Assembly (NCBI GenBank): GCA_938075565.1
Contig: CALJGU010000010.1
Span: 1 to 63,239, forward strand
Direction: 5' to 3'
DNA from: an uncultured Opitutales bacterium
GTDB taxonomy: Bacteria > Verrucomicrobiota > Verrucomicrobiia > Opitutales > UBA2995
Length of the DNA stretch: 63,239 bases
Shown here: positions 1 through 63,239 of the stretch, one piece after another
Layout: every line of letters begins with the position of its first letter
Position numbering within the stretch: the stretch's first letter is position 1
Program-made: the position numbers and the translations under genes
The notes under the pieces: model-generated
The model's input: only the letters and a program-made list of their open reading frames with translations
Told to the model about the DNA's origin: nothing
The model's database searches: none

Positions 1-666
1 GATGCCCGCTTGTCATTTGATGCAGATGCTACGGTCGCCCGTGCACGGAAGCTGATTGCCGATTATGCAGCCGAAGGTATCGACCGGGAGCGCATCCTCA
101 TCAAGATTGCCTCTACCTGGGAAGGCATTCAGGCCGCCCGTGTTCTGCAGGAAGAGGGCATCAATTGTAATATGACGCTTCTATTTTCGCTGCCTCAGGC
201 CGTTGGATGCGCTGAGGCTAATGCCAAACTCATTTCCCCTTTCGTTGGTCGAATAATGGATTGGTATAAAGCCAAGACCGGAGAATCCTACACCGGCGAA
301 AACGACCCAGGTGTGCAGTCCGTTAAAGAAATCTATAACTATTACAAAAAGTTTGGTTATGCGACAGAAGTCATGGGGGCCTCCTTTCGAAACATTGATG
401 AAATCCTAGAACTTGCCGGTTGTGATCTGTTGACGATCAGCCCTGGTTTATTGGGTGAGCTTCAGGAATCTGAAGCGACCGTTACCCTTAAGCTGGATGC
501 TGATTCCGCTGGTGATGCCGAAATAGAAAAGCTCGATCTCAATGAAAGCACTTTCCGCTTTCTTCTTAATGAGGATGCTATGGCGACTGAAAAGCTGGCC
601 GACGGAATTCGCTTGTTCGCCGCTGACATTGTGAAGCTTGAGTCGATTATTGCGGCAAAACTCTAA
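1..666 (+). CDS. tal: Transaldolase, 3' part (5' end outside window)
   Basis: Transaldolase moves a dihydroxyacetone unit between sugar phosphates in the cytosolic non-oxidative pentose phosphate pathway. The frame is open from base 1, beginning [11 protein letters not shown]. The block [16 protein letters not shown] holds the Schiff-base lysine; [37 protein letters not shown] and [14 protein letters not shown] are typical of the TalB-type subfamily. About 221 codons are present, so roughly the first 90 residues lie upstream of the window. A 7-bp hairpin (677-683 with 691-697) follows the stop but has no T tract. The xylose genes near 24-27 kb feed the same pathway but are not linked to it here. 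Confidence 0.95.
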
Positions 667-738
667 GTACGCAGCTGCCGGCTGGAATTGAGCCGGCCAA
701 ACAAAGATTTGTGCGGAATCTTTCACAATTGAGGTTGA

Positions 739-757
739 AACGAGACTCGTTCTCATT
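739..757 (-). promoter_or_regulatory. Fur-box-like palindrome upstream of sufS
   Basis: On the minus strand this 19-mer reads AATGAGAACGAGTCTCGTT. It differs at three positions from the 9-1-9 palindrome AATGAGAATGATTCTCATT used by many Fur proteins. It ends 14 bp before the sufS start codon, where a bound repressor would cover the promoter or start region. Iron control of suf genes is common in bacteria. That Fur binds here is inference from similarity only. Confidence 0.35.
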
Positions 758-771
758 AAATTGCGCTTCCT

Positions 772-1992
772 ATGTCATTTGATGTCACCAAAATTCGGGA
801 AGAATTCCCCATATTAGCCACCCAAGTGGGGAAGAAACCCTTGGTGTATCTAGACAATGCCGCTACGACTCAAAAGCCTCAGGAGGTCATTGATGTTCTG
901 GATAGTTATTATTCAGAAACAAACGCGAACATTCATCGCGGGGTTCACCATCTGGCTGAAAAGGCAACAGAGGCCTACGAGCAGTCTCGGCGGGAGGTGG
1001 CTCAATTCATCCATGCCGCCACAGAAGATGAGGTTATATTTGTCCGTGGAACGACAGAAGGCATCAATTTAATAGCCAACACTTTCGGCAACAAGTTCAT
1101 CGAAGCAGGGGACGAGATCATCATTTCCACAATGGAGCACCATGCGAACATTGTCCCCTGGCAATTGTTCTGTGAAGCCCGAGGAGCTGTTTTAAAAGTG
1201 ATTCCTGTTTCTGATGCGGGGGAGCTAGAGATGGACTCCTATGAATCACTGCTTTCGGAGCGCACCAAATTGGTTTCTGTTGTACATGCCTCCAATTCTC
1301 TAGGTATTATTAATCCTGTTAAGAGCATTATCGAGAAAGCACACGGTGTCGGTGCGAAAGTGCTGTTGGATGGTGCTCAAGCTGTTGGACACTTCCCAGT
1401 GGACGTTCAGGAGCTTGATTGCGACTTCTATGTTTTCTCCGGTCACAAATTATTCAGTGCTACTGGAATTGGAGTGGTTTATGGAAAGTATGATCTACTC
1501 GACTCGATGCCCCCGTACCAGGGCGGTGGAGACATGATTAGTCGTGTGAGTTTCGAGGGCACTACTTACAAAGCACCTCCCGGTAGATTTGAAGCCGGTA
1601 CGCCTCACATCAGTGGAGCCATTGCCTTGGCCGCTTCCATACGCTACCTGGAAAAACAGGATCGGGCTGCTCTTCTGGACTATGAACATGAGTTGCTTGA
1701 GTATGCAACCGAGTCACTTTCCGAGATTGAGGGGCTTAAAATAATTGGAACGGCTGCAAAGAAAGTTAGTTTGGTTTCTTTCACCATGGAGGGCACTCAT
1801 CCTCACGATGTCGCAACCGTTCTTGATGCCGATGGTATTGCTGTTCGGGCCGGGCATCATTGTACCCAGCCGCTTCTGCAGCGTTTCGGAGTCCCGGCGA
1901 CCGCTCGCGCGTCCTTTGCATTTTATAATACGCGCGAAGAGATTGACAAGCTGGCCCAGGCTTTGACCAAGATACAGGTCTTATTTGCCTGA
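772..1992 (+). CDS. sufS: Cysteine desulfurase SufS (group II)
   Basis: PLP enzyme that takes sulfur from cysteine for Fe-S cluster assembly in the cytosol. The 406-residue protein has the usual SufS length and landmarks: [12 protein letters not shown] near the N-terminus, HHANIVPWQ, the PLP-lysine motif [17 protein letters not shown], and [11 protein letters not shown] carrying the catalytic cysteine. The ATG at 772 follows a candidate Fur operator. The stop codon overlaps the ATG of sufU by one base, so the two are translationally coupled and SufU is the likely sulfur acceptor. No sufBCD genes are in the window; they may lie elsewhere. Confidence 0.95.
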
Positions 1993-2417
1993 TGTCTGAT
2001 CTGACCCAGTTGTATCAAGACATCATACTCGGCCACAATAAGCGTCCGAGAAACTACGGTGCACTAGAAGGTTATTCCGGGAAGGCCGAAAAGAATAATC
2101 CTTTATGTGGTGATGAAGTAAGCGTGTATTGGAAAACAGAGGACGATCGAATTTCAGACCTCAGGTTTACCGCACAAGGTTGTGCTATTTCCCGGGCTTC
2201 AGCCTCCATCATGACAGAGTTGCTCTCTGGAAAATCAAAGAAGGAATCCGTCGCCTTATTTGACGCATTTCGAACTCTATTAGAAGAGGAAGGCGGAGCG
2301 GCCTCTGAGGAGGCAGAATTGGGCGATTTGATGGCTCTTTCGGGGGTCCGTCAGTACCCGAGCCGTATCAAATGTGCATTTCTGCCCTGGCAGGCACTAC
2401 TGGAAGAATGGGCCTGA
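1992..2417 (+). CDS. sufU: SufU-type Fe-S assembly / sulfur-transfer protein
   Basis: A NifU/IscU-fold protein of 141 residues that accepts persulfide sulfur from SufS. The three conserved cysteines are visible in NPLCGDEVSVYW, AQGCAISRASASIM and SRIKCAFLPWQAL. The residues between the second and third cysteines contain the insertion typical of SufU rather than IscU. It begins within the stop codon of sufS and forms a two-gene unit with it. No obvious terminator follows; about 140 bp without a gene separate it from the panB leader ORF. Confidence 0.93.
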   Translation: MSDLTQLYQDIILGHNKRPRNYGALEGYSGKAEKNNPLCGDEVSVYWKTEDDRISDLRFTAQGCAISRASASIMTELLSGKSKKESVALFDAFRTLLEEEGGAASEEAELGDLMALSGVRQYPSRIKCAFLPWQALLEEWA

Positions 2418-2560
2418 ATGAAAGTTTAGCCGTACTACAAATTCTCTTTTTCAGTTGAAAAATTGAGGACTTTGGTCGACCTTCACTCTCCTTATTGGGC
2501 GCGAACTAGATCGCGACTCACATACAACAACATCATTTTTTAAACAAGAGGACTTGATCT

Positions 2561-2650
2561 ATGAGACAGGTACCTAGACTGGAAACGCAGTTTCCGCTAG
2601 TCAGCGCATGTGCTGCGGTAGCAGATGCAGCGGAAAGGAGTAGGCTATGA
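2561..2650 (+). CDS. 29-codon leader ORF coupled to panB (candidate)
   Basis: The ATG at 2561 is preceded by AAGAGGA at good Shine-Dalgarno spacing. The frame runs 29 codons and its TGA overlaps the panB ATG in the sequence ATGA. The RNA can form a perfect hairpin, GGAAAC-GCA-GTTTCC (about 2580-2594), inside this ORF. A separate strong ribosome site (AAAGGAG) lies just before panB, within the last codons. The peptide is rich in Ala, Val, Leu and Arg and matches nothing I recognise. It could regulate panB by coupling, or be a chance ORF in a structured 5' UTR. Confidence 0.4.
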   Translation: MRQVPRLETQFPLVSACAAVADAAERSRL

Positions 2651-3438
2651 AGAGCGCGCTCGAATTTCAAAAAAAGCAAGCATCAGGAGATCCCATTTCC
2701 ATGGTCACCTGCTACGATACGTGGTCAGCCCGAATCATTAATGATACGGAGATCGATTGTATTTTAGTGGGCGATAGTGCCTCCATGGTCATGCATGGTC
2801 ACCCCAGCACCGTCCATGCGGATGTTGATATGATGACTGCCCATGTGAGGGCGGTGGCAAAAGGAGCCCCCGATAAGTTTATTATTGGTGACATTCCCTT
2901 TCTTGCGCACCGCAAAGGTCTGCAACCACTGATGGAAACAGTGGATAAGCTCATGAAGGCCGGGGCTCATTCTGTGAAGCTTGAGGGTGCCCAGGGGCAT
3001 CTAGATGAGGTGTCTCACATAGTTCAGTCGGGCGTGCCCGTCATGGGTCACCTCGGTTTGACTCCGCAGTCGGTAAATCAACTCGGTGGATTCAAGGTCC
3101 AAGGTAAAGGTGAGGAAACCGCACGAGCGATCATGGATGATGCCTTGGCATTAGAAAATGCCGGTTGTTTCTCTATGGTTCTGGAATGTATTCCTGCTCC
3201 TTTGGCTAATGAGATTACAGAAGCCTTAAATACTCCGACGATTGGAATTGGTTCGGGTCCGCATACATCGGGTCAGGTCCTGGTTCTGCATGATCTGTTA
3301 GGAATGGATCCCAGCTTCCAACCGAAATTTGTCCGACGTTATCTCGATGGCTATGGCCTCATCAAAAATGCGATTGATCAATTTGATGAGGACGTGAAGT
3401 CCAAGTCCTTCCCCGTAAAGAAGGAGAGTTTTGTATGA
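2647..3438 (+). CDS. panB: Ketopantoate hydroxymethyltransferase
   Basis: First committed step of pantothenate synthesis: it adds a hydroxymethyl group from 5,10-methylene-THF to 2-oxoisovalerate. The 263-residue length is normal. Landmarks are SMVTCYDTWSARI, ILVGDSASMVMHGH (Mg-binding Asp), GAHSVKLEG, PVMGHLGLTPQSVNQLGG, and IGIGSGPHTSGQVLVLHDLLGM with the conserved HD. The start overlaps the stop of a 29-codon leader, and the stop overlaps the start of panC by four bases (ATGA). It is the first enzyme gene of the panB-panC-coaBC-coaX run. Confidence 0.97.
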   Translation: MKSALEFQKKQASGDPISMVTCYDTWSARIINDTEIDCILVGDSASMVMHGHPSTVHADVDMMTAHVRAVAKGAPDKFIIGDIPFLAHRKGLQPLMETVDKLMKAGAHSVKLEGAQGHLDEVSHIVQSGVPVMGHLGLTPQSVNQLGGFKVQGKGEETARAIMDDALALENAGCFSMVLECIPAPLANEITEALNTPTIGIGSGPHTSGQVLVLHDLLGMDPSFQPKFVRRYLDGYGLIKNAIDQFDEDVKSKSFPVKKESFV

Positions 3439-4211
3439 ACGCATTGATTGAAACTCTTGAGAGTTGGATCGATTATCGCGACGATGTAACAGCATCCGGA
3501 CTCTCCATTGGATTTGTTCCGACCATGGGTGCGCTTCATGAGGGGCACTTGGAGCTTATCCGAAAGGCGCGACAAGAAACCGATTGTGTGGTTGTCAGTG
3601 TCTTTCTGAATCCTACTCAGTTTAACGATCCAAAAGATTACGAGCAGTACCCAAAAACCTTGGACAGAGATCGTGAGCTGGCAGCCGATGCGGGAGCTGA
3701 TGTCGTTCTGGCTCCTTCAAAAGACGTTCTTTATCCCGATGGGTACAACTACAAGATCTGTGAGTCTCACCTTTCAAGCTTCATGGAGGGGGAACATCGC
3801 CCAGGTCATTTCGACGGAGTGTTAACCATCGTCATGAAGCTATTCAATTTGGTGAAACCTGACCGAGCTTACTTTGGAGAAAAAGACTTTCAACAGCTTA
3901 AGTTGATTGAAGGGATGGTTGAGGCCTTTTTCTTAAAAACAAAAGTGGTGGCCGTCCCCACGGTGCGAGAATCGGATGGCTTGGCCATGAGCTCGCGCAA
4001 TGCACTCCTTACGGAGGAAGGTCGTAAGCGAGCTCCTGTTTTTCATCAAAATCTCACTGCACAAAAAACGGCCGATGAAGCTCGTGAGGCCCTTACGAAA
4101 GAGGGCATCAATGTAGAGTATGTTGAAGACTACGAGGATCGCCGCCTCGGAGCAGTTGTAATCGATAACGTTCGCCTTATAGACAATGTCGCCATCAAAA
4201 ATTCTATTTAA
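3435..4211 (+). CDS. panC: Pantothenate synthetase (pantoate-beta-alanine ligase)
   Basis: Joins pantoate and beta-alanine with ATP to make pantothenate. The HIGH-like motif is PTMGALHEGHLELI; other signatures are NPTQFND, GHFDGVLTIVMKLFNLVKPDRAYFGEKDFQQL and the KMSKS-like MSSRNALL. At 258 residues it is slightly shorter than the usual 275-285. The C-terminal domain looks compressed, but all catalytic motifs are present. Its 3' end overlaps coaBC by 26 bp. Beta-alanine would come from PanD, encoded 2.3 kb downstream. Confidence 0.96.
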   Translation: MNALIETLESWIDYRDDVTASGLSIGFVPTMGALHEGHLELIRKARQETDCVVVSVFLNPTQFNDPKDYEQYPKTLDRDRELAADAGADVVLAPSKDVLYPDGYNYKICESHLSSFMEGEHRPGHFDGVLTIVMKLFNLVKPDRAYFGEKDFQQLKLIEGMVEAFFLKTKVVAVPTVRESDGLAMSSRNALLTEEGRKRAPVFHQNLTAQKTADEAREALTKEGINVEYVEDYEDRRLGAVVIDNVRLIDNVAIKNSI

Positions 4212-5451
4212 ACTGACGGGCTCCATCGCCTGTTACAAAGCCTGCAACCTCATTTCCAAATGGGTGCAGGAGGGACACGAAGTGCAAGTTGTGGCATCTC
4301 AAGCGGCTCTCAAGTTTGTCGGGGCATCAACCTTTGAAGGTCTCACTGGTAAGCCCGTTTTTCACGATCTCTATGAAGATGGAAAACAGATGGCCCACAT
4401 CAATTTGGTGAAGTGGGCCGACATCACTGTGCTTTGTCCAGCTACCGCGAATACGGTCAACAAGCTGGCTCAGGGCTTGGGCGACGATCTGCTGAGTAGC
4501 CTATTTCTGGCACACGATTTTAAAAAGCCTTACTTTATAGCACCGGCTATGAACACGGCCATGTATCGTCATCCTGCTACGCAGGGCTCCTTGCAAAAGT
4601 TGGAAGCGTGGGGTATCAATATTCTCCCTACCGGTGAAGGACGTCTTGCCTGTGGGGATGTTGGGGAAGGTAAGCTGCTCGAGCCTGAGCTAATCGCCAA
4701 GTACGTAGACCATGCTTTGGCCCGGCCTGCCGAGACATCGACTCCCAAACTTCGTTTTTTGATTACCTCCGGAGGCACTGAAGAGCCGATCGATGGAGTG
4801 CGTTCCATTTCCAACTTCTCCAGCGGGAGAACAGGTTCCGAATTTGCAGACTACCTTTACTCACAAGGTCATGATGTGAGCCTCCTGCGTGCTGAGCGTG
4901 CAATGCCCGCAACGGAACTTGTTGCAGAGACCACATTTAAGTCCTTCCACGATTTGGACCACGGACTGCAGGAGTTGTTGTCCACCCAGCATTACGATTG
5001 TGTTATCCACTTGGCAGCGGTCAGTGATTACACGGTAGATCATTTGTTGATCAATGGGGAGAAGGTTGATCCTGGAACGGACACCAAGTTTAGTTCCGAT
5101 GAAGACATCACTTTAAACCTCGCCCGCAATTACAAGATTGTGGACCGCATTCACCGCTACAGCAAAAATGCAAACGTTCTGCTTGTTGCCTTTAAGTTGA
5201 CGAATAACGCGACTGAAGTGGAACGCGAAAAAGCGATACTTCACTTACTCGAGCATTCATTGGCTGACATTGTGGTTCAGAACGACTTGACCGAGGTTAA
5301 TCCCGAGAAGGGGCAACACCGAGCGGCCATTTATTCTGGGAACCGTTTAGATAAACACGTGGATACCAAAAGCGATCTGATCCAATCAGTGCTGCAATTG
5401 GTATCTCAATCAATACAAGAGAAGGAGAACACCGATGCTGCTTTGTCTTGA
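4186..5451 (+). CDS. coaBC: Bifunctional PPC synthetase / PPC decarboxylase
   Basis: Turns 4'-phosphopantothenate plus cysteine into 4'-phosphopantetheine. Residues 1 to about 180 form the flavin-dependent decarboxylase (TGSIACYKACNLI, LCPATANTVNKLAQGLGDDLLS, APAMNTAMYRHPATQ, GEGRLACGDVGEGKL with its reactive cysteine). The C-terminal half is the synthetase (FLITSGGTEEPIDGVRSISNFSSG, AAVSDYTVD). The ATG at 4186 lies inside panC, and the 3' end overlaps coaX by 17 bp. The length, 421 residues, is slightly above typical. Confidence 0.95.
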   Translation: MSPSKILFKLTGSIACYKACNLISKWVQEGHEVQVVASQAALKFVGASTFEGLTGKPVFHDLYEDGKQMAHINLVKWADITVLCPATANTVNKLAQGLGDDLLSSLFLAHDFKKPYFIAPAMNTAMYRHPATQGSLQKLEAWGINILPTGEGRLACGDVGEGKLLEPELIAKYVDHALARPAETSTPKLRFLITSGGTEEPIDGVRSISNFSSGRTGSEFADYLYSQGHDVSLLRAERAMPATELVAETTFKSFHDLDHGLQELLSTQHYDCVIHLAAVSDYTVDHLLINGEKVDPGTDTKFSSDEDITLNLARNYKIVDRIHRYSKNANVLLVAFKLTNNATEVEREKAILHLLEHSLADIVVQNDLTEVNPEKGQHRAAIYSGNRLDKHVDTKSDLIQSVLQLVSQSIQEKENTDAALS

Positions 5452-6205
5452 TATAGGAAATACGACCGTTCATGGCGGGGCATTTGACGGAGACGAACTG
5501 ATCGTTCACTTCCGCAAAACGTCAGAGATCAAAAACTCCTCCGATGAGATTGGACTCTTCTTGCGGTCCGTCCTCCGTGAAAACGGAATCGAGCCAGAGA
5601 AGGTATCAGGGATTGCGCTATGTTCCGTAGTGCCGTCATTGCTGCACTCGATCCGCAATGCTTGTTATAAGTATTTCGAGTTGGAACCTTTTATCCTCCA
5701 GGCTGGAGCTAAGACGGGCTTAAAAATAAAATACCGGAACCCATTGGAAGTGGGCGCCGATCGGATTGCAACTGCCATTGCGGCAACTCATTTAAATCCC
5801 GATAAGAATGTCATTGTCGTAGATTTCGGGACCGCGACGACCTTTTGTGCGATCAACGCGAAGAAGGAATACCTCGGCGGTGCTATCCTCCCGGGAATTG
5901 CTGTTTCGATGGAAACTTTGGAAGAGCGAACCGCAAAACTACCGCTGGTTGAAATCATCGAGCCTGAAGCCGCTATCGGGCGATCCACGGTGGAGAGTAT
6001 TCAGGCGGGGCTGTTTTACTCGCAGGTCGGCACGGTTCGTGAATTGGCCGAACAGTTTGCCAAAGGGTTTTCTTCGGGCGAATCGCCTGTGCTGCTCGGA
6101 ACCGGTGGCTATGCCCGGCTATTTCAATCCGAAAACCTTTTTGACCATATTTACCCCAATCTCGTGCTCAACGGGCTCTATTTAGCCTATTACATGAACC
6201 AATAA
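5435..6205 (+). CDS. coaX: Type III pantothenate kinase
   Basis: Phosphorylates pantothenate, the entry step to CoA; the type III enzyme is not feedback-inhibited by CoA. The 256-residue protein has the ASKHA phosphate loop LCLDIGNTTVHGG, the motif VVDFGTATTFCAIN, the dimer-interface aspartate region VGADRIATAIAA, and GGAILPGIAVSMETLEERTAKLP. A strong ribosome site (GAGAAGGAG) precedes the ATG inside coaBC. With panB, panC, coaBC and panD this covers most of the route from 2-oxoisovalerate to phosphopantetheine. Confidence 0.96.
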   Translation: MLLCLDIGNTTVHGGAFDGDELIVHFRKTSEIKNSSDEIGLFLRSVLRENGIEPEKVSGIALCSVVPSLLHSIRNACYKYFELEPFILQAGAKTGLKIKYRNPLEVGADRIATAIAATHLNPDKNVIVVDFGTATTFCAINAKKEYLGGAILPGIAVSMETLEERTAKLPLVEIIEPEAAIGRSTVESIQAGLFYSQVGTVRELAEQFAKGFSSGESPVLLGTGGYARLFQSENLFDHIYPNLVLNGLYLAYYMNQ

Positions 6206-6228
6206 TCTCAATTATTTCAAAAAATCTA

Positions 6229-6460
6229 GATGTGATGCGGAATAAGGCACAGTCCAAAATCAAGTGCAGGAGAGTAGGTGTCTACGTGACTAAGCGGATT
6301 TTGGGCTGGAACGCAGTTCCTCGCGCATGTCGGTTTTAGCCTTCAATGGAGCGTGTTGAAAGTTCACTTATTGAGAGGCTATGAAAATTAAAACTAATAT
6401 CCGAAACTCATTGTTTTTAACATGACCCCAATTGCACCTGTGAAGGCGTTTGAAACCTTT
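6229..6460 (+). repeat. Structured repeat, copy A (upstream of panD)
   Basis: This aligns with 6868-7080 over most of its length. Shared blocks include CTACGTGACTAA, GGAACG, TCGCGCATGT, CTTCAA and GAAGGCG. The 5' block and 3' block can pair: 6340-6352 (CCTTCAATGGAGC) with 6434-6446 (GCACCTGTGAAGG). A GGAAC-GCA-GTTCC hairpin sits at about 6308-6320. The pairing is kept in copy B with different bases, so it may be a structured RNA or a miniature mobile element. It fills the gap between coaX and panD. Confidence 0.65.
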
Positions 6461-6474
6461 GGGTAAATTTCCTT

Positions 6475-6873
6475 ATGAATATAACCTTACTAAAAGCGAA
6501 AATTCACCGTGCCACCGTTACTGGAGCGGACCTCGATTATGAAGGGTCCATATCTGTCGACCGGACCTTACTCAAAGCAGCGAACTTGCGTGAGTTCGAG
6601 CGAGTGGATATCTATAACTGTAGCAACGGCGAACGATTTTCCACCTACATCATTTTAGGAGAGCCCGGAGAAGTAGCCCTGAATGGTGCGGCCGCACGCA
6701 AAGTATTGCCCGGCGACGAGGTGATCATAGCTGCCTACGCCCAGATGAGTGAGAAGGAAGCAGAATCCTTCGACCCCTCGGTCGTCCTGGTCCACAAAGA
6801 CAACAGCATCAAATCGATTAAACAAAAAGCGATTGAAGAGGTAACCCAGCAGCCTCAAAATATTGAGATGTGA
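6475..6873 (+). CDS. panD: Aspartate 1-decarboxylase (pyruvoyl enzyme)
   Basis: Makes beta-alanine from aspartate for PanC. The proenzyme cleaves itself at Gly24-Ser25 (DYEGSISVD) to form the pyruvoyl group; the site is intact. Other conserved parts are [45 protein letters not shown]. The length of 132 residues is typical. The gene is flanked on both sides by related copies of a repeat of about 220 bp; the downstream copy begins at its stop codon. It is therefore likely transcribed separately from panB-coaX. Confidence 0.97.
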
Positions 6874-7080
6874 TGAATAGCAAGGCGCAAGCTGAATCTA
6901 GTGAGGGAGCTTAGGTTGCTACGTGACTAAACGGATGAAAGCTTGGAACGAAGCTATTCGCGCATGTTGATGTTAGTCTTCAAAAGGGTGCTGGAATCAG
7001 TCCAGGCTTAGTATGTACTAGATTTAGCTTATTCTTTCTTTTAAAACCCACTCTTTTGAAGGCGGTTGAAATGTTAGGAT
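6868..7080 (+). repeat. Structured repeat, copy B (panD-asnS gap)
   Basis: This second copy of the element at 6229-6460 is in the same orientation and starts at the panD stop codon. It shares CTACGTGACTAA, TGGAACG and TTCGCGCATGTTG with copy A. Terminal blocks 6978-6990 (CTTCAAAAGGGTG) and 7049-7061 (CACTCTTTTGAAG) form a 13-bp stem with one mismatch, where copy A has a different but still complementary pair. GACTAA and TTAGTC within the 5' half can also pair. It lies in the 5' region of asnS. Confidence 0.65.
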
Positions 7081-7128
7081 TGATCGAGATTGAGGCATAG
7101 GCAAAGTGGGACAAACAAGTATTTCCCA

Positions 7129-8526
7129 ATGTCTTCAGAATCCACTCCACGTACTTTAGTCAAACACGCCTTAGCGAGCGACTCAGCTCAAGATTCCATC
7201 CTGATTCAGGGTTGGGTGCGAACGAAGCGCGGCTCAAAAGCATTTTCCTTTCTTGAGATCAACGATGGTTCCTGCCTCAAAAACCTGCAGGTCATTGTAG
7301 ATGCCTCGCTGCCCGACTATTCGAATGTAGAGCGAGCAACTACCGGTGCGTCGGTGAGTATCACTGGTAAATTGGTGGAGTCACAGGGCAAAGGTCAGAG
7401 TTGGGAGGTGGTTGCTGATACCGTTACGGTGGTGGGTGAATCTGAAGCCGACTATCCCCTGCAGAAGAAAGGGCACTCCCTGGAATTTCTCCGGGAGGTA
7501 GCTCACTTGCGTCCACGCTCCAATTTGTTTGGCAGCGTATTTCGGGTTCGCAGTCGAGTGGCCTACGCCATCCACAACTTTTTCCAGGAGCGGGAGTTTA
7601 TTTATGTGCATACGCCAATCATTACTGCCAGCGATTGTGAAGGGGCAGGGGAGATGTTTCGCGTATCGACCTTAGACCTGGATGACTTGCCACTAGATGA
7701 GAGCGAGGTCGATTTCTCAAAAGACTTTTTCGGACGCCCTACCTATCTGACTGTGAGCGGTCAGCTCGAAGGTGAAGTCTTCGCATCAGCGCTATCCAAC
7801 ATCTATACCTTTGGCCCAACTTTCCGTGCCGAAAATTCGAATACAAGTCGACATGCCAACGAATTCTGGATGATCGAACCTGAAGTCGCGTTTTGTGACT
7901 TGGAAGGCGATATGGACTTAGCTGAAGACTTTGTGAAACACCTGGTCAAGGACCCCTTGGAACACTGCACCGAAGAATTGGAATTCTTTAATCGCTTTGT
8001 CGACAAGGGACTGATCGAGCGCCTGAAGTTTATAGCCGAGCGTCCCTTTATCCGCGTCAGCTACACCGAAGCCGTCGAGCTTCTTGAGAAGAGTGGTAAG
8101 AAATTTGAATACCCAGTTGAGTACGGAGCCAATCTGCAGTCTGAGCACGAACGCTACCTGACTGAGGAACACTTTCAATGCCCGGTCACCGTCTACAATT
8201 ACCCTAAGGAGATTAAGCCGTTTTACATGCGCCTCAACAACGATGATAAAACCGTTGCAGCCATGGATGTCCTAGTGCCCGGCATCGGTGAAATCGTGGG
8301 AGGTAGCCAACGAGAAGAGCGCCTTGATCTGCTCGATGCCAACTTCGAAGCCCACGGCATTTCCAAAGAAGACTACTGGTGGTTCCGCGACCTACGTCGT
8401 TATGGTTCCGTCCCACACAGTGGCTTCGGTCTAGGCTTCGAACGTATGCTCATGCTCGTCACCGGAGTCGGCAACATCCGCGACGTGATCCCCTTTGCTC
8501 GGACTCCGGGTAATGCGGAGTTTTAA
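7129..8526 (+). CDS. asnS: Asparaginyl-tRNA synthetase
   Basis: Class II synthetase that charges tRNA-Asn in the cytosol. Residues 1 to about 110 form the OB-fold anticodon-binding domain ([25 protein letters not shown]). Motif 2 is [21 protein letters not shown], and motif 3 is [25 protein letters not shown]. The protein ends PGNAEF, as expected for the family. An upstream in-frame TTG at 7090 could add 13 residues, but the ATG at 7129 gives the normal start of 465 residues. It follows repeat copy B, which may affect its expression. Confidence 0.96.
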
Positions 8527-8533
8527 GATTGAT

Positions 8534-8860
8534 ATGAGCCGGAGATCTTCAAAAACGATTTTTCCACGACGGATAAATAGAATAAATTACCTGATTCGCT
8601 TTCTTCTCTTTGCTGCCGCCATGCTAGCCTATTATGTATGCGCAATATATGGAATTGATCGTCTACCTGAGAATTTGAGTCTGGCAATTTTTCTGCCCTT
8701 GTTATTTTTAATCTTTATACTACGGCTTCCGTTCATGGACATTCCGAGAATTCGTAGCGCTGGATATAGTCCTTGGCTCCTTCTCTTGGGACTCATCCCT
8801 GGAGTTGGATTTATCCTTCAGATATTATTGTTTGTAATACCTCCAGATGACACTTGGTAG
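8534..8860 (+). CDS. DUF805-like small membrane protein
   Basis: A 108-residue protein with about three hydrophobic segments (near residues 18-36, 43-62 and 77-100). The pattern GRINRINYL-like (RRINRINYLIRF), RIRSAGYSPWLLLLGLIPGVGFILQILL resembles the DUF805 family of inner-membrane proteins of unknown function. It starts 8 bp after asnS and may be cotranscribed with it. The start was taken at the ATG at 8534, not at the in-frame codon inside asnS. Its role is unknown. Confidence 0.6.
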   Translation: MSRRSSKTIFPRRINRINYLIRFLLFAAAMLAYYVCAIYGIDRLPENLSLAIFLPLLFLIFILRLPFMDIPRIRSAGYSPWLLLLGLIPGVGFILQILLFVIPPDDTW

Positions 8861-8909
8861 TCTTCGTCTAAATAATTCCTAAAATCTCAATCAGGATACT
8901 CTGGTTACT

Positions 8910-10013
8910 TCACTCCCACTGATCCTCTGACGGAGCGGTGAAGTGATTGTAGATCGGTTGCTGGGAGCTGCGCAGGGCATGAGCCAGGCGATGCAGATTG
9001 ACGGACACAATCTCGCCCATGGATTCGCAGGCTTCGAAAGGGGAGTGTTTGTAGAACCCAGCCAGGGATGTGCGAAGCTGTTTCACTTTCTCAGGGGTCG
9101 AAAGTTCGGTCGCTCGCATGCAGGTCAGGAGGTTTTCGAAACGGTGGTGGCCCAACTGCATACGTCGGTAGATATGAGTTTGCTCCTCGCGTTGGTATTG
9201 AAGGGAGGTGGCGATATTGAGGTGCTTGGTGCAAAAGAAAACCAGCTCGTTGTTCTCTTTAAAGAACTGAGGACGGTAAAAGTTGAGGCGCCCATTGTAA
9301 CACTGCTGATCGAAATCCATGGGGCGAATTTTCAGCTGGATATCTTCAAAGTCAGGTGTGATATCGACCATGAAGTTGTAGGCTCGCATATCACCCAGCA
9401 GACGAATGAAACAGCGCTCGTTAAACTTCACCAATTCTTTGGCGATCCGCACAGATTTGAGTCGCTTGCTGTTTAACCATTTATCGATAAAAACATCACC
9501 CGGTATGCCAACGATGTGCTCCTCTGCCAAGGTGTTGTGATAGGTGAAATAGTGCATGCGATTGGGTGAGAGCAAGTGCTCTAGCTCCAACCCAAAAATA
9601 CGTGATGCGTCCGCCTTCTTTATGTAATAGTAATCCTGATTGTCATTGTGTGAATTCACAATCCGGATACGGAAAGGGTTTGAGTTTCCGAAGGTGCAGA
9701 AATCGATACGGTCAACGTAGAGGTGATCCATAAAGCTCAGATCTCCATCCGTTTTCAACATGGCGTAGATTTTCTTCAAGCCTTGTGAGAAGTGCTTCAT
9801 TTTCTCCGGCGAATAAACGACCGTGAGCCACAGGGTATCCTCTCCATCTTTGTCGTAGAGCGGCATGGCTTCGTCCCAATGAAGGAGTTGGGAATACCTC
9901 ACGGGGAGCTCCATATCCCGATTGAAACGTGCCAGGTACTCGCGCAGCTCGTCTCCAATAGAGTAGGAAGGTTTTTTATCAGTCGCGCGACGTTGTGGGC
10001 CTAGTTTGCTCAT
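8910..10013 (-). CDS. Uncharacterised protein with kinase-like motifs
   Basis: I do not recognise this 367-residue protein as a named family. It has no signal peptide and no membrane segment, so it is probably cytosolic. The stretch RLLGDMRAYNFMV, followed about 20 residues later by IRPMDFDQQCYN, has the spacing of a kinase catalytic loop (HxDxxxxN) and DFG/DFD metal motif. This hints at a diverged protein- or aminoglycoside-kinase-like fold. A glycine-rich loop and an ion-pair lysine are not obvious, so activity is uncertain. It is convergent with the DUF805-like gene and divergent from lysA. Confidence 0.7.
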   Translation of the reverse strand: MSKLGPQRRATDKKPSYSIGDELREYLARFNRDMELPVRYSQLLHWDEAMPLYDKDGEDTLWLTVVYSPEKMKHFSQGLKKIYAMLKTDGDLSFMDHLYVDRIDFCTFGNSNPFRIRIVNSHNDNQDYYYIKKADASRIFGLELEHLLSPNRMHYFTYHNTLAEEHIVGIPGDVFIDKWLNSKRLKSVRIAKELVKFNERCFIRLLGDMRAYNFMVDITPDFEDIQLKIRPMDFDQQCYNGRLNFYRPQFFKENNELVFFCTKHLNIATSLQYQREEQTHIYRRMQLGHHRFENLLTCMRATELSTPEKVKQLRTSLAGFYKHSPFEACESMGEIVSVNLHRLAHALRSSQQPIYNHFTAPSEDQWE

Positions 10014-10170
10014 TACTTTAATTGAGATGAAACCGCCCTTTAATTACGAACGCAATCGGGAATCACAGGATCCTCTCAGGTCGATTGCGGGCGAGAATAG
10101 ACACTCAGGAATTTGAGACTCCTATTTTTTGATCGACCCCTAAGCTGCTTTTTCGAAACTCCACCTACTT

Positions 10171-11433
10171 ATGTCCACACCTCGATTCTTATCACACGAC
10201 CAGTGCAAACAAATTGCTCAGGAGTATCGTACTCCGATCTATGTATACGATGAAGCTTCGTTGAAACAAGCAGCTGAGGAGGTCCTGGCCTTTCCTGCTC
10301 CTTACGGGTTAACGGGTCGCTATGCGATGAAGGCCTGTCCGAACGGTGCGATTTTGACACGCTTCCGCGACTGGGGCCTGCATTTCGATGCCAGTAGTGG
10401 ACACGAGGTGCAACGAGCAGTGCGTTCCGGCGTTCCGGCTGAGCGAATCAGCCTCAGCTCTCAGGAATTTCCAGACAATATAACTGACTTGGTGAATTTA
10501 GGCATCTCAGTTAACGCGTGCTCCCTGAAACAAGTGGAGGCATTTGGTGAAGCTTTTCCTGGGGGGAAGCTCGGTCTACGTGTGAATCCCGGTGTTGGCT
10601 CTGGTGGAACTAAGAAGACCAATGTGGGGGGACCGTCTTCCAGCTTTGGTATTTGGTACGAATTGCTCGATCAAGTTGAAGCCCTGGTTGAGAAATATTC
10701 TCTCCAGGTATTCCGGATCCATTCTCACATCGGATCAGGTAGTGACCCGGATGTGTGGGTGAAGGCGGTTGATCTTACTTTGGCTCAGGTAGAGCGCTTT
10801 CCTAATGTGACCAACGTGAATCTGGGCGGGGGCTTCAAAGTAGGGCGCATGCCGGATGAAGTTTCCACAGATCTGCAGGTTGTCGGTGCACCGGTCAAAA
10901 AGACCTTTGAAGCTTTTGCTGAACGCACCGGTCGCAAACTCCATATGGAAATTGAGCCAGGCACTTACCTGGTCGCCAATGCCGGTTGCTTGCTCGCCAG
11001 TGTGCAGGACAAGACCAGCACCGGTGAAGAAGGCCATGAGTTCCTAAAGTTGGATACAGGCATGACCGATATTCTGCGTCCAACCCTTTATGCGGCCCAA
11101 CAGCCAATGACGGTGGTACCGTTGGAGGAAGATCCAGATCGTGAAGAGCAATCAGTGATTGTTGTCGGCCATTGTTGCGAATCGGGAGATCTATTAACAC
11201 CTGATCCGTCTGACCCTGGTTTGCTTAAAGAGCGAGTCCTTACCCGAGCAAACATCGGAGACCTATTTGTGATCGATGGAGCCGGTGCTTACTGCGCTGG
11301 AATGCCAGCCAAGAATTACAATTCCTTTCCTGAGGTCCCCGAGGTTATGGTTTGCGAATCCGGAGAGATTGCCCTTATTCGCAAGCGCCAGACCTTAGAC
11401 CAGGTGTTCCAGAATGAAGTGCCGCTGAGCTAA
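10171..11433 (+). CDS. lysA: Diaminopimelate decarboxylase-family PLP enzyme
   Basis: Fold-type III PLP decarboxylase of 420 residues, most likely making lysine from meso-diaminopimelate. Seen are the PLP lysine in RYAMKACPN, FDASSGHEVQRAV, FRIHSHIGSGSD, the glycine motif NVNLGGGF, MEIEPGTYLVANAG, the HCCESGDLL substrate motif and GAGAYCAGMPAKNYN. The substrate is not fully fixed by sequence: carboxynorspermidine decarboxylases are related. The DAP assignment is favoured by the ESGD and YCAGM signatures. The REPIN-like inverted repeat follows about 70 bp after the stop. Confidence 0.8.
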   Translation: MSTPRFLSHDQCKQIAQEYRTPIYVYDEASLKQAAEEVLAFPAPYGLTGRYAMKACPNGAILTRFRDWGLHFDASSGHEVQRAVRSGVPAERISLSSQEFPDNITDLVNLGISVNACSLKQVEAFGEAFPGGKLGLRVNPGVGSGGTKKTNVGGPSSSFGIWYELLDQVEALVEKYSLQVFRIHSHIGSGSDPDVWVKAVDLTLAQVERFPNVTNVNLGGGFKVGRMPDEVSTDLQVVGAPVKKTFEAFAERTGRKLHMEIEPGTYLVANAGCLLASVQDKTSTGEEGHEFLKLDTGMTDILRPTLYAAQQPMTVVPLEEDPDREEQSVIVVGHCCESGDLLTPDPSDPGLLKERVLTRANIGDLFVIDGAGAYCAGMPAKNYNSFPEVPEVMVCESGEIALIRKRQTLDQVFQNEVPLS

Positions 11434-11501
11434 GCTTCTCACCAGATGGGAGCAACATCGAAGGCAATATTCTCTCGCAATGCTAATGCGTGATTTCTTG
11501 G

Positions 11502-11574
11502 TGTAGGAAGGGAGCTTGCTCCCGATTTCATCCTGCCAGGAATAGTAGTTTCGGGAGCAAGCTCCCTTCCTACA
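11502..11574. repeat. REPIN-like inverted repeat
   Basis: Two perfect 24-bp inverted arms (11502-11525 and 11551-11574) are separated by 25 bp. Each arm is itself a small palindrome, with core GGGAGCTTGCTCCC preceded by TGTAGGAA. This layout matches REP doublets (REPINs) mobilised by RAYT transposases, and the TGTAGGA...GAGCTTGCTC pattern recalls Pseudomonas REP sequences. It lies in the gap between lysA and a convergent lipoprotein gene, where it could also act as a bidirectional transcription barrier. No RAYT gene is in this window. Confidence 0.75.
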
Positions 11575-11617
11575 TTTTAATTAGGTGTAAGTCCGCGTTC
11601 TTAGGATTTCGACGCCT

Positions 11618-11971
11618 TTACTTCCAAACCACGATATCGGCGACCCAGTGGTGAACTGACAGTCCCCGGTAGTTGCCGACCTTGAGCGCGCGAATATTCA
11701 CGGCTGCCTGGCCTTTTACTTTTTTCCCCTGCTTGGTGAAAATTTCTTTAGCGTCTTCAATATTCGCAGTCTTCGCCACGACTTCCGCAATTTTCTCGTA
11801 AGGTCGGTCTTCAGGGGCGGTCCGGAAAACCTCATAACGATATTTTGCTACTCGGGTAGCATCAGCTCCTGGAACGGGAGATACGGTAAATTCCGCGATT
11901 CGTTTACCACAACCAATGACGGTCAAAATAAGACAAAGCGAGGTGAGAAAAATTAAATAGGAGCCCTTCAT
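11618..11971 (-). CDS. Small predicted lipoprotein
   Basis: 117 residues. The N-terminus has a lysine, a hydrophobic stretch and a lipobox-like LTVIGCGK, so the mature protein is probably lipid-anchored from Cys21. The rest has a run of charged residues (ATRVAKYRYEVFR, KEIFTKQGKKVKG) and ends HHWVADIVVWK. I do not recognise a domain. It is convergent with lysA across the REPIN-like repeat and lies downstream of a glycosyltransferase on the same strand. No function is assigned. Confidence 0.65.
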   Translation of the reverse strand: MKGSYLIFLTSLCLILTVIGCGKRIAEFTVSPVPGADATRVAKYRYEVFRTAPEDRPYEKIAEVVAKTANIEDAKEIFTKQGKKVKGQAAVNIRALKVGNYRGLSVHHWVADIVVWK

Positions 11972-12096
11972 TGAAGTTGGTTAAAACGATTGAGTTTCTA
12001 CCTGTCAAAATCTGAATACGTGAATTTTGGTGTTCGCCGACGAGCAAGTGTTCCCAAGATTATCAAATTTGTAGGGAATTGTGCCTCAGAATAGGC

Positions 12097-13383
12097 TCAG
12101 ACCGCTTCGGTCATAGCTTCAGATTGCGAGGGAGAAGCGTAATGCGAAACAAAGGTTTCCAAGGTCTTCACTGAACTGCCAGCGCTGTCTTCGGCTTCCA
12201 TAATGGATTGCACTTCGATGGCTCTATCACGGAATTGGCTGTTCTCAGCAAGCATTTGGACGCGGGAATGAACATTCTCAGGCCACCGCCGTTTTTTAAG
12301 TACCAGGCCAACGCCGAGGCGTTCCATCTCAGCTCCCCAGAAATTCTGATCTGCGATATGAGGAATGATGATGTGAGGCCGACCAGATGATAGCACGGAT
12401 GCGGTTGTTCCCGCGCCACCGTGATGAATGACACATGATGCGTGGCGAAAAAGTTGATCATGGGACATTTTCCCTACGATTAGAATATCAGGCCGATCGA
12501 CTTCGAGGGATAGACCAGACCAACCTGTCTGCACGATGACTTTTATCCCTTTCGGCCAGTTTTTCTCAAACCGATTCATGATAGCCTGCGTATCATCAAA
12601 GGCCACACTTCCAAAGGTTAGGACGGGGATACGTTCATCCTGTCGAAAGGTTGTGATGCGAATTTCTTCCTCTTCCGATTCCTTCGATTGCCAGCGCAAG
12701 AATCCTGTAAATTTAAAAATGTCATCCATTTCACCTCGGCCAGACATGAGGGCTTTGGAAACCGCCGTGAGTACAAGGTCGCAGGGGTGAGTGAGGAAAT
12801 CTTTCGCTAGTGGCAGCTCTTTTTCCCTGAGCACTTTTCCGATGACGCTGTTGATAGCTCGATCAACTACAACGTTAGCAATTCTCCAGCATAGCATGTT
12901 CCACCGTGCTTGAATAGATCGTGGGAAAACGGAAAGAGGAGGAACCAATTCGGGTGGATAATCTGGAGAGGGAATCGTGTTGTGGCAGAAGGCGAAGGAT
13001 GCAAATGGCTTCCCCTGTTTCTCAGCAATTACTTTGTAATTTGGGAACAGGTAGGAACTGACCAATACGTCATGGTCTTCCAGCGCTTCATCAATCCGGT
13101 CCAGAAGTTCAGAAAGAAATGGTACCGCTCCTTTGTAGATTGTTTTGAGTTGGAGAATGGGATTCTTAACCCTGTCCAGCTTGCGCATGAACTCGGTAAA
13201 CTTTTCCTGCTCCCAGTCGGGTGGAAGTTGGACGTAGTTTAGTCCTGCCCGGAGCAATTCTTTTTTATAAAGTGGTGCAGAAGCAAAGGAGACTGAATGA
13301 CCGGCATCTTTGAGGGCTTTACCGTAGGCGATCATCGGGTAGATGTCTCCGATTGAGCCGTGCGATGTGAGTAGTACACGCAT
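12097..13383 (-). CDS. UGT/MGT-type (GT1 family) glycosyltransferase
   Basis: A 428-residue GT-B glycosyltransferase. The N-terminal motif LLTSHGSIGDIYPMIAYGKALKDAGHSV and the C-terminal nucleotide-sugar motif (CVIHHGGAGTTASVLSSGRPHIIIPHIADQNFWG) match the GT1 group that glycosylates sterols, lipids, polyketides or rhamnolipid precursors. No signal peptide is seen. It is encoded downstream of a WcaI-like transferase and a small membrane protein on the same strand, which suggests a role in surface lipid or polysaccharide modification. The acceptor cannot be told from sequence. Confidence 0.85.
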   Translation of the reverse strand: MRVLLTSHGSIGDIYPMIAYGKALKDAGHSVSFASAPLYKKELLRAGLNYVQLPPDWEQEKFTEFMRKLDRVKNPILQLKTIYKGAVPFLSELLDRIDEALEDHDVLVSSYLFPNYKVIAEKQGKPFASFAFCHNTIPSPDYPPELVPPLSVFPRSIQARWNMLCWRIANVVVDRAINSVIGKVLREKELPLAKDFLTHPCDLVLTAVSKALMSGRGEMDDIFKFTGFLRWQSKESEEEEIRITTFRQDERIPVLTFGSVAFDDTQAIMNRFEKNWPKGIKVIVQTGWSGLSLEVDRPDILIVGKMSHDQLFRHASCVIHHGGAGTTASVLSSGRPHIIIPHIADQNFWGAEMERLGVGLVLKKRRWPENVHSRVQMLAENSQFRDRAIEVQSIMEAEDSAGSSVKTLETFVSHYASPSQSEAMTEAV

Positions 13384-13492
13384 TTATTTTATATCCTTCA
13401 ACTAACCCTCATTCCCTCAACAGGTTTTGTATAACAATTTGTAGTCATTTTGGTGACTTTAAGATGTCAATCCGAGCCACCAGAGAGTCGAT

Positions 13493-13627
13493 CTATTCCC
13501 CGGCCTTCAAATAAAGGAATATACGAACGATGACATAAACCACGGCAACAGCGGCTATGGCGTAGATGGCAAAGTTTTTGGAGGATTTGCCTTTATTCAA
13601 TCTTGGGTCTTCTGGAGTGGTGGTCAT
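13493..13627 (-). CDS. 44-residue single-pass membrane protein
   Basis: A short ORF (MTTTPEDPRLNKGKSS at the start) with one strong transmembrane segment at about residues 19-40 (FAIYAIAAVAVVYVIVRIFL) and a cytoplasmic-looking, charged N-terminus. The ATG is 9 bp after the stop of the WcaI-like glycosyltransferase and the ORF runs in the same direction, about 110 bp before the GT1 gene. The position suggests cotranscription. It may anchor or assist one of the transferases; nothing more can be said. Confidence 0.6.
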   Translation of the reverse strand: MTTTPEDPRLNKGKSSKNFAIYAIAAVAVVYVIVRIFLYLKAGE

Positions 13628-13636
13628 GGTGTCTAA

Positions 13637-14902
13637 TTAGAGCAATCTTGTTTGCTTTTCACTCATAGCCTGCAGGACCGAATCAAAATTTGCGAGGACT
13701 GTTTCAGGAGAGAATCTTTTGACCCAGGTGAATCCGGATTTTGAATACGTTTCTAGAATCTCAGGTTCGTTTGCCAGACGTAGAAGTTGATCAACCATAT
13801 TGGCTGGCTCCTCTGGGTGTGCTGAGACTCCCGCATTTGCCTCGGCAAGAGATTCGTGAAGGGGGCTTTCATCGTCGCACACGGCTAGGATGGGGCAGCC
13901 GGCTGCAAGAATACTTAGCACCTTGCTTGGGAAAAATGCTTTTCCTGATCTGAGCACCTGTGTGACGAGGCTCACATCGATAGAGGTTAGAATGGCTTGG
14001 TAATCTGCGTAGGGAAGGAGCGGCTTAAAAACTAGGTTCTCCAAGCCGAGCTCATTGGCTTTTTCTGTCAGACGTACTTTCTCCGCTCCGTCACCACAAA
14101 TCATAAGGGTAATTTTGGAAGCTGGTACGTTGCGCTTTTTCAATTCGAGGGCGGCATCCAACAATACGTCCAAGCCTTGCTTTGAACCGAGATTGCCTGA
14201 GTAAACTGCCAGAAAGGTATCGTCAGCTAACCCCAGGTCGCGGCGCACGCTCATCGCCGTATCTGTATTGCGAGCTGGTCGTTCTGCATCCTGACTGATC
14301 GGGATCCAATTGGGTAACAGCTTTACTTTTTGCCGAGGGAGATTCTTGTCTAGCAGAACGGATACCATGGCTGGGGTAATACCACTGACCACATCCATCC
14401 ATTGGTAGGTGAGTGCCTCAAACCAGTATAGCGTCTTGATCAGCCAGCGTTGCGTGAGCATGCCTAGCCAGACTGCCGCATCGGGTTGTAGATCCTGAAT
14501 ATGGAAAATGACCGGGCGGCCTTTCAGCTTAGCGATAAACCCAATGGCTAATCCTGATAACAGAGGAGGTGCCACAACTACATAGACATCGGGTCGTTGT
14601 GAGAACAATGCCCGCAATACACTTGATCCGATAAAGGTGAGCTCATGGACCATCCGCTTGATGGCAGTAGCTATTACAGGGACATAGTGCCAACCGCGGT
14701 GAACGGTGACTGTTTTTATATCGTCGGTTCTAAAGAGCAGCTTTTCGTCTTCCGGGTTCTTTTTCCAAAGCGGATAATACGAGAAGGTGGATATCATTTC
14801 CACCTCATGGTCCTTGGCCAAATACTCACATAGACCTGTATTAAATGGTCCTATGCCGGTTGTTTCCGGATGATAATTGATGCCTACTACCGTTACGCGC
14901 AT
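13637..14902 (-). CDS. WcaI-like GT4 glycosyltransferase
   Basis: A 421-residue GT-B protein close to the colanic-acid WcaI type. It begins VTVVGINYHPETTGIGPFNTGLCEYLAKDHEV. It has a membrane-associated hydrophobic region around LLSGLAIGFIAKL, a donor-site region VYSGNLGSKQGLDVLLDAA, and FFPSKVLSILAAGCPILAVCDDESP. It probably adds a sugar to a lipid-linked exopolysaccharide precursor on the cytoplasmic face. It is followed after 9 bp by a 44-residue membrane protein and then by a GT1 enzyme. Confidence 0.85.
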   Translation of the reverse strand: MRVTVVGINYHPETTGIGPFNTGLCEYLAKDHEVEMISTFSYYPLWKKNPEDEKLLFRTDDIKTVTVHRGWHYVPVIATAIKRMVHELTFIGSSVLRALFSQRPDVYVVVAPPLLSGLAIGFIAKLKGRPVIFHIQDLQPDAAVWLGMLTQRWLIKTLYWFEALTYQWMDVVSGITPAMVSVLLDKNLPRQKVKLLPNWIPISQDAERPARNTDTAMSVRRDLGLADDTFLAVYSGNLGSKQGLDVLLDAALELKKRNVPASKITLMICGDGAEKVRLTEKANELGLENLVFKPLLPYADYQAILTSIDVSLVTQVLRSGKAFFPSKVLSILAAGCPILAVCDDESPLHESLAEANAGVSAHPEEPANMVDQLLRLANEPEILETYSKSGFTWVKRFSPETVLANFDSVLQAMSEKQTRLL

Positions 14903-14973
14903 GACGGAGCTAGGGTTGCTTAAGGTTTAGAAAGAAGAGCAGGTGTAGGATAGCCTCCGACATGGCCTGGCAT

Positions 14974-16257
14974 TTATCTGCGACGACCCTTCATATTGAA
15001 AGGCATCGTGTTTGCTGGGACGTATCCGCGATTGCGGCCTCTTCTCACCGGTCTGGCGATTTCCTGCTTTTGCAGCAAGGTGGTAAACGCGTATTCAAAA
15101 TTCTCAATGGTCACGCGTTCGATCTCCTGTTCAATATAACCTTCAATTCCCTTTACCTGATCCATTTCATCGGCGGCAAAAAGAGTGATGGCATCTCCTT
15201 CAGTATTGGCTCTTCCGGTACGGCCGATGCGGTGGACGTAGTTCTCGGCGTTGCGAGGCACATCATAGTTCACCACGTGGCTGATTCCTGAAATATCCAG
15301 ACCTCGGCCTGCAACATCCGTTGCAATCAGTATTTCAAAATCCCCGTTCTTAAATCCGTCCAAAGCTTTTTTGCGTTCTCGTTGGCTGCGATCAGAGTGA
15401 AGCGTAACGGCTTCGTGATTGTTCAGCTCCAACTTGCGAGCGACCACTTCTGCATCCAATTTGCGCTCGGTAAAAATGAGTACGCTTTGGTAGTCCATGT
15501 CGTTCAACAATCTGAGCAATAGCTCCATCTTTTGTTCACGAGCGACTGGATAGAGGCAGTGGTTAACGGTTTCGGCAGCTGAGCGGCGCTGTCCGACATC
15601 AACCGTAAACGGATTTGTCAGTGACCATTGAGCCAGATACTCAATCTCCGATGGAATCGTGGCAGAAAAGAAAAGAGTCTGACGTTTTCGTGGTGTAAGC
15701 TTCACGATGCGTTTCACATCCGGGAGGAACCCCATATCGAGCATACGATCCACCTCATCGAGAACGACTACTTCAATGTCTTTGAAGCTGATGTTCTTTT
15801 GCTTGTGGAGATCCAGAAGTCGTCCCGGCGTAGCCACCACGACATCGACTCCCTTATTCAACATTTCGATCTGGCGACCATAGCCGACACCGCCTTGGAT
15901 CAAGGCAGTTTTCAGGTTGGTAAATTTACTGTAGGTGCGAAATGCGTTGGTGACCTGGTCTGCAAGCTCCCGAGTGGGCTCCAATACCAAGCAGCGTAAT
16001 TTGCCGTGCGCCTTGAGATTCGAAATTACGGGCAAGGCAAATGCGGCTGTTTTTCCAGTTCCAGTCTGGGAGGAACCAATCACATCCCTGCCTTCCAAGA
16101 CCACGGGTATGGCTTGCGACTGAATATTGGTCGGATTTTCGTAGCCGCTTTTCGCTACTGCACGAACGACCTTGTGGGATAGCCCCAGAGCCGCGAACGC
16201 ATGGTCGTCTAAGTTCTGCTTTTCTGGGGATTCTGTAGTGGAGTCGTCCTCGGCCAT
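14974..16257 (-). CDS. DEAD-box RNA helicase (RhlE/DbpA-like)
   Basis: A 427-residue ATP-dependent RNA helicase. The Q motif is YENPTNIQSQAIPVVL; motif I is SSQTGTGKT; Ia is PTRELADQV; motif II reads DEVD instead of DEAD; motif III is SAT; motif VI is HRIGRTGR. The C-terminal tail is short and basic (RPVRRGRNRGY...KGRRR), as in RhlE-type proteins involved in ribosome assembly or RNA turnover. The DEVD variant is known in the wider family and should not stop ATP hydrolysis. It is divergent from the LpxR-like gene. Confidence 0.92.
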   Translation of the reverse strand: MAEDDSTTESPEKQNLDDHAFAALGLSHKVVRAVAKSGYENPTNIQSQAIPVVLEGRDVIGSSQTGTGKTAAFALPVISNLKAHGKLRCLVLEPTRELADQVTNAFRTYSKFTNLKTALIQGGVGYGRQIEMLNKGVDVVVATPGRLLDLHKQKNISFKDIEVVVLDEVDRMLDMGFLPDVKRIVKLTPRKRQTLFFSATIPSEIEYLAQWSLTNPFTVDVGQRRSAAETVNHCLYPVAREQKMELLLRLLNDMDYQSVLIFTERKLDAEVVARKLELNNHEAVTLHSDRSQRERKKALDGFKNGDFEILIATDVAGRGLDISGISHVVNYDVPRNAENYVHRIGRTGRANTEGDAITLFAADEMDQVKGIEGYIEQEIERVTIENFEYAFTTLLQKQEIARPVRRGRNRGYVPANTMPFNMKGRRR

Positions 16258-16456
16258 AATTGTTTTAAAGAGTCTCGTCTTAAATTAAAGCCACACCAGA
16301 ATCTATAACGGTGGAAAACCCAAGATCATTTTTTACCGTCAAATTACCGTATTTGCTCAATTTTTCCCACTAATGGGCGGCTATTGCCATGACTGGATCA
16401 AGTTCTTGAATGAAAAAGATTTTGATTTTCCAGACGTCGCCCTAGGCTTTGGTTGA

Positions 16457-17512
16457 ATGAAGCAGATATTTACCTGCAGTCTTTCTGGTCTTCTCGTCTT
16501 TTCGGCCTGTGTGTTTGGACAAGATGACTATTTGGACGAGCCACTGGAAAAACCCGGACCCTGGTCGCTGAATATATATTTTGAGAACGATCTCTTCAGC
16601 GATACCGATCAGCAATACACCAATGGTGCTAAAGTGTCTTGGGTGTCTCCTGATGTGAGCGAATATGTTCACACCAACTTTCCAGTTCTAACTGAGTTCT
16701 TTGACCGGGAAGTGCACTTCCTTTCCGATGCTTACAATGTGAAGAATCTGGCCTTTTCCATCGGGCAGAACATGTACACTCCTGAGGACATTGCAGCTAC
16801 TGAGTTAATTGAATCCGACAGGCCCTACGCGGCGTGGCTCTATTTGAGCGCCGGGTTCCATGCTAAGAATGACCGGATTCAGGATACCTTTGAGGTGCAG
16901 TTGGGTATGGTAGGTCCGGCTGCGTTGGGTGAAGAAATTCAGGATATTGTGCATGACTTCCGCGGAATTCCCAAAGCGAACGGGTGGGGGAATCAGATCC
17001 GTAATGAACTTGGACTCAATCTGGTTGGCGAGCGGCGGATTCGTTTGGAACCAGATAACACTGGGATGGGATGGGAAACGGATGCGATTGCCAGTGGAGG
17101 TTTTGTGATCGGCAATGTGAGCACTCACCTGAACATGGGGATCGAAGGTCGGCTTGGTTACAACCTACCTCAAGACTTTGGCACGACCCATATCCGTCCT
17201 GGTGGGGAGACAAATATCCCATTTCTAGATGATCGGTTTGAAGGCATGCGGCGCGAACAGGATTATGGGTTTCTGCTTTTTGCCTCGGTGGAGGGTCGAG
17301 CAGTCGCACGCGATATTTTTATGGATGGGAATACGTTTCGAGATAGCCATTCGGTGAATAAGAAACCCCTAGTGGCCGATCTTGCTCTTGGAGTGAAATT
17401 CAAAATTCGCTCATTTAAGGTCTCTTATGCTATGGTTCATAGAACCAAGCAATTCGACCTACAACCAGAGGCTCACACCTTCGGGTCGATGATGGTGTCA
17501 TTCACTTATTGA
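16457..17512 (+). CDS. LpxR-like lipid A deacylase (DUF2219) outer-membrane protein
   Basis: A 351-residue exported protein with a signal peptide (ending SACVFGQ). The signature SLNIYFENDLFSDTDQQYTNGAKVSWVSP matches the N-terminal active-site region of the LpxR / DUF2219 family. RPYAAWLYLSAGF, IHN-like HDFRGIPKANGWGNQI and a C-terminal aromatic strand ending VSFTY are also typical of a 12-stranded outer-membrane barrel. The family removes the 3'-acyloxyacyl group of lipid A. The specific activity here is inferred from family membership. Confidence 0.8.
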   Translation: MKQIFTCSLSGLLVFSACVFGQDDYLDEPLEKPGPWSLNIYFENDLFSDTDQQYTNGAKVSWVSPDVSEYVHTNFPVLTEFFDREVHFLSDAYNVKNLAFSIGQNMYTPEDIAATELIESDRPYAAWLYLSAGFHAKNDRIQDTFEVQLGMVGPAALGEEIQDIVHDFRGIPKANGWGNQIRNELGLNLVGERRIRLEPDNTGMGWETDAIASGGFVIGNVSTHLNMGIEGRLGYNLPQDFGTTHIRPGGETNIPFLDDRFEGMRREQDYGFLLFASVEGRAVARDIFMDGNTFRDSHSVNKKPLVADLALGVKFKIRSFKVSYAMVHRTKQFDLQPEAHTFGSMMVSFTY

Positions 17513-17540
17513 TCCACGCCAAGCTAAGTACGAGAGGGAC

Positions 17541-18557
17541 TCAGAATTGAATGCGAGGATCGGCTTGAACCCGCTCAAGTAGTTTCGCTTCCGGAATGTC
17601 ATTCACGGCATAGCTGATTCCGACACGATTGTTTTGTCGGTCCCGTGCCATTTCTTCTTCGCTATTGTAGGAACCAATTTCGTGAGCGTTGGTTACGATC
17701 TGTGCGAATTCAGCTCCATACTCCTTGGTGAGCAAATAGCTCCATAATACGTGCCTGTAAACGTCCTCTGGGAAATTCTTCTTGGCCCAACGCAACTCTC
17801 GAGACTTTTCCTCAGTCTCCTGACGAATAGCTAACAACCGAGGAGCCTTCAGTGGATGCTCGGCCACGAGGTCGAGGTCGCCTTCTGATAGGCGGCTGGC
17901 AAATTTGGGAGCGACCCTGTTCAGATCTTCTCGATCCAGTACGATCCTGGTCATGTCACCCGTCTTTCGAGTGCTGAATCGTTGAGGAAGGATCCCCTTG
18001 TCGCCGAAATCAAAGTAGACGGTCCCCTGCATTTTTAACCGACCTGTCGTATCCCCTCGGGCCAGGACTTCTGACAAATGATTGTAGATCCTCCGCATGG
18101 ACTGATCGGGGTTCAGTATTGATATATAGCTCTCATACTCGGCAAAGCGGAGCTCAATGTTTCGTATCCGATACTGATTGCTGAGGAGCGGTTTATCTTC
18201 AACTCCTGAGGTCATGTTGATGTCACGCGCTAGAACTTTCAGCGTTCCTGCCGGGACACCCTGAAGCTGACAATTCAGCCAACCCGTATTTATCAAAACT
18301 TCCTGGTCTGTTCCGGTCGTGACAATGTCCAATTGGAGATTGGTTGCTTCTACTCCAAACGGAAACTTGATGCCAAGGTTCTCGTGGCTTACTTCCAGCG
18401 ATTCAACGTAGCCTTGGCCCTGAACTATGCGGCTATGAAAATAGGTCAGTCCATTCTTTACCTTGCCCATTGAGTAGAAATAGAGACCAGCTATTCCAAT
18501 TAAAAGGCAGACAAAAGAAACGGATGATAGGATAAGGATTTTTTTGCGTAGCAGCAT
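17541..18557 (-). CDS. Membrane-anchored protein with HxxW / AHE / NN motif
   Basis: A 338-residue protein with one N-terminal transmembrane segment (about residues 7-29) and a periplasmic body. Residues up to about 215 look like a beta-rich domain with no family I recognise. The C-terminal part has the pattern YRHVLWSYLLTKEYGAEFA, then NAHEIGSYN, then DRQNNRVG. This series of His, Trp, HE and NN recalls DUF6973-type domains, which may be metal-binding. It is convergent with the LpxR-like gene and divergent from the broken PEP-CTERM genes. Function unknown. Confidence 0.65.
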   Translation of the reverse strand: MLLRKKILILSSVSFVCLLIGIAGLYFYSMGKVKNGLTYFHSRIVQGQGYVESLEVSHENLGIKFPFGVEATNLQLDIVTTGTDQEVLINTGWLNCQLQGVPAGTLKVLARDINMTSGVEDKPLLSNQYRIRNIELRFAEYESYISILNPDQSMRRIYNHLSEVLARGDTTGRLKMQGTVYFDFGDKGILPQRFSTRKTGDMTRIVLDREDLNRVAPKFASRLSEGDLDLVAEHPLKAPRLLAIRQETEEKSRELRWAKKNFPEDVYRHVLWSYLLTKEYGAEFAQIVTNAHEIGSYNSEEEMARDRQNNRVGISYAVNDIPEAKLLERVQADPRIQF

Positions 18558-18740
18558 AAAAATATAGACAAATCCGTAGCATGGCTTAAGCGGTTATACC
18601 AGCCCGTTTTGATTTCAAATCCGACTTGCATGACTAGATGGAGTTTAGATCGCGCATTATTAACAAAGGACATGCTTTTTACGCGAAGATCTACCAGTTG
18701 CCTTTGTAGGGATTCCACTAATTGTGTCTTTCAAACGCAG

Positions 18741-19439
18741 ATGCGAACGATTGGGCTTTCTTCGTTCTGGAATCACGACAGGATAGGTAAACCGACGAAA
18801 AAAGCCGCTTATATTTCCCTCCTGATGTTTCTAGTCACATCGCTCAATGGGCAGATTACGTTCAGTTTTCATGATGGAGCGTCTACTTTAACTTCGGGAT
18901 CCGACCTTGACACAGGTGGAAGTTCGTAAACGTCCCTCGTGGGCGGAGTAACTTTGTCAGCTGAAGCTTTTCTCTCCGGAGTGAGTGGGGGTACTGTTTT
19001 TAATGGCGCTTCTGACGGTTTTGGAATCAACGCAAGTGGCACTGGAGATAGTGCCCAACGATTTGATAACGATAATGGAATTGGGAGTATGGTTTTCAGT
19101 TTCAACGTTGGTGGCACCTTTAACACAATTGATTTTGAGTTTATTGAAGATGCTGCTGAGGCAGTCTTGTCTTTCGATGGAGGGAACTCCTATGACATTC
19201 TCGCGGGAAGTTCCACCGAGACTGCGGGAGGAAGTACTGATTTCCACACGATAACTGAAACGTTCATTGCAGGCCAAGAGATCACCTTAGCCGTTTCTGG
19301 GACTGCGGTTTCTGGAGAAAATTTTTCATTGCAGGCCATCTCAATCACCCCTTCCGCTATCCCTGAACCTTCTACGTATGCCCTGATTTTCGGTGGCCTG
19401 GCGCTTGGATTGGTTATGTGGAAACGTGGTCGCGCTTGA
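18741..19439 (+). pseudogene. PEP-CTERM protein 1, interrupted by an in-frame TAA
   Basis: The frame from 18741 gives a signal peptide (KKAAYISLLMFLVTSLNGQ) and the start of a Ser/Gly-rich domain, then stops at TAA 18927-18929. Translation continues in the same frame without a break to 19439. It ends with the sorting signal IPEPSTYALIFGGLALGLVMW plus KRGRA, which is the PEP-CTERM tripartite signal handled by an exosortase. The body is of low complexity, as for many PEP-CTERM surface proteins. A strong terminator follows. Without readthrough, neither half would be exported and sorted correctly. Confidence 0.75.
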
Positions 19440-19466
19440 TTGAATTTCCAGTCAATTGACTTTTTT

Positions 19467-19494
19467 AAAACCCCGGTTGTGACCGGGGTTTTTT
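19467..19494 (+). terminator. Rho-independent terminator after PEP-CTERM 1
   Basis: The stem CCCCGG-ttgtga-CCGGGG is extended by four A-T pairs and followed by a T run; a T-rich tract also precedes it. It is 28 bp after the PEP-CTERM 1 stop codon. Confidence 0.85.
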
Positions 19495-19724
19495 GCATTT
19501 CATTCATCTCCTCCGGTTGAGGACGAGGGACTATTGGCTTCAGGAAATTAGGCATTTCCTCTTATGAAATCACCTTCAATGGCCTGTAAACTTGTTCTTT
19601 TTAGCCAGTTTAGGGCCTCATTCCTTGAGTGAGAGGATCTATGAATTTTTTGTAAAATTGAGAAGACTCATTGCCTTCGACTACATTGTTAGGACGGCAC
19701 CCTATAGAAGCTAGGCCTCTTTTC

Positions 19725-20559
19725 ATGAAGACCCAGGCCCATATTATAGTGTTATTTCTGAGTTTATGCTGCTCACCCACTGTATGGGCAATTTTCTATA
19801 GACGCTCCGAGTTCACTCTACACAGAGAACTTCAATGCCTATGATGGCTTTGGTCTTAGTCCAACCAGCACGGGTATTGATTCTAATTCCTGGGCCGTTT
19901 CTGGATTAAGCTTTGGCGATGTTGACTTCGGCGGGACGGGATCGGGATTGTCATTCCAGGAAGTAAATACAGGTGCTGCCGGTGCAGGTATCAGTACCTT
20001 CGAAACTTCGACTGGAGATAGGGCGTTGGGTGCCAGGCCTGCTTTCACTCAGGTTAGTATTTTTGGTTTTGTTTTCTTCGAATCCACTACCTTCCTTCCC
20101 GGCAGTTTTACATTGCGCCTACAGAATAACACTGGATTTGCGATTAAGTCCCTGGATATCGCTTACGACATATTCTCTTACAACGATACCAACTTTGCTA
20201 GCGCCTGGGGATTCTCCCACTCAGCAGACAATTCCGCTTACACCATGGTTGGATCTCTAGACTTCAACTCAGCAGGCACTGCCAGTGGAAGTCCTGGCTG
20301 GGATACGGTTGCGAGAGACACTGACATAACCGGTTTGTCCGTTGCCGATGGAGATTACTACTACCTACGCTGGTCAAATTCAGATACCGCGGGTGGGCTT
20401 ACAGGCAATCGTGATCAGTTTGCCTTGGACAATATAGCGGTAAGTGCCGAGGTGATTCCAGAGCCGGAAACCTATGCACTGTTTGTGGGAGTGGCCTGTT
20501 TAGGACTCGTTGTGCTCCGTAATAAATGGGCGGTAATACAAGCGAAGCGCGCCTCCTGA
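19725..20559 (+). pseudogene. PEP-CTERM protein 2, frameshifted after signal peptide
   Basis: The ATG at 19725 opens a signal peptide (MKTQAHIIVLFLSLCCSPTV WA), but that frame ends shortly after. The protein body continues one frame over from about 19789 (QFSIDAPSSLYTENFNAYDGFG) to 20559. It ends VIPEPETYALFVGVACLGLVVL followed by basic residues, a PEP-CTERM signal. The total length is one base over a multiple of three, consistent with a one-base insertion (a GGG run at 19786-19788 is a candidate) or a two-base loss. The body reads as a beta-rich secreted domain of unknown role. Confidence 0.7.
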
Positions 20560-20771
20560 TAGATTTTTTCGCTTTTTTGGGTCGTGAGGGGCGTGGTTTT
20601 AGCACCATCTGACTCCAAATTCTGAGAAGTACATAAAAATCCCCCCTGAAAGGATAGGGGCAACTCTTAATCTATTATGGGGAATCACGGTCCTTCTAGA
20701 TGTTGGATGCTGGTTATGGTATAAGTTAAGAATCTTATCATCGAGTTAACACTAACTTACATCCGATCATC

Positions 20772-21496
20772 ATGAAAAAGCTCATTCCTATCATTGTACT
20801 TGCTGTTGTACTTGGTTCCTCAGCCGCCTATTCGCAGTTAAGACTAACTCCTTATTTGACGGTCCTCTTACGGGAGGAACATTTTACGGCCAACCCAGAG
20901 GAGTTGAATTGTTTGCCGACAGCGATATCGCTGATCTGAGTATTTTTGGATTAGGCGTTTCCAATCTTGAGCCTGGCAAAGAGGGCATGGATTTCGCTTT
21001 TGATCCTATTAGCGTATCAGCAGGCGAGTTCGTTTATCTCTCCTACGAATCTACGAACTTTAATAACTTTTTCGGTTTCAACCCCGATATAACCAACAAC
21101 ACGTTGCGGCAGGTCAGGGGCGTATTTGGAGTAGAGCTCTATAAAAACGGATCTGTGATTGATGTGTTTGGTGACATCACAATTCAGGCGGCGAATTCAG
21201 ACCCATAGAAATTTGCCGACTCTTGGGCTTACCGAGTAGATGAAACTGGACCAGACGGCACTACCTTCAATTTAGACAATTGGATTCTGCCAGGAAGAAA
21301 TGCTTTAGACGACGAAACATCGAATGCCACCGCAGAGGATCCCATTCCACTGGGAAAATTCTCTCCTGGTGAAATTGCTCGAGACCAGACCGGTGGCGTG
21401 GGCGCTACGCCGGAGCCTTCTACCTACGGCATCATCTTCAGCATTTTTGCTGTAGGACTCGTCGTATGGCGGAAACGGAATCGCCGAATCGCATAA
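20772..21496 (+). pseudogene. PEP-CTERM protein 3, frameshift plus in-frame TAG
   Basis: The ATG at 20772 gives a clean signal peptide (MKKLIPIIVLAVVLGSSAAY SQ). The mature domain then continues in a different frame (TNSLFDGPLTGGTFYGQPRG, then VELFADSDIADLSIFG), which fits loss of one base near 20835-20840. That frame meets TAG at 21206-21208. It resumes in frame as KFADSWAYRVDET and ends TPEPSTYGIIFSIFAVGLVVW plus RKRNRR, a PEP-CTERM signal, with TAA at 21494-21496. Two independent lesions make a functional product unlikely. The downstream hppA gene is convergent and ends 5 bp away. Confidence 0.75.
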
Positions 21497-21500
21497 GGTA

Positions 21501-23720
21501 TTAGAAAATACTGTAGGCTACCGTGACTCCGGCCATAACGATGGCGACCATCGACATGAGCTTGATCAGAATGTTTAAGCTCGGTCCGGAAGTGTCCTTG
21601 AATGGATCACCAACGGTATCGCCAATGACAGTTGCCTTGTGAGCCTCTGACCCTTTGCCACCGAAATTGCCTTCTTCAACGTATTTCTTGGCGTTGTCCC
21701 AGGCTCCACCTGAGTTGGCCATGAACACGGCCAAGGCAAATCCGGCCGAAAGACCGCCAGCCAAAAGGCCAACCACAGCAGGAACTCCTAGTAGAATACC
21801 AAAAACGACGGGAACCAGAATCACCAACAAGGATGGAACCAGCATTTCTTTTTGGGCTCCTTTGGTTGAGATCTCCACGCACCGTGCGTAGTCGGGCTCA
21901 TTCTCTCCTTCCAGGATTCCGGGGATCTCTTTAAATTGTCGTCTGACTTCGGCCACCATGGAGGCCGCAGCACGGCCAACTGCATTCATGGTAAGTCCAC
22001 AGAAGACAAATGCCATCATGGCACCAAGCAGGAGGCCGATAATCACCTTGGGATTCATCAGGTGAACGTCGTAGTTGTTCACCAAGTCAATCAAACCAAT
22101 TTGGCTAAGTTGTTCCACCGAGTTGATGACGGTGCCATTGGGGAATTCGAAACTGGATGACTTTGCTAAGACTTGTCCTATAGAAATGCGAATGGCTTCG
22201 TAATAAGAGGCAAGAAGGGCGAGAGCTGTAAGTGCGGCCGATCCGATTGCGAATCCTTTTCCAGTAGCAGCAGTTGTATTACCGAGAGAATCGAGTGCAT
22301 CCGTCCTTTTACGGACTTCCGGGTCTAAGTGTGCCATCTCTGCATTACCACCCGCATTGTCCACAATGGGGCCGTAGGCGTCGGTAGCTAGAGTGATTCC
22401 GAGTGTAGAAAGCATACCCACTGCAGCGATACCAATTCCGTAAAGCCCTTGGCTAATATTGGAAATATCCAAACTGCCAGCTGCAAAGAAGTAGGCGAGG
22501 GTCGTTCCAACCATGATTGCCAGCACTGGAATGGCAGTGGAAATGAATCCAACTCCAAGTCCGGCGATGATAACCGTTGCGGGTCCTGTTTGCCCGTTCT
22601 CTGATATGTATTGGGTGGGTTTAAATTCAGCGGAGGTGTAGTAGGCGGTTGCTTTGCCGATAACAATTCCTGTCACGAGACCCACTACAATTGATCCCCA
22701 GATTCCTGCATAATTGGGGAGCCCGAGCCACTTGAGAATACCAAAGGAGGCGATGATTATCAGGATCGACGAAACATTGATGCCTTTTTCAAGTGAAGCC
22801 AGCAGCTCTTTCTGTGTCGCACCCGGTTTAGTTTTAACAAAGTAGGTGCCTACAATGGAGAGTAAGATTCCAACGGCTGCAATCAGCATAGGCGCCATCA
22901 CCGCGGCTGACTGATGTGAAGCATGTTCGCCGGTCATATACGCGGCTGCCCCAAGTGCGGCCGCTGCGAGAATCGATCCGCTGTATGATTCGTAGAGGTC
23001 GGCTCCCATGCCAGCTACATCACCTACATTGTCTCCAACGTTGTCTGCAATAGTAGCTGGATTGCGTGGGTCGTCTTCCGGGATCCCGGCTTCCACTTTG
23101 CCCACGAGGTCAGCACCTACGTCGGCCGCTTTGGTGTAGATGCCTCCACCGACACGGGCAAACAACGCCTGCAGTGACGCTCCTATGCCAAAGGTCAGCA
23201 TGGTGGTTGTGATGATTAGCAACTTCTGGTTTTCGGAGGCAGCTTCTACGAAATTGTTCAAGATCAGCCACCAGATCGATATATAAAGTAAGGCCAGTCC
23301 TACCACTGAGAGTCCCATGACTGCACCGCTGCGGAATGAAATTCTCAAACCTGCATCCAATGATTCTTTAGCTGCCTGAGCCGTTCGGCCTGATGCGTAA
23401 GTGGCGGTCTTCATGCCGAAGTAGCCAGCGAGACCCGAGAAGAATCCTCCCGTTATGAATGCAATGGGCAACCAGTTGTTCTGGACTTTCAGTCCAAATG
23501 AGAGAAACGCAAACACTCCAGTGAGCACCACGAAGACGATTCCCACTACTTTGTATTGTTGACTTAGATACGCCATCGCGCCCTTTCGAACGTGTTCGGC
23601 GATCTTGATCATTGTAGGATCGCCTTCGTCGCCTTTCATCATGCCCTTAAAGAACATCCAGGCGAAAATGAGAGCGATAATTGCAGCCAGGGGAACAGGC
23701 CAAAAATAGACTGAATTCAT
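21501..23720 (-). CDS. hppA: Membrane-bound ion-pumping pyrophosphatase (K+-dependent type)
   Basis: A 739-residue multi-pass membrane protein that uses pyrophosphate to pump H+ or Na+ out of the cytosol. The substrate site is visible in [38 protein letters not shown] (split here by family knowledge into the DVGADLVGK and DDPRNPA motifs), [16 protein letters not shown] and [27 protein letters not shown] has Ala at the position that is Lys in K+-independent enzymes, so K+ dependence is expected. The transported ion cannot be settled by eye. It is divergent from xylA. Confidence 0.96.
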
Positions 23721-24111
23721 TTTGGTAAGTAGGACTTATTTGTGGATTGGGAAATAACTCGATCCTAGGTTGAGAAGCTTTGAAATTGGGGTTTGCTCCT
23801 AAACTGCACGACAGATCGGGTATGTTTGTGCCGGGAGGATAGAAACCTAATGTTGGTGGCGTCAATCACCTTGCTTGGTTTACCGTTGCTTTCTATTTCG
23901 TTTTTGTGAATGAATTGAATTCTAGTCCAAGTCTGCTAAATTTTCTAACCTCTGAGTCGGGCATTTGGTGATCGAATTCCGTCGGTAAGTTTTGCTTATA
24001 AAGTGACACTTTTCTCCTTTCTTTTCGGTCAAGTGAAAATCCGATTGCCCATGCAGTTGGTCAGAGCCATCTTTATTGGTTTCCCTGGGTAAACCCATAA
24101 ACGAATATATA
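23721..24111. other. Intergenic region between divergent hppA and xylA
   Basis: 391 bp that must hold both promoters. The only clear symmetric site is AAAGTG-A-CACTTT at 24000-24012, a 6-1-6 palindrome about 100 bp before the xylA start. It could bind a sugar-responsive regulator, but this is a guess from symmetry. No ORF with coding character, tRNA or terminator was seen. Confidence 0.4.
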
Positions 24112-25425
24112 ATGTCTGAAGAATTCTTTCCAAACATTCCCAAGATTCCTTACGAAGGTCCGGAGTCTAAAAACCCATTGGCTTTCAAGCACTACCTCCA
24201 CAATGAAGTGGTAGGGGGTAAGACCATGAAAGACCATATGCGCTTCGCCGCTGCCTACTGGCATACCATGCGCAATGAATTGTCAGATCCGTTTGGTGTC
24301 GGCACATCCCAAAAACCGTGGGATGATCGTAGTGATTCGGTGGAAAATGCACAGCGCCGAGTAGGTGCCTTTTTCGAGTTCCTCGAAAAGATGGGTGTGG
24401 ACTACTACTGTTTTCATGACCGCGATGTTGCCCCTGAAGGCGCGACACTTGCAGAATCCAACGCTAGTCTCGAAGCGGTAGTTGGGACTTTGAAAGAGCA
24501 CCAGGACCGGACGGGGAAAAAGCTTCTTTGGGGAACCGCTTGTCTCTTCATTCACCCTCGCTACATGCATGGAGGAGGAACTTCCTGCAGCGCTGAGGTT
24601 TTTGCTTACGCTGCCGGTCAAGTGAAGGCTGCTATGGATGCGACTCTCGCTCTTGGGGGTGAAGGCTATGTGTTCTGGGGTGGGCGTGAAGGTTACACCA
24701 CATTGCTCAATACCAATATGAAGCGCGAGTTGGACAATCTGGCACGACTGCTTCACATGGCTGTCGATTATGCCGCTCAGATTGGATTCAAAGGTCAGTT
24801 CTTCATTGAGCCGAAACCCAAAGAGCCAACGACCCATCAGTACGACTCTGATGCAGCAGCGTGTTTAAATTTCTTACGCGAGTACGGCCTCATGGATCAC
24901 TTCCAGCTGAATTTGGAAACGAACCATGCGACTTTAGCCAATCACTCTATGCAACATGAAATGGTCGTTGCTCGTAATGCAGGAGCCCTCGGTTCCGTCG
25001 ATGCAAACACAGGCCACCCGCAACTTGGTTGGGACACGGATCAGTTCCCGACTGACATTTACCTGACTACCGAGATTATGCTCGAGCTTTTGCGTATGGG
25101 CGGCTTCAAGGAAGGCGGATTGAATTTCGATGCCAAGCCACGCCGCGAAAGCTTCGAACCGGTCGATCTTTTCCATGCACACATTGGTGGTATGGATGCA
25201 TTTGCCCGTGGGTTGAAGATCGCCAACGCGATCATTGAAGACGGACGTCTCGATGAGTTTGTGTCCAAGCGCTATAGCTCTTGGGATTCCGGAATCGGTT
25301 CTAAGATTGAATCCGGTGAAGTTGGATTCAACGAGCTATCCGAATATAGCCTCTCCAATCCGGAACCATCAGTGGAAAGTGGTCGTCAGGAGATGTTGGA
25401 GAATTTGATCAACGATTTTATCTAA
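24112..25425 (+). CDS. xylA: Xylose isomerase
   Basis: Interconverts D-xylose and D-xylulose (also glucose and fructose) with two divalent metals. The 437-residue length marks the class II type. Seen are [13 protein letters not shown] (catalytic His/Asp), [59 protein letters not shown] and [19 protein letters not shown] with metal ligands. The ATG at 24112 was preferred to an upstream in-frame codon because it matches the usual N-terminus ([12 protein letters not shown]). xylB follows after 82 bp with a hairpin in the gap. Confidence 0.97.
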
Positions 25426-25457
25426 GTCCCGTCATCGATTGAAACCGTTTTAATTTA

Positions 25458-25488
25458 GAGCAAAGGCGTGGACTTCACGCCTTTGTTC
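25458..25488 (+). terminator. Hairpin between xylA and xylB
   Basis: A 13-bp stem, GAGCAAAGGCGTG with CACGCCTTTGTTC (one G-U pair), closes a 5-base loop. The T content after it is low, so it may be a partial terminator or an mRNA-processing or stabilising hairpin. Either would give more XylA than XylB. Confidence 0.55.
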
Positions 25489-25507
25489 ATTTAACCATTC
25501 TCCAAGT

Positions 25508-27043
25508 ATGAATTACCTCATCGGCATCGACGTTGGTACCTCCAGTATGAAGACCCTGCTCATTGATGAGTCAGGAGTTGTGGTTGGAAGCGTAACCGAA
25601 TTTTATCCTTTTGAAACACCCAAGCCGCTTTGGTCTGAACAAGACCCCGCTCATTGGTGGAAGGCTACCTGCGTATCGATTAAACGGGTACTTGAAGAGA
25701 CTCGAGTGGAATCGAAGGATGTGGCTGGCGTAGGCCTCACTGGGCAAATGCATGGACTGGTCCTTCTAGATAAAGACAATCAAGTGCTTCGCCCGTGTAT
25801 TCTTTGGAATGATCAGCGGACAGCGAAGCAATGTGCTGACATCACTGCGAAGGTGGGTGCTGAGCGCGTACTGGAGCTTACCGGGAATCCGGTCCTACCA
25901 GGATTCACGGCTCCGAAGATTGCCTGGGTGCGCGAAAATGAGCCTGAAATCTTCGCAAAGGCCGAGCGATTTCTCCTCCCCAAAGATTACGTCCGCTTTT
26001 TATTAAGTGGAGAGCATTTTACCGACGTTTCCGATGCCTCAGGTACATCCCTTCTCAATGTTGGTCAGCGCGATTGGTCCGATGAAATGTGCGATGCGCT
26101 TGAAATCGATCGCTCCTTTTTGCCGGAGGTTACTGAGTCTACCGTGGCTTCCACTCGTATTTCTGCTGAAGCAGCGGCGGCTACTGGCTTGCTGGAAGGA
26201 ACACCGATTGCAGCTGGAGGTGGTGATCAAGCCGCTCAGGCAGTTGGATCGGGCATCGTGCGTGAAGGAATTGTATCCGCTACATTGGGGACCTCTGGAG
26301 TCGTCTTTGCACATTCTGATGAATACCGCGTTGAGCCGAATGGCCGGTTACATGCTTTCTGCCATGCGGTTCCGGGCAAATGGCATTTGATGGGAGTCAT
26401 GCTGTCTGCTGCAGGGAGTTTTGATTGGTATAAAAATACCTTTGGTGGAGAGGAAGACCGTTTGGCGGAGGAGAATGGAAGCAACGTTTTTGACCTTCTA
26501 ACAGAGCAGGCAGCAGCTGCGCCGGCGGGTTCAGAAGGGTTGTTATTTCTTCCCTATCTTTCAGGAGAGCGAACACCGCACCCGGATCCAAATGCCCGGG
26601 GCACGTTCTTTGGGATGACGCTTCGTCACGGTAAGGGACATATGACCCGCTCTGTTCTCGAGGGTATTACTTACGGAATGAACGACTCTCTGCAGTTGAT
26701 GCGAAACCTGGGGCTGGAAATTTCAGAAGTTCGCGCTTCTGGAGGTGGAGCGAAGAGTGACCTCTGGTTACAGATGCAGGCCGACATCTATGGATCCAAA
26801 GTAGTCACGACCAACGTGACCGAGGGTGCAGCTTTTGGTGCCGCCGTTTTAGCTGGAGTGGCTTCTGGTGTCTATAATGACCTCGACTCAGCTGCCAGTC
26901 GGATTGTGAAAAATACTGGAGAAATCGAACCAGGAAACGGCCGGGACATATACGCTGACTTCTATCCTGAGTACCAAGCTCTGTATCCTGCTCTCAAGGA
27001 CAGATTCGCCTCTATTGCCAAGGTTATTGATCGACATGTGTAA
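25508..27043 (+). CDS. xylB: Xylulokinase
   Basis: FGGY-family kinase of 511 residues that phosphorylates D-xylulose to xylulose-5-phosphate. Landmarks are the N-terminal phosphate motif IGIDVGTSSMKTLL, GVGLTGQMHGLVLLD with the substrate-contacting MHG, RPCILWNDQRT, GGGDQAAQAVGSGIV, and the C-terminal FGGY-like region LEGITYGMNDSLQLMRNLG followed by EVRASGGGAKSDLWLQMQADIYG. It is the second gene of the xylose pair. No transporter or regulator for xylose is in the window. Confidence 0.96.
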   Translation: MNYLIGIDVGTSSMKTLLIDESGVVVGSVTEFYPFETPKPLWSEQDPAHWWKATCVSIKRVLEETRVESKDVAGVGLTGQMHGLVLLDKDNQVLRPCILWNDQRTAKQCADITAKVGAERVLELTGNPVLPGFTAPKIAWVRENEPEIFAKAERFLLPKDYVRFLLSGEHFTDVSDASGTSLLNVGQRDWSDEMCDALEIDRSFLPEVTESTVASTRISAEAAAATGLLEGTPIAAGGGDQAAQAVGSGIVREGIVSATLGTSGVVFAHSDEYRVEPNGRLHAFCHAVPGKWHLMGVMLSAAGSFDWYKNTFGGEEDRLAEENGSNVFDLLTEQAAAAPAGSEGLLFLPYLSGERTPHPDPNARGTFFGMTLRHGKGHMTRSVLEGITYGMNDSLQLMRNLGLEISEVRASGGGAKSDLWLQMQADIYGSKVVTTNVTEGAAFGAAVLAGVASGVYNDLDSAASRIVKNTGEIEPGNGRDIYADFYPEYQALYPALKDRFASIAKVIDRHV

Positions 27044-27227
27044 GTCGGTTTGTGCATCTGCTACGCAATAGGGAGAGTTTCTCTTATAAGCGGACGGGTC
27101 TAAGCTGATCCTCTAATAGTGGAACCCCATCATGCAACTAGCTTGATCACTGCAATCAGGTCTTGTTATCTATAGTGAGTGTTAGCTGCTTTGGAGCAGC
27201 ATAACCGAAATCTCGAACCTCACTACC

Positions 27228-30200
27228 ATGTCAGAAGACATACCACCGACCGAAGAATCCTCCTCAACGCCTCCTACCAATGATCTATTGGGAAACGACA
27301 GTTTTGATGTAAATGCGCTCATCCAATCGTTCTTGAAATACATCAAGGATCCGAAGCTCGTGTTGAATACGATACAGTCTGTATTCAAATCTCCCGGAGA
27401 CTTCTTTGACTCTGGCAAAGATGGGGACATCAACCACGCGTTGGGCTTCTATCTGGTAACCCTATCTTACTTGGCGGTATTTTCTGTTTTAGGATCCCTA
27501 TTCCAGGGAGCAATCTTGGGAATGTTCTTTGTGATTCCTATGATGCTTATCTTCGGACTGATTGGCTTGGCCTTGGGAGCGGTTATCATTTGGGCAATTG
27601 GAAAGTTTCTTGGAAAGGGTGATGGAACGTTGGCCGATGGTGCCAAGGTGTTTTCTTTTCTTTCATGGATAGGGCTCATTAGCAGTTTCCCGCTCTTTGT
27701 TTTCTTTCCAGGGTTTCTGCAGACTTTGATCTCAATCGCCTGTTTGGCGCTTTGGGCCTATCTGTTGATCCCTTCCGTAACTACGAAATTCAAAACAACT
27801 GCTACGACCCATTCGATTGCTATCTGGGCAGTTGCAGGCGTATTCGCCCTGATCTCTCTCATGGGTTTGATGCTCGGAACGGGCGCCAAAGTGGTGGCTG
27901 ACAATTACGAGGATGTGATCGCGGATGCCGAACGAAAAGCCAAGCAAATGGAGGCTGAGTATCTGGAAAAATATGAAGCCGAAAGAGCTGCTGCCGCAGT
28001 CGCTACAGAAGAGGCCTTAGCTGCACAAGCGCAAGCACGAGCTGCGGCTAACCAGGTGGCGGATCCGAAAGATGAAGCCAACGCGTTCTCAAGGAGTTAC
28101 GTGGCTTGGGTGAGGCCGAAGTTCCTCGCGAGTTGAAGCAGGCTTTTAGAAAGCTCAATGGTGCTTTAAAGGGGGCAGACTTCTCGGGCATCAAAGTCAA
28201 AGGACTGGATCTGCGAATGATCGATCTGGCCGATGCGAACTTCAAAGGGGCTGTGATGACGGATTGGACCTTTCACGGATTGGGTAACACTCCTGCATCG
28301 ATCCTGGATGGAGCCAATTTTTCTGGAGCTGTTATGCAGCATGTAAATATGAAGGGCGTTTCCGCCAAAGGCGCAGATTTTAGTAAGGTGACCTTAGTTG
28401 GACTCGAGCGCGGAAAATTTGTCGTAGATCTCTCTGATGCTAATTTAGAAGGCGCGGACTTTTCCGACATCAAATTTACGGGCGATCCCAATGCCAAGTC
28501 CTTCCATTTCAATGACTCCAATTTGGAGAATGCGAACTTTGAGGATTCCAATCTTCCCCGCATGTCTTGTTTCAGAACGCGTATGCGCGACGCAGACTTT
28601 ACCGGGGCCAACTTACAGGGAATGGTCATCAAGAAGGCAGACATCCGGGACGCGATTTTCAAAGACGCCGACCTTATGGATATGGAACTAGGATCCCAGT
28701 GGAAACTCGGTGAGCAATTCAAACCGTTTGACCATGATATGTGTTTGACGGAAGGAGCCAATTTCGCCGGCGCCAACCTCAATGGCGTTAATCTGAATTT
28801 CCGGAATCTCCGCTTTTGTAATTTCGAGGGCGCAAGCTTTGTAAATGCAGATCTCGAAGGCGGTAATTTTGTGGGTAGTAGCTTTGAGCATGCAGACCTG
28901 TCGAATGCTATTCTTAAACGAGCCAACTTTGCCAACGTAGATTTTAGCGATGCGAAATTCCGCAACAACGATTGGGAGCATGCCCATACAGCAGGTGCTC
29001 AGGTGTCAGGTGTGGCATCCAGCAATCCAGTTAACCTCCCTAACTTGCCTGAAGGCTCGAAAGCTCCTCGTCTCAAGTCTGGTAAAAAATCTGACCTGAC
29101 GGAAAGCATGGTCAATGGCTCATAGCCGAGCTGGGTGGGTGCGGATCTCAAAGGAGTCTCATTTGAGCGACTACGGATCGACAACATGGATTTCACTGGC
29201 GCCAATCTGGAAAATGCAGTGTTCAACTTTGCCGAGCTTGGAAGGTGCAACTTTTCTCAGGCGAATCTGGATGGTGCCTCGTTTGTTTTTGCCCGAGTAT
29301 TCCAATGTAATTTCAACGAGGCCAGTATGAAGGAGGCCAACTTCCATGGTGCTACGTTTGGAGACAATACCTTTCAACAAGCGATATTACCTGAGGCGGA
29401 CTTTAGCTACACCGGACGGTCGAATTGGGCCATTAGCAGCAAGCTCAATTTTGAAGGCGCTGATCTTAGGAAATCGACCTTTGAGAAAGCACGCTTGAGT
29501 TATTTAGCTCCTTCTTACCTTAACAGGATCACGGCAAATACTCGGAATTCAAATGTGAAGAAGATTGGTCTAGGAGCTAGTTCTTCTTATACCGATTTTG
29601 ACGATGCCGATCTTACGGATGCAAATCTACGGGATGCGGATCTAGATGAAGTGTCCATCGCACGCACCAATCTGACGTCGGTTGATGGCAGTGAAAGTAA
29701 CATCTCCGGATTCTATGCCACTTGGGACACGATTTGGAAAGGTTCTGATTTTTCAAAGGCCAACCTAGCTTTTGGACATATTTGGCACAAGGACGCCAGG
29801 ACCACAGATGGAAAATCTGACTTTGCTGAAGCCGATGTTCGGGGTTCTAACCTGTTTCGCTTTGCGGCGACTCCAGGAACCTGGTTGGGCCCCGTTGATT
29901 TTACAGATTGCAACTTTGCTAACAATCCGTGGAGACCTGCGGAGGATGTGAAAAGTGCCGGCGGAACTGATTTGGCAATGATCAATTTTGAAGGTGCCAA
30001 GTTCGTCGATGCCGACATGAGGAATTGTGGTTTTTCAAATACCAACCTGTCCGCGGCTGATTTCAGTGGTGCAGATTTGAGCTATAGCTCGTTCAGTGTA
30101 GGTAATGGTGTGCAAGCTGGAGGAGGTTTGGAAACGAACCTCGGTGATTGGTCAAAGCGCTACCACAACATCAACTTTAAGGGAGCTACTCTGAACGAAG

Positions 30201-30349
30201 CGAATCTGGATAGCGGCATCTTTGAGGGATCCAACTTTGGAGGAGTAAAGGCTCAGGGCATATACGTGCATCGCAATCCGAATAGTTCGACTCCAGCTGG
30301 GCAGGATTACATGAGCTACGCCTACAACGTGCCAGAAAATTTAAAATAA
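27228..30349 (+). pseudogene. Membrane/coiled-coil/pentapeptide-repeat gene split by frameshift and amber codon
   Basis: Part 1 (27228 to about 28080) has four or more transmembrane segments in a Yip1-like domain (about residues 70-225), then an Ala/Glu-rich coiled coil. It should continue one frame back (VLKELRGLGEAEVPRELKQAF) from about 28080, into a long pentapeptide-repeat domain (ADFSG, ANLEG, ADLMD units). That frame meets TAG at 29123-29125 and continues uninterrupted (PSWVGADLKGVSFERL) to 30349. The span is 3122 bp, one base short of a 1041-codon frame. A GTTAGCTGCT-ttgg-AGCAGCATAAC hairpin at 27181-27205 precedes it. Three separate proteins are possible, but repeats run straight across the TAG. 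Confidence 0.65.
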
Positions 30350-30398
30350 CCTTTTCGAGATTAAGGAATAGAGAGAATATTTTAAGCTCCTATTGGGT

Positions 30399-30899
30399 AT
30401 GCTCAGATTACTTCTCTTTGTTTCCTGTCTCAGTTCTGTCACTCTTGTTGCAACTGAAGAGCCGGAGACCACACTCGCATCTGCTTTCGAGTTCTGGGTG
30501 GGGGATTGGGATCTCACTTGGACCAATGCAAATGGAACTCTAGGCACGGGGACCAATCGGATCGAAAAGATTCTGGATGGAAAAGCCCTTCAGGAAAATT
30601 TCTCTGCTGCGAGTGGTTTCAAAGGGCGAAGTCTATCCGTATATAATCCCAAGACCCAGGTATGGCGACAGAGCTGGGTGGATAACCAGGGAGCCTACCT
30701 CAGCTTTACCTATGAAGTAGACGGATCAAAACGCAATTTCAAAATCGATCCAATTGAACGGAACGGAAGTATAACATACCAGCGGATGTTATTCCACGAC
30801 ATCGAGAAGGATTCCTTTTCCTGGGACTGGATGCAGATCCAGGATAACGGAGAGACTTGGAAAATCCTTTGGAGTATTTCCTACAAGAGGAAACCGTAA
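30399..30899 (+). CDS. Secreted calycin-like (DUF1579-type) protein
   Basis: 166 residues with an N-terminal signal peptide (LRLLLFVSCLSSVTLVAT). The body pattern (FEFWVGDWDLTWTNANGTLGTGTNRIEKILDGKALQE as separate strands, GRSLSVYNPKTQVWRQSWVDNQGAYLSF, WKILWSISYKRK) resembles DUF1579-like proteins, which have a lipocalin/calycin barrel and are thought to bind small ligands. The ATG at 30399 is used; an upstream TTG at 30393 is possible. It follows the pentapeptide-repeat gene by 49 bp and is convergent with glyA. Confidence 0.65.
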   Translation: MLRLLLFVSCLSSVTLVATEEPETTLASAFEFWVGDWDLTWTNANGTLGTGTNRIEKILDGKALQENFSAASGFKGRSLSVYNPKTQVWRQSWVDNQGAYLSFTYEVDGSKRNFKIDPIERNGSITYQRMLFHDIEKDSFSWDWMQIQDNGETWKILWSISYKRKP

Positions 30900-30914
30900 T
30901 CAGCTTGGCCGGCC

Positions 30915-32438
30915 TTAACTGAAATGTTTTTTCAGCACCTCAAGGTCTAGCTCAGGGTATAGAACAAACCTATTGAGCAAGGCTGACACACGTTGTTGTG
31001 CTTCATCAATCACGCCCTCTGCGATATTGTACTTCACCTTGCTCGGTTTTCCAGCGTTGGCACCCTTGGTCAACGTCTTCGGAGTGGTGTTGGAAAGAAT
31101 GAGTTTAAAGATCGCTGCGATCTCTTTCATTTCTTCTTCACCCATACCGAGACTCGTGATGGCTGGAGTTCCAACGCGTAGTCCACTGGTGTACCAAGGA
31201 CCGTTCGGGTCGAAGGGAAGGGAGTTCCGGTTCAAAGTAATTCCACACTCGCGCACTGCGCTTTCAGCCTGGCGGCCATTTAGCCCAAAGGTCGTAACGT
31301 CGATCAGCATCAAGTGATTGTCGGTGCCGTCAGTAGGGATGGTGAGTCCTTCGTCGATCATGGCTTGAGCCATCGTCTTGGCGTTGTCGGCAATTCGTTG
31401 TGCGTATGCTTTGAATTCAGGTGCGTTGGCTTCTGTGAATGCTACAGCCTTGGCTGCCATCACGTGAGGAAGGGGACCACCGATAACTAGCGGACAACCT
31501 TTATCTACAAATTCTGCGAACTCCTTCTTAGAGAAGACCACTCCGCCACGAGGACCACGTAGAGTCTTATGAGTCGTGGTGGTTGCGATATCTGCAAATG
31601 GCATTGGGTTGTAATCACCTTCGAAGACACCTCCTGCAACCAGTCCGGCAAAGTGAGCCATGTCGACCATCAGTACCGCGCCAACTTTATCTGCGATCTC
31701 GCGCATGCGGCGGAAATTGATTTTCCTAGGGTAAGCGCTGTAGCCCGCAAGCAGGATGAGTGGTTTTACTTCTAAGGCTTGTTTTTCAAGTTCGTCGTAA
31801 TCGAGCAATCCGGTTTCCTTGCTCACCGCGTAGCCGTAGCTGTCGAAGAATTGAGCGGAAACATTTTGACGATAGCCATGAGTCAGGTGACCACCCGAGT
31901 AGTAGTCGAGTCCGAGCATGCGCTGATTGCCCATGGCGTGACGGACTTTGTTCCAATCCTCGCGGGAAAGTTTGGCCGGGTTGGTTTCACCAAGCTCTTC
32001 CAGGCTGGGAACTCCGACGCGGGCTTGAAGGATGGCCCAGAATGCAATGAGATTGGCATCCGCTCCTGAGTGAGGCTGCACGTAGGCGTGGTCGGCTCCG
32101 AAAAGTTTGCAGGCCTGCTGACAGGCTTCGGTTTCCAAGTCGTCGACATTGTCGCACCCGGCGTAAAAGCGTGAGCCGGGAAATCCTTCCGCGTATTTGT
32201 CCGTGAGCAGGTTGCCCATGGTGGCTTGGGTTGCCAGGCTAGTGAAGTTCTCACTGGCAATCAGCTTTAGGTTGTTTCGCTGATCTTCCAGCTCCTGGAC
32301 AATGTTGCGTGCGATGGTCGGATTGACTCTGGCCACTTGTTGAAGATTGGCCAGGTAGCTTACAAAGGCTGGGTCGGCACTGGATCCAGCTTGCTCAAGA
32401 TATTCGGCAAGCGGTGTGGTTGTTGATGTCTCTGACAT
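30915..32438 (-). CDS. glyA: Serine hydroxymethyltransferase (long form)
   Basis: PLP enzyme that converts serine and THF into glycine and methylene-THF, the C1 donor used by PanB. Seen are LIASENFTS, TDKYAEGFPGSRFYAGCDNVDDLE, MVDMAHFAGLVAGGVF and the PLP-lysine motif TTTTHKTLRGPRGGVVF. At 507 residues it is about 85 longer than the Escherichia coli enzyme. The extra residues are an insertion around 140-185 (QARVGVPSLEELGETNPAKLS), a layout known from chlamydial GlyA and supportive of a PVC-group host. Confidence 0.95.
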   Translation of the reverse strand: MSETSTTTPLAEYLEQAGSSADPAFVSYLANLQQVARVNPTIARNIVQELEDQRNNLKLIASENFTSLATQATMGNLLTDKYAEGFPGSRFYAGCDNVDDLETEACQQACKLFGADHAYVQPHSGADANLIAFWAILQARVGVPSLEELGETNPAKLSREDWNKVRHAMGNQRMLGLDYYSGGHLTHGYRQNVSAQFFDSYGYAVSKETGLLDYDELEKQALEVKPLILLAGYSAYPRKINFRRMREIADKVGAVLMVDMAHFAGLVAGGVFEGDYNPMPFADIATTTTHKTLRGPRGGVVFSKKEFAEFVDKGCPLVIGGPLPHVMAAKAVAFTEANAPEFKAYAQRIADNAKTMAQAMIDEGLTIPTDGTDNHLMLIDVTTFGLNGRQAESAVRECGITLNRNSLPFDPNGPWYTSGLRVGTPAITSLGMGEEEMKEIAAIFKLILSNTTPKTLTKGANAGKPSKVKYNIAEGVIDEAQQRVSALLNRFVLYPELDLEVLKKHFS

Positions 32439-32765
32439 GTGGAAGCGATAGATATGTTTTTTTGATTCTACCCAGGCGCTCGATAGAACTTTGTGGCTTC
32501 CTAGCGGTTGATTCCGCTCTTGGTTGCGCCAGTCGCTTTAAAAGATGAGGATAATAAAATTCTTTTTGAAAAGGAAGTCAATGAAGCGCTGTGAAAAAGT
32601 GTAACTGGTTGAAGATGGAAGTCAGGAATTCTCAACCCTCTTCGTCCTCCTGCTTGTTGAGGATTGAGACCTCCTACTTTAAAACTATTTCCGTCTATTC
32701 TTTTTAATGTACTAAAAATAGGAGGCCAACTATTGTTGGCAAGTAAGAGGACGAGAAAGATTAGT
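32439..32765 (-). other. Intergenic region between dgt and glyA
   Basis: 327 bp. A minus-strand hairpin GCCAAC-aata-GTTGGC (32725-32740) followed after 7 bases by TTTTT (32714-32718) is a weak terminator for dgt. The rest should hold the glyA promoter; no riboswitch-like fold, ORF with coding character, or repeat was recognised. Confidence 0.4.
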
Positions 32766-34031
32766 TCATACGATGTCCACAATCGACCCAAACCCGGGAT
32801 CAAACAGTCTCCGGTAAGTCTTAATCGCAAAGCTATCGGTCATTCCAGCCAGGTAGTCGCAAAGGAGTCGGGCTTTTTCTGTGTCTGTCTCGGCAGTTTT
32901 TAGGCGACCTTCAAGTTTGGGAGAAACCAGGCGTGGCGGATTCTTTCCCTTCGAGGTGTAGTTGTCTATAAGAGCCTCGAAAAGGCGCTCGAGCATGCTA
33001 TCTCCTTTGTACTCCAACTGCTTGACCCGAGTACTTAGGAAAACGATTTCGAACATGATGCGCTTGTAGAGTTCGCACTCCTGCTTTTTGGCTGGATCGA
33101 CGATCAACTCGAATCGATAGCGATTGGTGGTCTCACTCATGAAGTTGCTCCGTTCTTTCAAAGATGCCCCTTGAATGAACTGCCCAATCTTGATTCCGAG
33201 CATGGCGTCTATGTTACCCTTCCGGATGATACTTATGATACCTTCCAGATGAGCGGTGTCCTCGCTATCTAGCTCTACGCCCGAAGCCCATTTTTCGAGT
33301 TTATCAATCGTAATAAATTCTGCGCGGATTCCGTCCGCAATATCATGGATGCTATAAGCGGTATCATCGGCCCAGTCCATGATTTGGCACTCGAGACTCT
33401 TAAAACTGTTTTTCGCCTTGTGACCGGGCAACTTCGATTCCAGGTCGTGCCCATCAAAAACGAAATCCAAGTACGGCTTCTGGTCATCAAAGAGGAAATG
33501 ATTCGCCGGGTTATCTCTTTCTGAAAACAGAGATTTGTATTTGAGAACGCCGTCGAGCAAAGCCCGAGTCGGGCGCATCCCTGAGCGTTTCTTTAAATCT
33601 GAGTAGATCGTTTCGGTGAGAAGCCGAAGGGTTTGGGCATTTCCTTCGAATCCTCCGTAAGGTCGCATGAGCCGATTGAGGGTTTTTTCGCCATTGTGCC
33701 CAAAGGGTGGATGCCCGAGGTCGTGAGAGAGGCAAACCGCTTCGACGAGATTCGGGTCTACATGAAAGTCTTCCCCCAGGTAATCGCTCGACTTTTTAAG
33801 GTAGCTGCAAATGGAGCGACCGATTTGTCCTACTTCGATCGAGTGAGTGAGTCGTGTGCGGTAAAAATCGTATTCGCCAGACTGGAATACCTGGGTCTTT
33901 GCTTGGAGTCTGCGAAAGGCTGAGGTGTGGATGATGCGGTCACGATCGACTTCAAAGCAGTTCCGGTAATCATCCGGTGCGCGCTCTGGAATGCTAGCTT
34001 GGTCGAAGTCCGAGTAAAAGGTGTTCTCCAT
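32766..34031 (-). CDS. dgt: dGTP triphosphohydrolase-family HD protein
   Basis: A 421-residue HD-domain dNTP triphosphohydrolase that lowers dNTP pools. Motifs are HTSAFRRLQAKTQVF, RTRLTHSIEVGQIGRSI (first metal His), VCLSHDLGHPPFGHNGE (HD metal pair) and MDWADDTAYSIHDIADGI (the distal Asp). The HD order and spacing are complete, so activity is expected. The exact dNTP preference cannot be read from the sequence. The next gene on the plus strand is divergent. Confidence 0.93.
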   Translation of the reverse strand: MENTFYSDFDQASIPERAPDDYRNCFEVDRDRIIHTSAFRRLQAKTQVFQSGEYDFYRTRLTHSIEVGQIGRSICSYLKKSSDYLGEDFHVDPNLVEAVCLSHDLGHPPFGHNGEKTLNRLMRPYGGFEGNAQTLRLLTETIYSDLKKRSGMRPTRALLDGVLKYKSLFSERDNPANHFLFDDQKPYLDFVFDGHDLESKLPGHKAKNSFKSLECQIMDWADDTAYSIHDIADGIRAEFITIDKLEKWASGVELDSEDTAHLEGIISIIRKGNIDAMLGIKIGQFIQGASLKERSNFMSETTNRYRFELIVDPAKKQECELYKRIMFEIVFLSTRVKQLEYKGDSMLERLFEALIDNYTSKGKNPPRLVSPKLEGRLKTAETDTEKARLLCDYLAGMTDSFAIKTYRRLFDPGFGSIVDIV

Positions 34032-34117
34032 CTTGGACCACTAAGGCGGCTCCTCCTTCAGGATTCAATCGGGAAAATGGATCTTGAGGCATAAAGCGTT
34101 CATGCTAAGCCATAGCT

Positions 34118-35548
34118 ATGCCAAAAAAATCGGCTCTATCAGAATTGAAACGACGACTGAGAGGATCTGTAAAAACAGATGCCGATACTTTGTATTGGAA
34201 AAGTTTCGATAGCAGTAAGCTGTCTTTTCCAATCGAAGCGGTCATTCAACCCAAGAATGACCGAGAGATCGGAACGCTACTTAAGCTGGCGAATAAACAT
34301 AAGGTCCCTGTCACTACACGTGGATCAGGCACCTGCCTCACTGGGGCCGCTTCGCCTAAAGAGGGGGGCTGGGTGCTCGATTTGTCCGGCTGGAAAAAGA
34401 TCCGCGTCGATCGCGAAACGGGTATGGCGTATGTAGAAACCGGGGCCGTATTGGAGAACATTAAAAAGCGAGCTGAAAAAGTGGGCTGGTATTACCCGCC
34501 CGATCCTTCCTCCAAACGCTTTTGCAGCATCGGCGGAACGATTGCCTGTAACGCTGGTGGCATGACCGGTGCAAAGTATGGAGTGACCCGCGATTACATT
34601 TACGCACTGGAAGGATTTCTTCCAAATGGAGAATTCGTGCGTTGGGCCTCCGATGTGCGGAAGTATGTCTCCGGCTATAACATGAAAGATTTGTGGATCG
34701 GGAGTGAAGGAACCCTGGGTGTTATTACACGGGCGGTGTTGCGTCTCATTCCTAAACCGCCATTGCGTTGGACCTTATTAACGGCCTTTAAAAGTGATGC
34801 CAAAGCACTAGCAGCCATTCGTGCGCTGACCAAGGATCGCATTGTCCCGGCGATTTTAGAATTCCTCGACGATGAGACGGTGTTGTGTGCCGAGCGTCGG
34901 ACAGGTAAGCCCTTCTTTCCCGGGGTGGGGACTACGCCCATGGTTTTGCTTGAGCTCGATGGGTACAAGGAATCGCTTGAGCGAGATCGCAAGAAGGTGC
35001 TGGCATGGGCCAAAGAAAGAGGCCTCCAATTTTCAGAAACCTACGACGATGAGGAGGCAGAACAATTGTGGGCGGTTCGACGGCAGTCTTCTCCTGCGAT
35101 GTATGAGCTCGGAAATACGAAGCTCAATGAGGACATTGTGGTTCCGCTTCGAAAGACGGCTCATTTGATCCGCTTTGTGAACCAGCTTAAAAAAGAAACG
35201 GGCTTAGCCATCCCCACATTCGGTCATGCTGCCGATGGAAACTTTCACGTGAACATCATGTTCAATCGCGGTGATAAAAAGCAGGAGCGTATCGCCGAGA
35301 AGGCGGTGGTGAAACTGATGAAGACGGTTGTCGCGATGGGTGGTGCCATAACCGGTGAACATGGGGTGGGTCTTGCCAAGTCACCATTCCTCAAGTTCCA
35401 ACACAACAAAGCTGAGATTGCCGCTATGCGCGCGATCAAAGAAGTGCTTGATCCGAACAACATTCTCAATCCTGGTAAAATCTTCGAGCCCTACATCGTA
35501 TGGCAAAAAACCCCAGAGAAGGTTCAACTTCCCTGGGATCATAAGTGA
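34118..35548 (+). CDS. FAD-linked oxidase, GlcD / D-lactate dehydrogenase type
   Basis: A 476-residue cytosolic flavoprotein of the PCMH family. The FAD site is made by TTRGSGTCLTGAASP and CSIGGTIACNAGGMTGAKYGVTRDYI; the C-terminal cap has NEDIVVP, FGHAADGNFHVNIM and GGAITGEHGVGLAKSPFL, as in glycolate oxidase GlcD and D-lactate dehydrogenases. No GlcE or GlcF gene is adjacent, so it may be a stand-alone 2-hydroxyacid dehydrogenase. It is convergent with the TonB-like genes, ending 12 bp from the next stop. Confidence 0.9.
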   Translation: MPKKSALSELKRRLRGSVKTDADTLYWKSFDSSKLSFPIEAVIQPKNDREIGTLLKLANKHKVPVTTRGSGTCLTGAASPKEGGWVLDLSGWKKIRVDRETGMAYVETGAVLENIKKRAEKVGWYYPPDPSSKRFCSIGGTIACNAGGMTGAKYGVTRDYIYALEGFLPNGEFVRWASDVRKYVSGYNMKDLWIGSEGTLGVITRAVLRLIPKPPLRWTLLTAFKSDAKALAAIRALTKDRIVPAILEFLDDETVLCAERRTGKPFFPGVGTTPMVLLELDGYKESLERDRKKVLAWAKERGLQFSETYDDEEAEQLWAVRRQSSPAMYELGNTKLNEDIVVPLRKTAHLIRFVNQLKKETGLAIPTFGHAADGNFHVNIMFNRGDKKQERIAEKAVVKLMKTVVAMGGAITGEHGVGLAKSPFLKFQHNKAEIAAMRAIKEVLDPNNILNPGKIFEPYIVWQKTPEKVQLPWDHK

Positions 35549-35560
35549 CGCTCCAAGTTG

Positions 35561-36217
35561 TTACTTTAAATTGAATCCGAAGCTTTGGCGAACACGAGTG
35601 GTGACGTCCTGGTTGTCTTTTCTACCAGGTTCGAAGCTCCATCGTCTAAGGCTGGTGCGCACTGATTCAGCAAATTCTCGGTGAGCGGCATCTACGATTC
35701 GGATATTTGAGACATTGCCTCTCGTAGTGACGATGTAGATGACTTCCACAGTCCCTTCAATCCGTGCTCGTTTTAATTCCGGTGGATAAACAGGGGCTGC
35801 AGTGATGATTGACTTAGGTGCTTCGTCCAACTCGCCAATTAAGAAGATTAAGGTTTCAGTCTCAAAGGCATCTGGATCAAACGAAGTATAGACCTTGTGA
35901 TTGCCGGTTCCATGGCCTGGGTCCATTAGATTTCTGATTTGTTCGATGGTGAGTTTTTCAGGCTTATCATCCATCTCAGGTGGCTCATCTGGCTTATCAT
36001 CCGGCTCCGGTGGTTTGGGTGGTTCTGGAGGATCGGGAGGAGGCGTCATGTAGATGTGCTGAGAATCTTCAGGATCCTCTGGGTCTTCTACCTGCGACGA
36101 CAACTGCGTCAGCGGAATAATCAAAAAGAGTAATCCTGTTATCAGAATAGTGAATACAAGCGAAAGGGTCGTTCGACCGGACTTGTTTTCGTATATGGGA
36201 TTGGGGGTGTGTGTCAT
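35561..36217 (-). CDS. TonB-family energy transducer 1
   Basis: 218 residues. It has one N-terminal transmembrane segment (about 17-38), a proline/acid-rich spacer (PPPDPPEPPKPPEPDDKPDEP), and a C-terminal TonB domain (APVYPPELKRARIEGTVEVIYIVTTRG, then RRWSFEPGRKD). TonB passes proton-motive energy from ExbBD to outer-membrane transporters. It is a paralogue of the protein encoded just upstream (36346-37011). A terminator lies between the two. No exbB, exbD or TonB-dependent receptor is in the window. Confidence 0.85.
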   Translation of the reverse strand: MTHTPNPIYENKSGRTTLSLVFTILITGLLFLIIPLTQLSSQVEDPEDPEDSQHIYMTPPPDPPEPPKPPEPDDKPDEPPEMDDKPEKLTIEQIRNLMDPGHGTGNHKVYTSFDPDAFETETLIFLIGELDEAPKSIITAAPVYPPELKRARIEGTVEVIYIVTTRGNVSNIRIVDAAHREFAESVRTSLRRWSFEPGRKDNQDVTTRVRQSFGFNLK

Positions 36218-36293
36218 GGCATTACTTCCTTATCTATGGGTTATTTGTTACCCCACTTAACGTAGAAGCCCCCGATAATATTAATACACGTAC

Positions 36294-36327
36294 ATAAAAA
36301 GGGGCCGCTTCGTTAGTGAAGCGGCCC
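36294..36327 (-). terminator. Rho-independent terminator after TonB-like gene 2
   Basis: On the minus strand a perfect 10-bp GC-rich stem (GGGCCGCTTC with GAAGCGGCCC, 6-base loop) is followed by CTTTTTAT. It separates the two TonB-like genes, so gene 1 needs its own promoter or readthrough. Confidence 0.88.
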
Positions 36328-36345
36328 GAATGTTTGCCGCCTGGA

Positions 36346-37011
36346 TTATGCAGAATCCAAAGTGAAATTAAATGGGATTCGCACGCGGGTGTTTACGGCC
36401 TCATCATCTTTGATGCCAGGTTCGAATTGCCAGCGGCGAAGCGCTTCAATGATTGGCTTTTCAAACTCTTTGTGGGAGGCCTCAATAATTGATATACGAA
36501 CTACTCGACCTCTTTTTGTGACAATGAATTCGGCAAGTGCATTGCCTTTAACATTCGCCCGTTTCATAGCGGTCGGATAAATAGGTGCAATTTGCAGGAT
36601 GGGGAAGGGAGCTTTGTCCAAATCAGAAATCTCAAACGCGAGATCCAAATTCAATTCTGAATCATCGATTTCAAAGCTTCCGACATAGATGCCTACTCCT
36701 TTTCCTCCAGACCCAACATTCAAAGCCATATTGATGGTTGAAAGGCTCAACTTTTGAACCTCCTTCTTCATGTTGAGATCTTCATCTTTCTCCTCTTGTT
36801 TCTCTTCTTTTTTATAAGGCTCAATTTCCGGCGGCGGAGGTGGAGCCTTGTAGAGAGAAATCGTACGAACATCATCCGTGAAGTTGTTCTCAGATACGAT
36901 TTGCGTTAACGGAATGGCGACAAACATTGCACTGGTTATGAATCCACCTAGGACCAAAGCCAGTATTTTAGTTCCACCACCTAAGAATGACATTACGGGC
37001 GGCGTTTTCAT
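36346..37011 (-). CDS. TonB-family energy transducer 2
   Basis: 221 residues from the ATG at 37011; an upstream in-frame start at 37050 is less likely. One N-terminal transmembrane segment is followed by IALYKAPPPPPEIEPYKKEEKQE-type charged/proline spacer (PPPPPEIEPYKKEEKQEEKD). The C-terminal TonB domain is APIYPTAMKRANVKGNALAEFIVTKRG and RRWQFEPGIKDDEAVNTRV. It is shorter in the periplasmic spacer and Lys/Glu-rich where its paralogue is Asp/Pro-rich. The pair may serve different receptors. Confidence 0.85.
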   Translation of the reverse strand: MKTPPVMSFLGGGTKILALVLGGFITSAMFVAIPLTQIVSENNFTDDVRTISLYKAPPPPPEIEPYKKEEKQEEKDEDLNMKKEVQKLSLSTINMALNVGSGGKGVGIYVGSFEIDDSELNLDLAFEISDLDKAPFPILQIAPIYPTAMKRANVKGNALAEFIVTKRGRVVRISIIEASHKEFEKPIIEALRRWQFEPGIKDDEAVNTRVRIPFNFTLDSA

Positions 37012-37168
37012 ATTCCACACAATAAATGCTAGCCCTTTTTCAGCAACCACACCGAGGACTAATAAGGGTTGCTACTATCTGGAATAAGACAGTCGTTTCT
37101 AGGGACCCTAAAAAAAATGACCGATTCTTGCGAGCCGGCCTTTTCAAATCAATGGAAACGCTGCGGAA

Positions 37169-38848
37169 TCAACTCTCGCTCACTTCGGAGCGATTGATGG
37201 CATTTACCAGTGCTTTCATGCTGGCGAGCTCGATATCGGTATCGATACCCACTCCCCAGTGTTGACCGCCGTTGTATTTCTGAATTTGAACATAAGCAGC
37301 TGCTTTGGTTCCGGATCCATACCCTATTGAATGCTCTGAAAACGAAACTAGATTGAAGTGTTTTAACTCCTCTTTTTCCAGTGCGTTACAGAATGCATTA
37401 ATCGGTCCGTTGCCTCGGCCCTGGACTTGTTTGTCTTCGGCGTTCCAAGTAAGGCTGATATCGAGTTCGATTTCCCGAGTGGCTGAAAACCTGCCCAGCT
37501 CCTTGATGTCGTTCACCTTTAGTGGAGAATTCTTATCCGTATATTCCTGAATAAATGATCCCAGGATTTCATCAGGCGTCAACTCGCGTGACTGTGTGTC
37601 GGCAAGGTCGTAAACCATTTTCCCCAGTTCCGGGTGCATGGGACGAGGGATCTGGTAGCCGTATTCGTTTTCCAATACAAAAGCTACGCCTCCTTTTCCT
37701 GACTGACTGTTGATGCGGATAATGGCCTCATAGTTTCTCCCAATATCTTTGGGATCGATGGCCAAATAGGGCACCTGCCAGAGTGCTCCTGCTTCCGGAT
37801 CCATCTGTTCCATGCCCTTGCGAATAGCGTCTTGGTGTGAGCCACTGAAGGCTGTAAAAACCAGGTCGCCACTGTACGGCCAGCGATCATGAACATCCAT
37901 ACGAGTACAATGTTCATAAATCCTTCGGATTTCGCTCAGGTTCGAAAAATTTAGCCCTGGTGCCACTCCTTTACTGTACATGTTCAAGGCAACGATGACG
38001 ATATCCAGATTTCCAGTTCGCTCACCATTGCCAAACAAAGTGCCTTCCACCCTGTCGGCGCCAGCCATCAAACCTAATTCAGTCGCAGCTACTCCAGTGC
38101 CCCGATCGTTGTGAGTATGTAGACTTACAATGATTTGGTCACGTTTTGAGAAGTTCCGACAAAACCATTCGATCTGATCAGCGTGAACATTGGGTGTAGC
38201 CAACTCCACGGTCGCTGGAAGATTCAGAATGATTCTCTCTCCAGGTCCGGGATTCCAGGTCGCGAATACCGCTTCGCATACATCGAGTGCGAATTCCATT
38301 TCTGTATCGGAGAAACTCTCCGGTGAATATTGGAAATCGATCTTGGTATTCGGAACGGTTTCAACCAGTTCTTTGCAAAGCTGGGTTCCCTTAACGGCGA
38401 TGTCTTTGATCTCTTCCTTACTCAAACCAAAGGTCACTCGACGTTGGAGTGGGTTGGTTGAATTGTAGAGATGGACAATGACGTTCGGTGCTCCGTCAAT
38501 CGCTTCGTAGGTTTTACGAATCAAATGTTCGCGAGCCTGAACAAGGACCTGCAGGGTTACGTCATCCGGGATCAACTTATCGTCAATCAATCTGCGGAGA
38601 AAATTGTACTCCGTATCGCTGGCTGAGGGAAATCCGACTTCAATCTGCTTGAATCCGACATCCACCAACAGTTTGAACATCTCGAGCTTCTCCTCGATGT
38701 TCATGGGAATGGCGAGGGCTTGGTTACCATCGCGCAAGTCGACGCTGCACCAGATGGGTGCTTCATCGATCGTTTGATCGGGCCATGTTCGGTCGGGTAA
38801 TTCGACGCCTTTAAATGGCTTATACTTGGTTATAGGTGCTTTTTGCAT
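37169..38848 (-). CDS. leuA: 2-isopropylmalate synthase (long, LeuA type 2)
   Basis: First committed step of leucine synthesis: acetyl-CoA plus 2-oxoisovalerate. The 559-residue protein has the N-terminal catalytic TIM barrel (WCSVDLRDGNQALAIPM, SLHTHNDRGTGVAATEL with metal His residues, GTLFGNGERTGNLDIV) and the C-terminal LeuA allosteric domain (from about 430) that binds leucine. A leucine-rich leader peptide and a stable hairpin lie between its ATG and mscS, so it is probably controlled by leucine supply as well as by feedback inhibition. It shares its substrate 2-oxoisovalerate with PanB. Confidence 0.96.
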   Translation of the reverse strand: MQKAPITKYKPFKGVELPDRTWPDQTIDEAPIWCSVDLRDGNQALAIPMNIEEKLEMFKLLVDVGFKQIEVGFPSASDTEYNFLRRLIDDKLIPDDVTLQVLVQAREHLIRKTYEAIDGAPNVIVHLYNSTNPLQRRVTFGLSKEEIKDIAVKGTQLCKELVETVPNTKIDFQYSPESFSDTEMEFALDVCEAVFATWNPGPGERIILNLPATVELATPNVHADQIEWFCRNFSKRDQIIVSLHTHNDRGTGVAATELGLMAGADRVEGTLFGNGERTGNLDIVIVALNMYSKGVAPGLNFSNLSEIRRIYEHCTRMDVHDRWPYSGDLVFTAFSGSHQDAIRKGMEQMDPEAGALWQVPYLAIDPKDIGRNYEAIIRINSQSGKGGVAFVLENEYGYQIPRPMHPELGKMVYDLADTQSRELTPDEILGSFIQEYTDKNSPLKVNDIKELGRFSATREIELDISLTWNAEDKQVQGRGNGPINAFCNALEKEELKHFNLVSFSEHSIGYGSGTKAAAYVQIQKYNGGQHWGVGIDTDIELASMKALVNAINRSEVSES

Positions 38849-38898
38849 TTGGGCCTAAATGTGTTAAAATTGTGCTGCTTATTTGTTCTTTGAGTGAA

Positions 38899-38935
38899 TT
38901 CCCGGTTATTAAAGTTACTTGCCAGAACCCGGGAA
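38899..38935 (-). promoter_or_regulatory. Leader hairpin upstream of leuA
   Basis: On the minus strand TTCCCGG pairs with CCGGGAA (38929-38935 with 38899-38905), extended by two A-T pairs across a one-base bulge. It lies 18 bp after the leader-peptide stop and about 50 bp before the leuA ATG. The G-rich end of the leader ORF could pair with TTTCCC and compete with this stem. There is no T tract, so it is not a standard terminator; it may act on translation, or with Rho. Confidence 0.5.
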
Positions 38936-38952
38936 ACAACGGGCATAGATAT

Positions 38953-39024
38953 TTACTCCCCCAAGGGGAGCAGCAGCGAAAGGCCTAGTAGGAGCAATCC
39001 TAATGATGGGCAAGTGGTGTTCAT
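38953..39024 (-). CDS. leuL: leuA leader peptide, 10 Leu in 23 residues
   Basis: On the minus strand the ATG at 39022-39024 opens a 23-codon ORF with TAA at 38953-38955. Residues 8-21 are LGLLLLGLSLLLPL; ten of the 23 residues are leucine, using TTA, TTG, CTC, CTA, CTT and CTG codons. It sits 104 bp before leuA, between mscS and leuA. This is the layout of leucine attenuator leaders (leuL), in which ribosome stalling on Leu codons reports leucyl-tRNA shortage. The Shine-Dalgarno match (AGAG) is weak. A hydrophobic ORF arising by chance is the main alternative. Confidence 0.75.
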   Translation of the reverse strand: MNTTCPSLGLLLLGLSLLLPLGE

Positions 39025-39053
39025 TACTCTAAAAGAGGAAGGCTTTTTCCTCC

Positions 39054-39076
39054 AAAATAACGGCCTGAGTCAAGCC
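39054..39076 (-). terminator. Possible terminator after mscS
   Basis: On the minus strand the inverted repeat GGCTTGA-C-TCAGGCC is followed by GTTATTTT. The repeat is almost without a loop, so the inner pairs must open. It lies 5 bp after the mscS stop codon and would separate mscS from the leuA leader. Its 5' half also contains TTGACT, a good -35 hexamer for a leuA promoter. Confidence 0.4.
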
Positions 39077-39080
39077 AACA

Positions 39081-40385
39081 TTATTCCGTATCTTCAGCCT
39101 GCTTCGGTGGATCGGTCGCCGGTAGTGACCCCCCAGTTCGGATGTGTATATCCCTCTGCGGATAAGGAATCTCGATATTGTGCTCGTGGAATAAATCCCA
39201 AACTTCCAGATAAACAGCACTTTTAATATTGGTAACCCCTTTAGCGGGGTCAGAGATCCAGAACCGAAGCTCAATATCCACTGAATTATCTCCGAATCCT
39301 TTAATCGGGCATTGGGGAGCCGGATTGCTGAGGACTCGATCGCAGTTCAAAGCCGCTTGTTTACAAAGCTCCATGGCCTGGCGAACATCGGCGTCGTAGG
39401 AAATTCCTATCGGGGCCCTGAGCCTCACCTTCGTGTCTGAAAAAGACCAGTTTTCCACCTCATTGGTGATGAGGTTTTCATTCGGTATAAGATTCTCACG
39501 CCCATCCCGGGTAATAACAGAGACGTAGCGCGCGCTCAGTTTGTTGATCCAACCGTAAGTTTCGCCGATTGAGATGACATCGCCGGGCTTGATCGACTTA
39601 TCCAGCAGCAAGATGACGCCGCTGATTAAGTTGGAGATGACCTTCTGAAGGCCAAAACCTAAACCAAGACCAATAGCGCCACCGAGGACGGTTAAAGAGG
39701 AGAGTGGTATGCCTAGAGACTGTAGCCCCATTGTTAGCGCGAGAGAGATCAAGACGACCTTCAGAATCTTCGCGAATAATACCTCCATGGACGGAGTAAT
39801 GTTCGGCATCTTATGCATCTGGGACTCAGCTGCCCCAGAGAGCCTGATACTTATCCAGACAAAGAATAAGAGCATGAACAGACCTTTGATGACCCCGAGC
39901 AAAGTAATGGGAGGTGATCCCACAGGAAATTGGATTGCCTGGAGAGCATTCGCTGTAGGATCCAGTAGCTCAGTGATCCCGAGCAAGGTAATGACTACAA
40001 TGATCGTCCCCAACAGCTTTTGCCAAAATGGCTCCTGGGTCATGCGATTGACCAGGACTATCAGAAACCAACCTATCGCCAGATTGGAAGCAGGGGAGAG
40101 GAGCACATCGTCGATGCCTCTGCTGATGATGTTCCCCTTAACCATAGCGTAAATAAGCACATAGGCTGCTGGCATGGTCAGGGCAGCAAATGCGGGTACC
40201 AGGGAGTTAGCGACCCAAGGTGAAGGAAACGCACCCAACTTTTTGTAGAGAGTTTTCTTTAAAATCGCCGCGAGAATTACGCTCACGAGGAGTACCGCCA
40301 GGATCGTACCTCCTTCCCAGAGGAATCCGGGAGAGCTAATATAGTCCAAAGCAGATTGGTACAAGATTTGCATTTGTTCTACCAT
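39081..40385 (-). CDS. MscS-family mechanosensitive channel
   Basis: A 434-residue inner-membrane protein with about four or five transmembrane segments before the conserved pore helix (SLTVLGGAIGLGLGFGLQKVISNLISG), followed by the beta domain IKPGDVISIGETYGWINKLSARYVSVITRDGRENLIPN in pieces. The glycine/alanine-rich TM3 is typical of MscS pores that release solutes under osmotic downshock. The extra N-terminal segments place it among the larger MscS homologues rather than the minimal 286-residue type. Confidence 0.9.
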   Translation of the reverse strand: MVEQMQILYQSALDYISSPGFLWEGGTILAVLLVSVILAAILKKTLYKKLGAFPSPWVANSLVPAFAALTMPAAYVLIYAMVKGNIISRGIDDVLLSPASNLAIGWFLIVLVNRMTQEPFWQKLLGTIIVVITLLGITELLDPTANALQAIQFPVGSPPITLLGVIKGLFMLLFFVWISIRLSGAAESQMHKMPNITPSMEVLFAKILKVVLISLALTMGLQSLGIPLSSLTVLGGAIGLGLGFGLQKVISNLISGVILLLDKSIKPGDVISIGETYGWINKLSARYVSVITRDGRENLIPNENLITNEVENWSFSDTKVRLRAPIGISYDADVRQAMELCKQAALNCDRVLSNPAPQCPIKGFGDNSVDIELRFWISDPAKGVTNIKSAVYLEVWDLFHEHNIEIPYPQRDIHIRTGGSLPATDPPKQAEDTE

Positions 40386-40493
40386 GGGACCAGTTTCGGG
40401 AAAATGGTCCTTACATTCCAGTCCTAAAATAGCTTCCTAAAGATTTTTAAAAAGGGAGTTGATTTAGGGAGCTTGGTTTCCCACCTTTGATCC

Positions 40494-40592
40494 TCGGCCG
40501 GGTCCCACGGGTGCTCGACAGACGAACTCCGCCAGGACCGGAAGGTAGCAACGGTAGTCATGATCGTGCTAGCCGTGGGTAACCTGGTCGTC
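40494..40592 (+). ncRNA. ffs: Signal recognition particle RNA, small bacterial type
   Basis: The SRP helix-8 signature is CCAGGACCGGAAGGTAGCAACGG (given in part: GACCGGAAGG at 40536-40545 and AGCAACGG). The ends pair over a long stem: GGCCGGGT (40496-40503) with ACCTGGTC (40582-40589), and CCCACGG with CCGTGGG. A run CCTTTTCATTTTTTT follows and acts as terminator. The ffs-dnaX order is common in bacteria. A longer dnaX frame that starts inside this RNA is not used. Confidence 0.92.
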
Positions 40593-40619
40593 CTTTTCAT
40601 TTTTTTCGCACTTACAAAT

Positions 40620-42093
40620 ATGGCTCAAGGTTATCAGGTTATCGCCCGTCGCTGGCGACCCAAGCAATTCGACGAAATTGTGGGGCAGGACCATATTACC
40701 CGGACCTTGAAGAATGCGATCACCAACAACCGCATTGCGCACGCCTATTTGTTTGTGGGTCCACGCGGCACGGGAAAGACCACTACGGCTCGTATGTTCG
40801 CCAAGGCCCTCAACTGTGAGGGGGGTCCATCGATCACTCCTGACGACGAATCAGATATCTGTAAGTCAATCATGGATGGGAGCTGCATGGACGTCATCGA
40901 GATCGATGGTGCTTCCAACAACTCGGTCGAGCAGATCCGCCAATTGCGGGAAGATTGCCAATACGCTCCCGCTCAGTGCCCCTTCAAGATCTACATCATA
41001 GATGAAGTGCACATGCTCTCGACGGGTGCGTTCAATGCACTCTTGAAAACACTGGAAGAACCGCCTTCTCACGTAAAATTTCTATTTGCCACCACGGAAG
41101 CTCACAAAATCCTACCCACAATCGTGAGTCGCTGTCAGCGCTTTGAGTTTCGCCCAATCAGCGACGAGCAAATCTGCTCCAAGCTCAAGACAATCGCCGA
41201 TGCGGAGAAGATCAGCATCGATGATGAAGCTTTGAAATCCGTCGCTCGCCTGGCCAATGGCGGCATGCGTGACGCTCAGTCAACTTTGGATCAGCTGATT
41301 TCCTTTTGTGGGGACTCCATCTCAGAGGCCGATGTCCTAGAAGTGTATGGATTGGCTTCTCAGGAGCAGATTCACGAGTTGGCCACACTGCTCGCTCAGG
41401 CCAACTATCCGTCTATTTTATCTACGGTCGAAAAACTGGCTGAAGGAGGCAAAGACCTCTACCGCATTTTGGTCGATCTTCAAAACTACCTTCGCGAAGT
41501 CTTGGTGGATGGAATCAAGAGCGGTGGAAAGACCTCTGCTCTAGGCCCTCCCATTCAAGTGGAGAGCATTATGCGCATGAATGACGCGCTTCATCGAGGT
41601 GAGGCAGGCGTTAAGATGGGGCTTTCCCAGACGGTCAATTTTGAGGTGACTTTGCTCAGGGCTGTGGAAGAGAGCCGCACGCGAGCCATTGACTCGCTCA
41701 TCAAGGAGCTCTCAGCAATCGCCCAGGACGCCCCCGAAACGTCCGGTCAAAAAAAAAATAACTGAAGCCCCACCGGTTTCAGACGAAGCTGAGCAAACAA
41801 AAGAGGCCCCGCTTGTAAAGTCTGCCTCTGACAAAACCCCGGACTCGCTGGATGCGAGCGTGGAAGCACAGGCAGAAGCCCTGGCTGCATCTTTTCCCGT
41901 TACCGATGCTGTGGGCGAACCAGACACCGTCAAACGGCAAGAAGCTGACTTAACGCGTGTCCGTGCCAGCCAGGAGGAAATTCAGCGATTGTTGAGTCAA
42001 CTGCCAGAGCGCGTAAAAGACCAAATGGATGACCTGTTCCGTGCTCGATATACGCGTATCCAGAAACTAGATATACCCAAGGAAAAAGACTAG
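40620..42093 (+). CDS. dnaX: DNA polymerase III tau/gamma subunit, with poly-A slippage site
   Basis: Clamp-loader ATPase. Motifs are [19 protein letters not shown], Walker [15 protein letters not shown], the Walker B region [26 protein letters not shown], and sensor 1 [20 protein letters not shown]. The in-frame product ends at 41765 (381 residues, gamma-like). At A10 (41749-41758), one base lost or two gained opens a frame that runs to 42093, adding a C-terminal tail of about 110 residues (tau-like, about 490 in all). Slippage on such a run makes both forms in Thermus. The start is the ATG at 40620; the ORF extends upstream only into the SRP RNA. Confidence 0.88.
41749..41758 (+). other. 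A10 slippage tract in dnaX
   Basis: Ten consecutive A between the ATPase domains and the C-terminal tail. Frame 0 reads Gln-Lys-Lys-Asn-Asn-stop; the +1 frame reads Lys-Lys-Lys-Ile-Thr-Glu and stays open for about 110 codons. A +1 net shift fits RNA-polymerase slippage better than -1 ribosomal frameshifting. Confidence 0.75.
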
Positions 42094-42185
42094 GCCGGAT
42101 CTGGTTTTCATTTAGGACTGAAAGCGACTTAGGGGAAACCCTTAGGGTCCAATCGTGGGTCTCCGGCGTGATTTGCTATTGAGGT

Positions 42186-42413
42186 ATGCACCCTAGTTCC
42201 GATTTAGTCTTAATTATGCCTTCGCTTACTGGATTGTTGTTCAACCGATATTCACCCCAAGCGCCTGTAGCCAGATATTTAGGCCCTTTGCCTGTGTTTG
42301 ATTTGGTGTTTTGGACTCTGCGTCGCATCCGTCGTCGCAAGAGTCTATTTGTAGCTGGCTGCGCAGTGGGTGTGTGTATGGTGCTAACAATTGCCGTAAA
42401 TTTTCCGACCTAA
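42186..42413 (+). CDS. Possible small membrane protein
   Basis: A 75-codon ORF with a basic stretch (LRRIRRRKS) followed by one hydrophobic segment (LFVAGCAVGVCMVLTIAV), the pattern of a single-pass inner-membrane protein with its N-terminus inside. The Shine-Dalgarno match is poor, and a shorter version could begin at the ATG at 42216. It may be a chance ORF in the long gap after dnaX. Confidence 0.25.
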   Translation: MHPSSDLVLIMPSLTGLLFNRYSPQAPVARYLGPLPVFDLVFWTLRRIRRRKSLFVAGCAVGVCMVLTIAVNFPT

Positions 42414-42497
42414 CCCCGTTTGAATTTTAGTAGCTCCCGGTACATCGAATTTAGCTCTGGGCTCCTCTCTAATATTTAGACCTGAGTCCTCAAAAGT

Positions 42498-42530
42498 GCC
42501 CTGGCTCTCGTAGCCAGGGCAAATTTTTGT
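42498..42530 (+). terminator. Rho-independent terminator before the catabolic island
   Basis: A perfect 9-bp stem GCCCTGGCT with AGCCAGGGC (5-base loop) followed by AAATTTTTGT. It closes the dnaX side and insulates the downstream DUF1549/DUF1553 gene, whose ATG is 10 bp beyond it. Confidence 0.8.
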
Positions 42531-42539
42531 ATCGGCAAA

Positions 42540-45500
42540 ATGATTGACAGTCTCCATTTTGCTTCTAATATCAGCTGTATGGGTCCAAGCCTGTTTTCAA
42601 GTCTCTTCCTTTTCATCTTGGTCATGATTGCAGCAACGATTGCTGCGTCTGCTGCTCCGGATTTTGAATCCGAAATTGCACCTATATTTGAAGCGAACTG
42701 CTTGTCTTGTCATAATAGTGCCGATGCGGAGGGAGACTTTGTCCTGCAAACCCGAGCTGAAGCGTTCGACCATCCCGACGCCATTCAGCCCGGAGAGGCC
42801 TCCCAAAGTTATTTGATTGATCAAATAACAGGCTTGGATCCGGCGATGCCGGAAGGGGATGATCCGTTGAGCGAGGAGGAAGTAGATCTCATTTTTGAAT
42901 GGATTAACGGCGGAGCTCCTTGGCCCGAAGAACGTGTCCTCAGGGACGATCCACCTCGAGATCTGGATTGGTGGTCGTTGAAACCGGTTCAGAAAACAAA
43001 TCTCCCTGGAAACCGGACCGATAACCCCTTGGATGCCTTTGTTGACCAGAAACTGAAGGAGCATGATCTTGAGCCCGTTGGAGAAGCGGAGCCGCGGACC
43101 TTGATCCGTCGACTCAGTTATGATCTGACCGGATTGCCTCCGGTGCCGGAAGAGGTGGAGCGGTTTGTTGACGGTTATGGTTCAGCAAAATCAGAACGTT
43201 CTCGTGATGAAATCTGGAAGGCTTTTATCGATCGCTACCTTGATTCACCCGAGTTTGGAGAAAAGTGGGCGCAGCACTGGTTGGACCTGGCTCGTTTTGC
43301 CGAGACGCATGGCTATGACAAAGATAAACTCCGACCGAACGCCTGGCCCTACCGGGATTATGTCATTCGCAGCTTCAATGAGGATAAGCCTTATGGTCGC
43401 TTCGTCCAGGAACAGGTCGCGGGCGATGTACTTTTCCCTGGCGATCCCGACGGAATCATCGGACTTGGTTTCCTCGCGGCGGGCCCTTGGGATCACGTCG
43501 GTCACTATGAAGTGGGCGAGGACAAATTGGACGGGCGTATTGCCAAACATCACGACCGCGATGAAATGGTGTCCGCGGTATTCAATGTTTTTCAGAGCAC
43601 CACCGTGCAGTGTGCCCAGTGTCACCATCACAAGTTCGACCCTATCAAGATGGAGGACTATTACCGGCTGCATGCAGTATTTTCGGCGGTGGATCGTTCC
43701 GATCGTATGTATGAGGGGCTGACTCCGGAACAGACCGTGGAGCGCAACCAGCTCTTGACCCGGATCAATCGACTCAAGCGCGAGACTTACAATATCAATG
43801 CCGATGTGGAGCGCGAGCTTACCGCCCGCGTATCCGGAATTAAACGACGGATCAGGGAGATCAAAGAGACCTACGGAACTGGGAATAACCCGCGCTTGGG
43901 TTTTCGCTCGGATGTGAAATCCAAAGCAGATTCGGACACTTGGGTTCAGGTCGATCTAGGAAAGAGCACCTCTGTCACGCAGATATTTCTCATTCCGGCT
44001 TTCGACGGAAAAAGTGAAAAGGGCTACGGCTTCCCACTGCGATATCGGGTGGAAGCATCGGATGATCCTGCGTTTGAACAAAACGTGCGCCTGCTCATGG
44101 ATGCCTCCCAGGAGGATCAACTCAACCCGGGAACGGAAACGGTGGCCGTCGATGTCGGGCCGCCCGCCATCCAATACATTCGGGTTACGGCCACCCGACT
44201 GAAAGAAGAGTCGACTGGTCATCTGATTGCCTTGGGGGAATTACAGGCAGTCGATTCGTTTGCTGAGAAAAATTTTGCACACAACACAACGGTCACTTCC
44301 TCGGCGAGCCTTGAAGAGGGCGAACGTTGGAATCCCGAAAATCTGGTGGATGATGTGTTTTATAGGGGAGATTTTGACCAGGGTGTGTTTGAGGAATTGC
44401 GAGCACTCGAAGCGGAACGCGATCGCATCACAGCCGAAGTCCGGTCACCTGATATTGAGGCACGAAGGAAAGAAGTTACGGCCGAGCTGAAAGTTCTGGA
44501 GGAGCAGTTGAAGTCCTATCAGTCCAAATCCCTGGTTTATGCGGCCAATGCCAATTGGCCGAGCGTGGGTCGTTTCTTTGCCACCGATGGGAAACCACGC
44601 CCCATTCATTTATTAAACCGGGGTGATCTGGAGTCGCCCGGAGAGGAAATGAGTCCCGGTGCATTGCCTCTGTGGGATGGAGCCCCTGAAACCTTTTTTG
44701 AATCGGCAGACTGGCAGGAGGGTGAAGCCCGGGCGGAATTGGCTCGTTACCTGACTCGTCAGGATAATCCGCTGCTCTGGCGAACCATGGCCAACCGATT
44801 GGTTCAATGGACCTTGGGAAAACCACTGGTAGGCAGCCCCAATGATTTTGGTCGTGCGGGCATGGAACCCTCGCATCCTGAGTTGCTGGATTTTCTGGCG
44901 ATTCGGTTACGCGATGATCCCCAGCAATCGGTGATGTCTTTGGTCCGTTTGTTGGTGAGCAGTGATACCTACCGTCGTTCCAGCCAACATGACTCAAACA
45001 ATGCAGCCATCGATTCGAACAATCAGTATTGGTGGCGGGCTGATCGCCGGAGACTCACCGCTGAGGAATTTCGCGATTCGCTGCTCACTGTTTCCGGCGT
45101 CCTTAAACTGGAAGAGCGTGGAGGGCCCAGCTTCTACGACTTTGTCATCGAGAAACCGCAGCACTCGCCCCACTACGAGTACCACTTACACGATCCCAAC
45201 GATCCGAATTCACACCGCCGAACGGTTTATCGCTTTGTGGTGCGCTCCCAGCCCCAGCCCATGTTGACCACGCTTGATTGTGCCGATCCTTCCATCAGTG
45301 TTGCCGTGCGGGATGAGTCGACCTCAGCACTGCAGGCACTCACCCAGTGGAACCATGCTTTGGTTGAGGCCATGGCCAAACGCTTTGGTGAGCGACTTAG
45401 CAACGAGGCTCTGCCTTCTACGGAAGCTGTGGTCAATCGGGCGACTTCCCTGGCATTGGGACGGCCGGCCAACTCGGATGAACTACAGTTACTTGGGCAA

Positions 45501-45575
45501 CATTATGAAACCTACGGCGCCGCCAGTTTGGCCCGAGTAGTATTTAACCTGAACGACTTTACCTATTTGGACTGA
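42540..45575 (+). CDS. PVC-type cytochrome / DUF1549 / DUF1553 protein with inserted discoidin-like domain
   Basis: A 1011-residue exported protein. A signal peptide is followed by the PSCyt1 heme site FEANCLSCHNS (about residue 58), then DUF1549 (LIRRLSYDLTGLPP, FGEKWAQHWLDLARFAETHGY, with a second CAQCHHHKFDPI heme-like motif). DUF1553 forms the C-terminal part (FGRAGMEPSHPELLDFL, RRRLTAEEFRDSLL). Between them lies a domain like F5/8 type C / discoidin (DTWVQVDLGKSTSVTQIFLIP, YIRVTATRL), which binds carbohydrate in other proteins. The next gene is the usual DUF1501 partner, one base away. The role is thought to be periplasmic oxidation or handling of polysaccharides; it has not been shown. 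Confidence 0.88.
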   Translation: MIDSLHFASNISCMGPSLFSSLFLFILVMIAATIAASAAPDFESEIAPIFEANCLSCHNSADAEGDFVLQTRAEAFDHPDAIQPGEASQSYLIDQITGLDPAMPEGDDPLSEEEVDLIFEWINGGAPWPEERVLRDDPPRDLDWWSLKPVQKTNLPGNRTDNPLDAFVDQKLKEHDLEPVGEAEPRTLIRRLSYDLTGLPPVPEEVERFVDGYGSAKSERSRDEIWKAFIDRYLDSPEFGEKWAQHWLDLARFAETHGYDKDKLRPNAWPYRDYVIRSFNEDKPYGRFVQEQVAGDVLFPGDPDGIIGLGFLAAGPWDHVGHYEVGEDKLDGRIAKHHDRDEMVSAVFNVFQSTTVQCAQCHHHKFDPIKMEDYYRLHAVFSAVDRSDRMYEGLTPEQTVERNQLLTRINRLKRETYNINADVERELTARVSGIKRRIREIKETYGTGNNPRLGFRSDVKSKADSDTWVQVDLGKSTSVTQIFLIPAFDGKSEKGYGFPLRYRVEASDDPAFEQNVRLLMDASQEDQLNPGTETVAVDVGPPAIQYIRVTATRLKEESTGHLIALGELQAVDSFAEKNFAHNTTVTSSASLEEGERWNPENLVDDVFYRGDFDQGVFEELRALEAERDRITAEVRSPDIEARRKEVTAELKVLEEQLKSYQSKSLVYAANANWPSVGRFFATDGKPRPIHLLNRGDLESPGEEMSPGALPLWDGAPETFFESADWQEGEARAELARYLTRQDNPLLWRTMANRLVQWTLGKPLVGSPNDFGRAGMEPSHPELLDFLAIRLRDDPQQSVMSLVRLLVSSDTYRRSSQHDSNNAAIDSNNQYWWRADRRRLTAEEFRDSLLTVSGVLKLEERGGPSFYDFVIEKPQHSPHYEYHLHDPNDPNSHRRTVYRFVVRSQPQPMLTTLDCADPSISVAVRDESTSALQALTQWNHALVEAMAKRFGERLSNEALPSTEAVVNRATSLALGRPANSDELQLLGQHYETYGAASLARVVFNLNDFTYLD

Positions 45576-45576
45576 T

Positions 45577-47007
45577 ATGAATCGCAGATCTTTCATTGGC
45601 ACGATGGGTAGCATGGCTCTTGGGAGTATGTTCTTCCGGGATGGATTGCTCGGGTCTCCGGGCGTGGTTCAGCCTCTGCATCACAAACCAAAGGCCAAGC
45701 GAGTCATTCAATTGTTCATGGCCGGCGCTACCAGTCACGTTGACACCTTCGACTACAAGCCGCTGCTGGGACAGCGTGACGGCGAGTCCTGGGATCCTGG
45801 AGAAGCTGTGGAATTATTCCAGAGTCGTCCGGGTGCTACCTTTGCTAGTCCTTGGAATTTCAACCCCTACGGACAGAGCGGAAAAATGCTTAGCGATATC
45901 GTGGCACCCCTCGGGGAGGTCGTCGACGATATGAGCTTCATTCACAACCTGGTAGGTAAAACCGGAGTGCACAGCCAGGCCACGTTGCTACAAACCACTG
46001 GATTCAATTTTGCAGGCTTCCCCAGTGCCGGATCCTGGGTGTCCTATGCTCTCGGTAGTGAGAATGACGATTTACCTACCTTTGTCGTATTGCCGGATCA
46101 TCGAGGCTTTGCCTCCAACGGTGCCAAGAACTGGGGAACGGGGTTCCTTCCCGCTCAACATCAGGGAACACTGATACGACCAGGAAACCCAACGCCCATC
46201 ACAGATCTGCATCCGCCAAAAAGCTCGTTCATAACACCTGAGAGCGATCAGGCGGGACTCAATTTGCTGAACAGGCTCAACTCCATACATGCCGCCGAGC
46301 GGGAAGGAGATAACCGCTTATCAGCCCGTGTGCGGGCCTACGAATTGGCCGGCGCCATGCAGTTGAGTGCATCCGATGCTCTGGATGTGTCACAGGAACC
46401 TCAATACATCCAAGACATGTATGGTCTTGCTCCCGAAGGACCGGGAGTGAATGACAGTGTCCTCAACACCAAAGCCGAAACGGAATTCTTTGGCCGTAAG
46501 TGCCTGGTTGCACGGCGATTACTCGAACGGGGTGTTCGTTTTGTCCAGATCTGGAGTGGCAATGACAACGGCTTTCCCCGTCGTAACTGGGACAGTCATG
46601 AAAATCTTAAACGCGATCACGAGCCGCTCGCCTTGGGCATGGCTCATGGAACGGCAGCACTGATCAAAGACCTCAAGCAGCGGGGTATGCTTGAGGATAC
46701 CATCATTCTTTGGACCACCGAGTTTGGCCGCATGCCTTGCTCTCAAGGAAGTGCTGGGCGTGATCACAATCCATTTGTATTCACAAACTGGATATCCGGA
46801 GGTGGATTCAAACCAGGGACCTATGGCGAGAGTGATGAGTGGGGATATAAACCGCAGGATCGGAGTAATTATACCTCCGTTTACGACATTCATGCCACCA
46901 TCCTCCACCAGTTAGGTATCGATCATGAAAAATTGACCGTGCGTAATAACAGCATCGACCGCCGCCTGACTGATGTGCATGGTCACTTACTGTCCGACAT
47001 GATTTGA
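45577..47007 (+). CDS. DUF1501 protein, Tat-exported
   Basis: A 476-residue member of the sulfatase/alkaline-phosphatase superfamily branch DUF1501. The N-terminus MNRRSFIGTMGSMALG is a Tat-like signal. Seen are LFMAGATSHVDTFDYKP, the metal-site region HQ-like GVHSQATLLQTTGFNF, and WTTEFGRMPCSQGSAGRDHNP with conserved His/Asp. It begins one base after the DUF1553 gene, the standard planctomycete/verrucomicrobial pair. A sulfatase follows directly, consistent with a joint role in polysaccharide or aminoglycan breakdown. Confidence 0.9.
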   Translation: MNRRSFIGTMGSMALGSMFFRDGLLGSPGVVQPLHHKPKAKRVIQLFMAGATSHVDTFDYKPLLGQRDGESWDPGEAVELFQSRPGATFASPWNFNPYGQSGKMLSDIVAPLGEVVDDMSFIHNLVGKTGVHSQATLLQTTGFNFAGFPSAGSWVSYALGSENDDLPTFVVLPDHRGFASNGAKNWGTGFLPAQHQGTLIRPGNPTPITDLHPPKSSFITPESDQAGLNLLNRLNSIHAAEREGDNRLSARVRAYELAGAMQLSASDALDVSQEPQYIQDMYGLAPEGPGVNDSVLNTKAETEFFGRKCLVARRLLERGVRFVQIWSGNDNGFPRRNWDSHENLKRDHEPLALGMAHGTAALIKDLKQRGMLEDTIILWTTEFGRMPCSQGSAGRDHNPFVFTNWISGGGFKPGTYGESDEWGYKPQDRSNYTSVYDIHATILHQLGIDHEKLTVRNNSIDRRLTDVHGHLLSDMI

Positions 47008-47036
47008 TCCGGCTCTCTTCAACCAGATTACCTCCT

Positions 47037-48515
47037 ATGAAATGTAGCCTCCATTCCATTGCTTCACTTTTTGCCCTTTTAACTACATGGTTTCTGATTG
47101 GATGCTCAGGATCCGACGAAACATCAAGCGAGAGCCGTCCTCCCAACATCATCTTTGTCTATGTCGACAATTTAGGGTACGGTGACATTGAGCCGTTTGG
47201 AGCAACGACTATCAAAACACCACACTTGAATCGCATGGCCGCGGAGGGCCGGAAGTTTACTCATTTTTCGGTTACCGCCGGCGTTTGCACTCCGTCGCGT
47301 GCATCAGCCATGACGGGTTCTTACGCCCAACGGGTTGGCATGCATTTGAACGAACGCGATATTCACGTACTACGGCCGATTTCGCCTTACGGATTACATC
47401 CAGGCGAAATCACCGTGGCGGAAGTTTTGAAAGAGCAAGGTTATGTGACCACTTGTATCGGAAAATGGCATTTAGGAGATCAGCCTGAATTCCTGCCAAC
47501 GAGTCAGGGGTTTGATTCTTACTATGGTATTCCTTACTCCGATGATATGACGGCTCGCACCTGGGAGCCCGATGGATCGGTTTGGCCGCCGTTGCCGCTT
47601 ATGGAAAACGAAGTTGTGGTCGAAGCACCGGCTGATCGCGATACACTTACAAAGCGTTACACGGAACGAGCTCTGGATTTTATCGAAGAGAACAAAGAGC
47701 AACCATTCTTTCTCTACATGCCGCAAGCAATGCCGGGATCAACGCGATCGCCTTACGCATCGAGCGAGTTTAAGGGTAATTCAGAGGCCGGCCCCTGGGG
47801 AGATTCCGTGGAGGAACTTGATTGGTCACTGGGACAAGTGCTCGATAAGCTAGTCGAGTTGGGACTCGATGAAAACACCCTCGTTCTTTGGACATCGGAT
47901 AACGGTTCTCCCATGTCGCGTAGAGAAGGGGAGCCTTATCGGGGTACGAATGCACCTTTGTTTGGTCGTGGTTATACCACCGCGGAAGGAGGCTTCCGTG
48001 TGCCGACTATTTTCTGGTGGCCTGGAAAGATTCCCGCCGGAACGGTATGCGACGAATTTTCTACAACCATGGATCTCATGCCTACCTTTGCAGCGTTGGC
48101 TGGGACGACAGCACCCAACGATCGCAAAATTGATGGGCATGATGTGCAAAGTCTGTTGTTTGATAAAGCCGATGCTCGGAGTCCGTATTCTGCTTTCTAT
48201 TATTACCAAAGGGAACAACTTCAGGCCATTCGTTCGGGACCATGGAAACTATTCCTTCCTCGTGAGACCTCTCATCGCCACCCACATTATACAGGAACGG
48301 AGGTCGGTCCCACCGAGGCCCTTTTGTTCAATGTCGTCGAAGATATCGGAAGCGAAAACAACGTGGCATCTGAACATCCTGATATCGTCACCCGCTTAAG
48401 CGCTCTTGCTGAAATTGCGCGAGCTGATTTGGGAGATACGGATCGTGTGGGTGCAGGTATGCGCCCAATAGGCCAAGTAGCAAACCCAACACCGCGGGTA
48501 ATGCAAAATAAGTAG
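47037..48515 (+). CDS. Sulfatase 1 (formylglycine type), lipoprotein
   Basis: A 492-residue arylsulfatase-family enzyme. The formylglycine motif CTPSR is at Cys84. NIIFVYVDNLGYGDIEPFG gives the N-terminal metal-binding region, and LVLWTSDNGSPMSRREGEPYRG the C-terminal metal site. The signal peptide ends in a lipobox (WFLIGCSG), so the enzyme is probably lipid-anchored in the periplasm or outer membrane. The ATG at 47037 is preferred over an upstream TTG. It follows DUF1501 closely and is convergent with the ceramidase-like fusion gene. The substrate is unknown. Confidence 0.93.
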   Translation: MKCSLHSIASLFALLTTWFLIGCSGSDETSSESRPPNIIFVYVDNLGYGDIEPFGATTIKTPHLNRMAAEGRKFTHFSVTAGVCTPSRASAMTGSYAQRVGMHLNERDIHVLRPISPYGLHPGEITVAEVLKEQGYVTTCIGKWHLGDQPEFLPTSQGFDSYYGIPYSDDMTARTWEPDGSVWPPLPLMENEVVVEAPADRDTLTKRYTERALDFIEENKEQPFFLYMPQAMPGSTRSPYASSEFKGNSEAGPWGDSVEELDWSLGQVLDKLVELGLDENTLVLWTSDNGSPMSRREGEPYRGTNAPLFGRGYTTAEGGFRVPTIFWWPGKIPAGTVCDEFSTTMDLMPTFAALAGTTAPNDRKIDGHDVQSLLFDKADARSPYSAFYYYQREQLQAIRSGPWKLFLPRETSHRHPHYTGTEVGPTEALLFNVVEDIGSENNVASEHPDIVTRLSALAEIARADLGDTDRVGAGMRPIGQVANPTPRVMQNK

Positions 48516-48540
48516 GGCAAGACTTCAAGCTCTGCCGCAC

Positions 48541-51500
48541 CTACTCGTCCAACAACAACGCGATCAAATCTCGCATCTGTTGTTTGTCGATAGCGTGTTC
48601 CAGGCCTTCCGGCATCAAGGACCGGTTGGACGCCTGAATGGAACTTATGTTTTGCCTTAGAATCGTTTCCTCCGCACCACCAGCTCGTTGCAGGGTGATA
48701 CTTGCCGGTGACTCCGATTCGATCCGTCCGCTAACCAGGCTTCCATCCAGAAGCTCAATAAAGTACTGGGTGTAACTGGCCAGGACATCGCGGTTCGGAT
48801 CGAGAATCTGAACGAGCAACGATTCAGCAGTTCGATTCTGGATCGTTGCCATGTCGGGTCCTACCCGTAATCCCTTGGTGCCTAATCGATGGCAGACCAT
48901 ACACTGCTGTTCGAAAATACTGCGCCCACGCTCTTTGTCTCCTACCAGGTCCAACGCGCTTCGGTAATCGTCGATCACGACATCCCGACTGCTGGCACCT
49001 TGTCCGAATAATTTAATGGCGTGGTTTTTAATATCTGTGGATGGGTGCTCCTTTAGCAAGTCCTGTCTGACCGATGTTATTTCACCCCGCACAATTTGAT
49101 TGGCCTCCACGGCTTCCAACAGTTCACGGGTCCAGGATTCACGACTGAGAAGCGTTTCAATGGTTTCGCTGCGAACCTGAGGTGATTGTTCTGGAAAAGC
49201 TTCAATGAGTGCCGACCCTGTTTCATCCATTCCAAATCCAGATAGAACAGCGAGGGCCGATAATTGGATGGTGGAAGACTCGCTTGCCGAGAGTAGTTTG
49301 GCCAACGGAGTTGAAACGGTTTCATACGCCCCATGGGCCAAGATGTTTACGGCCTGTTTGCGTTGGCTTCCATTCCCAGTGGAGCCGCCCAAGGTTTCTA
49401 TAGCTCCTTCGATGAGTTCCTCGATCAGCTTTCCCGTGGAGGGATCTTTTTGTGCAACACGGCTTAAGTTTGTCTGAGCACGCAGCTGGCCTTGCCCCAA
49501 GGCGAGGACCATGGATTGAGTCTTTGAGCGATCATAGTCGTTGATCAGTGCCAGGGCTTTTTGAATTTCTTCTTCCTGATTCCGTGCTCCAATCACCTGA
49601 AGAAGAAGTCTTAGAAACTCGGGACTCTGTTTCGATTGACCCGCGGCTACCTCGAGTATCTTAATCGCCATTTCTGGAACAGCGCTTAGCACGGCGGTGC
49701 GTATCCAGATATCCTCTACGTCGCGTTGGGCAATGCCAGCCAGCGTAGCCGCTACTTTTGAATCATCAACCGAACCCAAGGAGAAGGCGGCTTGAAATCG
49801 TACATGGGGATCTGAATCCTTGGCTAGTTGCATGACACGTTTCAGAATACCCGAGTGGGTTTTCAGATGAGGCTCAGCCAGAACAATCGCATGTTTTCTG
49901 ACACCGCTGCTCTTGTCTCGAAGGGCTTTTTCAATATCGCTTGATTCCGATGCGCCCAAACCCTCAAGAGCGTGAAGGGCATGAAGTCGGGCCAGTTCGC
50001 TTTTGCTAGATTTAAGTAGTTCACGAAGCAGAGGCACTGCTGAAGCATCCTGACTCTGGTAAATCAATCGATTAGCGGTTTCACGCCACCAGCTGTTCGG
50101 ATTCTCCAAAGTGGAAACCCACTCAGCCAAGGAGGCTTTTCCTAATTGAGGGGGCGGGGGAGCTTTGAAGCCCTTTGGAGCAAGTCGGTAGATGCGACCG
50201 TAGTTCTCACCACTACTGAAATCCGTTTTGGCATAAATATCATCCGGCAGTGAATCGGGTGTTTCGATAAACTCACGATACATGTCGGAGATGTGCAGCG
50301 TGCCGTCAGGTGCATTTGAAAAATTGGTCGGGCGAAACCAGTTGTCGCTTGAGCGAACAAACTCAGTCTCCTTATCTACGCGAACGGCGTTGAAGATCGC
50401 TCCGTCTTTTTCGAGAACTCGGCGGTGCACAATATTACTCTGCACATCGCCAACAAAGAGGTTTCCTTTGACTGAGTCTGGATAGGAATCACCGCGGTAA
50501 ATGGTCACACCGGTGGTTCCTGTGAAGACATCGTGAGCAACGAAAGGCGCAGCATACACGCGGTCCGAAGCCAGACGCACTTTGGTGCGGGCCTTGCGCC
50601 AGGGCTCGGGAGGACTGATGCGGTAGACATCATCTCCCTCCCAGATTTCTGCCAGAATATTAGAAACAGGGAGGTAGGGGTTCCGTTCAAGGTAGTGAGA
50701 AGGTAAGACCACCTGGACCGCCGGTTTCGAATTTTCGCAGATGAACCGGTTACCCCAGTCATCGATCGAATTCCCGTATTGTTGCGAACCGGAAATGGTT
50801 TGGAATTCCAGGGTCTCTGGATGAAAGCGGAAATCTCTGTTGCGCAATGAAAGTGGTTTGGCGTCGGGGTCGTTGACGGGTCGAATATCTCCACTGCTAT
50901 TTGAGCCTGCTCCGTAGATCCAATTGTCTAGCCCCCAGATCAAATTGTTGGCCGTGCCTTCATCATTGCGGAAGCCGAAACCGGTGAACAGTTTCTCGCG
51001 AACTTCCGCCTCACCGTCTCCATCCGTGTCTTTGAAATACCAAAGGTCGGGAGCTGCCACGACAAAGACGCCGCCCTTCCAGGGTAGGATTCCGGTGGGC
51101 CACTCAATGTTGTTGGCGAATACCTGGCTCCATTCGTAGTGCCCGTCGCCGTCTAAATCTCTTAGCACCCGAATGCGTCCATCGGGTCGATAGCTTACGC
51201 CTCCCTTCGAAGGAAACTTCAAATACTCGGCCACATACATCTGCCCATTCTCATCGTAGGAAATAAGTATGGGTTCCACGACATTGGGTTCAGCGGCCAC
51301 CAGTTGCATTTCAAAGCCTTCCGCGACTTCAAAGGATTGGAGTGCTTCTTCCGGACTGCGGGATGGTATGCGGAAATCATTCTCCTCTGGAATTTCCCCG
51401 AGTAGTTTTTCCATAGCCTTGGTCAGGATAGCTTCTGCCTCTGGCCCCACATTGGATGCACGGTCACTGGTTTCGTAGCCGCCTTCCTCATAGGCGATGG

Positions 51501-52749
51501 CGGTGCCAATGTAGCCGGGGCCATATTCGCCGTAGGCAGCCATAGCTACTTCGAGGTCGGGCCGCATTGCCTTGGCGGCTAGCTGGTATTCGACAAACAG
51601 TTCTCCGGGCATATTCAACACACGCGCCTTACCTACACTCAGGCAGGAGATGTCGATGGCGTGCCCATCTTGGTATCTCCGTAGCCAAGCGAGCTTATCC
51701 ACCTCGGTGAGGAATGCGTCTTCAGCCTGACCAGACTTCAATAGTTCAAGGAGCTTCTCCTCATCAATATGATCCGCTGGCTCCAGTCTCACCGGTTCTG
51801 TGGCCCAACCGATATCCTCAGCCGTGAGAGGATGTTTCAAAGTGGTGGTCCAGGCCTTTCGCATGCCTTGTGCCAGTCGATCGGCCAAAACCATTCGATT
51901 TTCCGTATCACCGTCATTGTATTTTCCTGCACCAATATTTCCGCCTGCTCCATTGAAATGCACATGTAAGGCTGCTGGCTGTCCTTGCCCACGAATGAAT
52001 CGAGCAATCCCCGGAAAGTCCGGACTTGGAACGCCGGTGCGGTAGTAGCTTTGCGGGTGACAGGCGTAGTAACTCAGAACAGCCACCGGTTGATCTTCAT
52101 TCCAGAAAGAAAGTAAGGAAACCTCGGGATCGATCACACCTTCCGGTTCGGCCCGAAGTCTTGGGTCAGTCGTTCGAGTCCAGCGCATTTCTCTAAATGT
52201 GCCGTCTTCCTCAAGCATCCGTCGATTAGAGGCGATCTTTTCAACTTCCACTTCTCCCCAACCATAATGAGTGACAGGTTGCGCATCTGGTAGGGCGTCT
52301 CGTATCGCATCCGCCGCGCGCTTGATAACGACTCGTGCAAAGTCACTTTGCAGTCGCGCGTAACCTTCCAGTCCCAGCTCCTTAACAATTTTCTCAGCTG
52401 TAAAATCGGCTCCGGGTGCGTCGTGTTGATGCAGCGCATGAACCGCAACATGTTGGCGATCGGTTCCTGCTGCGTAGGCTAAAGAATCTCGAAACACGTC
52501 CTGTGCTTCATTGGAAATTCCTATCCAATCAATAGCGCCCATGACGATGGGTTTTTCGATTCCGGTTATGACAATTCCACGAAAACGGATGGTCAGTTCG
52601 TTGTGATGGTGAACTTCGTCATAGGCCATCATGGAACCTACGGGTGGGGTTGCATCTACATCGAACGTGGCGACTCGAACTTCCTTGGCCTCGATCAGAG
52701 CGAGCGGAATAAAACAGATTGAAAGAAGAATGTTATATAAGCGTCGCAT
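48541..52749 (-). CDS. Fusion: ceramidase-like domain, PVC dehydrogenase, HEAT repeats, cytochrome c
   Basis: A 1402-residue exported protein. Residues 23 to about 450 resemble the N-terminal domain of neutral/alkaline ceramidases: AVHALHQHDAPG (His at 104, 107 and 109) and HVHFNGAGGNIGAG, the region of the catalytic Ser in true ceramidases, here without an obvious Ser. Residues 465-880 are the PVC-type membrane-bound dehydrogenase propeller (MQLVAAEPNVVEPI, YVAEY, DGHYEWSQVF). HEAT-like helices span about 890-1250. The C-terminus is a heme domain (FEQQCMVCHRLGTKGLRVGPD). The last three modules are common together in PVC bacteria; the N-terminal addition is the odd part. Confidence 0.85.
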   Translation of the reverse strand: MRRLYNILLSICFIPLALIEAKEVRVATFDVDATPPVGSMMAYDEVHHHNELTIRFRGIVITGIEKPIVMGAIDWIGISNEAQDVFRDSLAYAAGTDRQHVAVHALHQHDAPGADFTAEKIVKELGLEGYARLQSDFARVVIKRAADAIRDALPDAQPVTHYGWGEVEVEKIASNRRMLEEDGTFREMRWTRTTDPRLRAEPEGVIDPEVSLLSFWNEDQPVAVLSYYACHPQSYYRTGVPSPDFPGIARFIRGQGQPAALHVHFNGAGGNIGAGKYNDGDTENRMVLADRLAQGMRKAWTTTLKHPLTAEDIGWATEPVRLEPADHIDEEKLLELLKSGQAEDAFLTEVDKLAWLRRYQDGHAIDISCLSVGKARVLNMPGELFVEYQLAAKAMRPDLEVAMAAYGEYGPGYIGTAIAYEEGGYETSDRASNVGPEAEAILTKAMEKLLGEIPEENDFRIPSRSPEEALQSFEVAEGFEMQLVAAEPNVVEPILISYDENGQMYVAEYLKFPSKGGVSYRPDGRIRVLRDLDGDGHYEWSQVFANNIEWPTGILPWKGGVFVVAAPDLWYFKDTDGDGEAEVREKLFTGFGFRNDEGTANNLIWGLDNWIYGAGSNSSGDIRPVNDPDAKPLSLRNRDFRFHPETLEFQTISGSQQYGNSIDDWGNRFICENSKPAVQVVLPSHYLERNPYLPVSNILAEIWEGDDVYRISPPEPWRKARTKVRLASDRVYAAPFVAHDVFTGTTGVTIYRGDSYPDSVKGNLFVGDVQSNIVHRRVLEKDGAIFNAVRVDKETEFVRSSDNWFRPTNFSNAPDGTLHISDMYREFIETPDSLPDDIYAKTDFSSGENYGRIYRLAPKGFKAPPPPQLGKASLAEWVSTLENPNSWWRETANRLIYQSQDASAVPLLRELLKSSKSELARLHALHALEGLGASESSDIEKALRDKSSGVRKHAIVLAEPHLKTHSGILKRVMQLAKDSDPHVRFQAAFSLGSVDDSKVAATLAGIAQRDVEDIWIRTAVLSAVPEMAIKILEVAAGQSKQSPEFLRLLLQVIGARNQEEEIQKALALINDYDRSKTQSMVLALGQGQLRAQTNLSRVAQKDPSTGKLIEELIEGAIETLGGSTGNGSQRKQAVNILAHGAYETVSTPLAKLLSASESSTIQLSALAVLSGFGMDETGSALIEAFPEQSPQVRSETIETLLSRESWTRELLEAVEANQIVRGEITSVRQDLLKEHPSTDIKNHAIKLFGQGASSRDVVIDDYRSALDLVGDKERGRSIFEQQCMVCHRLGTKGLRVGPDMATIQNRTAESLLVQILDPNRDVLASYTQYFIELLDGSLVSGRIESESPASITLQRAGGAEETILRQNISSIQASNRSLMPEGLEHAIDKQQMRDLIALLLDE

Positions 52750-52775
52750 GGTTCTTATGAGATTGATCGAGAAAA

Positions 52776-54125
52776 TTACTTTGAGTTTGTTCTGGCAGCT
52801 TTGTTGATGAGTGCCTGATTACGTTGGTCGTAAAGCGGAGGATCTATATCTGCCTCCCATTGATCCAGCATACTGCTCATGCCAAGGCCGAGCTCTAAGT
52901 TGGAGTCTATCAGGTTGTTCTGTTCTGCTATATCGGTTTCCAGGTTAAACAGAAATTGTTCGCCCGCAGGAGTGTCCAGATACTTCCACTTGCCCAATCG
53001 GACCGCGCGTTTTTCGACGACCTTGCTTCGATGAGGGTCCAAGGCGCGTCTGAAAAACAAAGGTCGCATAGTCAGGGCTTGTCCTCCTTTCAGGATAGGC
53101 ATCAGGTCTTTGCCATCCAAGGGTCTATTTTCGGGAGGCGAACCTCCAGCCAATTTTAATAGCGTCGCACCCCAGTCTATAGTTTGTACCGGTATGTCAG
53201 ATACGGTGTCTTCGGAAATGACCTCTGTCCATCGTGCGATCGCAGGCACGCGAATGCCACCTTCCCAAAGACTTCCTTTGAGTCCTTTGAGTGGAGCATT
53301 CCTCGCCAATTTCTCTCCACCGTTGTCACTGGTAAATACAATCAAGGTGTTCTCGGCAAGATCGAGTGCATCGATCTTATCTACGATGCGTCCGACCGCC
53401 TTGTCCAAACTCTCTACCATGGGAATGTAGTGCTTTTCTCGAGTTCCATCGTGCCAGCTGAATTCTGACTCTCTGTCTTCTGGCCCTTGGAAGGGGAAGT
53501 GGGGTGCGTTGAAGGATGCGAATAGAAAGAAGGGTTCTTCTTTCATTTCTTCAATGAACTGGACGGCGTAGTCCGCAGTTAGATCAGTCACATAGGCATC
53601 TGGATGAATCGCTTCGTCATTAAGAAACATATCATGTGTTCCCGTCTTATCGTAGTATTCGAAGTAGTTTACATTGCCGCCCAAGCAGCCGAAGAAGCGA
53701 TCGAAGCCGTGCTGATTCGGACGCCAGCCTTCTTCATAACCCAAGTGCCATTTTCCTGTCAGTGCCGTTTGGTAGCCAGCGTCTTTCAGCATTGAAGCGA
53801 GGGACGTCTCTGTTGGAGGTAAGCCTTCGCCTGGTGCCTGATACCAGACCGCCCACTCCAGTCCCAAGCGTTGAAAGTACCGCCCGGTCATAAAGGCAGC
53901 TCGGGTGGGAGAGCAGATAGCGCTGTTCGAATAGTTCGACGTGAAGCGCATACCTTCCTGCGCCAACCGATCCAGGTTTGGTGTCTCTATATCGGGCGCG
54001 CCAAAACTGTCGATGTCACCATAGCCCAAATCATCGGCCAGAATGAATACGAGGTTTGGCTTGTCAGCTGTTAGAGAAATACTCCACAGCAAGAGGCAGC
54101 CTATCCTGAATAAGGCTTTTTTCAC
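52776..54125 (-). CDS. Sulfatase 2 (formylglycine type)
   Basis: A 449-residue secreted sulfatase. The formylglycine motif CSPTR is at Cys71. The metal-binding start is PNLVFILADDLGYGDIDSFGAPD, and IVFTSDNGGEKLARNAPLKGLKGS is the C-terminal site. The GTG at 54125 gives a good signal peptide (MKKALFRIGCLLLWSISLTA) and lies 9 bp after the upstream stop. An ATG at 54176 inside the previous gene would spoil the signal peptide. It ends 27 bp before the fusion gene on the same strand, so it is likely cotranscribed with it. Confidence 0.92.
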   Translation of the reverse strand: MKKALFRIGCLLLWSISLTADKPNLVFILADDLGYGDIDSFGAPDIETPNLDRLAQEGMRFTSNYSNSAICSPTRAAFMTGRYFQRLGLEWAVWYQAPGEGLPPTETSLASMLKDAGYQTALTGKWHLGYEEGWRPNQHGFDRFFGCLGGNVNYFEYYDKTGTHDMFLNDEAIHPDAYVTDLTADYAVQFIEEMKEEPFFLFASFNAPHFPFQGPEDRESEFSWHDGTREKHYIPMVESLDKAVGRIVDKIDALDLAENTLIVFTSDNGGEKLARNAPLKGLKGSLWEGGIRVPAIARWTEVISEDTVSDIPVQTIDWGATLLKLAGGSPPENRPLDGKDLMPILKGGQALTMRPLFFRRALDPHRSKVVEKRAVRLGKWKYLDTPAGEQFLFNLETDIAEQNNLIDSNLELGLGMSSMLDQWEADIDPPLYDQRNQALINKAARTNSK

Positions 54126-54133
54126 GCTACCTA

Positions 54134-55414
54134 TTATACCTTTGGTTTCCAACCTTTGCGGTAAGGTTTCGTCCAAAGCTTCATTGCTTCCCGGTTATTT
54201 TTTATGCGGCCCGTTTCCTGATCTATGTCCAAGACAGATTTCGTGCGGTAAGCAATGTTGCCGAGGTGACACCAGTGGGTGCTCTTTTGGCCTTCCTCAA
54301 TTTCCTGAGTGAGCGGGGTGCCTTTGCGGATCGCATCACACATATTCTGGAAGTGAGGAACGTCGCCAGGGGTTCCGGCTCGTTCGCTGATCATCCTGCC
54401 TTTGAGGTCATAGACTTTATAACCTGAGAAATCAAACGCCATGGCTCCGCCTTCACCGTAGAAGGTGCAGAAAGAAATATTCTCTTCAGGGCGGCGATGG
54501 CAACTGCTGCCATCCCAGGAGGCGCCCACTTCACCAAAATCAAACTGAGCAACACCGGTATCCGGAGTCTCCTGATCATCGTCAAAATAGTGCCTGGTTC
54601 CAAAGTAGCTAACCTTGGTCGGATATTCCACACCCATGCCCCAGCGAGCCAGGTCCAGGGAGTGTACCCCGTTGTTGATAATTTCCCCGCCGCCGTAAAG
54701 CCAATGCCAGTGCCAATTGTAGTGAATCAGGTTGTCTTTGTAGGGGCGTTCCGGGATCGGCCCCTGCCATAGATCGTAGTCGAGGGAGTCGGGTACGGAG
54801 GCAGGCTTGCCTTTGCCAATTCCTACCCTGGAGTTGATATACCAGGTCCGTGCATGCAGGATCTTCCCAATCGCTCCTTCGTGGAGTTGTTGCATCCCCT
54901 GAATCATTGATTCATAGCTGCGTCGTTGGGTTCCGAGTTGAACCTTGCGATCGTACTTACGGGCGGCTTTCACCATCAGCTCGCCTTCTTCGGGTGTATG
55001 GCTGCCGGGCTTTTCAACGTAGACATGTTTCCCTGCTTCACAGGCAAGAATGGTTGCGGGTGCCTGCCAGAAGTTGGGAGCCGCAATGGATAAGATATCG
55101 ACTGACTTGTCCTCCAGGATATCGCGAAAATCTCCGGTCACTTTTGTCGGGATCTTTTGATTGGTGTTGGCCAATTTAGCTCCGGCCGCCGCGCGGTCTT
55201 TATCCACGTCGCAGACATAGGCGATCTCTACATTGGGCACCGCTTGGAAACCAGTGATGTGAGCCATTCCTCGCTTCAGGCCCATGACGCCGACTTTCAG
55301 TTTCTGAGAGGGCGCCTTTTGACCTTGGAGCGACGGGAGCACGGCGAAGGAGGCAACGCCTGCCAGACTGGTGTTTTTGACAAAGTTTCTTCGTGATAGG
55401 GTAGAATCTTGCAT
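54134..55414 (-). CDS. Gfo/Idh/MocA oxidoreductase, Tat-exported
   Basis: A 426-residue protein with the Tat signal STLSRRNFVKNTSLAGVASFAV. Seen are the Rossmann nucleotide motif KVGVMGLKRGMAHITG, the second-strand region DILSIAAPNFWQAPATILACEAGKHVYVEKPGSHT with the conserved EKP, and a C-terminal domain with the His pair region HYNWHWHWLYGGGEIINNGVHSLDLARWG. NAD(P)-dependent redox of sugars or sugar acids is the family role. It heads a run with sulfatase 2 and the ceramidase-like fusion, and is divergent from a second oxidoreductase gene. Confidence 0.92.
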   Translation of the reverse strand: MQDSTLSRRNFVKNTSLAGVASFAVLPSLQGQKAPSQKLKVGVMGLKRGMAHITGFQAVPNVEIAYVCDVDKDRAAAGAKLANTNQKIPTKVTGDFRDILEDKSVDILSIAAPNFWQAPATILACEAGKHVYVEKPGSHTPEEGELMVKAARKYDRKVQLGTQRRSYESMIQGMQQLHEGAIGKILHARTWYINSRVGIGKGKPASVPDSLDYDLWQGPIPERPYKDNLIHYNWHWHWLYGGGEIINNGVHSLDLARWGMGVEYPTKVSYFGTRHYFDDDQETPDTGVAQFDFGEVGASWDGSSCHRRPEENISFCTFYGEGGAMAFDFSGYKVYDLKGRMISERAGTPGDVPHFQNMCDAIRKGTPLTQEIEEGQKSTHWCHLGNIAYRTKSVLDIDQETGRIKNNREAMKLWTKPYRKGWKPKV

Positions 55415-55548
55415 TGAGAATTGGGTTGAATACCTGTCTAAAGAGAACCGCATTGTGCAGTCTGTGGTGAGGCCGAACAAGGGAAAAGGATTTCATTCTC
55501 TCCTTTCTTGTCAGAGTCACCATGCTCCGACACTCTTACCGTAACTCT

Positions 55549-57117
55549 ATGAGATTCATAAAAATAATTCCGTTCCTTCTCTTCATGTCCTTGCCTGTGG
55601 TTCTTTCAGCTGCGGATCAACCTCGCGTCCTCCTGATCGGTGATTCGATATCCATTGGATACACTCCCTATGTTCAGGAGATGTTTAAAGGTAGGGCGGA
55701 TGTGCAGCGCATCAAAGGCAATGGACAGCATACTGCTACCGGGTTGGCAAAGATCGATGAATGGCTAGGCGATGGTGACTGGGATGTCATTCACTTCAAC
55801 TGGGGGCTGTGGGACCTGTGCTACCGTCATCCGGAGAGTAACAACCAAGGCAATCGTGACAAAGAGCGAGGCACGCTCACGCATACACTGGATGTCTATG
55901 AATCGAATTTGGAGAAACTGGTTGCGCGGTTGAAGAAAACCGATGCTAAATTGATTTGGGCCAACACTTCGTTTGTTCCTGAGGGAGAAGCCGGTCGGAT
56001 TTTAGGAGATGAACTCAACTACAATGAAGCTGCGGCTCGTGTCATGGCGCGCCATGGAATCCCAACCAACGATCTGCGTTCACTCTCTGCTTCCTTTGAT
56101 GCCAGTCTGTTTCGCGGGCCTGGCGATGTGCATTACGTGGAGGAAGGCTCTCGACGAATGGGTATTCAAGTAGCAAATACAATCGAAACTATGCTTCCAG
56201 AAACCATTTTTAAGGTGGGGCTCATTGGCCTCGATACCTCTCACGTGACGGCCTTCACCGGTCGCTTTAATGAAACAGATAATCCTAAGCATGTGCCAGG
56301 TGCGCGAGTAACCGCGGCCTTCAAAGGAGGCAGTCCCGATATCGCCAGTAGTGCTGATCGTATAGACGGCTTTACCAAGACGCTCACCGAAAAATACGGT
56401 GTGAAGCTATACGACTCGATCGAAGAAATGTGTAAGCATGTCGACGTAGTGATGCTGGAGAGTGTGGATGGACGTCCGCACCTGGAGCAGGTCATCCCGG
56501 TATTTGAAGCAGGCTTACCCGTATTCATCGACAAGCCGATTGCCGGGTCGCTCAAAGATGCGATCGAAATCTATAAGCTTTCGAAGAAGCACGGAGTCCC
56601 TTGCTGGAGTTCTTCTTCCTTACGTTATTACCCAGGTGTGGTCGAAGTAGCCGAAGCCGAGAAGGGTGAGCTCAAAGGCGCAATGTCCTATGGTCCTGCA
56701 ACACTCGAACCCACGCACCCTGATTTCTTCTGGTATGGTATTCATCCAACAGAATCGCTCTTCACTGTGATGGGACCAGGAGTGAAATCTGTCACCCGAA
56801 CGTTTACACCCGACAACGATGTTATCACTGGCACTTGGGAGGATGGAAAAGTCGGAGTCGTCTATGGCATTCGAAATTCCAAGCGTGACTACAAGGTGAC
56901 CGCCTTTGGCACGGACAAGATCGTCGAGCAAACCCAGGGCGGCGACTACACGCCTATGCTGCGTGAAGTCGTTCAATTTTTCCGTACTGGAAATGCCCCC
57001 GTTCCCTTGGAAGAGACCATAGAGATCTACGCCTTCATGGAAGCGGCCGATGTGAGCAAACGCCGAGGCGGAGTTCCTGTTTCAATAGACGAACTTTTGA
57101 ATAAGAATGGATGGTAA
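55549..57117 (+). CDS. Fusion of SGNH hydrolase and Gfo/Idh/MocA oxidoreductase
   Basis: A 522-residue exported protein. After a signal peptide (RFIKIIPFLLFMSLPVVLSA), residues 26-210 are a SGNH/GDSL esterase: VLLIGDSISIGY (block I, Ser33), GNGQHTA, FNWGLWDLCYRH, and the catalytic Asp-His in GDVHYVEEG. Residues from about 213 are a Gfo/Idh/MocA domain: FKVGLIGLDTSHVTAFTGRF, DVVMLESVDGRPHLEQVIPVFEAGLPVFIDKP (in pieces). So one chain could deacylate and oxidise a sugar. I do not recall this fusion as standard. It starts at the ATG at 55549 and is divergent from another exported oxidoreductase. Confidence 0.82.
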   Translation: MRFIKIIPFLLFMSLPVVLSAADQPRVLLIGDSISIGYTPYVQEMFKGRADVQRIKGNGQHTATGLAKIDEWLGDGDWDVIHFNWGLWDLCYRHPESNNQGNRDKERGTLTHTLDVYESNLEKLVARLKKTDAKLIWANTSFVPEGEAGRILGDELNYNEAAARVMARHGIPTNDLRSLSASFDASLFRGPGDVHYVEEGSRRMGIQVANTIETMLPETIFKVGLIGLDTSHVTAFTGRFNETDNPKHVPGARVTAAFKGGSPDIASSADRIDGFTKTLTEKYGVKLYDSIEEMCKHVDVVMLESVDGRPHLEQVIPVFEAGLPVFIDKPIAGSLKDAIEIYKLSKKHGVPCWSSSSLRYYPGVVEVAEAEKGELKGAMSYGPATLEPTHPDFFWYGIHPTESLFTVMGPGVKSVTRTFTPDNDVITGTWEDGKVGVVYGIRNSKRDYKVTAFGTDKIVEQTQGGDYTPMLREVVQFFRTGNAPVPLEETIEIYAFMEAADVSKRRGGVPVSIDELLNKNGW

Positions 57118-57182
57118 CCATCTTAGATGACAATGACTCTTGATACAGTTTGAAGAAAAGTTTCCAAGCCACAGATTGATCC

Positions 57183-57614
57183 ATGCTAACCTGCAAGAAA
57201 ACCTACACCGATATTCCGTTCGCACATCGTCAGCATTCACATGACGGGCACTGCGCGTTTATTCACGGTCACAATTGGAGCATCAGTTTGACTTTCGCCT
57301 GCACCGAGACGGACGAGAATGGGTTCGTCATCGACTTCGGGAAACTGGAGTTCATAAAGTCCTGGATCAGCGTCCACTTGGATCATGCCTGTGTATTCAA
57401 CACAGATGATCCACAACGCGAAGCCTTGGTGAATGCGGCTGAGTCTTGCTGGAAACCCTATGTGGTCGACAATTGTTCCTGTGAAGGACTAGCGCAGCAC
57501 CTATTTGAGCTTTTCAATGCTATGATTCAGGAGCGAACGGATAAACGTGTATCGATCGTCGAAGTTGAGATTCGGGAAGATTCGAAGAATTCAGCCTCTT
57601 ATTTGGCGGAGTGA
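57183..57614 (+). CDS. queD: 6-carboxy-tetrahydropterin synthase (QueD/PTPS family)
   Basis: A 143-residue T-fold enzyme. The zinc-binding histidines and the active-site Cys are in [40 protein letters not shown] and the C-terminal Glu region [12 protein letters not shown] complete the site. QueD makes 6-carboxytetrahydropterin for queuosine, from the GTP cyclohydrolase product. The insertion RQHSHDGHC is slightly unusual in length. No other que genes are nearby. It is convergent with the TauD-like gene, with one base between the stop codons. Confidence 0.9.
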
Positions 57615-57615
57615 T

Positions 57616-58521
57616 TTAACCTACCTTAAATCCGCCACGAGCCTCACCGGCTTTAACGGCACCAAAGTTTGCTATGAATCTAGGGTCTAGTGGGCGGCTA
57701 TTTGGCATACTTAACCAAGCCCGAAACAAACATCGTTTTTCTTCCGGATCGGCGTGATCTACAAAGGCAGCACGCCGATGTAAGGTTACCCAGTTGTTGA
57801 GGAGTAGTACGTCTCCGGGCTCCTGACGAAAATGATAGGCCATCTTCGGTTCCTCGGCAACGGCCTCGAGAAAATCCATGGCTTCGATTTGCTTGGAACT
57901 GAGGTCGGGTAGTTCTGGATCTGAATGAGCTCGATTAATAAGCACTCGCAAAAAACTGCAGGCGAAGTGACCTTCCTGAAATGAGAAGATCGGCTGCTCA
58001 CAAAATGTCTGTTTGTTTCCGAGATCGACCGTGTGTCGTTTATAGACAAACGAGTCCATGAGCACTTTCAGTAGGTCAGGTCGTCGTTGTGCGATCTCAT
58101 TGTATAGGTGCATAGAGCTTATGAGCTCATTCTCTCCGCCGGACTGAGCCTGCTTCCAGCAAAGAAACCCAATGACATCACAACGGTCTGTATGAAAGGA
58201 TAGTTTCCTGTTAGTATTTGGACCTCGGGTACGTGGGTCGTCTTTCCCGAAACCCGCATCGCTTACATCAAAGAGAGTATCGCCCGATTCATTTTGTGAC
58301 AGTAGAGTCCCCAGCCCTGAACACCATTCTCGGAAACTTTCACGAGCATGATCCTTGTCGAGTTGATCTAAAGGAAATCCGCGCAGAAGTACCACACCCG
58401 GACCTTCTTCCAGCCGCTTCTGGATTTCGTTTTCTGACAGTTCTCCACAAATAGCCTCCCAATCTGAAGATGTCTCCAGTTCTGACCCTTTCCAGGCTCC
58501 TGGATGTTTGATCGTTTCCAT
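57616..58521 (-). CDS. TauD/TfdA-family Fe(II)/2-oxoglutarate dioxygenase
   Basis: A 301-residue cytosolic oxygenase. The facial-triad HxD is LSFHTDRCD; the distal His is in LLLNNWVTLHRRAAF and the 2-oxoglutarate Arg in RCLFRAWLSMP. RLEEGPGVVLLRGFPLDQLD near the N-terminus is the usual family start. Members hydroxylate taurine, other sulfonates or amino acids, and the substrate cannot be told here. A decayed copy of part of a paralogue lies about 2.6 kb away at 60998-61060. Confidence 0.88.
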   Translation of the reverse strand: METIKHPGAWKGSELETSSDWEAICGELSENEIQKRLEEGPGVVLLRGFPLDQLDKDHARESFREWCSGLGTLLSQNESGDTLFDVSDAGFGKDDPRTRGPNTNRKLSFHTDRCDVIGFLCWKQAQSGGENELISSMHLYNEIAQRRPDLLKVLMDSFVYKRHTVDLGNKQTFCEQPIFSFQEGHFACSFLRVLINRAHSDPELPDLSSKQIEAMDFLEAVAEEPKMAYHFRQEPGDVLLLNNWVTLHRRAAFVDHADPEEKRCLFRAWLSMPNSRPLDPRFIANFGAVKAGEARGGFKVG

Positions 58522-58640
58522 TGCTACCTTCTCTGCCTCTTTGGAGCTCTTCGCGAGACTTTATTCCAAAGGGTAGACCAATAGATTTACCGAAACCATC
58601 GAGTGGAAGATGAGAACAAGTGCTGGTTTAAAGCATTTCT

Positions 58641-60791
58641 TTAACCTCGAAACCTAAGGTAGGCCAGAAACAGTTTCCTAAAGGAGGGGCTGCTGCGTAC
58701 GTATTCTTTGAGTATATTTGCGAGAGAATAAGCCCAGCGAATTGGAAAGATAGATATCGCCATTGAATCTGCACCCCAAGTCGAAATGGGTGTCGGCTTT
58801 TGCCTTTTAAGTATCGCTCTTAGAATAGTAAATAAATGACCGAAATTAACGGGTGTAGCCATGGGCAGGTCACTTACTTCATCTCGATTGATTGTGATAT
58901 GGGCACGGGCCTCGCTTCCACTTGGAGATTTTAGAAAGTGAATAAAGTTTTCAAGTGCGACTGACTTGAATGAGTCTGAGCTTATTCGATCGAGATTCCA
59001 GAGTCTAAACTCTCGAGCATATAATTGCAGTGAATCGTTAAATTGATTGCGCAATGACTCCACTTTAGGATCTTGTGTTGAATTATTGAATACGGGCCAG
59101 ACTTCGCCCTCTCGCTCTACATACTCCTTCACGGTTCCATGGTCCGCGAAACAGAAGAAATCTTCGATCACTCCAGTGCATTTGTTAAGGTAGCGGGTGT
59201 TTCTTGATTCTAGTTGAGGAGATTCTTGCTGAAGGTAGCGTGCACGGTAGTACTCGGCTTTGGACACATTCCATCGGTTGTCCAAAATTCCCAGATGGTA
59301 GGCATGAAGCTCTATTTTGGGATCTAGGTCTGTTAGTAGCCTACGGATCATGCTTTGGAGATTGAGGCACCATCCCACATCGACTTTGGCAAACTTACCT
59401 TCCGCAAATAGTTTCTTTCTTTCGGCGTAGCGTTTGAAAAGCTGCCGGTTCCGGTCAGCGTTTTGTAATACTAGTTTAGAGATTTTTGGCTGCTGTAAGG
59501 TATCGAAAAATGCTTGGAACTCCTCAGTTGAAAGTGGACTACCATCTAGGTCGGGACCTGCATAACCGGATTCCTTAAGAAGTTTGTAGGCTTCTTCACA
59601 ATTTTCAAACCCGAGTCGTTGCAGCAGGGTGGTTAAGCGGTTGTCAGATCCTGAAACAATTTCATCAATACTTTTGCGGTCGATCGAGGAAAGTAATGGT
59701 AGGAAGAGTGCCCGTCTTGCTATTTCGAGGTATATCAGTTCAAGGGAATCATCTGGATCTACTAGTTCCTGGGCAATTCGGTAAAACGCCTGCCCATCAC
59801 GTGATAAGAAGTAGAGACGCTTTATCCCTTCTCGGCGAGCTTCCTGAATGACCCAGTTTACAAAGTCTGTGAATAAGGGAGCTACGCTGGAGGCAGCCAC
59901 ATCGTGTAAAGAGCCACCGTGGGCAAACTCACCGGGATTATTTGCCAAACGAACACTCCTTGAAATACCGGTGTAAAGTGAACGAAGTTCTGGGTCAGCA
60001 TCCAAGCGATCCTGAGCAGTGCGTTCGAAATGGTTGGAGTCGCTTTCACTGTAATGTGTGGCTTGTATTCCAAGCTTACGGGCCGCCTTGAAATCAGAAT
60101 CGAAGTTGTCACCTGTGTGGTGGAGGTTTTGTGCTTCGATCTTTTCCTATTCAAGGACGTGTTTGAATAGGTTTCCTGACCATTTTATGAGTCCTACTTT
60201 GCTGGATACATAAAGTTTGTCCGCCGGATCCCAGAAACCTAGTTTTTCAAGCATCTGACGAACCGTCTCTTCAGGTAGGTAAATGTCGGAGATAAATAGA
60301 ATCCTGTGGGATTTGCGGAGTTCTCTTACTTGGTTAAGAGTAGTCAATATGGGGCGAACACACTCAAGTTCCAGCTCGAGTTCCGCCTGCATCATAGTTG
60401 CAGCGTCAATGTCCCATTCCGACAAGCTCTCCATGTGCCTGTAGATCTTTCCAAGGTCGATTTCCTCAAGTCCCTTTCTGTGGTTCTCTCGCACACGACT
60501 TTCAGTTTTAATTCTGTATCTTGCTAGTTCGGATATGATTTCGCGGTAATGACCGTGGGGTTTCTCTTTCAGTACTCGTTTTGCTAATTCGAAAAATAGG
60601 CCAGTTGACTGTGCAAAAACCCGTGTCAGGCAGGTATCAAATACGTCAAATGAGCAAACCGCCTCTGAGGTTTTCAGTTCTTTCGTTGGATGCTCCAGGA
60701 CATGTGAGTTGGATGTGTGCTCTTCCTCTTTTGGTTTTCGTACATCCGAAGAGGCGGAAGTATTCGAAAGAGAAGAGGAAATTGGAGGCAT
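58641..60791 (-). pseudogene. COG5610-type HAD hydrolase gene split by an in-frame TAG
   Basis: Read through TAG at 60147-60149, this is one 717-codon frame. The first part has HAD motif I (SFDVFDTCLTR), motif II (FISDIYLP) and the motif III lysine (GLIKWSGN). The stop follows at once, and motif IV (HTGDNFDSDFKAARKLGI) lies after it, so neither half has a complete active site. The second half has the conserved region NWVIQEARREGIKRLYFLSRDGQ. COG5610-type proteins are often encoded near capsule or surface-polysaccharide genes. The remaining 3' ORF alone (58641-60005) is 454 codons. Confidence 0.75.
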
Positions 60792-61368
60792 AGATTTAGA
60801 GGAGTTGATGGTTTATCGGTGTAGATTCCGATATCCTGAATAAGCAGAAATTAGGACATGGATTCCTCTTTGAAGAGTAAGTGCACAGTTCATGCTTTGT
60901 TGGCGTTTACGTTTAGTTTCTCCTTAGTTTACAATTTTTTGGTCTGCTTCGTTGTTACGAATTCCAGTCCATAGAAAAGTATATGCTTGGAGCATTATCG
61001 AGTTGGTCTAATTGAATTCTGCCCAGAAGTAATACGCCCGGACCTTCTTCCAGTCGAATCTAAGTCCAGTGAATAGATCGTAGCACAGGTTGAAACTCTC
61101 CTTCTCAGAAAATATGGATAATTTTGCCACCTTCGGTTTGGAATCTTAGGACGGGACCTAGAGCCGCCCGACTAATGTGTGTGTGCTTAGAATCCAGTGC
61201 CAACGGACCTTTTATTGACGTGATGAATTCCGTTAATCGAAAGCATTATTATCTTTCACTGTATTAATGAGGTTGAATCTACCTCAGGTAGTACAGGTGG
61301 CATATCAAGTGCTAAATCAAGGAAGTCCCAAATGGGAATTACTGAAATTAAATACTGAAAACGAAATT
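60792..61368. other. Intergenic region between HAD gene and porin
   Basis: 577 bp with one recognisable item, the TauD-like remnant at 60998-61060. The remainder should hold promoters for the HAD gene and the porin; no tRNA, repeat or intact ORF with coding character was seen. An in-frame start at 61267 ahead of the porin is not used. Confidence 0.5.
60998..61060 (-). pseudogene. Remnant of a TauD/TfdA-family gene
   Basis: About 58 bp align without gaps to 58359-58416 of the intact TauD-like gene, with about 10 mismatches. On the minus strand it still reads RLEEGPGVLLLGRIQLDQL, against RLEEGPGVVLLRGFPLDQL in the intact protein. Flanking sequence has decayed beyond recognition. It is probably the last trace of a paralogous or duplicated gene. 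The mismatch level suggests it is not a recent copy. Confidence 0.65.
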
Positions 61369-62298
61369 ATGAATCACTTGATAACAACACCTTCCAATAC
61401 CTTTCAAAAGGGGAAGCTTCTTATGCTGTTTGCATGTTCCGCTTTCATAGGCGGAAACCTAAAAGCCGAGATAAATATAGCAGAGGACCTTAGCCTATAT
61501 GGTTATATAGACATGGCTTACACAGACATGGATACAGCTTCAGGGTCGGAGACCTCTGTCGCTGAGTATGAGTTTGGCCTTAACTTTACACCGGAAGAAA
61601 GTGACTGGTCAGCGGTAGCTGAAATCAGTTTCGATGGTACGGACGCACGTTTTGAAACGGCCACCATCACATTTGCCGCTAGTGAAGAACTGTCTTTTTC
61701 TGCGGGTAATATTCTCAGCTACCAAGGTTTCGAAACCTTTGATGCAACGGGCCTCTACCAGTTTAGTTACTCTGGCCCCAGCGTACTCTACTCAGCAGGT
61801 TATGCTGTCGGTGCGTCCATGGACTATGTTACAGACGACTTTGCTGTTGGGATATGGCTAGGCGATACGGATTCCGACGTGAGTTCAGAATTCCTCTTAG
61901 CTTACACAGGAGTGGAAGGTCTAACTGCGAAGTTCATCTATGCAGATGATCCTGGATATGAAACCATCAACTTCTGGGCGAGCTATGAAACTGGAGACCT
62001 GACTCTTGCAACAGAATATGTCGATACGGACTACGCAGGCTTTGGTGATAACGCAGGGTTCACAAACATAAGTGAACTGGAATCGATGATGTTTTTGGCT
62101 TATTACTCGTTTGGTAGTGCAGGACTCACCGGTCGCTATACCGATGCTGAAACAGATATGGGAGATTATCAAAAGGTCACCATCTCTCCCAGTTTCACAT
62201 TCTCAGATAATGTCTTAGGATTGCTTGAAGTAAGTTTTGTAGATGACGGCGACACGGACCCAACTGAGTTCGCCGCAGAGATCATCTTCACCTTTTAG
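61369..62298 (+). CDS. Outer-membrane porin
   Basis: A 309-residue protein from the ATG at 61369. The signal peptide ends AFIGGNLKA. The body shows alternating short strands with glycine, aromatic residues and many aspartates (LYGYIDMAYTDMD, EYEFGLNFTPEESDWSAVAEISF, LATEYVDTDYAGFGDNAGF) and ends with a strand closing in Phe (FAAEIIFTF), the usual barrel C-terminus. It resembles TorF/Gram-negative porins with acidic pores. The BamE-like gene and urtA follow, so it may admit urea or related small solutes. Confidence 0.8.
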   Translation: MNHLITTPSNTFQKGKLLMLFACSAFIGGNLKAEINIAEDLSLYGYIDMAYTDMDTASGSETSVAEYEFGLNFTPEESDWSAVAEISFDGTDARFETATITFAASEELSFSAGNILSYQGFETFDATGLYQFSYSGPSVLYSAGYAVGASMDYVTDDFAVGIWLGDTDSDVSSEFLLAYTGVEGLTAKFIYADDPGYETINFWASYETGDLTLATEYVDTDYAGFGDNAGFTNISELESMMFLAYYSFGSAGLTGRYTDAETDMGDYQKVTISPSFTFSDNVLGLLEVSFVDDGDTDPTEFAAEIIFTF

Positions 62299-62317
62299 TC
62301 GGCCTACTTAATTTTGG

Positions 62318-62349
62318 GGCCCCTGGCCCTGAGCGGGCTGGGGGCCTTT
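62318..62349 (+). terminator. Rho-independent terminator after the porin gene
   Basis: A 12-bp GC-rich stem (62318-62329 with 62335-62346, two G-U pairs) closes a 5-base loop and is followed by TTTCT. It lies 20 bp after the porin stop. The T run is short, so some readthrough into the next gene is possible. Confidence 0.7.
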
Positions 62350-62364
62350 CTAACACTTAATCCA

Positions 62365-62856
62365 ATGAGCAGTTACCTGACAGCAAGAACCACCGTTCTT
62401 TGTATCGCCTTTGTAATGGCATTTTCACTTCAGCTTAGAGCTTCAGATTCGCCAAGCAAAGCGGAATTTGAAGCGCTCCAGGCAAGAGTGGAAAAGTTGG
62501 AAGCTACACTTGCTTACCTGCAGCTAGGCATAGAATCAGAAGCAAGCAACCAACTGGCCCCTGAGACAAAAAAATCTCTGTTAGATAATGTCCTAACGGT
62601 CATTCACAAAAGGGAAGACAACATCAACTACCCATGGATGGATTCACAATTATGGACGAATCTAAAACCTGGGTTAAGCACCGAGGCGGTGATCTCTCTA
62701 CTAGGTCAACCCACTTTGAATGAACCTTCTCTTCACAAGCGAATCGACACTGTTTTCACCTATAAAGGAAAGCAAGTATCGACAGGAGATAAAATAACCG
62801 GGGTTGTCCGTTTTTACAGAGACAAAATTACCGATATCGAGCCACCAAAAATATAA
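62365..62856 (+). CDS. Secreted protein with coiled coil and BamE/SmpA-like domain
   Basis: 163 residues from the ATG at 62365 (an in-frame TTG farther upstream lies in the terminator). A signal peptide (VLCIAFVMAFSLQLRA) is followed by a short coiled coil (AEFEALQARVEKLEATLAYLQ). The C-terminal part, LKPGLSTEAVISLLGQPTLNEPS then VFTYKGKQVSTGDKITGVVRFY, has the SmpA/OmlA pattern of a helix ending in LLGQP followed by strands. In BamE this domain supports outer-membrane protein assembly. Placed between porin and urtA, it may assist the porin; that is inference. Confidence 0.6.
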   Translation: MSSYLTARTTVLCIAFVMAFSLQLRASDSPSKAEFEALQARVEKLEATLAYLQLGIESEASNQLAPETKKSLLDNVLTVIHKREDNINYPWMDSQLWTNLKPGLSTEAVISLLGQPTLNEPSLHKRIDTVFTYKGKQVSTGDKITGVVRFYRDKITDIEPPKI

Positions 62857-62972
62857 ATCAACCAAAACTATATAAAAATCGATGCTACATTTTCACAGCA
62901 CCACACTTGGGCGAAGGTAGCTCAAAACTGAATTAGGTTAGGCAAAGTTTAACCGTAAGAATCATCAATAAT

Positions 62973-63239
62973 ATGAAAATTAAACTATTCAATTTCGCGA
63001 AAATACTATCCTTGATCGGATTGCTAACAGTATCAACCAACGCTAACAGTCACAAATCGGAAACGGTTAAAGTTGGGATCCTTCATTCACTGAGTGGGAC
63101 CATGGCCATCTCGGAAACTTCTCTTCGAGACATACTTCTCTTCACCTTTGATGAGATAAACGCTTCCGGGGGAGTCATGGGAAAAATGATTGAACCTGTC
63201 GTTGCTGATGGTGCATCTGACTGGCCACTGTTTGCTGAG
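62973..63239 (+). CDS. urtA: Urea ABC transporter substrate-binding protein, 5' part
   Basis: The ATG at 62973 opens a frame of 89 codons that runs off the window end. After a signal peptide ([19 protein letters not shown]) the protein reads [43 protein letters not shown] and SDWPLFAE, which is typical of UrtA of the urea ABC transporter (periplasmic binding). urtBCDE and urease are expected downstream. A porin and a BamE-like protein lie upstream on the same strand. Confidence 0.92.

Follow-up and report, generated by a model that had tools for sequence, protein, structure and literature searches.

A conserved leucine-rich leader upstream of leuA in a family of Opitutales, with leucine codons complementary to the leuA ribosome-binding site

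The window, a 63,239-nucleotide stretch of an uncultured Opitutales genome (contig CALJGU010000010.1), carries a short leucine-rich open reading frame ahead of leuA that we regard with high confidence as a leucine-sensing leader of some kind. Comparison with named relatives also assigns the window to Opitutales, Verrucomicrobiota, the best named match (for example Opitutales UBA2995) standing at 82-83%. Ribosomes short of leucine very probably switch leuA on through this leader, and the reading we favour, with modest confidence, is translational attenuation of leuA, in which leucine codons of the leader would pair with the leuA Shine-Dalgarno sequence. Sequence comparison establishes the leader itself, the conservation of its leucines, constraint at the RNA level, complementarity to the leuA start region and the absence of a terminator. 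The features at the locus are:

37169-38848, minus strand, leuA, encoding a 2-isopropylmalate synthase of the yeast/actinobacterial type (TIGR00970, PRK03739)
38953-39024, minus strand, leader peptide ORF, with a conserved core of codons 1-20 (39024-38965) that ends G-L-x-L-L-L-P
39068-39073, minus strand, TTGACT, a -35-like hexamer in the conserved block CTTGACTC, from the alignment of eight family genomes

The leader ORF runs from ATG to TAA over 23 codons (minus strand 39024-38953; ATG AAC ACC ACT TGC CCA TCA TTA GGA TTG CTC CTA CTA GGC CTT TCG CTG CTG CTC CCC TTG GGG GAG TAA) and its product, MNTTCPSLGLLLLGLSLLLPLGE, has leucine at 10 of 23 residues with runs of LLLL and LLL, just as described in a previous sequence-only reading of this DNA. 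That reading had also proposed looking for the ORF in relatives, and the leader was kept in all eight genomes of the family, in frame, without an indel in codons 1-20, and 173-180 nt upstream of leuA. Codons 14-20 aligned as G-L-x-L-L-L-P across the eight genomes with a pN/pS of 0.39. Leu18 was invariant despite being written with four different codons (CTG, CTT, CTA, CTC) and is, on this alignment, held at the amino acid level. Because five of the eight genomes stop directly after Pro20, the last three codons of the window's leader (LGE) fall outside the conserved core; the other three (the window, L006, and the nearest relative of the window) have TTG or TGG at the stop position and a frame three codons longer.

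The downstream gene scored 742 bits to TIGR00970 (cut-off 697) and 826 bits to PRK03739, and its nearest solved relative was the 2-isopropylmalate synthase 1sr9 (E 4e-170), which we take to be the M. tuberculosis enzyme. Upstream of the leader, CTTGACTC was invariant in 8/8 family genomes at about 45-49 nt from the leader ATG. Since this spacing hardly changes while the stop of the upstream gene, mscS, lies anywhere from about 57 to 168 nt away from the leader, the leader and leuA likely have their own promoter, with an inferred transcription start. TTGAC(A/T) was similarly placed in other Opitutales. A promoter consensus scan before the leader returned no match, and the -10 region was poor with no clear -10. 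In the window's genus the leader ATG has a weak GAG in front of it, which the sister genus lacks.

Parts of the leader were also fixed at synonymous positions. Across the family, the leader retained GGC (8/8), CTA (7/8), CTC (8/8), and CCC (7/8), while among conserved columns of leuA itself a single codon in all eight genomes was found at 0/27 glycines, 0/33 leucines, and 0/19 prolines, and CTA made up 5% of leuA leucine codons. Set against this scrambling of synonymous codons elsewhere, the GGC-CTA and CTC-CCC positions are held at the RNA level. This synonymous constraint is a stronger argument for the candidate helices below than the pairing or covariation tests.

39009-39015, minus strand, 5' arm of P2 (ACTTGCC, leader codons 4-6), complementary to GGCAAGT at 38923-38917
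38917-38923, minus strand, 3' arm of P2 (GGCAAGT), in the loop of hairpin P7, from the alignment
38980-38985, minus strand, 5' arm of P4a (GGCCTT, GGCCTA in relatives; codons Gly14-Leu15), pairing with the leuA Shine-Dalgarno
38852-38857, minus strand, 3' arm of P4a (TAGGCC), which holds the Shine-Dalgarno-like AGG of leuA (38856-38854); five pairs in the window
38972-38977, minus strand, 5' arm of P4b (GCTGCT, within codons 16-18, Leu17-Leu18), pairing with AGCAGC at 38879-38874
38874-38879, minus strand, 3' arm of P4b (AGCAGC), complementary to GCTGCT
38956-38970, minus strand, P5, leader-terminal hairpin CTCCCC-TTG-GGGGAG over Leu19-Pro20 and the stop position of relatives, from the alignment
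38899-38935, minus strand, P7, hairpin TTCCCGG/CCGGGAA with arms at 38935-38929 and 38905-38899

Bases paired in 93% of cells for these helices versus 25-54% in slid controls. Only one compensatory change was found overall, in P2 of L006, and 61/500 shuffles reached the covariation score, which was not significant; covariation is weak because most pairs hardly vary. The candidate helices are backed by conservation across the alignment, not by covariation. The leuA AGG was conserved in 8/8 family genomes at -8 to -6, P7 was intact in 6/8 with two pairs missing in L005 and L006, and mismatches interrupted P4b in L008 and L009 of the sister genus. The whole 231-nt region was not unusually stable relative to shuffles (z = -1.19). 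One further hairpin within the leader, P3 (TTAGGA/TCCTAA), was dropped as it was not kept in the sister genus.

The sequence-only reading had placed a hairpin with a 9-bp stem at 38899-38935. The hairpin exists there, its stem being 7 bp long and continuing beyond a bulge, and that reading was right that no T tract comes after it. The competition proposed for its 5' side, with the leader's G-rich end as alternative partner, found no support; this end instead folds back on the Leu19-Pro20 codons (CTCCCC/GGGGAG). Of the alternative pairings, that of the leucine codons with the leuA ribosome-binding site, which the earlier reading missed, is the most informative.

Structure predictions for the ribosome-free state placed the leuA AGG in pairs with the leader at mean probabilities of 0.6-1.0 in six of the eight genomes, where it was mostly 0-12% unpaired; in L006 little or no such pairing was predicted. 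Blocking codons from about 10 to 20 raised the predicted unpaired probability of the AGG to values between roughly 0.05 and 0.8 that varied with the genome and the codon blocked, such that exposure upon stalling would be partial in the window (about 0.05-0.34) and reach 0.4-0.8 in some relatives. In the window's genus the predicted duplex of the leader with the true start site surpassed those with shuffled ones (z -1.0 to -3.0, averaging about -2.1 over six genomes), whereas in the sister genus (L008, L009) it was no better than shuffles. Pairing of leucine codons with the Shine-Dalgarno was considered as a rule for Opitutales at large and discarded, as only the window's genus beat the shuffles and other Opitutales groups were without the pairing. 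Mean accessibility over -16 to -4 of the leuA start was an uninformative measure.

Under translational attenuation, the leader would sense leucine through ribosome position, with initiation of leuA translation as the output. We infer that the leader is translated, that ribosomes stall on it, and in which direction and how strongly leuA responds, as follows. With ample charged tRNA-Leu, a ribosome would complete the leader and depart, and the freed codons 14-18 would pair with AGCAGC and AGGCC near the leuA start, hiding the Shine-Dalgarno and keeping leuA low. When leucine is scarce, a ribosome stalled on Leu15-Leu19 would mask these codons, leaving the leuA site open and leuA high.

It is improbable that the translated leader works mainly through translational coupling, reinitiation, or polarity, with RNA structures that only insulate leuA. 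The leader does persist among Opitutales families while the structures vary, and its stop lies 104 nt from the leuA ATG, but this distance is long for reinitiation, and pure coupling needs no selection for leucine at fixed positions.

A scan for an intrinsic terminator (hairpin plus T tract) between leader and leuA, 38953 to 38848, found none, in line with the doubt already voiced about classical termination at this locus. The missing leuA terminator is informative because the same genus uses intrinsic terminators for attenuation at trpE, where a Trp leader is followed by two terminators. The leuA output in the window is therefore probably not termination. Premature termination that dispenses with a canonical T tract (through Rho or at an unusual hairpin), with P2, P5, and P7 as alternates and the same ribosome-sensing leucine leader, is rather unlikely. 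The partly exclusive helices P2, P5, P7, and P4 are conserved in sequence as it would require, and both the trpE terminators of the genus and the deeper phylum members that pair a leader with an intrinsic terminator speak for it. However, no terminator-like site occurs between leader and leuA, P7 is weakened in 2/8 genomes, and this reading leaves unexplained why GGC-CTA is fixed at synonymous sites along with a matching AGG(C/T)C near the leuA start. Translational attenuation remains our favoured reading.

The deeper members in which a leader is followed by a terminator before leuA were L130, L134, L136, L138, L140, and L141. L134, L136, L138, and L140 had the order TTGACA box, leader, and GC-rich hairpin with a T tract, with a TTGACA-18-TACTAT promoter and an 11-pair terminator in L138. 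These attenuators share with the window a Leu-rich leader before the same leuA type, and in those four genomes the TTGACA box, but differ in having their own GC-rich hairpin with a T tract after a leader of the type MKNxFNxLxLLLLAG.

Much of Opitutales, and deeper phylum members too, had comparable leaders ahead of leuA. Among 94 distinct leuA upstream regions, which are related to one another and so are not 94 independent trials, 22 had an ATG ORF with at least four leucines within its last seven codons, versus 0.35% of dinucleotide shuffles and 0/94 reverse complements. With at least three leucines the count was 42/94 versus 2.6% of dinucleotide shuffles and 1/94 reverse complements. Leader types varied by lineage, with lineage labels partly inferred. 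Pelagicoccus-like leaders were MNLNVQPTLRLSKLDSLLLA, Puniceicoccaceae/Coraliomargarita-like leaders ended in LLP over a P5-like CTCCCC..GGGG hairpin, Opitutaceae-like leaders (M....QALRLT) were followed by a strong hairpin, and deeper Verrucomicrobiota had the MKNxFNxLxLLLLAG type. In the Pelagicoccus group a hairpin, GACAGCC/GGCTGTC, surrounds the leader end with one compensatory pair (GC, AU, CG, UA), and its covariation score was reached by 11/500 shuffles. Since clear leaders were few or absent in a further 20 deep-phylum leuA upstream regions, the Leu leader before leuA is, on these comparisons, widespread but not universal in Verrucomicrobiota. The ribosome-sensing leucine leader proposed by the sequence-only reading is supported and conserved in relatives.

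A CGACTTA motif (mostly CTNCGACTTA(C/G), Leu-Arg-Leu-Thr/Ser) was conserved at the nucleotide level within leuA leaders of 28 distinct upstream regions from Pelagicoccus, Opitutaceae-like, and some deeper clades (e.g., at -181 in L079, -137 in L119, -166 in L121, and -120 in L132 relative to leuA). It is fixed at synonymous sites, and a search for a complementary partner found none. CTTAGC is common to CGACTTA-type leaders and actinobacterial LEU leaders.

This recurrence of Leu-rich leaders across the phylum on differing RNA sequences, and the absence of any Rfam riboswitch or T-box match at this locus, make it very improbable that the RNA is a protein or small-molecule binding site with an incidental Leu-rich ORF, even though nucleotide conservation is high in unpaired stretches, such as GGCAAGTA(A/G)C, and not only in paired ones, and a protein-binding site has been proposed for the LEU element (PMC1262725). 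Rfam searches of leader peptides, T-boxes, and riboswitches gave no match to the leader region at gathering score, and 18 related loci had no leader family; near-threshold matches to isrP and RFPL3-AS1 were dismissed as chance.

Leader-dependent control of amino acid genes has several known forms. Transcription attenuators of enterobacterial leu, ilv, and trp operons combine a leader peptide containing regulatory codons with mutually exclusive hairpins. The window shares the regulatory codons in a short leader, but is without the terminator hairpin plus T tract, and its pairing extends to the leuA start. In ermC-type translational attenuators, as in the proposed model, stalling on the leader uncovers a Shine-Dalgarno that is otherwise sequestered; the trigger there is an antibiotic together with the nascent peptide, and here it would be uncharged tRNA.

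The actinobacterial analogy drawn by the sequence-only reading proved a good one, the LEU element being the known system nearest in logic. In the LEU element upstream of actinobacterial leuA, the Leu run pairs with the leuA Shine-Dalgarno without a terminator (Seliverstov et al. 2005, PMC1262725). Both systems have a Leu-run leader before the same leuA type, leucine codons complementary to the Shine-Dalgarno, no intrinsic terminator, and further helices with a possible pseudoknot between. For the LEU base stem, the window's counterparts GGCCT:AGGCC and GCTGCT:AGCAGC are complementary in the genus and under synonymous constraint, with covariation that is not significant; for the pseudoknot, candidate helix P2 (arms 39015-39009 and 38923-38917) would form pairs that cross those of P4 and P7, but has its 5' arm outside the base stem. 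The two differ in phylum, helices, leader sequence (the window is without LLLLSCRG), and Shine-Dalgarno (AGG within TAGGCC versus GAAGAAG-like), and the window has a terminal hairpin over the leader end. The LeuL1 leader of Streptomyces lividans is MRFGLLLLSCRGEGL (PMC8079986). The actinobacterial leader and RNA sequence (CTTCTTAGCTGC, LLSCR) was absent from the window family and present in L142 and L143, and in L142, a Microbacterium, codon:Shine-Dalgarno complementarity is visible between CTGCTTCTTCTT and GAAGAGAAGAAG. By analogy, the window's element would work like the LEU element without being a demonstrated member, as leader motif and helices differ. Upstream of leuA in a Sinorhizobium (L149), a Leu-rich stretch, CTTCTTCTTCTCGGC, occurs with GAAGAGAAG just before leuA, and LEU-like pairing in Alphaproteobacteria is possible too.

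We tentatively propose, as somewhat short of an even prospect, that Leu leaders before yeast-type leuA are widespread in Verrucomicrobiota with differing outputs. Some deep clades would use an intrinsic terminator, and in the window family the sensing codons would pair directly with the leuA ribosome-binding site, a solution reached independently of the LEU element. If true, one sensor has interchangeable outputs. Ribosome-mediated control of amino acid genes has been described mainly in Proteobacteria, Actinobacteria, and Firmicutes, and this case adds a phylum; the open-access papers searched contained no description of such leaders in Verrucomicrobiota. The case would provide a natural series in which one kind of sensor is tied to differing outputs, and an example, open to testing, of codons serving at once as sensor and anti-Shine-Dalgarno. 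It also bears on how the actinobacterial LEU element works.

Other loci were noted alongside leuA. The trpE leader of the same genus (L183, about 2886-3255, minus strand; also L182, L184, and L186) spans about 34 aa counted from a conserved start codon, ends SWWWS, and is followed by tandem intrinsic terminators (GCGCGG..CCGCG-T6 and GCCGTGG..CCACGGC-T7), the classic layout of a trp attenuator, here in Verrucomicrobiota. A candidate Ile-rich 'leader' ahead of ilvB, STRILII, was rejected because it lies antisense to the start of a divergent gene (MIKILVLGDIVGRPGR); within about 120 nt upstream of ilvB, a block GGTTGCAC..AACCCTAGTTTCGGCTGGAATTTTTT was conserved in 6/6 aligned family genomes (L170, L172-L176). 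A Leu-rich ORF before leuC in two near-identical genomes (L197 and L198) was set aside as not common to other genomes. Within the window, 32463-32546 (minus strand) matched the ZMP/ZTP riboswitch just over the Rfam cut-off, and 40496-40592 (plus strand) matched the Bacterial small SRP RNA. Because the latter overlaps the listed start (40560) of a dnaX-like ORF, it suggests that the true start of that ORF lies downstream.
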